The notes under the pieces are model-generated. The model saw nothing but the letters and a program-made list of their open reading frames with translations. It was not told the DNA's origin and ran no database searches. 33,541 nt of DNA from contig JACQWA010000106.1 of assembly GCA_016209425.1 (NCBI GenBank), positions 1-33,541 on the forward strand. The letters run 5' to 3'. Shown in pieces: positions 1 through 33,541 of this stretch (position 1 is its first letter; each line of letters opens with the position of its first letter). Origin of the DNA: Candidatus Rokuibacteriota bacterium. GTDB lineage: Bacteria; Methylomirabilota; Methylomirabilia; Rokubacteriales; CSP1-6. A program made the translations under genes and the position numbers.

Positions 1-989
1 GGTGCCGGGAGGATCTGGTCCGCCTGGCTGGGGGTGGCAGCGACTTCGTGGCGGTGACCTTCACGGGCTCGGGAACGGCGGCCGTGGAGGCGGTGCTCTG
101 CTCGGCTGTGCCCCGGGAGGGAGCACTGCTGATCGTGGACAATGGGGTCTATGGCCGCCGAATGGTCCAGATCGCGAAGGCCCACGGGATTCCTGCTGAG
201 GTGATCCGACTGGACAACACGACGGCTGTGAACCCGGGCGACGTGGAAGCCCGGCTCAGCGCCCGGCCGGAGCTGAGCCACGTGGCGCTCGTCCACCATG
301 AGACGACGACGGGCCTGCTCAACCCGGTGCCCGCCGTCGTGGAGGTGGCGGCGCACCACGGCCGCGGGGTCATCCTGGACGCCATGTCCTCACTCTTCGG
401 TGAGCCGCTGGACGTCGGCCAGGACGGCCTGGACTTCGCCGTGGCGAGCGCCAACAAGTGTCTCCAGGGGATCCCCGGCGTCGCCTTCGTCCTGTGCCGG
501 CGGAGCGCGGTAGAGGAGTTGAAAGGAAGGGAGCCCCGCAGCGTCTACCTGGACCTCTACAGCCACTACGCCGCTCAAGAGCAGGACAACACGCCGTTTA
601 CCCCGGCGGTCCAGGTTTTCCACGCCCTGCGGCAAGCGCTCGCTGAGCTGGAGGCCGAGGGGGTCGAGGCGCGGATCAAGCGGTATTCGGAAAACGCCCG
701 CGTGCTGCGCGAAGGGATGGCTCGACTCGGCTTCGAGATCCTGGTGCCCGAGGGGGCGCGCTCCAGCATCCTGACGACCTTCCGGCTCCTCCCCGGGCTG
801 ACCTACGAGGCGCTCCATGACCAGATGAAGCGCCGGGGCTACGTGATCTACGCGGGACAGGGGGAGATCCGGAACGTTGCCTTCCGGGTCTCGAACATGG
901 GGACCCTGACCCCCGCCGACCTGGAAGACGCGGTCGCCGCCTTCGAGGCTTCGCTGGTCGAGTTGGGGATCCAGCGGCGAGTTCCGTGA
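1..989 (+). CDS. phnW: 2-aminoethylphosphonate--pyruvate transaminase, 5'-truncated
   Basis: PLP-dependent class V-fold aminotransferase that moves the amino group of 2-aminoethylphosphonate to pyruvate, giving phosphonoacetaldehyde and alanine. The frame is open to the left edge: codons from base 3 read REDLVRLAGG before the GTG at 48 that the ORF track uses. The N-terminus therefore lies outside the window, and the 313 residues listed are short of the usual roughly 360. Visible family features are the FTGSGTAAVEA segment that binds the PLP phosphate and the ASANKCLQGIPG segment with the Schiff-base lysine (codon 456-458). It ends 41 bases before the binding-protein gene of an AEP-type ABC importer, which supports the phosphonate assignment over a generic alanine-glyoxylate transaminase. 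Confidence 0.85.
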   Translation, partial: CREDLVRLAGGGSDFVAVTFTGSGTAAVEAVLCSAVPREGALLIVDNGVYGRRMVQIAKAHGIPAEVIRLDNTTAVNPGDVEARLSARPELSHVALVHHETTTGLLNPVPAVVEVAAHHGRGVILDAMSSLFGEPLDVGQDGLDFAVASANKCLQGIPGVAFVLCRRSAVEELKGREPRSVYLDLYSHYAAQEQDNTPFTPAVQVFHALRQALAELEAEGVEARIKRYSENARVLREGMARLGFEILVPEGARSSILTTFRLLPGLTYEALHDQMKRRGYVIYAGQGEIRNVAFRVSNMGTLTPADLEDAVAAFEASLVELGIQRRVP

Positions 990-1030
990 TAGGCTCGTAT
1001 CCCGACGGCCCAAACCCAAAGGAGGTGCCC

Positions 1031-2053
1031 ATGAGGCAAATGAACTATCGTCTCCCCGTGTTCGCTCTTATCCTGACCATGCTCCTCGGCGCCACGTTTG
1101 TCCCGCCGGCCATGGCTCAGAAGCAGACGGTCGTGATCTATACGGCGATCGAGAACGAGCAGATCACGGACTACAAGAAGTCGTACGAAAAGGGCCTCCC
1201 GAACATCGAGGTCAAGATGTTGCGCTTCTCCACCGGCGACATCTCGGCCCGCTTCATGGCCGAGAAGGACAACATGCAGGCCGACGTGATCTGGGGCGTC
1301 GCCGCGACCAACATGCTCATCTTTAACCAGGCGGGGCTGCTTGAGCCGTACGCCCCCAAGGGCCTCGAGCGGATCCAGCCCCTGTTCCGGGACAAGGCCA
1401 CCCCGCCCGCCTGGGTGGGGATCGACATCTACATGTCGGCGTTCTGCTTCAACACGGAGGTCGGGAAGAAGCACAACCTTCCGATGCCGACCTCGTGGGC
1501 CGATCTCACCAAGCCGGTCTACAAGGGCTACCTCGTGATGCCGAACCCCAACAGCTCGGGCACCGGCTACCTCTCGGTCGCCTCCATCCTCCAGCGCATG
1601 GGCGAGGCCGAGGGGTGGAAGTACCTGGATGCGCTGCACAAGAACATGGCCGAGTACACGAAGTCGGGCTCCAAACCGTGCAAGGACGCCGCGGCCGGTG
1701 AGCGCGCGATTGGCCTGTCGTTCGAATATGTGGCCCAGGCGATGAAGAAGCAGGGAAATCCGGTCGAGATGGTGATCCCCAAGGAAGGGGCCGGCTACGA
1801 GATGGAGGCCAACGCGCTCACGAAGAAGGGCGCCAGGAACCCGGCGGCCAAGCAGTTCCTCGACTGGGCCATCTCGAACGACGCCATGGCCCTCTACGCC
1901 AAGTACTGGGCCGCCGTCGCGGTGGCGGGGTTCCCGGTCCCCGAAGGGCTGCCGAAGGACATCAGCAAGGTCGTCTATCCGAACGACTTTGACTGGTCCG
2001 CCAAGAACCGCGACCGGATCCTGGCCGAGTGGACGAAACGGTACTCGAAGTAG
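1031..2053 (+). CDS. putative 2-aminoethylphosphonate ABC transporter substrate-binding protein
   Basis: Periplasmic solute-binding protein of the iron/AEP (extracellular family 1) type, 340 residues. The start is ATG 1031 rather than the track's GTG 986. GGAGGT lies four bases upstream of 1031, and this start gives a clean signal peptide: MRQ, a hydrophobic run, then AMA before QKQTV with predicted cleavage after residue 29. The mature protein opens with TVVIYTAIENEQ, as in Fe(III)-type binding proteins. Its position between phnW and a matching ATPase and fused permease is the layout of the alternative AEP importer (the PhnS2/T2/U2 type). Substrate assignment rests mainly on that context; ferric iron or another organophosphonate remains possible. 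Confidence 0.8.
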   Translation: MRQMNYRLPVFALILTMLLGATFVPPAMAQKQTVVIYTAIENEQITDYKKSYEKGLPNIEVKMLRFSTGDISARFMAEKDNMQADVIWGVAATNMLIFNQAGLLEPYAPKGLERIQPLFRDKATPPAWVGIDIYMSAFCFNTEVGKKHNLPMPTSWADLTKPVYKGYLVMPNPNSSGTGYLSVASILQRMGEAEGWKYLDALHKNMAEYTKSGSKPCKDAAAGERAIGLSFEYVAQAMKKQGNPVEMVIPKEGAGYEMEANALTKKGARNPAAKQFLDWAISNDAMALYAKYWAAVAVAGFPVPEGLPKDISKVVYPNDFDWSAKNRDRILAEWTKRYSK

Positions 2054-2063
2054 CCTGAGCGCC

Positions 2064-2100
2064 CGGCCCCCTCACCCTGCCCTCTCCCCCAAGGGGGCAG
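2064..2100 (+). repeat. C-rich tract with CCCCC-AA-GGGGG hairpin between binding-protein and ATPase genes
   Basis: The gap between the binding-protein stop and the ATPase start carries a C/T-rich run (CCCTCACCCTGCCCTCTCC) followed by CCCCC AA GGGGG (2086-2097), which can fold as a short hairpin. Similar C-rich elements recur between genes in many high-GC genomes. Here it could be a dispersed intergenic repeat, or an mRNA structure that keeps binding-protein message more abundant than the downstream transporter message. Only one copy was noticed in this window. Confidence 0.35.
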
Positions 2101-2130
2101 CCAGGTTGGCCCCGGCCGTCGGCTGAAGCC

Positions 2131-3228
2131 ATGGACACCTCTGTCTCTCGCCCGCCCGCCGTCGAGCTCGACGGCATCGCCAAGAAATTCGGCGACGTCG
2201 TCGCCCTCAGGAGCATCTCGCTCGCTGTCGGCGAGGGCGAGTTCGTGTGCTTCCTCGGCCCCAGCGGCTGCGGCAAAACGACCCTCCTGCGGATCATCGC
2301 CGGTCTCGAGCGTCAAAACGTGGGCGTGGTGAGGATGGCAAGTCGCGACGTCTCCTCCTTCCCGCCGAACGAGAGGAATTACGGCATCGTGTTTCAGTCC
2401 TACGCCTTGTTTCCGAACCTCACCGTCGCGCGAAACGTCGCCTACGGCCTGGAGACGCGCCGGGTTCCACGGGGGCAGATCGAGCGGCGCGTGGACGGGC
2501 TGCTCGAGCTCGTCCACCTGCGCGCTCACAAGCAGCGGTATCCGGCGCAGCTCTCCGGCGGCGAGCAGCAGCGCGTGGCCCTGGCCAGGGCTCTGGCCCC
2601 GTCACCCTCGCTCCTGCTCTTGGACGAGCCCCTCTCGGCCCTGGACGCCCGCGTCCGGCAGGCGCTGCGACTTGAGATCAAAGCGCTTCAGCGTCGCCTG
2701 GGCATCACGACGATCATGGTGACCCACGACCAGGAAGAGGCCCTGACCATGGCCGACCGCATCGTGGTGATGAACCACGGCGTCGTGGAGCAGATCGGCA
2801 GCCCGTTCGAGATCTACACCGAGCCCTCCTCCCTCTTCGTGGCCCGGTTCGTCGGCCACATGAACTTCATCCGCGCGACGGCCTGCGAGCGCCCGGGATG
2901 GGCGCGGGTGGGCTCGGTGGAACTGCGCCACCGTCCGGGCCTCACGCTGCCGGCCGGCTCCCGCCTGACCCTGGCGATCCGTCCGGAAGAGATCCTGATC
3001 GGCCCGGCGGCCCGGAACGGGGAGAACCGGATCGTGACGCGCGTCTGCGCGATCCAGTTTCTCGGCGCCTTCACCCGCCTGGGCCTGGCCCTGCCGGGCG
3101 AGGCGCAGCCCACCCTGGAATGCGATGTCGCCGTGAACGCGCTGGCCGAGGTGGGCGTGCGTGAAGGCGCCGAACTCCCGCTCGCGCTCAAGCCCGAGGC
3201 CCTTCGGCTGTTTTCCGACGGAGGGTGA
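2131..3228 (+). CDS. putative 2-aminoethylphosphonate ABC transporter ATP-binding protein
   Basis: Cytoplasmic ATPase, 365 residues, that powers the AEP-type importer. Seen in order: Walker A GPSGCGKTT from residue 43, a Q-loop (VFQSYALFPN), the ABC signature LSGGEQQRVALARAL, Walker B LLLLDEP and the H-loop VTHDQEEAL. About 120 further residues form the TOBE-type regulatory domain typical of the spermidine/iron/AEP (CUT1-like) group. ATG 2131 is the first start that keeps the whole domain. The stop overlaps the permease GTG by four bases (GTGA), so the two are translationally coupled. Family membership is certain; substrate is inferred from the neighbours. Confidence 0.85.
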   Translation: MDTSVSRPPAVELDGIAKKFGDVVALRSISLAVGEGEFVCFLGPSGCGKTTLLRIIAGLERQNVGVVRMASRDVSSFPPNERNYGIVFQSYALFPNLTVARNVAYGLETRRVPRGQIERRVDGLLELVHLRAHKQRYPAQLSGGEQQRVALARALAPSPSLLLLDEPLSALDARVRQALRLEIKALQRRLGITTIMVTHDQEEALTMADRIVVMNHGVVEQIGSPFEIYTEPSSLFVARFVGHMNFIRATACERPGWARVGSVELRHRPGLTLPAGSRLTLAIRPEEILIGPAARNGENRIVTRVCAIQFLGAFTRLGLALPGEAQPTLECDVAVNALAEVGVREGAELPLALKPEALRLFSDGG

Positions 3229-4985
3229 CCGGCGTGGCCATCCTGCCCGCCGATTCCCCGGCCGCGGCGATCCCGGATCGGGTCGTCCGCCACCGGGTGG
3301 ACGGAGAGACGGCGCTCCGCTACCTCCTCATTGCCCTCTTCGGCCTGTTTCTCTACCTCTTCGTACTCTATCCGATGAGCAAGGTGCTCTGGCGCAGCCT
3401 CCTCACCAACGACGGCGTGTTCATCGGCGCGGCCAACTACGTCCGCTACTTCTCGACCCCGGCCATCGCCGCGTCGATCACCAACAGCCTGTACGTCTCG
3501 GTCGTGGCGATGGTCGTAACGGTCTGCCTGGCGTTCGTCTACGCGTACGCGCTCACGCGCACGCTCATGCCGTGGCGAGGGGTCTTCCGGGTCGTGGCCA
3601 TGCTGCCCATCTTCGCGCCGTCGCTGGTCCAGGGGATCGCGTTCGTGTACGCCTTCGGCAACAACGGGATCTGGACGCGGCTGACCGACATCAACATCGG
3701 GGTCTACGGCGCCAAGGGCATCATCATGGCCGAGGTGTTCTACTGCTTCCCGCACGCCATGCTGATCCTGATCGCCGCCCTGGCGGCCACCGACGCGAGG
3801 CTCTACGACGCGGCGGCGGCGCTGGGCGCCTCCAGGCTGAAAACCTTCGGCACGGTGACGCTGCCGGGCGTCAAGTACGGGCTCATGAGCGCGTGCTTCG
3901 TGGTCTTCACCATGGTCATCACCGACTTCGGCGCGCCCAAGGTCATCGGCGGGAAGTTCTCGGTCATGGCGACGGAGATCTATAACCAGGTGATCGGCCA
4001 GCAGAATTTCACCATGGGCGCCACGGTGTCGGTCGTGTTGTTGATTCCCGCCCTGGTCGCGTTCGTCGTGGACCGCCTCGTCCAGCGGCGGCAGTACGCG
4101 CTCGTCAGCTCGTCCGCCAAGCCGCTGGAGCCGAAGCAGAACCCGCCGGCGGAGTGGAGCCTGTTTGCCTACTGTGCCCTCATCGCGGCGAGCATCGCCG
4201 CCATCTACCTCGTCATCCTGGTCGTCTCCCTGGTCGACCGCTGGCCGTACCGGCTCTCCCTCACCCTCAAGCACTACGCCTTCGACACCGTGGGAGGGTA
4301 CACACCCCTGCTGAACAGCGTGTACGTGTCGGCGCTGACCGCGGTCGTGGGCACCTCGATCGCCTTCATCGGCGCCTACCTGGTCGAGAAGTGCCGGACC
4401 CGGGCCAGCGTGCCGCTCTATATGCTCTCGTTGCTGCCGGTGTCGATCCCCGGGATGGTGCTCGGGTTGGCCTACATCTTCACCTTCAACGTGTCGGGCA
4501 GCATCCTGAACCGCCTGTACGGGACGCTGGCCATCCTGGTCATCTCCAACCTGATTCACTACTTCACGGTCCCGTTCCTCACCGCCACCACCTCGCTGAA
4601 GCAGATGGACGCCGAGTTCGAGAACGTATCGGCCTCCATGGGGGTGCCCTTCTACAAGACCTTCTGGCGGGTGACCGTGCCGATCGCGCTCCCCTCGATC
4701 ATCGCCATCAGCATGTACCTCTTCCTGAACGCCATGGTCACGCTGTCGGCGGTGGTGTTCCTGGTGGCGCCCGGGACCGAGCTCGCCGCGGTGGCCGTGC
4801 TGTTGATGGACGACGCCGGGGACACCGCCCAGGCGGCGGCCATGTCGGTCCTGATCATCACGGTCGGCCTCGCAGTCCGGTCGGTGTACTGGCTCCTCCT
4901 GCGCGGGGTCACGCGGCGCACCCAGGCCTGGACCGCGACGGCCCCCCCTCAGGTCGCGGTGATGGGTACTGGGTCGCTGAAGTGA
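3225..4985 (+). CDS. putative 2-aminoethylphosphonate ABC transporter permease, fused two-domain
   Basis: Inner-membrane permease of 586 residues containing two BPD_transp_1 halves in one chain. Each half has about six hydrophobic helices and an EAA-like coupling loop: DAAAALGASRLKTFG in the first half and NVSASMGVPFYKTFW in the second. A single fused permease is characteristic of the alternative AEP and Fe(III) importers. The GTG at 3225 overlaps the ATPase stop (GTGA); a second GTG at 3234 is an alternative start. Together with the binding protein and ATPase it makes a complete importer with no missing part. Confidence 0.85.
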   Translation: MTGVAILPADSPAAAIPDRVVRHRVDGETALRYLLIALFGLFLYLFVLYPMSKVLWRSLLTNDGVFIGAANYVRYFSTPAIAASITNSLYVSVVAMVVTVCLAFVYAYALTRTLMPWRGVFRVVAMLPIFAPSLVQGIAFVYAFGNNGIWTRLTDINIGVYGAKGIIMAEVFYCFPHAMLILIAALAATDARLYDAAAALGASRLKTFGTVTLPGVKYGLMSACFVVFTMVITDFGAPKVIGGKFSVMATEIYNQVIGQQNFTMGATVSVVLLIPALVAFVVDRLVQRRQYALVSSSAKPLEPKQNPPAEWSLFAYCALIAASIAAIYLVILVVSLVDRWPYRLSLTLKHYAFDTVGGYTPLLNSVYVSALTAVVGTSIAFIGAYLVEKCRTRASVPLYMLSLLPVSIPGMVLGLAYIFTFNVSGSILNRLYGTLAILVISNLIHYFTVPFLTATTSLKQMDAEFENVSASMGVPFYKTFWRVTVPIALPSIIAISMYLFLNAMVTLSAVVFLVAPGTELAAVAVLLMDDAGDTAQAAAMSVLIITVGLAVRSVYWLLLRGVTRRTQAWTATAPPQVAVMGTGSLK

Positions 4986-5028
4986 GGGGAGCCGATCGAG
5001 TCGGCTCTCGCCTCGGCCAAGGTCACCC

Positions 5029-7455
5029 GTGACGGACCATTCCCGCGTCGTCATCATCGGGGGCGGGGTGGCCGGGTGCAGCATCGCCTACCACCTGTCG
5101 CGGTTGGGCTGGCGGGAGGTCGTTGTCCTCGACAAGGGCGAGTTGACCTCCGGCTCCACGTTCCACTCGGCCGGCCTCGTGGGGCAGCTCAGGTCCTCCG
5201 TGGCGTTGACGCGGATCAACATGTGGAGCGTCGAGCTGTACGACCGCCTCGGCGCGGAGACGGGAGGCGACCCGGGTTGGCGCAAGGTGGGGAGCCTGCG
5301 GCTCGCTTCCTCGAAGGAGCGGCTCCTGGAGCTGAAGCGCCAGGCCGGGTGGGCGCGGACCTTGGGGTTTCCCCTGACCGTGATCAGCGCGCGTGAAGCG
5401 GTGGACCTCTTTCCTCTCCTGAGCGCCGAGGGGGTTGAGGGGGCTGCCTACCTTCCCACCGACGGCCACATCGACCCGGGCGGCCTCACCTACGCCCTCG
5501 CCGACGGGGCGCGGGCCAAAGGCGTGAGGTTCCAGACCGGGGTGCGCGTTCGGGCCATCACGGTCGAGAACGGGCGGGTCTCGGAGGTCGTGACGGATCA
5601 CGGCACGGTCAAGACCGAGGTCGTCGTCAACGCCGCCGGGATCTGGGCGCCCGAGATCGGGCGGATGGTCGGGGTTCACATCCCGATCGTCCCGATGAGT
5701 CACCAGTACCTGACCACGAAGCCGATCGAGGGAGTCCGGAAGGATTTCCCGATCATGCGCGACCCCGACCGGCTCGTCTATTTTCGCGAGGAGGTCGGGG
5801 GGCTGGTCATGGGCGGCTTCGAGCGCCAGCCGGCGTCATGGGGACTCGACGGGATCCCGCCTGACTTCACCCATCGGTTGCTGTCCCCCGACTGGGAGCG
5901 CTTCAGCCCGCTGATGGAGAATGCGGTGTCCCGTGTTCCGGAGGTTGCGAAGGCCCAGGTGATCAGGCTCATCAACGGCCCCGAGGCGTACGCCCCGGAC
6001 GGCGAGTTCATCCTCGGCGAGGCGCCGGGGGTGAGGGGGTTCTTCGTGGCCGCCGGCTTCTGCGCTCATGGGATCGCCGGAGCGGGCGGGGTCGGAAAGG
6101 TGATGGCCGAGTGGATCGTCGAGGGACGGCCGAGCCTGGACCTCTGGCGGATGGACATCAGGCGGTTTGGGGCCCACTCCGCCGACCGCGCCTGCACCCT
6201 GGCGCAGGCGGTGGAGACCTACGCGACCTATTATGACATCCACTATCCCTTCGAAGAGCGTCGCGCCGGGCGAGGGCTCCGCCTGTCGCCCGCCTATCCC
6301 CGGCTTCAGGCCCTCGGCTGCGCCTTCGGCGAGAAAGCCGGATGGGAGCGGCCCAACTGGTTCGAAGTCAACACAAACGGGTTCAGGGCCACCTATGCGC
6401 CGGTCGGGTGGCAGCGCAGCCACTGGTCGCCGGCCATCGAGGCCGAGCACCGGGCGACGCGCGAGCGGGCCGGGCTCTTTGATGCGACCTCGTTCAGCAA
6501 GCTGGACGTCTCGGGCCCCGGGGCGCTGGCGCTGCTCCAGCGGCTCACCGACAACGAGATGGACAGGCCCGTCGGGTCGGTGACCTACACCCAGATGCTG
6601 AACGAGGCGGGCGGGATCGAGTGCGACCTGACCGTGACCCGCCTGGCGGCCGAGCAGTTCTTCCTCGTCACGGGCTCGGCCTTCGGCCCCCACGACCTGG
6701 CGTGGATCCGCCGCCACTTGCCATCGGACGGCTCGGTCTCGGCCGAGGACGTCACCGAGCGCTATGCCTGCATCGGCCTCTGGGGGCCCCTGTCCCGCGA
6801 GATTCTCCGCCTGACCACGACGGACAACGTCTCGAACGCGACGTTCCCGTACATGACGGCAAGGCCGATCAGCGTCGGCGGCGTGGGGCTTCTCGCGCTG
6901 CGGGTGACCTACGTCGGGGAGCTCGGATGGGAGATGTACGCGCCGACGGCTGAGGGCCTCACCGTTTGGGATGCCCTGTGGGGGGCAGGGAGAAACTTCG
7001 GGCTGCTGGCCGCCGGCTACCGCGCCATTGACTCGCTCAGGTTGGAGAAAGGGTACCGCTACTGGAGCGCCGAAGTGACGCCGGAGGACACCCCGTACGA
7101 GGCGGGCCTGGGATTCTGCGTGAAGCTCGACAAGGGAGACTTCATCGGCCGGCCGGCCGTGATCGCCCAGCGGGAGCGGGGACTCGAGCGCCGGCTGGTC
7201 TGCCTGACGCTGGCCGACCCCCTCGCCGTCGCGCTCGGCGGCGAACCCATTCTGGCCGCCGGCCGGCCGGTGGGCCGGGTGACGAGCGGAGGCTACGGCT
7301 ACACCGTGGCGAAATCCCTCGCCTACGGCTACGTGCCGGTCGCGCGCGCGACGGTGGGGACGCCCCTGGCTGTGGAGGTCTTTGGAGAGGCGATTCCCGC
7401 TCGCGTCGCTCCAGAGCCCCTCTACGACCCGGCGGGCGCAAAGATCAAGGCGTGA
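5029..7455 (+). CDS. FAD-dependent oxidoreductase with GcvT domain (sarcosine/dimethylglycine dehydrogenase family)
   Basis: An 808-residue flavoenzyme. The N-terminus carries a Rossmann dinucleotide motif (IIGGGVAGCSIAYHL, residues 9-23). TFHSAGL follows, whose His46 sits where dimethylglycine and sarcosine dehydrogenases attach FAD covalently. The DAO fold runs to about residue 390. An FAO_M-like segment and a GcvT aminomethyltransferase-type domain follow (about 445-730, e.g. RAGLFDATSFSKLDVSGPGA), then the GcvT C-terminal barrel. Family enzymes oxidise N-methyl amines and pass the one-carbon unit to tetrahydrofolate. GTG 5029 follows the AEP permease by 43 bases on the same strand, so its substrate may be an N-methylated amine linked to phosphonate use. 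That link is inference. It overlaps the convergent Nudix gene by 11 bases. Confidence 0.85.
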   Translation: MTDHSRVVIIGGGVAGCSIAYHLSRLGWREVVVLDKGELTSGSTFHSAGLVGQLRSSVALTRINMWSVELYDRLGAETGGDPGWRKVGSLRLASSKERLLELKRQAGWARTLGFPLTVISAREAVDLFPLLSAEGVEGAAYLPTDGHIDPGGLTYALADGARAKGVRFQTGVRVRAITVENGRVSEVVTDHGTVKTEVVVNAAGIWAPEIGRMVGVHIPIVPMSHQYLTTKPIEGVRKDFPIMRDPDRLVYFREEVGGLVMGGFERQPASWGLDGIPPDFTHRLLSPDWERFSPLMENAVSRVPEVAKAQVIRLINGPEAYAPDGEFILGEAPGVRGFFVAAGFCAHGIAGAGGVGKVMAEWIVEGRPSLDLWRMDIRRFGAHSADRACTLAQAVETYATYYDIHYPFEERRAGRGLRLSPAYPRLQALGCAFGEKAGWERPNWFEVNTNGFRATYAPVGWQRSHWSPAIEAEHRATRERAGLFDATSFSKLDVSGPGALALLQRLTDNEMDRPVGSVTYTQMLNEAGGIECDLTVTRLAAEQFFLVTGSAFGPHDLAWIRRHLPSDGSVSAEDVTERYACIGLWGPLSREILRLTTTDNVSNATFPYMTARPISVGGVGLLALRVTYVGELGWEMYAPTAEGLTVWDALWGAGRNFGLLAAGYRAIDSLRLEKGYRYWSAEVTPEDTPYEAGLGFCVKLDKGDFIGRPAVIAQRERGLERRLVCLTLADPLAVALGGEPILAAGRPVGRVTSGGYGYTVAKSLAYGYVPVARATVGTPLAVEVFGEAIPARVAPEPLYDPAGAKIKA

Positions 7456-7990
7456 TCTGCCGCGTCAGGCCCGCGGCCAGCAGCGCGACCTTGGAGACCG
7501 ACTCGGTGATCCGGTCGTCGAGCGCCATCTGGAGCGCCTCCCTGAACGGCACCACGCGGCGCTCGAAGAACTCGTCGTCGTCCGACGGGAGCGGATCCGC
7601 CACGAGGTCTTCGCCGACGTAGCAGTAGGCCGTCTCATCGAGGTAGGCGTTGGAGGGGAAGAAGCGGCAGAGGAACGTGAGCCGGCGGGCCCGGTATCCT
7701 CCCTCCTCTCGGAGTTCGCGCTGGGCCGCGTCGTCGGGAGACTCGCCCGCCACCGCCCCCCCGCCCGGCAGCTCCCAGGAGTCGCCCCGCGCCAGGTGGC
7801 GGAACTGCCGTACCAGCACAACGTGGTCCGGGTCCACGAAGGCCACCACGCCCACGGTCACACCAACCGCCAGGATCGGGTAGGTCTCCTCGCGCCCGGT
7901 GGGGAGCCGCCAAACGTCCTCCCGGAGCGTGAGCTTGCCGCGCGAGTGGATCGGGGTGGAGCGGACGAACGTCCACGGTCCTCGATTCAT
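7445..7990 (-). CDS. Nudix hydrolase (ADP-ribose pyrophosphatase-like)
   Basis: A 181-residue Nudix-fold pyrophosphohydrolase. The catalytic box GX5EX7REUXEEXGU is complete: GGAVAGESPDDAAQ then RELREEGGY. Conserved flanks such as VVAFVDPDHVVLVRQFRH and the following ELPGG resemble ADP-ribose/NDP-sugar hydrolases of the NudF type, but the exact substrate cannot be read from sequence. ATG is preceded on the minus strand by GGAGGAG at good distance. It is the only minus-strand gene in the first 21 kb and its 3' end overlaps the end of the flavoenzyme gene by 11 bases. Confidence 0.85.
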   Translation of the reverse strand: MNRGPWTFVRSTPIHSRGKLTLREDVWRLPTGREETYPILAVGVTVGVVAFVDPDHVVLVRQFRHLARGDSWELPGGGAVAGESPDDAAQRELREEGGYRARRLTFLCRFFPSNAYLDETAYCYVGEDLVADPLPSDDDEFFERRVVPFREALQMALDDRITESVSKVALLAAGLTRQITP

Positions 7991-8010
7991 GGGCTCCTCC
8001 TTGCCGATCC

Positions 8011-8019
8011 AGAATACCA
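8011..8019 (-). promoter_or_regulatory. possible extended -10 promoter for the Nudix gene
   Basis: On the minus strand the sequence reads TGG-TATTCT, an extended -10 form (TGn followed by a 4/6 match to TATAAT), about 20 bases upstream of the Nudix ATG and its GGAGGAG ribosome site. No good -35 is present. It sits back to back with the plus-strand promoter at 8035-8063. Confidence 0.3.
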
Positions 8020-8034
8020 GGAAGCCGTCGCCGG

Positions 8035-8063
8035 TTGACAGGGCGGGGGCCGGCCGGTATCGT
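8035..8063 (+). promoter_or_regulatory. sigma-70-type promoter TTGACA-17-TATCGT
   Basis: A perfect -35 TTGACA (8035-8040) is followed after exactly 17 bases by TATCGT (8058-8063, 4/6 to TATAAT). The expected transcription start, about 8070, falls only a few bases before the ATG at 8074, so the transcript would have almost no leader. Confidence 0.5.
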
Positions 8064-8073
8064 TACTCTCGGG

Positions 8074-8319
8074 ATGGCGCGCGACAAGCACGTCGACGGG
8101 CTGATGGAGAAGCTGCTCAGGGCTATCGAGTGCTCGCTGGCCGCGTCCCAGGCCGCGCGCGAGACGGTGGAGGAGATCCTGAAGCGGGGGGCCGAAACAT
8201 CGATCTTCTTCGTCGGGACCGGCGCCGACCCGAACCCCTCCCACGGCGAAGACGTGGAGCTGACGCCGCAGGACCGGGAATTTCTCCGCACGCTGTCGAT
8301 CCGCCCCGATTCCACCTGA
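8074..8319 (+). CDS. small conserved-looking hypothetical protein
   Basis: An 81-residue cytoplasmic protein not recognised. The track starts at GTG 8035, but that codon is inside a good -35 promoter box. ATG 8074 (MARDKHVDGLMEKLL) fits better and removes a low-complexity leader. Residues 1-40 look like one or two amphipathic helices (LLRAIECSLAASQAARETVEEILKR), and the C-terminal half is acidic and polar. The codon pattern is like the neighbours and there is no signal peptide or membrane segment. The stop is eight bases before the YHS-domain gene, suggesting co-transcription. Confidence 0.6.
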   Translation: MARDKHVDGLMEKLLRAIECSLAASQAARETVEEILKRGAETSIFFVGTGADPNPSHGEDVELTPQDREFLRTLSIRPDST

Positions 8320-8327
8320 TCCCGCCC

Positions 8328-8585
8328 ATGCGCGGTCTTCTCTTGCTCGGGTGGCTTCTTCTCCTCGCGGTGCTGCTCTGGCCGATTGTGCGGCGCTTCC
8401 TCCCTCCGCGCCGGGCTGGTGCCGGGCGGCCCCGGGCGATCCAGGATGAGCTCGTGAAAGACCCCGTCTGCCAGACGTATGTCCTCCGGTCCCGAGCCGT
8501 CACGCGGGCCGTGGGCGGGGTGACCCGCTACTTCTGCAGCCGGGAATGCGCGGCACGATTTGCCGCCATCCGGGGCGAGAGGTGA
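8328..8585 (+). CDS. membrane-anchored YHS/TRASH-type metal-binding small protein
   Basis: An 85-residue protein found inside the longer track ORF 7899..8585; the real start is the ATG at 8328. Residues 2-21 form one hydrophobic helix (GLLLLGWLLLLAVLLWPIV), followed by a basic segment. The C-terminal domain carries DPVCQTYV and then YFCSRECAARF, the spaced cysteines of YHS/TRASH domains, which bind metal (often copper or zinc) in trafficking and resistance proteins. Role unknown; a cytoplasmic-facing metal-binding or redox domain tethered to the membrane is the plain reading. It ends 19 bases before the HAD gene. Confidence 0.65.
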   Translation: MRGLLLLGWLLLLAVLLWPIVRRFLPPRRAGAGRPRAIQDELVKDPVCQTYVLRSRAVTRAVGGVTRYFCSRECAARFAAIRGER

Positions 8586-8604
8586 GCGCGGGGGAACGGC
8601 GACT

Positions 8605-9417
8605 ATGCCCTCGTTCGGCCTCGTCGTCCTGGATTTGGATGGGACGATCCTCGATCGCTCGACGACGTTGGATCCGGCGCTGGTCACTGCCGTCCGGAAG
8701 GCCGTCGGGCGGGGGTGCGCGGTCACGCTGGCGACGGGGCGGATGCCCGCGGCCACCCGGCCCTATTGGGAGGAGCTGGACATTCAGGCCCCGGTGATCC
8801 TCTACAATGGCGCCCTGGTGAGAATGCCGGCGAGCGGGCAGACCCTCCTGTCCGTCGGGCTTCCCCCCGGGCTCCCCGGGCGGCTCTATCCGATCTACGC
8901 CAACGCGCCCGTGCACCCGCTCTTCTACCGGGACGATGCGGTCTACTGCCTCCAGCCGACCCACCCCGTGCTGACCTACTGTCGGGAGATGGGGGTGCAG
9001 GCCCAGGCGATCGCCGAAGCGGAGTCTTTTTTGCAAACCGGCTCCTTCGTGAAGTGTCTCTTCATCGGCCATCCGGTCGATCTTTCCACGCTTCGCGCCG
9101 AGCTGGCACCCGTGACGGGCCCCGCCGCCCGGTTGGTCCAGAGCCGGACCGATTATCTCGAGCTCCTGCCCCAAGGGGTCTCCAAAGGCGCGGCCCTTCG
9201 GGTGGTGGCCCGCTTTCTCGAGATCCCCCTCTCCCGCACGATCGCGGTGGGCGACCAGGAGAACGACCTGGAGATGCTCCGGGCGGCCGGCGTCGGGGTC
9301 GCCATGCCGAATTCGCCGCCCCGCGTGCGCGCCGGAGCCGACCGCGTGGCCCCGCCTCCCGAGGCCGGCGGGCTCGTGGCCCTCCTGGCGGAACTCTGCC
9401 CGGAATATTTCGGGTGA
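8605..9417 (+). CDS. HAD-superfamily hydrolase, Cof-type
   Basis: A 270-residue phosphatase of the Cof/HAD-IIB group, which typically dephosphorylates sugar phosphates, flavin or pyridoxal phosphates. Motif I DLDGTILD contains the nucleophile and acid/base aspartates (Asp10, Asp12). TLATGRM matches motif II, a lysine-containing GVSKGAAL matches motif III, and GDQENDLEML is motif IV. A C2B-type cap lies between motifs II and III. The start ATG 8605 (MPSFGLVVLDLDGT) is chosen over the track's upstream start because it places motif I at the normal distance. Substrate unknown. Confidence 0.85.
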   Translation: MPSFGLVVLDLDGTILDRSTTLDPALVTAVRKAVGRGCAVTLATGRMPAATRPYWEELDIQAPVILYNGALVRMPASGQTLLSVGLPPGLPGRLYPIYANAPVHPLFYRDDAVYCLQPTHPVLTYCREMGVQAQAIAEAESFLQTGSFVKCLFIGHPVDLSTLRAELAPVTGPAARLVQSRTDYLELLPQGVSKGAALRVVARFLEIPLSRTIAVGDQENDLEMLRAAGVGVAMPNSPPRVRAGADRVAPPPEAGGLVALLAELCPEYFG

Positions 9418-9421
9418 GCGG

Positions 9422-10255
9422 ATGGCGCTCCACCCGGATCCCTACCGCGCGGTCGATCGCCAGCCGGACCCGCTCCGCATGGTCGAGAGCCTGGAGGCCC
9501 GCGGAAGGACGCCGACGCAAATCCGGCTCCGCCGACGGTTTCTGGCCTTTGCAGAGATCGAGCCCGGGGGGAAGGTCCTGGAGGTCGGCAGCGGCACGGG
9601 TGTGGTCTGCCGCGACGTGGCATCGCTCGTGGGCCCCAGGGGAGCCGTCCTCGGCGTGGACGCGAGTCGCGTGTTCGTGCGCGAGGCGCGGCGGCTCGCC
9701 CGCGAGCACGGGGTAGGGTCACGGGTCCGCTTCGAGGTGGGGGACGGTGCCCACCTCCGCTTCCGGGACGGGGTGTTTGATGCGACCCTGGCGATCACCG
9801 TGCTCCTTCACGTGCCGGACGCCGACAATCTCCTGAAGGAGATGATCCGCGTCACGCGACCGGGGGGGAGCGTTGGGGTGCAGGATCAGGATTTCGGGAC
9901 GCTGGCGCTCGATCACCCGGACCGGCCGCTCACCCAGCGAATCTTTGACGGCGTGGCGCGGACGATCTACGCGGATCCGTGGAGCGGCCGGACCCTCCGC
10001 CGGAAGCTGCGCTCCCTGGGGCTCGAATCGGTGCGCCTCCTCACCGATGTCTATCAGGACACGACCTTGGAGCCGTGGAGCCGCACCTTTGTCCAGCGCC
10101 GCGCCGAGAACGCGGTGAAGTTCAAGCTGATCAGCGAGCGCCAGGCCGACCGCTGGCTGGCGGCGATCGAGGCCCGGGCGCGGGCGGGGACCTTTCTCCT
10201 GACGCTGAACTTCTACGGCGTCGTGGGGGTGAAGCCGCCGGGGCCGGCGCGATGA
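9422..10255 (+). CDS. class I SAM-dependent methyltransferase
   Basis: A 277-residue cytoplasmic methyltransferase. Motif I VLEVGSGTG (near residue 58) and the acidic end of beta-2 (VLGVDAS) form the SAM pocket. FDATLAITVLLHVPD and RVTRPGGSVGVQDQD are the later Methyltransf_11/25-like motifs. The acceptor is not evident; the family includes ubiquinone/menaquinone-type and small-molecule methyltransferases. It begins four bases after the HAD gene and its stop overlaps the M28 gene ATG (ATGA), so all three are probably one transcript. Confidence 0.8.
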   Translation: MALHPDPYRAVDRQPDPLRMVESLEARGRTPTQIRLRRRFLAFAEIEPGGKVLEVGSGTGVVCRDVASLVGPRGAVLGVDASRVFVREARRLAREHGVGSRVRFEVGDGAHLRFRDGVFDATLAITVLLHVPDADNLLKEMIRVTRPGGSVGVQDQDFGTLALDHPDRPLTQRIFDGVARTIYADPWSGRTLRRKLRSLGLESVRLLTDVYQDTTLEPWSRTFVQRRAENAVKFKLISERQADRWLAAIEARARAGTFLLTLNFYGVVGVKPPGPAR

Positions 10256-11160
10256 AGCGGTTGTTGGCCGCGTTCTGGGCGGCGACGCTCCTGACGCCCG
10301 CCCCATGCCGGGCCGGTCCTGCCTTCGACGGCAAGGCCGCTCTGGCCCACGTGGAGCGGGTGGTCGCGTTCGGGCCCCGCCCGGCGGGATCGGAGGCGCT
10401 CGCCCGGGCCCGGCGATATCTCGTGGACGAGCTCAAGAAGGCGGGCCTCCGCGCCAGCGAGCAGCCCTTCACGGCCGAGACTCCCGACGGCCCGATTCAG
10501 ATGGCCAACGTCATCGCCGAGCTGCCCGGCCGCCGCCCCCAGATCATCCTGGTCGGCGGTCACTACGACACGAAGTTTTTTCCGGCGTTCAAGTTTGTGG
10601 GCGCCAACGACGGGGGGTCCAGCAGCGGGTTGCTGCTGGAGCTGGCGAAGGTGCTCCGCCAGCGCCGCAGCGAGTTCACGTACTGGATTGTGTTCTTCGA
10701 CGGGGAGGAGGCCCGGCGGGAGTGGAGCGCCACCGACGGGATCTACGGCTCGCGCCACCTCGCCGCCACGCTTCGGCGCGACGGCCGCCTGAATCAGCTC
10801 CGGGCCGTCATCGTGGTGGACATGATCGGCGATCGACGGCTCGACATCCGGCGGGAAGCGACCTCGACCGCCTGGCTCACGGATCTCCTCTGGGGCAGCG
10901 CCCGGCGGCTCGGGTACCGGGCCCACTTCCTGGACGAGACCCTCGCCGTGGAGGATGACCACGCCCCGTTTTTGAGAGCCGGGATCCCGTCGGCATTGCT
11001 CATCGACTTCCACTACGAACCTTACTGGCACACGCCTGAGGACACCCTGGACAAACTCTCTCCCCGAAGCCTCCAGATCGTGGGCGACGTCTTGCTCGAC
11101 GCGCTGCCCGCGCTGGAGACGCTGCTGCTCCGCGGCGAGCCCGGAGGCCGCGCGCGATGA
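10252..11160 (+). CDS. M28-family zinc protein, glutaminyl-peptide cyclotransferase-like
   Basis: A 302-residue exported protein. ATG 10252 (ATGA overlap with the methyltransferase stop) opens a signal peptide ending near PCRAGPA. Metal ligands of the M28 fold are readable: His104 (GGHYDT), Asp120 (GANDGG), Glu152/153 (FFDGEEA), Asp190 (VVVDMIG) and His260 (YWHTPED). The segment REWSATDGIYGSRHLA and the single-zinc layout closely resemble animal and plant-type glutaminyl cyclases, which form N-terminal pyroglutamate, more than the aminopeptidases of the family. Which reaction it performs is not proven by sequence. Confidence 0.8.
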   Translation: MKRLLAAFWAATLLTPAPCRAGPAFDGKAALAHVERVVAFGPRPAGSEALARARRYLVDELKKAGLRASEQPFTAETPDGPIQMANVIAELPGRRPQIILVGGHYDTKFFPAFKFVGANDGGSSSGLLLELAKVLRQRRSEFTYWIVFFDGEEARREWSATDGIYGSRHLAATLRRDGRLNQLRAVIVVDMIGDRRLDIRREATSTAWLTDLLWGSARRLGYRAHFLDETLAVEDDHAPFLRAGIPSALLIDFHYEPYWHTPEDTLDKLSPRSLQIVGDVLLDALPALETLLLRGEPGGRAR

Positions 11161-11939
11161 CCGACCTGATCGACAACCCCGTCAAGCGCTCACTCAAGGC
11201 CGGGCGTCCTACTTGCGGAGCCTGGCTCCACCTCTGTAGCCCCCTCAGTGCCGAGATCATGGCCGACGCGGGCTTCGACTGGCTCCTCATCGACATGGAG
11301 CACGGACACGGCGACTACCAGACCCTCCTGAGCCAGCTCCAGGCCATCCAGGGAAGCCGGGCCGTGCCGGTGGTCCGCGTCCAGTGGAACGACCCCGCCG
11401 TGGTGAAGCGGGTGCTGGACCTCGGGGCCTACGGGGTGATGATTCCCTGGGTCTCCAGCCCCGACGAGTGCGCGTCGGCGGTGAGGGCGTGCAAGTATCC
11501 CCCGGCGGGAATCCGCGGCATGGCGGGCTCGCATCGGGCGGCGGGGTTCGGCCGCCTCACGGCGGACTACTGGCGGCGCGCCAACGACGAGGTCCTGGTG
11601 GTGATCCAGGTCGAGACCGCCGGCGCGGTCCGGGAGATCGACGCCGTCCTCGGTGTGCCGGGGGTGGACGTGGCCTTTGTGGGACCCGTCGACCTCGCGG
11701 CGGCCCTGGGCCACGTGGGCGATCCCAGGCACCCGGAGGTCCAGGAGGCCATCCAGAAGATCGAGGCGGCTGCCGGGCGGGCTGGCGTGGCGCTGGGAAC
11801 GATCTCGCGGAGCTGGGACGAGGCCCAGGCGCTCTACGGCCGTGGGTACCAGATGGTGACGCTTGGCTCCTACGCCATCCTGCTCGCCCAGGTGGCGGGA
11901 GACCTGGTAAAGTCCTACCGGAAGTTCACCGCGTCCTGA
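11157..11939 (+). CDS. HpcH/HpaI-family aldolase/citrate lyase-like protein
   Basis: A 260-residue class II (metal-dependent) pyruvate aldolase-type TIM barrel. These enzymes cleave 4-hydroxy-2-oxo acids to pyruvate and an aldehyde. Visible landmarks are IDMEHGHGD (catalytic His region), VIQVETAGA with Glu153, and VGPVDLAAALG with Asp179. The 26-residue spacing of the Glu and Asp matches the metal ligands of HpaI. ATG 11157 overlaps the M28 stop by four bases. The natural substrate is unknown; nothing nearby encodes a homoprotocatechuate or other aromatic pathway. Confidence 0.85.
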   Translation: MTDLIDNPVKRSLKAGRPTCGAWLHLCSPLSAEIMADAGFDWLLIDMEHGHGDYQTLLSQLQAIQGSRAVPVVRVQWNDPAVVKRVLDLGAYGVMIPWVSSPDECASAVRACKYPPAGIRGMAGSHRAAGFGRLTADYWRRANDEVLVVIQVETAGAVREIDAVLGVPGVDVAFVGPVDLAAALGHVGDPRHPEVQEAIQKIEAAAGRAGVALGTISRSWDEAQALYGRGYQMVTLGSYAILLAQVAGDLVKSYRKFTAS

Positions 11940-11941
11940 TC

Positions 11942-11947
11942 TATAAT
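11942..11947 (+). promoter_or_regulatory. -10 element TATAAT upstream of second binding-protein gene
   Basis: A perfect TATAAT lies directly after the aldolase stop and 46 bases before the ATG at 11994. No recognisable -35 lies at 16-18 bases upstream, so the promoter would be weak or activator-dependent. It would start a transcript with a normal leader and Shine-Dalgarno site. Confidence 0.4.
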
Positions 11948-11993
11948 GATTCGCCGGAACGATCCTCGCCAGCAGCGAGTCCCCGGAGGGAGC

Positions 11994-13325
11994 ATGCGCG
12001 CGCTGCTTCAGATTGCGATCCTGAGCCTGATCGTCGCCTTGACCGCCCCGTCGGCCCGCGCGGCGACCAAGGAGCTGGTGATCCTCACGTCCTTTCCCAA
12101 GGAGCTCTTTGAAGCGTACAAGAAGGCGTTCGAGGGGGCCCGGCCGGGCGTTCACGTGGTCATCAAGCCTCAGCAGACCAATGCCGCCATCACCTACCTT
12201 CGGGAGACGCGCGCCAAGCCGGACGCCGACGTCTTCTGGGCCTCGGCGGTGGATGCCTTCCAGGTGCTGAAAGCCGACGCCCTCCTGGAGAAGCTGACCC
12301 TACCGGAACGTCTGCTGAAGCGGATCCCGAAGACCATCGGGACCTTCCCCCTTCACGATCCCGATGGGCACTACTTCGGCTTCGCGGTCTCGGGATACGG
12401 CCTCATGTGGAACACCCGCTACCTGGCGCTCCACAAGCTCTCCGCGCCGAAGGAGTGGACCGATCTCGCGGACGCGCGCTATCACGGCCACCTGGTGATC
12501 TCGGCCCCCAGCCGGAGCGGCACCACCCACCTGACCGTCGAGGTGATCCTGCAGGCCTACGGCTGGGAGAAGGGGTGGGCCCTGCTCCTCCGGATGGGGG
12601 GCAACATGGGGTCCATCACCGAGCGGAGCTTCGGCGTGCCTGAAGCCGTCATCTCCGGACAGTACGGAATCGGGGTCGTGATCGACTTCTTCGGCCTCAG
12701 CGCGCTCGCCTCAGGTCACCCCATCGGCTTCGCCTACCCGTCGCTCACCTCGGTCGTGCCCGCCTCGGTGGCGGTGGTCAGGGGGGGGCCGAACGGGGAG
12801 AACGCGCGGGCCTTCGTCGAGTACCTCCTCTCCGACGAGGGGCAGCTTCGCCTCTTCTCGCCTGAGATCGGCCGGTTGCCGGTGGTCCCCGACCTGTACG
12901 CCAAGGCTCCCGCGAGCTACCCGAACCTTTTCACGATGAAGCTCGGCGGGGTCAGCTTCGACGCGAGGCTCTCCTCCTCCCGCCGAAACGTGGTCAACTC
13001 CCTCTATGATCACCTGATCACGTTCCGGCATGGCGAGCTCAAGACCGCCTGGGCGGCGATTGTTTCGGCGGAGAACGCCGTCGCAAAGGCGAAGGCCGCC
13101 GGAAAGAGCGTCCCCCAGGCCGAGAACGCGCTGGCGGAGGCGACGAAGCTGGCGACCGCCATGCCGATGGACGCCGCCCGCGCCTCGGATAAGGAGGTCA
13201 ACGCCGCGTTCAAGGACAAGCCCGACGTCAAATCGAAGCTCGAGACTGAATGGGACACCTTCGCCAAGACCAACTACGCCCGCGCCCGCGATCTCGCCGA
13301 GCGCGCGTTGGCGGGGGCCCAATAG
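11994..13325 (+). CDS. ABC transporter substrate-binding protein (iron/phosphoglycerate-type, family 1)
   Basis: A 443-residue periplasmic binding protein. ATG 11994 follows CCGGAGGG and gives a signal peptide ending SARA (cleavage after residue 23); the track's start 48 bases upstream does not. The mature part opens TKELVILTSFPKELF and has the DADVFWASAVDAF and FAVSGYGLMWNTRY segments typical of Fe(III)-type binding proteins. After the normal roughly 340-residue fold there is a C-terminal extension of about 95 residues rich in Ala, Lys and Glu that looks helical. No permease is adjacent; the matching double permease (17371) and ATPase (20290) lie downstream beyond a signalling module. Confidence 0.8.
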   Translation: MRALLQIAILSLIVALTAPSARAATKELVILTSFPKELFEAYKKAFEGARPGVHVVIKPQQTNAAITYLRETRAKPDADVFWASAVDAFQVLKADALLEKLTLPERLLKRIPKTIGTFPLHDPDGHYFGFAVSGYGLMWNTRYLALHKLSAPKEWTDLADARYHGHLVISAPSRSGTTHLTVEVILQAYGWEKGWALLLRMGGNMGSITERSFGVPEAVISGQYGIGVVIDFFGLSALASGHPIGFAYPSLTSVVPASVAVVRGGPNGENARAFVEYLLSDEGQLRLFSPEIGRLPVVPDLYAKAPASYPNLFTMKLGGVSFDARLSSSRRNVVNSLYDHLITFRHGELKTAWAAIVSAENAVAKAKAAGKSVPQAENALAEATKLATAMPMDAARASDKEVNAAFKDKPDVKSKLETEWDTFAKTNYARARDLAERALAGAQ

Positions 13326-13347
13326 GATCCCTACCGTGAAGGAAAAG

Positions 13348-13398
13348 GCCAGTGTGACATGCGGGTGTCATCCTGGCAGGGCGGGCTCGAACTCGAGC
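13348..13398 (+). promoter_or_regulatory. tandem stem-loops after the binding-protein gene
   Basis: Two inverted repeats lie 22-72 bases after the binding-protein stop. The first pairs GCCAG with CTGGC and, inside a 2x2 mismatch, TGACA with TGTCA around a six-base loop (13348-13377). The second is GCTCGA-AC-TCGAGC (13385-13398). Neither has a T-run, so they are not classic terminators. They could be message-stabilising structures, an attenuator, or operator sites. Confidence 0.35.
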
Positions 13399-13399
13399 G

Positions 13400-13428
13400 T
13401 GGCGAGGGGTCAGGCAACCCCCTATCAT
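13400..13428 (+). promoter_or_regulatory. weak sigma-70-like promoter before the first phosphatase gene
   Basis: TATCAT (13423-13428, 5/6 to TATAAT) is preceded at 17 bases by TGGCGA, which matches only three positions of TTGACA. It would give a leader of about 115 bases ahead of the response-regulator/phosphatase gene. The rest of the 224-base gap shows nothing recognisable. Confidence 0.25.
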
Positions 13429-13549
13429 TGTGGGTGGATTGCCCCGGCTTCTCCTTTCATCCCTCCCGGGGTCTGGTTGGTTTTTCATTTGCATTCTGAA
13501 GCCGGCGGATGAATCTGCGGCCGTCACCAGCATTCCACGGAAGGCCGGT

Positions 13550-14719
13550 ATGAATCTCTTACAGAAGTCGACCATTCTCTTTGCCGACGACGACCCCGTC
13601 GTCGGCGAGTTCCTTGAGATCATCCTGAGGCAAGCGGGCTACACGGTGGTGAAAGCCACTGACGGTGTCGAGGCGATGGAGCGCGTCAGGCAGTCGTCGC
13701 CGGACCTGATCCTCCTGGACGTCGTGATGCCGCGCCTCGACGGCCTGGAGGTGCTTCGGTCTCTCCGCGAGAACCCGGACACCTCCCAGATTCCCGTGAT
13801 CATGCTCACGCAGAAGGCCCAGGTCGAGGACCGGGTGAAAGGGTTTGAATCGGGTGCCGACGACTATGTGCCGAAGCCCTTTGCGGCGCAGGAGCTCCTG
13901 GTGCGCATCCATGCGCTTCTCAAACGGAGCGAGAAGGTCCGGGCCCTCGGTCCGCTCATGGGGGTGCTGGGCGACTGGTTTTCGGCCCGGGGGATCGAGC
14001 AGCTTGGTCACGAGCTGGAGACGGCGCGCGAGATCCAGTTCCGACTCCTGCCGCCCTCCCTGCCCAACCTGGCCGGGGTGGAGGTCGGGGCGGTCGTCGA
14101 GCCGACCAAGAGCGTGGGCGGGGATTTCTACGATTTCATTCCCATGCCGAGCGGGGTCGGGTTTGCGGTCGGCGACGTGTCGGGGAAGGGGATCCCCGCA
14201 GCCCTCCTCATGGTGATGGTCCGCTCGCTCCTGCGCGCCACGGCCTGGGAGCTGAGCAGGCCCGCAGAGATTCTGGAGCGGGTCAACCGGTTTCTCTACC
14301 GGGACCTCCCTCCCTCGAAGTTCGTGACCATGGTCTTCGGCGTGCTGGATCTGGGCACCGGCCGCCGGTTGAGCGTGACCAACGCGGGCCATGTCAATCC
14401 GCTCGTGCTGAGGCGGGGGGAGCCGCCGCGGGTCCTTGAGGTGGGAGGGACAGTGCTGGGCGCCTTCGAGGAGGTCAGCTTCCCGCACGAGGACGTGGAT
14501 CTTCAGGCCGGGGACCTGGTGGTGATCTGCACCGACGGCGCGATCGAAGCGCCGGACTCCTCGGGAAAGGCGCTGGGGGTGGAGGGCCTCGTCTCCCTCA
14601 TCGAGCCGCGCCGCGCGGAGCACCCGCAGGCGGTTGCCCGGGCCGTGGTCGACGAGATCCGCGCCCGGAACCCGGGCCCCAGCCGGGACGACATCGCGCT
14701 CCTGATCCTGAAAGCATGA
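13550..14719 (+). CDS. response regulator with SpoIIE/RsbU-type PP2C phosphatase output
   Basis: A 389-residue cytoplasmic two-domain protein. Residues 1-125 are a receiver: the acidic pocket Asp13-15, phospho-acceptor Asp57 (LLDVVMPRLDG), the switch Thr in VIMLTQK, and Lys109 (VPKPF). A linker GVLGDWFSARG and helix lead to a PPM/SpoIIE phosphatase with metal aspartates in GGDFYDF (Asp192), VGDVSGKG (Asp209), TDGAIEA and RDDIALLIL. Such proteins dephosphorylate a STAS-domain antagonist when their receiver is phosphorylated. ATG 13550 follows GGAAGG; the track's GTG 13430 start adds a non-family leader. It is a tandem paralogue of the next gene. Confidence 0.9.
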   Translation: MNLLQKSTILFADDDPVVGEFLEIILRQAGYTVVKATDGVEAMERVRQSSPDLILLDVVMPRLDGLEVLRSLRENPDTSQIPVIMLTQKAQVEDRVKGFESGADDYVPKPFAAQELLVRIHALLKRSEKVRALGPLMGVLGDWFSARGIEQLGHELETAREIQFRLLPPSLPNLAGVEVGAVVEPTKSVGGDFYDFIPMPSGVGFAVGDVSGKGIPAALLMVMVRSLLRATAWELSRPAEILERVNRFLYRDLPPSKFVTMVFGVLDLGTGRRLSVTNAGHVNPLVLRRGEPPRVLEVGGTVLGAFEEVSFPHEDVDLQAGDLVVICTDGAIEAPDSSGKALGVEGLVSLIEPRRAEHPQAVARAVVDEIRARNPGPSRDDIALLILKA

Positions 14720-14779
14720 CTCCCCTGCGTCCCGTCGCCCGCCCGCTTGTCATGCGCTCCCTGGCGATGGAGAGCCCCC

Positions 14780-15946
14780 ATGGCTGATTCCGAGTCGGTC
14801 GCGAAGATCCTGGTCGTGGACGACAATTCGGACAACGTGGAGCTGGCCCGGGCGGTGGTGGAGGCCGCCGGGTACGCGGCGGTGACCGCCTCGGACGGCG
14901 TCGAGGCGCTGGAGCGGGTCAGGGAATCGCTGCCCGATTTGATCCTGCTGGACGTCATGATGCCCAGGCTCGATGGGCTCGGGGTTCTCCAGGCGCTCCG
15001 GGAGAATCCGGCCACTGCCCAGATCCCCGTGATCATGTTGACCGCGAAGGCGGAAGTCTCCGACCGCGTCGCCGGGCTCCAGCTCGGTGCCGACGATTAT
15101 CTCCCCAAACCCTTCTCCACGGACGAGCTGGTGGCGCGAATCCAGACGCTCCTCAGGCGGAGCGAGAAGCTCCGATACCTGAACCCCCTGATGGGCGTCC
15201 TGGGGGACTGGTTCTCGGCTCGCGGGGTCGAGCGACTTTCTCGAGAGCTGGAGGTGGCCCGTGAGATCCAGATGTCGCTGCTTCCGAAGGTCCCGCCCCC
15301 CGTTCACGGGGTCGAGCTGGGGGCGGTGCTCTACTCCTCGGAGACGGTGAGCGGAGACTTCTACGACTTTCTCACGATGCCGGATGGGACCCTGGGGATC
15401 TCGGTGGGGGACGTGTCGGGCAAGGGGATTCCCGCCGCGCTGCTCATGATCATGGTCCGCACGCTCTTCCGGGTGACCGCCGCGGACGGGGAATCTCCCG
15501 GCAAGGTGCTGTCCCGCATCAACCGCTACCTCTCCCGCGACATCCCGCCCACGATGTTCGTCACCATGTTCTTCTGCGTTCTAGGACCCGGCCGGCAACT
15601 CATCTACGGGGACGCCGGTCACGTCAAGCCCGTCCTGCTTCGCCCGGGCCAGCCGCCCCGCCCGCTGGAGGCGGAGGGGATGATGTTGGGCATCCTGGAT
15701 GACCCCGAGTTCGACGAGGGAACGATCCAGCTCGACCCGGGGGACCTGCTCGCGCTCTACACGGACGGGGTGGTGGAGTCCGTCGGGCCGGACGGCCGGA
15801 TGCTGGGGATCGAGGGATTGGGCGCCCTCCTCGAGGCCAACCGCGACAAGCCCCCCCAGGTCATGGCCGAGGTCATCGCGGGGGAGATCAGAAAGAGTCC
15901 GGGTCCCCTGCGGGACGACCTCACGCTTCTCATCCTCCGTGCCTAG
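14780..15946 (+). CDS. response regulator with SpoIIE/RsbU-type PP2C phosphatase output (paralogue)
   Basis: A 388-residue protein with the same architecture as its upstream neighbour: receiver (DDNSDN pocket, Asp58 in LLDVMMPRLDG, Lys110 in LPKPF), the near-identical linker GVLGDWFSARG, and a SpoIIE phosphatase with GDFYDF, VGDVSGKG, TDGVVES and RDDLTLLIL intact. The two copies share long identical stretches, indicating a tandem duplication, yet differ in receiver surface and in the NAGHVNP versus DAGHVKP loop. They may therefore answer to different histidine kinases. No kinase gene lies in the window. ATG 14780 follows GGAGAG. Both copies look catalytically competent. Confidence 0.9.
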   Translation: MADSESVAKILVVDDNSDNVELARAVVEAAGYAAVTASDGVEALERVRESLPDLILLDVMMPRLDGLGVLQALRENPATAQIPVIMLTAKAEVSDRVAGLQLGADDYLPKPFSTDELVARIQTLLRRSEKLRYLNPLMGVLGDWFSARGVERLSRELEVAREIQMSLLPKVPPPVHGVELGAVLYSSETVSGDFYDFLTMPDGTLGISVGDVSGKGIPAALLMIMVRTLFRVTAADGESPGKVLSRINRYLSRDIPPTMFVTMFFCVLGPGRQLIYGDAGHVKPVLLRPGQPPRPLEAEGMMLGILDDPEFDEGTIQLDPGDLLALYTDGVVESVGPDGRMLGIEGLGALLEANRDKPPQVMAEVIAGEIRKSPGPLRDDLTLLILRA

Positions 15947-15954
15947 AAGGAGGT

Positions 15955-15983
15955 TTGGGACTCCGCCGCTCGCCTGCTATACT
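15955..15983 (+). promoter_or_regulatory. sigma-70-type promoter TTGGGA-17-TATACT
   Basis: TTGGGA (15955-15960) and TATACT (15978-15983, 5/6) are exactly 17 bases apart, just after the second phosphatase gene. This could transcribe the kinase and STAS genes separately from the phosphatases. The predicted start near 15990 coincides with an ATG that opens an eight-codon reading frame (15990-16016) ending just before the kinase ATG. Confidence 0.55.
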
Positions 15984-16020
15984 CGAAAAATGCCGGGGCT
16001 CGATCGAGCGGGATGACGCG

Positions 16021-16464
16021 ATGACCGACGGGGCCGCGGAGGGAACCTTCGTGTTGACCAGCGAGCCGCAGCACCTGGCTGGATTGCGGGAATGGCTGCG
16101 CGGGGAACTCACGCGCCACAAGGTGGAGCAGCGCGAGCAGTTCGGCCTCCAGGTGGCGGTGGGCGAGATCTGCTCCAATTCCATCAAGCACGCGTACGCC
16201 GGGCGTGGCGGGAAGCCGATACACGTTTCGGTGCGGGGGAATGACGACCGGCTGGTCATCGAGGTGCGGGATTTCGGCAAGAAATTCGATCCGGGCGCCT
16301 ACCGGCCGCCAGACCTCGAGGCGGTGCCGGAGCGGGGGGTCGGCCTCCATCTCGTCAAGCAGTTCGTGGACGAGCTCTCGTTCGACGTGACCCTCGAGCA
16401 GGGAACGCGATGGACGCTCGTGAAGTATCGTCGCGGACGGAGGCCGGGGTCGCGGACGCCATGA
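16021..16464 (+). CDS. RsbW/SpoIIAB-like serine kinase (anti-sigma-factor type ATPase)
   Basis: A 147-residue GHKL-fold protein kinase of the HATPase_c_2 (RsbW) group. In partner switching it phosphorylates the STAS antagonist and sequesters a target, often a sigma factor. The N box is GEICSNSIKHAY with Glu49 and Asn53, G1 is DFGKKFDP and G2 is RGVGLHLVK, so the ATP site is complete. ATG 16021 is preferred; the track's TTG 15955 lies within a promoter -35. Next come the STAS gene after 19 bases and, upstream, the two phosphatases, giving all three biochemical activities of a partner-switch. No sigma factor is encoded here. Confidence 0.9.
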   Translation: MTDGAAEGTFVLTSEPQHLAGLREWLRGELTRHKVEQREQFGLQVAVGEICSNSIKHAYAGRGGKPIHVSVRGNDDRLVIEVRDFGKKFDPGAYRPPDLEAVPERGVGLHLVKQFVDELSFDVTLEQGTRWTLVKYRRGRRPGSRTP

Positions 16465-16483
16465 TCCTGCCAAGGAGGAAATG

Positions 16484-16819
16484 ATGGAGATCGAGGTGAC
16501 TCAGTCGAAAGGCGTAACCATCGTGGCTCCCACGGGGGACCTCGACATGGGGGCAGCCGACCAGGTGCGGCGGGTCCTGACCGAGCTGATCGACAAGGGC
16601 CAGCCGAAGCTGGTGATGGACCTCGGCGGCGTGGGGTACATCGACAGCTCGGGGCTCGGCACGCTCGTGGCGGCCATGAAGCAAGCCCGAGCCGCCGGCG
16701 GCAATCTCAAGCTCTGCGGGCTCCAGGACGATGTCCGCTCCATCTTCGAGATGACCCGTCTGGTCAAGGTGATGGCCATCCACGGCACCCGCCAGGAGGC
16801 TTTGGCCTCGTGGGGGTAG
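16484..16819 (+). CDS. STAS-domain anti-sigma factor antagonist (RsbV/SpoIIAA-like)
   Basis: A 111-residue single STAS domain. The phosphorylation loop YIDSSGLG is intact; by analogy to SpoIIAA the second serine (Ser56) is the kinase target. Other family landmarks are APTGDLDMGAA at the N-terminus and KLVMDLGGV. Two adjacent ATGs exist (16481, 16484); AAGGAGG at 16472-16478 is better spaced for 16484. It is the expected substrate of both the kinase just upstream and the two SpoIIE-type phosphatases. Confidence 0.9.
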   Translation: MEIEVTQSKGVTIVAPTGDLDMGAADQVRRVLTELIDKGQPKLVMDLGGVGYIDSSGLGTLVAAMKQARAAGGNLKLCGLQDDVRSIFEMTRLVKVMAIHGTRQEALASWG

Positions 16820-16881
16820 TCCCACGGGCGCGTCGGGGGCCCCGCCACACCTGGTCGGATCGGTCTCCCGCAGCCGTGGGA
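16820..16881 (+). promoter_or_regulatory. inverted repeat spanning the STAS-membrane protein gap
   Basis: TCCCACGG (16820-16827) and CCGTGGGA (16874-16881) are perfect complements at the two ends of the gap, extendable by GCG/CGC with a two-base bulge. The right arm reaches the first base of the ATG at 16881, so the structure could limit translation of the next gene. No T-run follows it, which argues against a terminator. Confidence 0.35.
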
Positions 16882-17363
16882 TGATGTCGGTGAGGCTTCG
16901 CGCCCTCCTTCCTGCCCGGTTTTCCGCCCTCGTTGAGATTGCCCTCGGGCTGCTCCTCTTAGGCGCTTTCTCACTGCTCTTTCTCCGGTACTACTCCTCC
17001 CTGGCCCTCGCCCTCGTGGCGCTCGTGGCGGTTCGGAATGGCCTGCGGGAGGGGCTGGCGGCAGCCGTGTCCGCCGGGGGGCTCTACCTGGCGCTGACGT
17101 GGGGACGCGCGGAGGGGGCCGGGCTGAGGGGTCTCGGCTCGATCGAACCCTATGCGACCCTCCTCCTGCTCCTGGGAGGGGGGATCGCCTTCGGAGCTGT
17201 CGGTCGGTCCCACGGCCGTGCGATCCACGCGCTCCGGGAACGGGTCGACGAGCTCGAGCTGGAGCTGGCGGACCAGGGCGTGAGGCTTCTGGTCGCCATC
17301 GAGGAGAAGCAGGAGCTCGAGCAGCGCATGCCCAAAGACCGCTCATCGGGACCCGGCCCCTGA
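16881..17363 (+). CDS. small multi-pass membrane protein with C-terminal coiled coil
   Basis: A 160-residue unrecognised protein. Three or four hydrophobic segments lie at about residues 15-35, 38-52, 55-75 and 88-106, followed by a charged heptad-like helix (LRERVDELELELADQGVRLL) near 115-150 and a short polar tail. The layout resembles the N-terminal membrane and stalk part of larger sensor proteins in which a GAF or similar domain follows, but here the chain simply stops. It could be a stand-alone sensor or scaffold for the partner-switch module, or a remnant of a longer sensor. ATG 16881 or 16884 is possible. The permease GTG follows after seven bases. Confidence 0.6.
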   Translation: MMSVRLRALLPARFSALVEIALGLLLLGAFSLLFLRYYSSLALALVALVAVRNGLREGLAAAVSAGGLYLALTWGRAEGAGLRGLGSIEPYATLLLLLGGGIAFGAVGRSHGRAIHALRERVDELELELADQGVRLLVAIEEKQELEQRMPKDRSSGPGP

Positions 17364-17370
17364 CCAGCGC

Positions 17371-19104
17371 GTGAATCTCCTCTCTCGTCGCCGCACCCCC
17401 GGACCCACGCGGGGGGCGTGGGGACCCCGCGCGGGTACCGGACTCTGGCGCTCGGAGGGGGCCCTGGTGCTGGGATTGCTCGCTTTGCTGGTGGCGGGCA
17501 TTCTCGCCCCGCTCCTTCAAGTGCTCTGGGCCGCGGTGTCCGACGTGGACGGCTTCACGCTTCGGCATCTCGGCTCGTTCTTCCGGCGTCCCCTGTTCCT
17601 CGAGTCGCTGGTCAACACGCTGGCCTCGGGCCTCCTGGCCGTCCTGTTCGGGAGCCTGATCGGGGTCCCGCTGGCGTTCCTGACGGTCCGCTACGCGTTC
17701 CGGGCCAAGACGGTGCTCCAGACCCTGGGCGTGCTGCCGCTCGTGATCCCGCCGTTCGTCGGGGCCGTGGCCTTTCAGCAAATTCTGGGCCGTGGCGGGA
17801 CCGTGAACCTGATTCTCCATCAGACGTTCGGCACGACGCTCCCGATGATGGAGGGGCTCACCGGGGTGGTGCTGGTCCAGACGCTCCACTATTTTCCGTT
17901 GATCATGCTCAACACCGCCGCAGCCCTGGCCGGACTGGACCCCTCGCTGGAAGAGGCGGCTCGAAACCTGGGATCGTCTGGCTTTCGCCTCTTCCGCCGC
18001 ATTCTCCTTCCCTTGGCGCTGCCCGGCTACGCGGCCGGCGCGCTGATCACGTTCATCCGGGTCATCGACGATCTGGGCACGCCCCTGATGCTGAACTACA
18101 CCAAGCTGCTCGCCCCCCAGGCCTATCTCCGCGTGACCACCGTGGGCCTGACCGATGTCGACGGCTACGTCATCTGCGTCATCCTGGTCATCCTCTCGAT
18201 CGCGGCGCTCTGGGGATCCAAGGCGGCGCTCGGGCTCGCGGAATACGCCACGCTTCAGCGGACCGCCGAGGCCGAGCCGCGCCCGCTCAAGGGTGCCGCC
18301 GCCCTGGGCGTCTGGCTCATCTCGGCCGCGCTCCTGGGGCCCGCGCTCCTCCCGCATGCGGGAATCCTCCTGCTGTCCCTCTCCAAGGTGTGGAGCCTCT
18401 CCCTCCTTCCCACCGTCTACACGCTGGGCAATTACGCGGAGATCCTGTTCCGCAGCCGCAGCTTCATCTGGAACACCCTCCGCTACGCGCTGCTTGCGGC
18501 CGTGATCGACGTGGCGCTCGGAGCCGCCATCGCGTGGCTTCTCCTGCGCGGAACGGTGCGCGGCCGGGGGTGGCTCGACGCCATCGCCACCATGCCGCTG
18601 GCGATTCCCGGGGTGGTTCTGGCGGTGGGCTACCTGCGGGTCTTCCACGGGTGGGATTTCCCCGGTCTCGGCCAGCCGTTGACCGCCACGTGGCTGATCC
18701 TGGTTCTCGCCTATGCCATGCGTCGGCTCCCGTACACCGTCAGGGGCGCCTATGCGGCGCTCCAACAGCTGCCCGTGGCCCTGGAGGAGGCGGCTCAGAA
18801 CCTCGGAGCCAACCGCCTCCGGACCTTCTTTCGCGTGACCGCGCCGCTCATGGCCCGGGGCCTTCTGGCGGGCGGGCTCATCGCCTTCATCACCTCGGCG
18901 GTGGAGCTCTCGACCACCATCCTGCTCGTGCCGCGCATCGAGCTCGGCCCGCTTTCCTACGGGATCTACATCTACATGCAGTCCGCCGTCGGTCGGGGGC
19001 CCGGCGCCGCCCTTGGAGTGGTCGCCATCGTCCTGGTCGGGTGCGGGACGTGGCTGGCCCATCGGCTGGCGGCGCGCGGGGCCGGCTCGATCTTCAGGCT
19101 GTAG
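17371..19104 (+). CDS. iron-type ABC transporter permease, fused two-domain
   Basis: A 577-residue inner-membrane protein with two BPD_transp_1 halves. The coupling loops EEAARNLGSSGFRLFRR and EEAAQNLGANRLRTFFR are strong EAA motifs. A GTG start at 17371 seven bases after the membrane-protein stop is the first start that includes the leading transmembrane helix. With the binding protein at 11994 and ATPase at 20290 it makes a second complete importer of the Fe(III)/AEP-like class. Its ligand is unknown; it has no phosphonate genes beside it. Confidence 0.85.
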   Translation: MNLLSRRRTPGPTRGAWGPRAGTGLWRSEGALVLGLLALLVAGILAPLLQVLWAAVSDVDGFTLRHLGSFFRRPLFLESLVNTLASGLLAVLFGSLIGVPLAFLTVRYAFRAKTVLQTLGVLPLVIPPFVGAVAFQQILGRGGTVNLILHQTFGTTLPMMEGLTGVVLVQTLHYFPLIMLNTAAALAGLDPSLEEAARNLGSSGFRLFRRILLPLALPGYAAGALITFIRVIDDLGTPLMLNYTKLLAPQAYLRVTTVGLTDVDGYVICVILVILSIAALWGSKAALGLAEYATLQRTAEAEPRPLKGAAALGVWLISAALLGPALLPHAGILLLSLSKVWSLSLLPTVYTLGNYAEILFRSRSFIWNTLRYALLAAVIDVALGAAIAWLLLRGTVRGRGWLDAIATMPLAIPGVVLAVGYLRVFHGWDFPGLGQPLTATWLILVLAYAMRRLPYTVRGAYAALQQLPVALEEAAQNLGANRLRTFFRVTAPLMARGLLAGGLIAFITSAVELSTTILLVPRIELGPLSYGIYIYMQSAVGRGPGAALGVVAIVLVGCGTWLAHRLAARGAGSIFRL

Positions 19105-19108
19105 CCTC

Positions 19109-20293
19109 GTGTTCACCACCGCCCGCCGCCTCGCGTGGTCCCCGAGACGGACCCTCCCCCTGGCCGCCTTCGTCGGGACCTTTGCCTGGTCCTTCGTGTA
19201 CGTGAGCCTGCCGTTCTACGTCCAGCGGATTTCGACGGCGGACCCCGTCTCCACGCTCCGCTGGACCGGCTGGATCCTTGGGATCTCATCGCTCGTCACC
19301 GTCGTCACCGCGCCGGTCTGGGGGAGGCTGGCCGAGCGGGGGAACCCGAAGGCCTTCTACGTGGTGGTCGAGATCCTGCAAGGGGTCGGGTTTGTCGGGA
19401 TGGCGCTGGCGCGGACCCTGATCGAGCTCTTCTTCGCCCGGTTCATGCTCGGAACGATGGGGGCGGCTTCGACCTTTGCCTTCATCATGGCGGGGCGCTC
19501 CCGTGACGGGGACGTGCGCCGCGAGGTCTCAGCGATCCAGTCGGCGATGACGGTGGGCCAGATTCTAGGACCGCTGGCCGGCGCCGTGGCCGCCGCCCGC
19601 ATCGGCTTCGTTCCGTCGTTTCTCCTCGGCGGGGCGATCCTCTGGGGATGTGCCGGGCTGGTCCAGTGGGGCGTCCCGCGGCCGGATCGCTCGCCCGCGG
19701 GCGGCGATGCGCAGCGCCGTCCTTCGTGGCGGGAGGTCACCACGGCGTGCGTCGTGGTGCTGGCCGGGTCCATCCAGGTGTTCTTCCTCACGGCGGTGCT
19801 CCCCCAGATCCTTCCCCCGCTGGGCGTGGCGTTTCCGGACACCCTGGAGATCGGCGGGCTGGTCATCTTCGCGTCGGGGGTCGCCGCTGCGCTGGGGTCC
19901 CTCGCGGCGCCGCGGCTCGCCGACCTGATCGGTGAGTGGAAGACCGTGGCTTGGTTCCTCGCCTTCTCCTCGGGCCTCCTGGCCCTCCTGGGGTTGACCG
20001 GCGACGTCTGGAGCTTCGGGGTGATGCGGTTCCTGCAGGTGCTCTGCGTGGCGCCGGTCTTTCCCTTGGTGGTCGCCCGGATCGCTCAGCGGGCGGGGGG
20101 AGGGGCCATCGGGCTGGTCAACTCCTCGCGGATCGGCGCCGCCTTCATCGGTCCGGTGGTGGCCACCACGCTGCTGGCGTGGACGAACCCCTCTTTCCTC
20201 TATGTGCTGCTGGCGGTGCCGGGCCTGGCCTGCCTTCCCTTGGTGCGGCCTCCACGGGCCTCGCGCCCCGGCGGCGTGGATGGGACGTCGTGA
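19109..20293 (+). CDS. MFS transporter (DHA1-like)
   Basis: A 394-residue protein with about 12 hydrophobic helices in two halves, including a loop after helix 2 (GRLAERGNPK) that resembles the MFS loop 2-3 motif. Helices are visible at AAFVGTFAWSFVYVSLPF and LGISSLVTVVTAPVWG. The track start 19013 lies inside the permease gene; GTG 19109, four bases after the permease stop, gives the normal MFS N-terminus. Its stop overlaps the ATPase start (GTGA). It looks like an exporter or sugar/drug family member; substrate unknown. An MFS gene between the permease and ATPase of one ABC importer is unusual. Confidence 0.8.
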   Translation: MFTTARRLAWSPRRTLPLAAFVGTFAWSFVYVSLPFYVQRISTADPVSTLRWTGWILGISSLVTVVTAPVWGRLAERGNPKAFYVVVEILQGVGFVGMALARTLIELFFARFMLGTMGAASTFAFIMAGRSRDGDVRREVSAIQSAMTVGQILGPLAGAVAAARIGFVPSFLLGGAILWGCAGLVQWGVPRPDRSPAGGDAQRRPSWREVTTACVVVLAGSIQVFFLTAVLPQILPPLGVAFPDTLEIGGLVIFASGVAAALGSLAAPRLADLIGEWKTVAWFLAFSSGLLALLGLTGDVWSFGVMRFLQVLCVAPVFPLVVARIAQRAGGGAIGLVNSSRIGAAFIGPVVATTLLAWTNPSFLYVLLAVPGLACLPLVRPPRASRPGGVDGTS

Positions 20294-21384
20294 GCCGGAA
20301 GCTCTCATCGGAGGTCACGCTGGAAGGGGTCGGGAAGCGGTACGGAGATCTCTGGGCCGTCCGGGAGGTCTCGCTGACCATCCGGCCGGGGGAGTTCTTC
20401 ACGCTGCTCGGGCCGTCGGGGTGTGGAAAGACGACGCTGCTCCGCCTGATCGCAGGGTTCGCGCTCCCCGACGCCGGGGGGATTCTCCTCGATGGGGAGC
20501 CGATTGATCACGTTCCCCCGTGGAAGCGGGATGTGGGGCTGGTGTTTCAGCACTACGCGCTCTGGCCACACCTCTCGGTGTACGAGAACGTCGCGTTCGG
20601 GTTGCGTGAACGGAAAGTTCCCCGCGCGCAAATTGCTCAGAAGGTCGCCGCCGTCCTCAGCCAGGTCGGGTTGGAGGGATTTGAACGACGACGCCCGTCG
20701 CAGCTTTCCGGGGGGCAGCAGCAGCGCGTGGCCCTGGCCCGGACCCTTGCGGTCCAGCCCCGGCTCCTCCTCTTGGATGAACCGCTCTCCAACCTGGATG
20801 CCCAGCTCCGGGCCCAGATGCGGATCGAGCTCGCCCGGTTGCAGCGAGATCTGGCCATCACCACCCTCTACGTGACGCACGACCAGGCCGAGGCCCTGGC
20901 TCTGTCCAACCGCGTCGCGGTGATGCTGGAAGGCGCGGTGGTCCAGCAGGGGACGCCGGAAGAGGTCTACTGGCGGCCGCGCAACCGATTCGTGGCGGAA
21001 TTCGTGGGGGCGGCCAACCTGTTCCCGGTGCAGGTGGTGGAGCTCAGGGAAACGGGCGTGCTGGTCGAGACCGGCTCGGGCACCCGGCTCCCCGTGCCGG
21101 CCGATCCCGGCCGCTGGCGGCCCGGGACCCGGGCTCTCCTCTGCCTCCGCCCCGAGGCTCTCCGGCTTGAGGAAGCGGCCATCGGGCGGGGGACCGGGTT
21201 CCTGGCCACCGTGGCGGGTCGGGTGTTTGAGGGAGATCGCCACGTCTACGAGGTAAGGCTCGGCGAGGGGGCGCATCTCCGCGTGGAGTTGCCGGCGCTG
21301 GGGGAGGGGCGAATCTTTCGGCTGGGCGACCGGGTCCGGGTCGAGCTCACCGCTGAAACCGCCGTGCTCCTTCCCGAGACGTAA
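20290..21384 (+). CDS. ABC transporter ATP-binding protein (iron/spermidine/AEP-type)
   Basis: A 364-residue ATPase. GTG 20290 overlaps the MFS stop (GTGA); the track's 19936 start is a run-on inside the MFS gene. In order: Walker A GPSGCGKTT, Q-loop VFQHYALWPH, signature LSGGQQQRVALARTL, Walker B LLLLDEP, H-loop VTHDQAEAL, then a TOBE-type C-terminal domain from about residue 240. It is paralogous to the ATPase at 2131 but clearly diverged. It is the presumed motor for the permease at 17371 and binding protein at 11994. Confidence 0.85.
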   Translation: MSRKLSSEVTLEGVGKRYGDLWAVREVSLTIRPGEFFTLLGPSGCGKTTLLRLIAGFALPDAGGILLDGEPIDHVPPWKRDVGLVFQHYALWPHLSVYENVAFGLRERKVPRAQIAQKVAAVLSQVGLEGFERRRPSQLSGGQQQRVALARTLAVQPRLLLLDEPLSNLDAQLRAQMRIELARLQRDLAITTLYVTHDQAEALALSNRVAVMLEGAVVQQGTPEEVYWRPRNRFVAEFVGAANLFPVQVVELRETGVLVETGSGTRLPVPADPGRWRPGTRALLCLRPEALRLEEAAIGRGTGFLATVAGRVFEGDRHVYEVRLGEGAHLRVELPALGEGRIFRLGDRVRVELTAETAVLLPET

Positions 21385-21517
21385 CCCCCGGTCGGCGTCC
21401 ATCGCTCGCTCGCCAACCTCCGTCGGGCACCCTTCTGTGGCTCGCGGGGCGGGGATGCCCCTCCGGACTCTCACCGATCGTGCCATTGTCAGCAGCGCTT
21501 CGATGGCCGGGGTTCGG

Positions 21518-22282
21518 CTACAGCGTGTAGGTTTTGCCCTGCTCGAGAATATGGATGCGAGCAGGATCTATCTTCTGAAGCTCCTCGGTGGTTTCCTCGA
21601 AGAAGTGCGGCTTGATGTGGTAGATCCAGAGGGGGAGGTCAGAAGGCATCTTCTTCATCTCCCGGCTCAGCATCGCCGGGGTGAGATGCTTCGACGCCTG
21701 GGCCAGGCCGTCCAGGCGGTTGGGAAATGCGGTCTCCACGATCACCGCTTTGAGCCCCTTCAGCCCTCGGGCCGCCTGCCAGATCCGCTCGGTGGGCCCG
21801 GTATCGCCCGAATACAGGAAGCCCGTCTCACCGTCGTGGATCAGGAAGCCCACCGCCTCCACCGTGTGATCCACCCGGATGGGAGTGACCCAGAGTTCGG
21901 CAACCCGCGACTCCACCTCGTCGGCCAGCGTCCGGTAGCGGAGGATGGCGGTCTTGGGTGTGGGGATCGTCGAGAAGTCGGGCCAGAGGTGGTCGTTGAA
22001 GGCGTGCGTGCGGAGGTCGTCCACGACCGGGGCAATGCTGGTGGCAAGGACCGGACCTCGTGCCGCCGTGATGGCGAGCGTGTCGGTGAGGTAGGCCAGC
22101 CCCGCAATGTGGTCGAGGTGAGCGTGGCTCAGGAGGGCGTGCTCGATCTCCCGCTGCTCCTCCACGTTGAGCGCCCCCGGCACGCTCCCCGCGTCGACGA
22201 GCACGTGGTCGTTGACGAGGAACGCCGAAGGACGCTGCCCCTGGCCCTCGCTGCCGAAGACCCCGAGCACCTTGATTTTCAT
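21518..22282 (-). CDS. class II 3',5'-cyclic-nucleotide phosphodiesterase (metallo-beta-lactamase fold)
   Basis: A 254-residue metal-dependent hydrolase. The motif SHAHLDHIAGL matches the class II cyclic-nucleotide phosphodiesterase signature (HxHLDH), and later ligands appear in GDTGPTE and YHIKPH. Family members such as yeast PDE1 and Vibrio CpdP hydrolyse cAMP/cGMP to the 5'-nucleotide. It has no signal peptide, so it should act in the cytoplasm. It is divergent from and 98 bases away from a CHASE2 adenylate cyclase gene, which strongly supports a cAMP-degrading role over a generic beta-lactamase-fold hydrolase. A TTGACC-17-TAAAAT promoter lies immediately upstream. Confidence 0.85.
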   Translation of the reverse strand: MKIKVLGVFGSEGQGQRPSAFLVNDHVLVDAGSVPGALNVEEQREIEHALLSHAHLDHIAGLAYLTDTLAITAARGPVLATSIAPVVDDLRTHAFNDHLWPDFSTIPTPKTAILRYRTLADEVESRVAELWVTPIRVDHTVEAVGFLIHDGETGFLYSGDTGPTERIWQAARGLKGLKAVIVETAFPNRLDGLAQASKHLTPAMLSREMKKMPSDLPLWIYHIKPHFFEETTEELQKIDPARIHILEQGKTYTL

Positions 22283-22289
22283 TTCACGG

Positions 22290-22318
22290 ATTTTAGTCTA
22301 GGAGACCTGGCAGGTCAA
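22290..22318 (-). promoter_or_regulatory. sigma-70-type promoter TTGACC-17-TAAAAT for the phosphodiesterase
   Basis: Reading the minus strand, TTGACC (22318-22313) is followed at exactly 17 bases by TAAAAT (22295-22290, 5/6). The expected start is about seven bases further on, at or next to the ATG (22282), and no Shine-Dalgarno would be transcribed. The gene is thus predicted to be leaderless. Confidence 0.55.
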
Positions 22319-22365
22319 GCCTCCGAATCCTTCACGGCGGGTTCTGCCCGGATCCCTGCGACCTG

Positions 22366-22374
22366 TGCTACGGT
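22366..22374 (+). promoter_or_regulatory. possible extended -10 (TGC-TACGGT) for the cyclase gene
   Basis: TG-C-TACGGT ends six bases before the cyclase ATG at 22381, placing the transcript start at the start codon, as for the divergent phosphodiesterase. No -35 match is present, so confidence is low. Confidence 0.3.
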
Positions 22375-22380
22375 AGGCCC

Positions 22381-24450
22381 ATGAAATTTTTTCCCGGCGC
22401 GGCTCGGCCGTGGCTCATCGGTGTCGGGGTGGGAACGGCCGTGGCGCTCACCACCCTTCCGGGTGCGTTCGAATTCCTGGAGCTCCGGAGCCTCGACCTC
22501 CGCTTTCTCCTGCGCGGTCCCATCCCCCCGGATTCCCCCATTGTCATCATCTCTATCGATGAGGACTCCTTCGACGAGCTGGACCTCGCGTGGCCGTGGC
22601 CCCGGGAGCTTCACGCCCGGATGCTGGACATCGTGCGGCAGGGGCGGCCGGCGGCGATCGGAATGGATCTCCTCTTCGTTGAGCCGAGCATTCGGGGACC
22701 CCGTGACGATCAGGCCTTGGCCGGGGCCGTCGCGCGGGCCGGCAACGTGGTGCTGGGGGCGGTCCTGACGGAGATCCGGGAAGCGCTCTTCGTCAAGGAG
22801 GACCTCAACCCCCCCCTCAAGGTGATCCGCGACCGTGCGGCAGCCTTTGGCTTCGTCAACCTCGTCACCGACGAAGACGCCTTCGTCCGGTCCGGGGCGC
22901 TCACCCGTCCTTACCAGGGGGGGATCCAGCAGAGTTTTGATGGGCACCTCTATGATCTGGCGGTCAAAGCGGGCATCCGGGCCAAGCCGCTCCCCCCACG
23001 ACCGGCCGTGTTCATCAATTACCGAGGGCCGAAGGGGACCTTTCCCGTCATCCCGTACTACCAGGTGCTGAATGGCGAGGTGAAACCAGAAACGTTCGCC
23101 GGGAAGATCGTCCTGGTGGGAGCGACCGCCCCCGCCCTCCACGACGAATTTCCCACCCCCTTCTCGGGGCAGGAGAAGATGCCCGGCGTGGAGATCCACG
23201 CCAACGTTGTCGAGACTCTCCTCCAGGGCAACGGGCTGTTCCGCGTTCCGCTCTCCGTGGGGGCGGTCCTGGCCCTCGTGGCCGCCCTCCTGGCGGCTCT
23301 CGTCACCTCCCTGATGCGCCCGATCCGGGCGTTCCTCCTGACGCTGGCGGCAGGTGTGTCGTACGCCGTGCTCGCCTTCGGTGTCTTCGTCCGTCTCTCC
23401 CTCTGGATGGAACTGATCCCGGTCCAAGTCGCCCTCTTCCTCGGCTTCGGGACCACCGTGGTTGTCAACTTCATCCAGGAGCAGCGGGAGAAGCGCCGGC
23501 TTTCCAGATTTTTCTCGCCGGACGTCATCAAGGAGATCCTGAGCACGCGGAAGGAAAGCTCCCTCGTGGGAAGCCGCCGCCGGATCAGCGTCCTCTTCTC
23601 GGACATCCGCGGATTCACGTCTCTCTCGGAAAAGCTGAGCCCCGAGGAGGTGGTCGAGATGCTCCGGGAGTACCTGACCGCGATGACCGAGATCGTCTTC
23701 AAGTATGGCGGGACCGTGGACAAGTACATCGGGGATGCGATCATGGCTCTGTACGGCGCGCCGTTCGACCAGCCCAACCACGCCGAGCAGGCGGTGCGCA
23801 CCGCGTTGGAATTTCAGGACCGGGTCAAGGCCCTCTCCGATCGCTGGGAGGCCAGGTGCGGGGCGCGTCTCCGCAACGGCGTGGGGATCAATACCGGGGA
23901 TGCCGTGGTCGGCACGATCGGGTCCCTGCAGCGGCTGGAGTACACCGCGATCGGCGACACGGTCAACCTCGCCTCCCGCCTCGAAGGCCTGACCAAGGAG
24001 TTCCTCGCTCCGATCGTGGTGAGCCAAAGCACCTACGAGGAAGTCAAGCACCTCTTCTACTCGCGCTACCTGGGAGAGGTGAAAGTCAGGGGCAAGGAGA
24101 CGGCCGTCAAGATCTATGCGGTCGAGAAGGCAGAAGGGCGTCAGGCTCCCCGCGCTTCCTTCGAGGCCCCGGTCACCATCGTGGACGAAGATATCTCCAT
24201 CACGGCCGCAATGACGGACCTCAGCCGAACCGGGATGGCGGCAAGGAACCTGCCCAAACGCATCCCGGCCAATCGGATTGTCGCGATCCGGATCGACGTT
24301 CCCGGCCTCCGCGAGCCGCTTGCGGTTGACGGCCGGGTAATCTGGACCGACGAGGATCGCGCGGGATTCGCCTTTGTCGGGCTCTCACTGGAGGACGAGA
24401 ACCTCCTCGAGGATTTCGTCAAACGCCGAAACACGAGGGGTGAATCCTGA
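22381..24450 (+). CDS. CHASE2-domain adenylate cyclase with C-terminal PilZ domain
   Basis: A 689-residue membrane class III cyclase. One N-terminal helix precedes an extracytoplasmic CHASE2 sensor (about 30-285, e.g. SLDLRFLLRG, AIGMDLLFVEPS). Three transmembrane helices follow at about 289-363. The catalytic domain has metal aspartates Asp408 (FSDIRGFT) and Asp452 (YIGDAIM), adenine-selecting Lys448 and Asp526 (IGDTVN), and transition-state Asn529 and Arg533, so it should make cAMP, not cGMP. After residue 580 is a PilZ domain with RQAPR (587-591, RxxxR) and DLSRTG (613-618, DxSxxG), the c-di-GMP-binding signature. It is divergent from a cAMP phosphodiesterase. Sensor ligand unknown. Confidence 0.9.
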   Translation: MKFFPGAARPWLIGVGVGTAVALTTLPGAFEFLELRSLDLRFLLRGPIPPDSPIVIISIDEDSFDELDLAWPWPRELHARMLDIVRQGRPAAIGMDLLFVEPSIRGPRDDQALAGAVARAGNVVLGAVLTEIREALFVKEDLNPPLKVIRDRAAAFGFVNLVTDEDAFVRSGALTRPYQGGIQQSFDGHLYDLAVKAGIRAKPLPPRPAVFINYRGPKGTFPVIPYYQVLNGEVKPETFAGKIVLVGATAPALHDEFPTPFSGQEKMPGVEIHANVVETLLQGNGLFRVPLSVGAVLALVAALLAALVTSLMRPIRAFLLTLAAGVSYAVLAFGVFVRLSLWMELIPVQVALFLGFGTTVVVNFIQEQREKRRLSRFFSPDVIKEILSTRKESSLVGSRRRISVLFSDIRGFTSLSEKLSPEEVVEMLREYLTAMTEIVFKYGGTVDKYIGDAIMALYGAPFDQPNHAEQAVRTALEFQDRVKALSDRWEARCGARLRNGVGINTGDAVVGTIGSLQRLEYTAIGDTVNLASRLEGLTKEFLAPIVVSQSTYEEVKHLFYSRYLGEVKVRGKETAVKIYAVEKAEGRQAPRASFEAPVTIVDEDISITAAMTDLSRTGMAARNLPKRIPANRIVAIRIDVPGLREPLAVDGRVIWTDEDRAGFAFVGLSLEDENLLEDFVKRRNTRGES

Positions 24451-24551
24451 TCACGCTCGGCGGCCTGCCTCTCCTGACGGCATCGAGAGAGACCGGCCCC
24501 TGCCCACCTGAACCTGCAGGCTGACAGATTCAGACACCGATTGTGTCTGGT

Positions 24552-24586
24552 TTGACATGCCCCGGGCCTAAGCCTGTCAACTTTTT
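24552..24586 (+). terminator. likely intrinsic terminator after the cyclase gene
   Basis: TTGACA (24552-24557) pairs with TGTCAA (24575-24580); one mismatch inside, GC pairs with GC, leaving a GC-rich loop. TTTTT follows one base after the stem (24582-24586). A 7-bp hairpin at 24531-24549 lies just upstream. The stem is AT-rich at its base, so strength is uncertain. Confidence 0.45.
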
Positions 24587-24913
24587 GCAGCGAGTGCCGC
24601 GCTGTCATCCCGCCGGGTGGGTCGCTTGATTTCTCCACGACCCTTGGGGGAGCACGGCGCTTTTTCCCTCCACCCGTCGGGTCCTCCTCTGGCTGAAAAT
24701 TCGGCCCTCGACGCTTCTCCTGGCATGTCCGCTGCAGATTCAAAGAGCCAGCGAGAGAGCGAAGGAGTTCGCTCACCGGGGGGTGCCGACAACGTTGGGA
24801 GATGGCCGTGTCACCGTGGCAGAAACAATGGACAATTTGGGCCGAGAAGAGCGGGGCGCTTTCTTTCACCTCCACGGAATCGCGAGGTTATGAAGCGGGC
24901 GAGGGCAAATTGG

Positions 24914-24930
24914 TTGGCACAGATTCTGCT
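24914..24930 (+). promoter_or_regulatory. sigma-54 (RpoN)-type -24/-12 promoter
   Basis: TTGGCACAGATTCTGCT matches the consensus YTGGCACGRNNNTTGCW except at two positions. The invariant GG and GC are exactly ten bases apart. The predicted start would be about 70 bases upstream of the FecR-domain gene. No enhancer-binding site or activator gene was recognised. Confidence 0.45.
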
Positions 24931-25010
24931 TCGCCGGAGTTTAACGAATTCCCTCTTCCCAGTTGGCGCGGGGAAGGAAGCAGGGACGAGGCTGAGAGGG
25001 GACGCTGTCA

Positions 25011-25757
25011 ATGAGGAAACCACCTAGGCTGCTGGCGGCGGGGGTCTTCGCTGTGATGAGTGCCGCGATCCTCGGGGTCGCCGGCGCAGAGAGCCCGAAA
25101 GGCGCGGGTACGGTGACCGCGGTGGCGGGGCCGGCAACGGTGACGCGACTGGCGGCGACTCCTCAGCCCTTGAAGGTCCGGGACACGCTCTTCTCGGGGG
25201 ATGTCGTGGAGGTGCCCAAGAACGCGATGGCCCGGGTGCTCCTGGGGGGCAAGACGACGGTCACGGTGCGGGAGCTCTCGCGGCTGAAGTTGCGCGAGGA
25301 AGCGCTGGCCGCGGGAATGCACTACACGGTGGAACTCCTCTCGGGGAAGGTGCGGGCTTCGGTGGCACGGATGCTGATGCGCCCGGGCGAGCAGGTGGAG
25401 GTGCGGACGCGTAACGCGGTGGCTTCGGTGCGCGGCACGGACTTCATCGTGGAAACGGTCGAGCGGCCGATCCAGACACGGGTATTTGGATTGCTGGGGG
25501 TTCTGGAGGTGTGGCAGGAGGCGGAGGAGCAGCAGGCCCGGTCCGGGGAGACGGGCGTGATCACCCTCTCCGGCCTGGTGGGGGTGTCCAATCGCCTCGC
25601 CGGCACGGGCCGCGTCGAGCAGATCGGCGCCAATGAGGCCGCGCGGGTGAGCGGCAGACGGGACGCCGGGCGGCTCCCGGTCAGTCCCGATGACCTGAAG
25701 GTGTTGTTTAGGGGGGTGACCGCGACGCGGGCGTTGCCGGAGCCAAGCGGGAAGTAA
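25011..25757 (+). CDS. secreted FecR-domain protein
   Basis: A 248-residue exported protein. A signal peptide (MRKPPRLLAAGVFAVMSAA) ends near AGA at residue 26. The FecR domain occupies about residues 55-155: RDTLFSGDVVEVPKNA, then a beta-rich VRELSRLKL, then LLSGKVRASVARML and VRTRNAVASVRGTDF. Classical FecR is a cytoplasmic-membrane anti-sigma factor, but this one lacks an N-terminal anti-sigma part and transmembrane helix. It should therefore be a free or surface-associated periplasmic protein. It follows the CHASE2 cyclase gene and may partner with the extracytoplasmic CHASE2 domain, which is inference. ATG 25011 lies nine bases after GAGAGGGG. A strong terminator follows. Confidence 0.8.
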   Translation: MRKPPRLLAAGVFAVMSAAILGVAGAESPKGAGTVTAVAGPATVTRLAATPQPLKVRDTLFSGDVVEVPKNAMARVLLGGKTTVTVRELSRLKLREEALAAGMHYTVELLSGKVRASVARMLMRPGEQVEVRTRNAVASVRGTDFIVETVERPIQTRVFGLLGVLEVWQEAEEQQARSGETGVITLSGLVGVSNRLAGTGRVEQIGANEAARVSGRRDAGRLPVSPDDLKVLFRGVTATRALPEPSGK

Positions 25758-25789
25758 TCTCGCCGGACGCTCTGGGAGCGCAACGACGG

Positions 25790-25820
25790 AGCGGATCAGA
25801 CTGATCCGCTTCCTTTTTTT
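25790..25820 (+). terminator. rho-independent terminator after the FecR gene
   Basis: AGCGGATCAG and CTGATCCGCT are perfect ten-base complements around a single A, followed by TCC and seven T residues. This is the clearest terminator in the window and separates the FecR gene from the corrinoid-protein operon. Confidence 0.9.
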
Positions 25821-25852
25821 CTCGCCGAGACGCCTTCATTGGCGCCCTCTGC

Positions 25853-25881
25853 TTGCTAAGTCCGCCCGCCTGTGGTAGAAA
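25853..25881 (+). promoter_or_regulatory. sigma-70-type promoter TTGCTA-17-TAGAAA
   Basis: TTGCTA and TAGAAA (4/6 each) are 17 bases apart, just after the terminator. A start near 25888 gives a short leader with GGGAG seven bases before the ATG at 25914. This would drive the corrinoid/methyltransferase operon. No cobalamin riboswitch is seen between terminator and start. Confidence 0.45.
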
Positions 25882-25913
25882 AGCCCCAGCACCACCGGGT
25901 TGGGAGCAGATCC

Positions 25914-26588
25914 ATGAGCGATAACGACTTTGACTATCCGATCATGGCGCGCGCCCTGATCCTCGGCGACAGGGACACCGTGGCCAAGAAGACCCGGGAG
26001 GGGCTCGACCTCCGGATAGATCCCAAGGATCTCATCTTCAAGGGCCTCATCCCCGGAATGGACGTGGTGGGGGAGAAGTTTCGCCGGAACGAGTACTACG
26101 TACCGCAGGTGCTTCTCTCCGCCCGCGCGATGTACGCCGGCCTGGATCTCCTGAAGCCTCTCATCACCGCGTCGAAGACCGCGGAGTACCTGGGAACCGT
26201 GGTGATCGGCACGGCCCAGGGCGACCTCCACGACATCGGCAAGAACCTGGTGGCCATGATGCTGGAGGGCGCGGGGTTCAAGGTGCACAATCTCGGGCGC
26301 GACGTGGCGCCCGAGGTGTTCGTGGCTGCGGTGCAGGAGCATAACGCGGGCATCGTGGGGATCTCGGCGCTGATGACCACCACGATGCCGGCTATGAAGC
26401 GGACGATCGACGCGCTGACCAAGGCCGGGGTCCGCGATCGGGTCAAGGTGATGATCGGCGGCGCCCCCGTCTCCCAGGCGTATGCCGACGAGATCGGCGC
26501 CGACGGCTATGCGAGGGACTCGACGCTTGCCGTTGTCAGGGCCAAAGCCCTCGTCGGCAAGGACGCGGCGGCCGAGGCGAGGAGGTAG
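25914..26588 (+). CDS. corrinoid (B12-binding) protein of methyltransferase type
   Basis: A 224-residue stand-alone cobalamin-carrying protein. Residues 1-85 form the helical cap (B12-binding_2) and the rest the Rossmann-like B12 domain. GDLHDIGKNLV (His106) is the DxHxxG motif whose histidine is the lower cobalt ligand; GISALMTTTMPAM and MIGGAPVSQAYADEIGADGY are the further cobalamin-contact motifs. It corresponds to the middle module of MetH or to MtaC/MtbC-type proteins. ATG 25914 has GGGAG upstream; the track's earlier start lacks one. It is followed in seven bases by a homocysteine-methyltransferase gene, supporting a split methionine synthase. Confidence 0.9.
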   Translation: MSDNDFDYPIMARALILGDRDTVAKKTREGLDLRIDPKDLIFKGLIPGMDVVGEKFRRNEYYVPQVLLSARAMYAGLDLLKPLITASKTAEYLGTVVIGTAQGDLHDIGKNLVAMMLEGAGFKVHNLGRDVAPEVFVAAVQEHNAGIVGISALMTTTMPAMKRTIDALTKAGVRDRVKVMIGGAPVSQAYADEIGADGYARDSTLAVVRAKALVGKDAAAEARR

Positions 26589-26595
26589 CGACGGG

Positions 26596-27510
26596 ATGCC
26601 GACAAACGGGTGGGAATTGATCAAGCAGGTCAGCGCCGGAGAGATCCTGGTCTTCGACGGGGGGTACGGGACCATGCTCTTCGCCGCCGGCCTCGCAGAC
26701 GGCGCCTGTCCCGAGCTCTGGAACGACACCCACGCCGACGTCGTCCGCGGGATCCACAAGGGCTACTTCGACGCGGGCTCGGACTTTGTCGAGACCAACA
26801 CGTTCGGTGGCACGCGGCTCAAGCTGGGCGCCTACAAAATCACCGATCGGACCCGAGAGCTCAATGTCAAGGGCGCTCGCCTCGCGCGCGAGGTGTGCGC
26901 GCCCGGCAAGTGGGTGGCGGGGTCGATCGGCCCCACCAGCCATCTGCCCCTGGAGTACGAGCCTCTCGGCGATACCAGCGACGAGCAGTACTTCGAGAAC
27001 TTCAAGGAGCAGGCCGAGGCGCTGGCCGAAGGAGGCGTGGACCTCTTCGCGGTGGAGACCATGATGTTCCCCCAGGAGGCCACCGCGGCGATCCGGGCGT
27101 GCAAGGCGGTGGCGGATTTGCCCGTGATGGCGACAATGTTCTTCCAGTACGAGGAGGAGCACGCCCGCGACCGGACCATGTGGGGAGAGAGCCCCGCCGA
27201 CGTGGCCAAGACGCTCCTGGGCGCGGGGGCGGACGTGGTCGGCATGAATTGCGGGCGGGGCCCGGACCGGGCCATCGTCATCATCCGGGAGATGCGCCAG
27301 GTCACCGACGCTCCGCTGATCGCGTATCCCAATGCCGGTCTTCCCGTCATGAAGGACGGACGGGTCAGCTATGAGCTGGGGCCCGAGGAAATGGCACGCC
27401 AGTACCCCGCGCTCCTGGACGCCGGCTGCAACATCGTCGGCTCCTGCTGCGGTTCCACCCCCGAGCACATCCGCCGCATCGCCGAGGTGGTGCGCTCCCG
27501 GAAGACGTGA
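26596..27510 (+). CDS. homocysteine S-methyltransferase family protein (split MetH module)
   Basis: A 304-residue zinc-dependent TIM-barrel methyltransferase. FDGGYGTML and ETNTFGGTR open the barrel. Zinc cysteines are Cys219 (GMNCGRGP) and Cys284/285 (GSCCGSTP). This equals the N-terminal module of MetH that alkylates homocysteine with the methyl group carried on cobalamin. ATG 26596 is used; the track's start lies inside the corrinoid gene. The GTG of the next gene overlaps its stop. Other family roles, such as transfer from methylated amines or betaines, remain possible. Confidence 0.85.
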   Translation: MPTNGWELIKQVSAGEILVFDGGYGTMLFAAGLADGACPELWNDTHADVVRGIHKGYFDAGSDFVETNTFGGTRLKLGAYKITDRTRELNVKGARLAREVCAPGKWVAGSIGPTSHLPLEYEPLGDTSDEQYFENFKEQAEALAEGGVDLFAVETMMFPQEATAAIRACKAVADLPVMATMFFQYEEEHARDRTMWGESPADVAKTLLGAGADVVGMNCGRGPDRAIVIIREMRQVTDAPLIAYPNAGLPVMKDGRVSYELGPEEMARQYPALLDAGCNIVGSCCGSTPEHIRRIAEVVRSRKT

Positions 27511-28241
27511 TCTCCTCCGTTCTCGATTCGACGCCCGTCGTCCTGTCGGACGTTCCACTCCAGATCGACCCCGCCGAGGTCCTGCGCTTCCAGGGCTACA
27601 AGAAGGGGGAGGATGCCCCAACTCCCGAGGTGGTTGAGATCTACGCGGGGGCCATCAAGGAGGGCGAGGATCTGATCGATCCCCGGGCGGTCTACCGGGC
27701 GGTGCGCGTATCCGAGCAGGCTCCCGATTCGATCAGGCTGTCGGGGGGGGCCGAGTTCCACATCCCCGAGATTGGCCGGCTGTGGGGTCCGATCGAGAGC
27801 GTTGGGACCGTCGTGTGCACGATCGGGGAGCGGCTGGAGCGCCGGGTGAGGGAGCTTTTCGACGTCCGCGAATTCCCCCTGGCCGTGATGCTCGACAGCG
27901 TGGGCTCGGCCGCCACGGAGTGCCTGGCCGAGTACGTCAACGACCTTCTCTGCCAGGTCGCTATTCCCGAGCGGCTCAACGTCACGAATCGCATCAGCCC
28001 CGGCTACGCCGGCTGGGATGTCTCCGAACAGCGCCTGCTGTGGAGCCTGTGTCCGGGCGGTCTCGCCGGCGTGGCGCTCAACAGCGCGTGTTTCATGACG
28101 CCGACGAAGAGCATCTCGTTCCTGGTGGGGCTCGGGCCCGACGCGCGGGTGGACCACTACTTCACCCAGTGCCGTCGTTGCTGGATGAAGGAGTGCGCCT
28201 ACCGCCGCGCTCCCGCCGAGCGCATGGTTCACCGAGCCTGA
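27507..28241 (+). CDS. stand-alone methionine synthase activation-domain protein with Cys-rich tail
   Basis: A 244-residue protein matching the AdoMet-binding reactivation module of MetH. RISPGYAGWDVSEQRLLW is the RxxxGY-type SAM/cobalamin-interacting region, and SACFMTPTKSISFLVGLG completes it. In MetH this domain reductively remethylates oxidised cob(II)alamin. Here the C-terminus carries Cys222, Cys225 and Cys230 (CxxCx4C) absent from classical MetH, which could bind an iron-sulfur cluster or metal and supply electrons. GTG 27507 overlaps the upstream stop (GTGA), so it is coupled to the methyltransferase. Confidence 0.8.
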   Translation: MISSVLDSTPVVLSDVPLQIDPAEVLRFQGYKKGEDAPTPEVVEIYAGAIKEGEDLIDPRAVYRAVRVSEQAPDSIRLSGGAEFHIPEIGRLWGPIESVGTVVCTIGERLERRVRELFDVREFPLAVMLDSVGSAATECLAEYVNDLLCQVAIPERLNVTNRISPGYAGWDVSEQRLLWSLCPGGLAGVALNSACFMTPTKSISFLVGLGPDARVDHYFTQCRRCWMKECAYRRAPAERMVHRA

Positions 28242-28260
28242 GCCCGATCGCTCCTCCGCT

Positions 28261-28289
28261 TTGCGTTCTCGGCGCCGCGGCGGTACCAT
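28261..28289 (+). promoter_or_regulatory. possible promoter TTGCGT-17-TACCAT before shikimate kinase
   Basis: TTGCGT (3/6) and TACCAT (4/6) are 17 bases apart. The predicted start at about 28296 is a few bases before the ATG at 28301, so the kinase would be nearly leaderless. Weak on sequence alone. Confidence 0.3.
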
Positions 28290-28300
28290 GCTCTGCACAG

Positions 28301-28825
28301 ATGGACGGCGGCGAGAACATTGTTCTGATCGGGTTTATGGGGGCCGGGAAGTCCTCCGTGGGACGGCTCTTGGCCAAGCGCCTGGGCCGTTGCTTCGTGG
28401 AGACCGATGACCTGATCGTTGCCAAAGAAGGCCGCTCGATCCCGGAGATCTTCGCGACGGGGGGGGAAGCCCGCTTTCGCGAGCTGGAAGCCGACTTGCT
28501 GGAACTGCTGAGGCTCAAGCGCGGGGAGGTGATCGCCACCGGCGGCGGGTTTCCCTGCCGGGAGGGGCGGATGGAGACGCTCAAGGCGCTGGGGACGGTG
28601 ATCTGGCTCGCCGGGGAGTTCGAAGCGCTCTACGAGCGGGCGCTCCGATCCGGGTCGCGCCCCATGCTCGACGGCAAGCCCAAGGAGGAAGTGGCCGCGC
28701 TCTGTCGCGCGCGCGAGCCGTTCTATCGTCAGGCTCACTTGGCGCTCGAGACCACGGGCCTGGGTGTGGACCAGGTGGTGAGGCGGATCGTGTCGTTGCT
28801 CCGATCCCGGGCGCGGGTCGGCTGA
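28301..28825 (+). CDS. aroK: shikimate kinase
   Basis: A 174-residue cytoplasmic kinase that phosphorylates shikimate in chorismate biosynthesis. Walker A GFMGAGKSSVG starts at residue 11, ETDDL carries the shikimate-binding Asp, FRELEADLL and VIATGGGFP are the family substrate motifs, and GSRPML is the lid arginine region. ATG 28301 gives the normal length; the track's 27782 start is a run-on. There is no Shine-Dalgarno, consistent with a near-leaderless message. The stop overlaps the next gene's ATG (TGATG). It is an unrelated pathway inserted in the methyl-transfer cluster. Confidence 0.9.
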   Translation: MDGGENIVLIGFMGAGKSSVGRLLAKRLGRCFVETDDLIVAKEGRSIPEIFATGGEARFRELEADLLELLRLKRGEVIATGGGFPCREGRMETLKALGTVIWLAGEFEALYERALRSGSRPMLDGKPKEEVAALCRAREPFYRQAHLALETTGLGVDQVVRRIVSLLRSRARVG

Positions 28826-30672
28826 TGGGGACGAGCCCGTTCCTGGACCGGCTCGCGGAGGGCCCGCTCCTCTGCGATGGCGCCATGGGGACCATGCTCT
28901 ATGCCCGCGGCGTGCCGCTCGATGCCTGCTTCGACGTCCTGAACGAGAACAACCCCACCCTCATCCAGGCCATTCACGCCGAGTACCTCGCCGCCGGAGC
29001 CGACCTGATCGAGACCAACACCTTTGGCGCGAACCGATTCAAGCTGGCGGTGCATGGCCTCGAGGCCCGCGTGCGCGAGATCAACCTGAAGGGCGCGAAG
29101 CTGGCCCGGGACGCGCGCGAGCGCGCGGGCCGGGATGCCTTCGTGCTCGGGTCGATCGGTCCCCTGGGCAAGTATCTGGCGCCCCTCGGGACGGTCAGCG
29201 CCGAGGAAGGCCGGGCGGCCTTCCGCGAGCAAGCCGAGGGCCTCCTCGAGGGCGGCGTGGACGCCTTCATCGTCGAGACGTTCTCAGACCTCGGGGAGAT
29301 CCGGCTGGCGGTCGAAGCCGTTCGGACGATTACCGATCTGCCGATCATCGCCCAGATGGCATTCACCGAGGAGGGCATGACGTTCGCGGGGCGCGCCCCG
29401 GTCGAGGTGGCCCGCGCGCTCCGCGCGCTGCCGGTGCAGGTCATCGGCGCCAACTGCTCCGTCGGCTCCAGCGTCCTCTATGACATTTTGGAGCAGATGC
29501 TCCCGGAGGCCGGCGCGCTGCCGATCTCGATCCAGCCGAACGCGGGGCTGCCGAGCCGGGTCGGAGAGCGGCTCATCTACCTCTCCTCACCGGCCTACAT
29601 GGCCGAGTACGCCTTCAAGATGCTGCAGGCGGGGGCCAAGATCGTCGGCGGCTGCTGCGGGACCACCCCCGATCATGTCCGCGCGATGCGCGCGGCGGTG
29701 GACCGTCACGTTCCCACGGCGGTCCGCGCCAGGCGCGTGTCCGTTTCGCCGCCCGTGAGGGAGGAAGCTCCCGCGCTTCGGACCGCGGCGCCCCCCACGC
29801 CCCTGGCCCGGAAGCTGGAGGCCGGCGAGTTCGTGGTGACCGTCGAGCTGGATCCGCCTCGCGGCCACAACATCGAAAAGCTGGTCCAGGGAGCCAAGCT
29901 CCTGAAAGAGCGGGGCGTGGAGGTCGTCGATATCAACGACGGCTCGCTCGGACGCGTGCGGATGTCAGTCCTCCCGACCGCGGTCTTGGTGCGGGATGCG
30001 ACGGGGCTGGACATCAACATGCACTTCACCTGCCGGGACCGGAACCTCATGGGGATCCAAGCGGACCTGCTCGGAGCCCATGCCGTGGGGATCCGGAATA
30101 TTCTCGCCATCAAGGGTGATCCGCCGCGGGCCGGCGACTACGTCAACGCCACGGCCATCTTCGACGTGAACGCGATCGGGCTGGTCCGGATCATCCGCGG
30201 GATGAACGAGGGACGGGACGCCACCGGCAACTCGATTGGCGAGCCGACGGGCTTCTCCGTCGGGGTCGGCCTGAACCCGTCGGCCAAGGATCCGGACAAG
30301 GAGATCCAGCGCCTTCTTCGCAAGGTCGAGGCCGGCGCGCGCTGGGCCCAAACCCAGCCGGTCTACGATCTTGACCTCTTCGACCGCTTTCTCGCCCGGA
30401 TGGGGAAGCCGCCCATCCCGGTGATCGTGGGGATCCTGCCGCTGCACTCCTACCGTCACGCCGAGTTCCTCCACAACGAGGTGCCGGGGATCAGCATCCC
30501 CGAGCACGCCCGAGCGCGGATGCGGGAGGCCGGGGAGAGGGCGCTCCACATGGGAATCGAAATGGCCCAGATCCTTCTGTGGGAGGTGCGTCGCCACTAC
30601 GGGGGTGCCTACCTGGTGCCTTCCTTTGGCCGCTATGAGGTGGTCGCGGAAGTCCTGGACGCGCTGCACTGA
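28825..30672 (+). CDS. bifunctional homocysteine S-methyltransferase / 5,10-methylenetetrahydrofolate reductase
   Basis: A 615-residue fusion of the YitJ type. Residues 1-300 are a zinc-type homocysteine methyltransferase with Cys211 (GANCSVG) and Cys277/278 (GGCCGTTP). A Pro/Ala-rich linker near 300-325 leads to a methylenetetrahydrofolate reductase TIM barrel with TVELDPPRGHN, HFTCRDRN, NILAIKGDPP and TQPVYDLDLF, which would reduce methylene-THF to methyl-THF using FAD. The fusion couples making the methyl group to using it. It overlaps aroK by one base. Together with the three upstream genes it supplies most of a methionine-synthase pathway. Confidence 0.9.
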   Translation: MGTSPFLDRLAEGPLLCDGAMGTMLYARGVPLDACFDVLNENNPTLIQAIHAEYLAAGADLIETNTFGANRFKLAVHGLEARVREINLKGAKLARDARERAGRDAFVLGSIGPLGKYLAPLGTVSAEEGRAAFREQAEGLLEGGVDAFIVETFSDLGEIRLAVEAVRTITDLPIIAQMAFTEEGMTFAGRAPVEVARALRALPVQVIGANCSVGSSVLYDILEQMLPEAGALPISIQPNAGLPSRVGERLIYLSSPAYMAEYAFKMLQAGAKIVGGCCGTTPDHVRAMRAAVDRHVPTAVRARRVSVSPPVREEAPALRTAAPPTPLARKLEAGEFVVTVELDPPRGHNIEKLVQGAKLLKERGVEVVDINDGSLGRVRMSVLPTAVLVRDATGLDINMHFTCRDRNLMGIQADLLGAHAVGIRNILAIKGDPPRAGDYVNATAIFDVNAIGLVRIIRGMNEGRDATGNSIGEPTGFSVGVGLNPSAKDPDKEIQRLLRKVEAGARWAQTQPVYDLDLFDRFLARMGKPPIPVIVGILPLHSYRHAEFLHNEVPGISIPEHARARMREAGERALHMGIEMAQILLWEVRRHYGGAYLVPSFGRYEVVAEVLDALH

Positions 30673-30731
30673 CGAAGCTTCGCTCCCTGGTGCATCCCTC
30701 CGGCCTCCCCGGGTGAGGAGACCCGATAACG

Positions 30732-32096
30732 ATGGCTGAAAGCTTGATGACGGCGAGCGAGATCGCCAAGCGGATCCGCGCGGGAGTGGTCTCCCCGGTG
30801 GTGGTCGTCGAGGCCTGCCTCGCCCGGATCGCCGAGGTCGAGCCCGCCGTCCTCGCGTGGGTTCGCGTCGATCGCGACGGCGCCCTGACGGCCGCGCGGG
30901 AGCTGGAAGCGGAGGCCCGGGCCGGCAGCTTTCGAGGGCCACTCCACGGCGTTCCCGTCGGGGTCAAGGATATTTACCACGTGGCGGGAATGGTGACGAC
31001 CGCCGGGGCCGGCGCCTTCGCCCACGAGCACCCTTCCGCCGACGCCGAAACCGTCGCGAGGCTCCGGCGAGCCGGCGCCGTGATTCTCGGAAAGACCGCC
31101 ACCACGGAGTTCGCATACGCGGACCCGGCCGTCACGCGGAACCCATGGAATCCGGAGCACACGCCGGGAGGATCTTCGAGTGGCTCGGCGGCGGCGGTGG
31201 CCGCGGGGATGATCCCGTTGGCCCTGGGCTCCCAGACCGTGGGCTCCACACTGCGCCCCGCAGCCTACTGCGGCGTGGTGGGCCTCAAGCCGACGCACGG
31301 CCGCATCAGCGCCGCGGGGGTGATCCCGCTGGCGTGGAGCCTGGACCACATCGGCATCTTCACCCGGGACGTGGAGGATGCTGCGGTGGCCCTCCTGGTG
31401 CTGGCCGGCTACGACGCGGCGGACCCGCACTCGGCGCCCGTCCCGACCGCGGATTACCCGGGCGCTCTCGTTCGGAGGGAGCATCCGCCACGCCTCGGGC
31501 TCCCCCGTCGGCTGTTCAGCGACAAGGCCAGCCCGGAGGTGAACGCCCACCTGGAGGCAATGGCGGTGACGTTTCAGAAGGCCGGGGCCATCGTCGAGGA
31601 GGTCTCGCTCCCACCCGGTGCCGAGGCGATCCACGAGGCCGGGCAGCTCGTCATGCGCGTCGAGGCCGCAACCTTCCATCGCGCGCGCTTTCGCCGCTAC
31701 GCCGACTCCTACCGTCCCAAGATCCGCGGACTCATCGAGGAGGGGCTGGCCATTCCCGGGGTCGAGTACGTCCGCGCTCAGCAGACCCGTCGGCAGTTCC
31801 GGGAGGAGATGCGCCCGCTCCTGGAACGGTACGCCGCGCTCCTGATGCCGGTGGCCCCGACGACGGCCCCGAAGGGACTCCACTGGACCGGCGATCCGGG
31901 ACTCTGCGCTCCGTGGAGCTTCACCGGGTTTCCCGCCATCGCGCTGCCGAGTGGCCTCGCCCCGGACAGCCTGCCGCTGGCCATTCAGCTCGTCGCCGGA
32001 CCCTTCGCGGAGGCTCGGCTCCTGGGGGTGGCCCGCTGGTGCGAAGCGATCCTGAGCTTCACGGCCAGTCCGTCCCCGGAGGCGATACGGCCATGA
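30732..32096 (+). CDS. amidase (amidase-signature family)
   Basis: A 454-residue Ser-cisSer-Lys hydrolase. Lys79 (VGVKDIYHVAG), the Gly/Ser loop GGSSSGSAAAVAAG (cis-Ser) and nucleophile Ser172 (SQTVGSTLRPAAYCG) form the catalytic triad. QTVGS in place of the common DTGGS occurs in one subgroup of small-molecule amidases, so this is probably not the GatA tRNA amidotransferase. There is no signal peptide. GAGGAG lies about 12 bases upstream of ATG 30732, rather far; ATG 30747 is an alternative start. The stop overlaps the ATG of the next gene (ATGA). Confidence 0.85.
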   Translation: MAESLMTASEIAKRIRAGVVSPVVVVEACLARIAEVEPAVLAWVRVDRDGALTAARELEAEARAGSFRGPLHGVPVGVKDIYHVAGMVTTAGAGAFAHEHPSADAETVARLRRAGAVILGKTATTEFAYADPAVTRNPWNPEHTPGGSSSGSAAAVAAGMIPLALGSQTVGSTLRPAAYCGVVGLKPTHGRISAAGVIPLAWSLDHIGIFTRDVEDAAVALLVLAGYDAADPHSAPVPTADYPGALVRREHPPRLGLPRRLFSDKASPEVNAHLEAMAVTFQKAGAIVEEVSLPPGAEAIHEAGQLVMRVEAATFHRARFRRYADSYRPKIRGLIEEGLAIPGVEYVRAQQTRRQFREEMRPLLERYAALLMPVAPTTAPKGLHWTGDPGLCAPWSFTGFPAIALPSGLAPDSLPLAIQLVAGPFAEARLLGVARWCEAILSFTASPSPEAIRP

Positions 32097-32611
32097 AACC
32101 GTTCATCGTCAACCGCTACGGTCACCTCGTCTTCCCCTTCAACTTTTTCCCGGAGCTCGACTTCGCGGTCTTCGAGACGCTCGAGCAGTTCGCGGCCGTC
32201 ATCAGGCGGGATTTCGAGGAAAAGGCCCCCACGGAAACGGACATTGTCGCCCGGGTGGAGTCGGGGGGCTACGGGGGGCGCTATGAGTTGCTGCGGGACC
32301 TGGCGCTGAACCTCTTCTGGGTGAACCGCTACGCGATGACGATGTACGAGAAGCGTCCCAGCCGCTGGCGCGACGTGCCCCGGCACCGCGACGACGTCTT
32401 CCTGCCGGTGTTCAAAGCGTGGGAGGGAGCCGAGCCGACGGCCGTGATCGAAAGTGGCTACCCGGCCCTCCCGCCGACCTGGGACGAAGGGACGGAGGAC
32501 AAGATCTTCCGCATCCTGGTCGACGTCTTCCGCCACAAGAAGGGCGCGGCGCGGAGCTCCCGGCCATCAAGCCGACGGTCCCGGAGATCCTGGCCGATCC
32601 CCGGAACCTGA
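32093..32611 (+). pseudogene. N-terminal part of a frameshifted ketosynthase-type fusion gene (unrecognised domain)
   Basis: ATG 32093 (ATGA overlap with the amidase stop) opens a frame whose first 150 residues look real (VNRYGHLVFPFNFFPEL, WVNRYAMTMYEKRPSRW), with codon use like neighbours. From about 32550 the frame turns into a Ser/Arg-rich shadow (ARSSRPSSRRSRRSW) and stops at 32611, while another frame becomes protein-like (ELPAIKPTVPEILADP) and stays open. The simplest reading is one lost base in the GC run near 32541-32554. I do not recognise this N-terminal domain. It could be real separation into two proteins, a true frameshift, or a sequencing error. Confidence 0.55.
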
Positions 32612-33541
32612 CCTACCACCTCCTGATTCACGAGCCGGACTACCCGGGGTACAGCCATGACGACATCATCGAATGCACGCACCGGGCGCCAGAACTCGAA
32701 GCCCTGCTGCGGCAGGCGATGGTGCTGCACAACCAGTACCGGTGGGATCGGGAGAAGACCCGGCTGACCGAGGTGGGCAGGCTGCACGATGACGACTTTG
32801 TGGTGGTCTTTCATCCCCGGAGCGATGACGTTCTCGACTTCATTCGCCGGGTGAAGCGTGGGCGCCGGCTCCGGCCCCGCAAGCCGGCCCCGGCGGAGTC
32901 GCGGAAGCCCCTGGCCCCGTATCCGCCGGTGGACGTGCGCAGGCGGTTCTCCGTGATGCCGCGTCTTGAGGCCCTCGCCGCGTATAAGGGGGAACTCGCC
33001 TGCACCAACGACGACCTGATCCGGAACGCGGCATACTGCTGGTCGCCGATGACGGCGGAGGAGATCCGGCAGAAGACCGGGATCGAGCAGCGGCTGTACA
33101 CCGAGCTGGATCTGGACCACATGGCGCTTCTGGCGGCCCAGAGGGCCGTGGCGAAGTCCGGGCGCCGCCCGGAGGAGATCGGGGCGGTGCTCTTCTGCTC
33201 GTGCACGAGCACCAAGATGATGCCGTCCCTGGCCACCTGGCTGTCGGGGCAGATGGGGATCTTCCAGACGCATGCCTCCTGCGATCTCGTGGCGGCCTGC
33301 GCGGGCCTGCCGTACGGGCTCGCCGAGGCGGTGCGTCTGCTCCAGGAGATCGAGCGCCCGGTGCTCGTGGTCTGCGGCGAGAAGTTCTCGGACAAGATCG
33401 GTACGGTGCGGACGTCCCGGATGATCTTCGGCGACGGCGCGGCCGCGCTCGTGGTGGGCCCGGCGCCGGCGGGCGCCGCGCCGGACATCGAGGTGTTCCA
33501 GACCTACGCCAGCGGTCCGATGAGCGAGGTGGATTCCATCA
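32554..33541 (+). CDS. ketoacyl-ACP synthase III-like protein, 3'-truncated, likely continuation of the upstream frame
   Basis: This frame is absent from the ORF track because it has no stop before the window edge. From 32554 it reads about 150 residues of unrecognised sequence (NLTYHLLIHEPDYPGYSHDD and a basic Pro/Arg linker). A thiolase-fold ketosynthase of the FabH/HMG-CoA-synthase type then begins: TNDDLIR, EEIRQKTGIEQR, the acyl-enzyme cysteine in DLVAACAGL (codon 33298-33300) and RMIFGDGAAALVVG. The catalytic His and Asn lie beyond the edge. If separate, a start inside (for example the ATG near 32719) would be needed, but none has a clear ribosome site. It condenses acyl-CoA or acyl-ACP units; product unknown. 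Confidence 0.75.

Follow-up and report, generated by a model that had tools for sequence, protein, structure and literature searches.

The window, that is, the whole stretch of 33,541 nucleotides that was analysed, carries on its plus strand an open reading frame (positions 22381-24450) for a protein of 689 amino acids, in which the ORF list and Pfam place a CHASE2 domain, a class III adenylate cyclase and a PilZ domain. The presence of all three in one reading frame, proposed in an earlier note on this DNA, was borne out by Pfam matches far above the respective cut-offs. The predicted periplasmic sensor domain CHASE2 (PF05226, 198.8 bits, E 1.6e-58) covers residues 19-307 (22435-23301, plus strand) and comes with one N-terminal transmembrane segment. 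Hydropathy and the full-length model indicate three transmembrane helices leading toward the cytoplasm at residues ~291-362 (23251-23466, plus strand); the corresponding helices of the model comprise residues 291-311, 314-339 and 346-374. Profile score, N-terminal segment and C-terminal transmembrane bundle identify a receptor of the CHASE2 type. Because of the single N-terminal segment and the helix cluster at ~291-362, CHASE2 would lie outside and the cyclase and PilZ domains in the cytoplasm, as is usual for CHASE2 proteins; in a two-membrane cell the sensor would be periplasmic. The cyclase catalytic domain (residues 400-581; 23578-24123, plus strand) was detected by Pfam (E 1.1e-27), phmmer and Foldseek. 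A linker of five residues (582-586; 24124-24138, plus strand) connects its last strand with the RxxxR motif of the PilZ domain (residues 587-681; 24139-24423, plus strand; Pfam E 4e-14). The single domains of the full-length model were confident (mean pLDDT 87); the model is monomeric with a pTM of only 0.63 and therefore gives nothing reliable on the dimer or on the domain arrangement. An assembly or frameshift artefact as the source of the fusion was ruled out by collinear homologues across many independent MAGs. These homologues align from residue 1 in independent assemblies, and Candidatus Rokubacteria MAGs yielded whole-protein matches with 74-78% identity, which assigns the window to this group.

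The neighboring gene (21518-22282, minus strand) is separated from the cyclase gene by 98 bp and transcribed divergently. It codes for a metallo-beta-lactamase-fold protein of 254 amino acids, a candidate class II cyclic-nucleotide phosphodiesterase. The PDEase_II profile (PF02112) matched above its cut-off of 23.7, with 37.7 bits; the match extended over no more than positions 81-143 of the 340-position profile and was outscored by Lactamase_B. A metal site of the HxHxDH type is present (SHAHLDH), and the sole PDB sequence match was 3',5'-cyclic-nucleotide phosphodiesterase 1 (E 8e-5). As the protein reached 40.1 bits with the NCBIfam equivalog NF041851 (cyclic nucleotide-degrading phosphodiesterase), for which the cut-off is 400, we did not file it as a class II phosphodiesterase and treat the activity as a lead; it may nevertheless work like a cyclic-nucleotide phosphodiesterase. 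The divergent pair of cyclase and phosphodiesterase-like gene was found in 25 of 53 homologous loci. Downstream of the cyclase gene, positions 25011-25757 (plus strand) code for a FecR-domain protein (PF04773, E 4e-11), a candidate periplasmic partner of CHASE2. Of the 53 homologous loci, about 22 have a FecR homologue in the vicinity of the cyclase; in several of these, FecR occupies the divergent side and the phosphodiesterase-like gene is missing there. Two further gene groups of the window are located on the plus strand. Positions 13430-16464 contain two adjacent response regulator-SpoIIE phosphatases (13430-14719 and 14747-15946) followed by an anti-sigma-type kinase with a HATPase_c_2 domain (15955-16464), likely a partner-switching module. 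Positions 26482-30672 code for two homocysteine methyltransferase-domain proteins, one of them fused to MTHFR, and for a protein weakly resembling the methionine synthase activation domain; an ORF with a shikimate kinase domain sits within this cluster.

The earlier note had also described the cyclase core as intact, and the catalytic residues are indeed present and conserved throughout the family alignment. The Guanylate_cyc profile (PF00211) scored 97.2 bits against a cut-off of 21.9. In the alignment of 54 family sequences D408, D452 and N529 were invariant, and K448, T522 and R533 were conserved in at least 90%. We take D408 and D452 to be the metal-binding aspartates, N529 and R533 the transition-state residues and K448 and T522 the adenine-selecting pair of class III enzymes, so that the set consisting of two metal-binding Asp, Lys/Thr, Asn and Arg is complete. 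Among solved structures, CyaB of P. aeruginosa (3r5g) came closest (phmmer E 2.6e-37), and Foldseek superimposed the predicted catalytic domain onto it with a TM score of 0.91; in contrast to the window protein, the solved CyaB chain is the catalytic domain alone, without a PilZ match. From these residues the catalytic domain looks active, and cAMP is the expected product because K448 and T522 are adenine selectors.

Behind the cyclase, the PilZ profile (PF07238) matched with 53.2 bits, and since this is far above the cut-off of 22.5 the match is not due to chance. The note had read RQAPR and DLSRTG as PilZ motifs at the proper spacing. They were found at residues 587-591 (R587-QAP-R591; 24139-24153, plus strand) and 613-618 (D613-LSRT-G618; 24217-24234, plus strand), with 21 residues between them where about 20 are expected. 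RxxxR and DxSxxG are the ligand-binding motifs of c-di-GMP-binding PilZ proteins (PMC10333796). The note's PilZ region, residues 580-689, was correct in placing the domain at the C-terminus; its start had to be moved from 580 to about 587. Structure prediction, suggested there as a check, returned a PilZ fold. The isolated tail, modeled together with 47 homologous tails, reached a mean pLDDT of 85.7 and displayed six strands and a C-terminal helix. Foldseek matches of this model were PilZ structures (MapZ, Alg44, PA0012, BcsA, YcgR), many of them, PA0012 included, bound to c-di-GMP, and c-di-GMP complexes of Alg44 and MapZ were among the best PDB matches. Pfam score, motif conservation and Foldseek matches ruled out a chance occurrence of the motifs. 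The PilZ domain is real.

Conservation was assessed in the 47 homologous tails, which, apart from the closest relatives, mostly share 21-40% identity with the query. The mean column identity of the domain was 37%, and only four columns were invariant: R587, R591, G618 and G662. Three of these four lie in the two motifs. Both arginines of RxxxR and the glycine of the second motif were thus found in 47/47 tails, D or N at position 613 in 45/47 and S at position 615 in 37/47; both motifs were complete in 35/47. Selection has preserved the ligand residues in a PilZ domain that otherwise diverges fast. Omega values against five close homologues were 0.10-0.17 for PilZ, 0.17-0.22 for CHASE2 and 0.09-0.14 for the cyclase, and the PilZ part is therefore under clear purifying selection. 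Given these results, binding of c-di-GMP by the fused PilZ domain is predicted with considerable confidence.

The connection between the two cytoplasmic domains is constant in length. From V581 in the last cyclase strand to R587, exactly five residues intervene in 45/47 homologues. A mere tether would be expected to vary in length, and the constant length of this loop, which leads straight on from the catalytic domain, therefore suggests mechanical coupling. In known PilZ proteins such as VCA0042 and BcsA, the RxxxR loop reorganises upon ligand binding. We propose that the protein acts as a homodimeric membrane adenylate cyclase taking two inputs. A periplasmic signal perceived by CHASE2 would be passed through the transmembrane helices to the helix preceding the cyclase. 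At the other end, the C-terminal PilZ domain would hold c-di-GMP, with the RxxxR loop on one side of the ligand and the DxSxxG strand on the other. Since RxxxR begins only five residues past the last cyclase strand, a loop that closes on c-di-GMP would be expected to move the PilZ barrel relative to the catalytic dimer, so that cAMP is made at a different rate. This cAMP would reach the cNMP-binding proteins of the cell and be cleared by the divergently encoded phosphodiesterase-like enzyme. As an overall explanation, a two-input cyclase whose cAMP output is adjusted by c-di-GMP-bound PilZ is probably correct, and modulation of the cyclase by c-di-GMP binding is itself likely. By analogy with BcsA and Alg44 we lean slightly toward activation as the direction of the effect.

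The genomes contain the parts that such a protein would work with. In the organism's own genome (G000), profile searches matched 6 GGDEF, 2 EAL, 9 PilZ, 28 class III cyclase and 5 cNMP-binding domains; on the strength of these matches both c-di-GMP and cAMP are probably made and read by the cell. The cyclase repertoire is unusually rich, with many of the 28 class III domains encoded in frames of ~1,100 codons. A GGDEF match was obtained in 56 of the 57 genomes of the family. In one of them (G056, 97% complete, 2 GGDEF) the cyclase-fused PilZ (L081), with intact motifs, was the only PilZ domain found.

By our own count, about 40 of the 57 species genomes of the family contain the fusion, and five further ones (G008, G024, G026, G054 and G055) have the same cyclase without PilZ. 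Beyond the family it was found at least in a genome of the same class (G088), in the Methylomirabilota MAG L020 and in the Nitrospirota MAGs L014, L015, L016, L024 and L028. Plasmid-borne relatives from cultured bacteria were rejected as fusions: their top long hits, from Sinorhizobium and Agrobacterium, are cyclases, and the match to H3, a gene for 204 amino acids, extends past the cyclase without representing a PilZ fusion. A maximum-likelihood tree was calculated from the CHASE2-cyclase part, PilZ presence was mapped onto it, and the mapping was compared with 500 shuffles. The observed distribution needs five changes, a number as low as this was reached in 0/500 shuffles, and the pattern is compatible with a single gain of PilZ and four subsequent losses. 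The lineages that appear to have lost PilZ are L026, L018/L019/L067, L073/L075 and L101. In L101 (2933-4744) the PilZ core is deleted in frame, and the start of the linker and the last C-terminal helix are kept; this homologue is a natural PilZ deletion. Repeated loss of PilZ with retention of the cyclase shows that PilZ is dispensable. The persistence of PilZ-less cyclases of the same family in several lineages, L101 included, would also be understandable if PilZ bound c-di-GMP without regulating catalysis, and instead positioned or recruited the cyclase, for instance at a pole or within a pilus complex, or served as a platform for protein interaction. The PilZ proteins MapZ and YcgR, for example, do work through protein-protein contact (PMC10333796). 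The linker of fixed length speaks for direct mechanical coupling instead, and we regard such a purely positioning role as unlikely, if the most serious of the alternatives to allosteric control of the cyclase by c-di-GMP.

Departures from the canonical motifs bear on binding itself. The second motif is altered in 12/47 homologues, mostly by an S to G exchange. A single genome among the 57 of the family, G045 (94% complete), yielded no GGDEF match, and EAL was also not found in it; its fused PilZ (L023/L086) reads DVAVDG in the second motif. According to this genome PilZ may be able to persist where c-di-GMP synthesis is possibly absent. Use of G045 as a natural c-di-GMP knock-out, suggested by the broken second motif of its fused PilZ, was set aside, since its other PilZ protein, the REC-PilZ protein L105, seems canonical and completeness is 94%. 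Altered motifs and the PilZ copy retained in G045 would fit a PilZ domain that no longer binds c-di-GMP and acts as a structural or dimerisation module. This seems quite improbable, as RxxxR, located in a loop ahead of the barrel, does not vary in any of the 47 tails, the window protein is fully canonical, and in each of three genomes (G039, G040 and G041) the altered copy is accompanied by a canonical one (L021/L080 with L079, L092 with L071 and L025/L082 with L104, respectively). These pairs fit relaxed or altered function after duplication. Canonical and altered copies in one genome (L079/L080, L071/L092, L104/L082) may also represent a functional split after duplication. A product other than cAMP, for example cGMP, which would link c-di-GMP to another nucleotide, is very improbable: some sequence-close class III enzymes such as Cya2 (2w01) are guanylate cyclases, but the adenine-selecting residues K448 and T522 are kept in at least 90% of the family and the nearest solved relative, CyaB, is an adenylate cyclase.

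CHASE2 cyclases, class III cyclases and PilZ-controlled enzymes are already known separately. CyaD1, CyaD2 and CyaK of Sinorhizobium meliloti are CHASE2 adenylate/guanylate cyclases in which an outside signal, arriving via an outer-membrane protein, raises cAMP (PMC13001267). Like the window protein, they combine a CHASE2 sensor with a class III cyclase; in contrast, their published description makes no mention of PilZ (PMC13001267). The closest functional parallels are BcsA, Alg44 and Bd1971. The cellulose synthase BcsA and Alg44, both good Foldseek matches, are membrane proteins whose output is under a fused PilZ domain with RxxxR and DxSxxG, but what they deliver is polysaccharide synthesis or export instead of a nucleotide messenger. 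The Bdellovibrio protein Bd1971 is described as a cAMP-sensing EAL phosphodiesterase and thus one protein that directly joins the cAMP and c-di-GMP networks, although in the opposite direction, with cAMP as input and c-di-GMP turnover as output (PMC6717892). In Pseudomonas putida, FleQ is reported to control cyaA, so that cAMP production is influenced by c-di-GMP (work cited in PMC11139211); this control is transcriptional and indirect and does not reside in one polypeptide. No adenylate cyclase fused to PilZ was described in the literature searched, which covered few subscription papers; a listing in domain databases is possible, and a review puts the number of PilZ architectures in Pfam at 221.

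Sequence and model data support the earlier reading of this protein as a link between c-di-GMP and cAMP. A conserved pocket for c-di-GMP on a cyclase would link the two messengers directly, in the direction from c-di-GMP to cAMP, and the fusion could hand information directly between bacterial signaling networks within one molecule. The intact, motif-altered and PilZ-less relatives represent a ready natural comparison set. On balance, we favor the view that the fusion, not described before, is a one-protein junction widespread in uncultured Rokubacteria and their relatives, by which c-di-GMP would set cAMP synthesis directly and allosterically and which in some species may be the principal or sole route of c-di-GMP output through PilZ.
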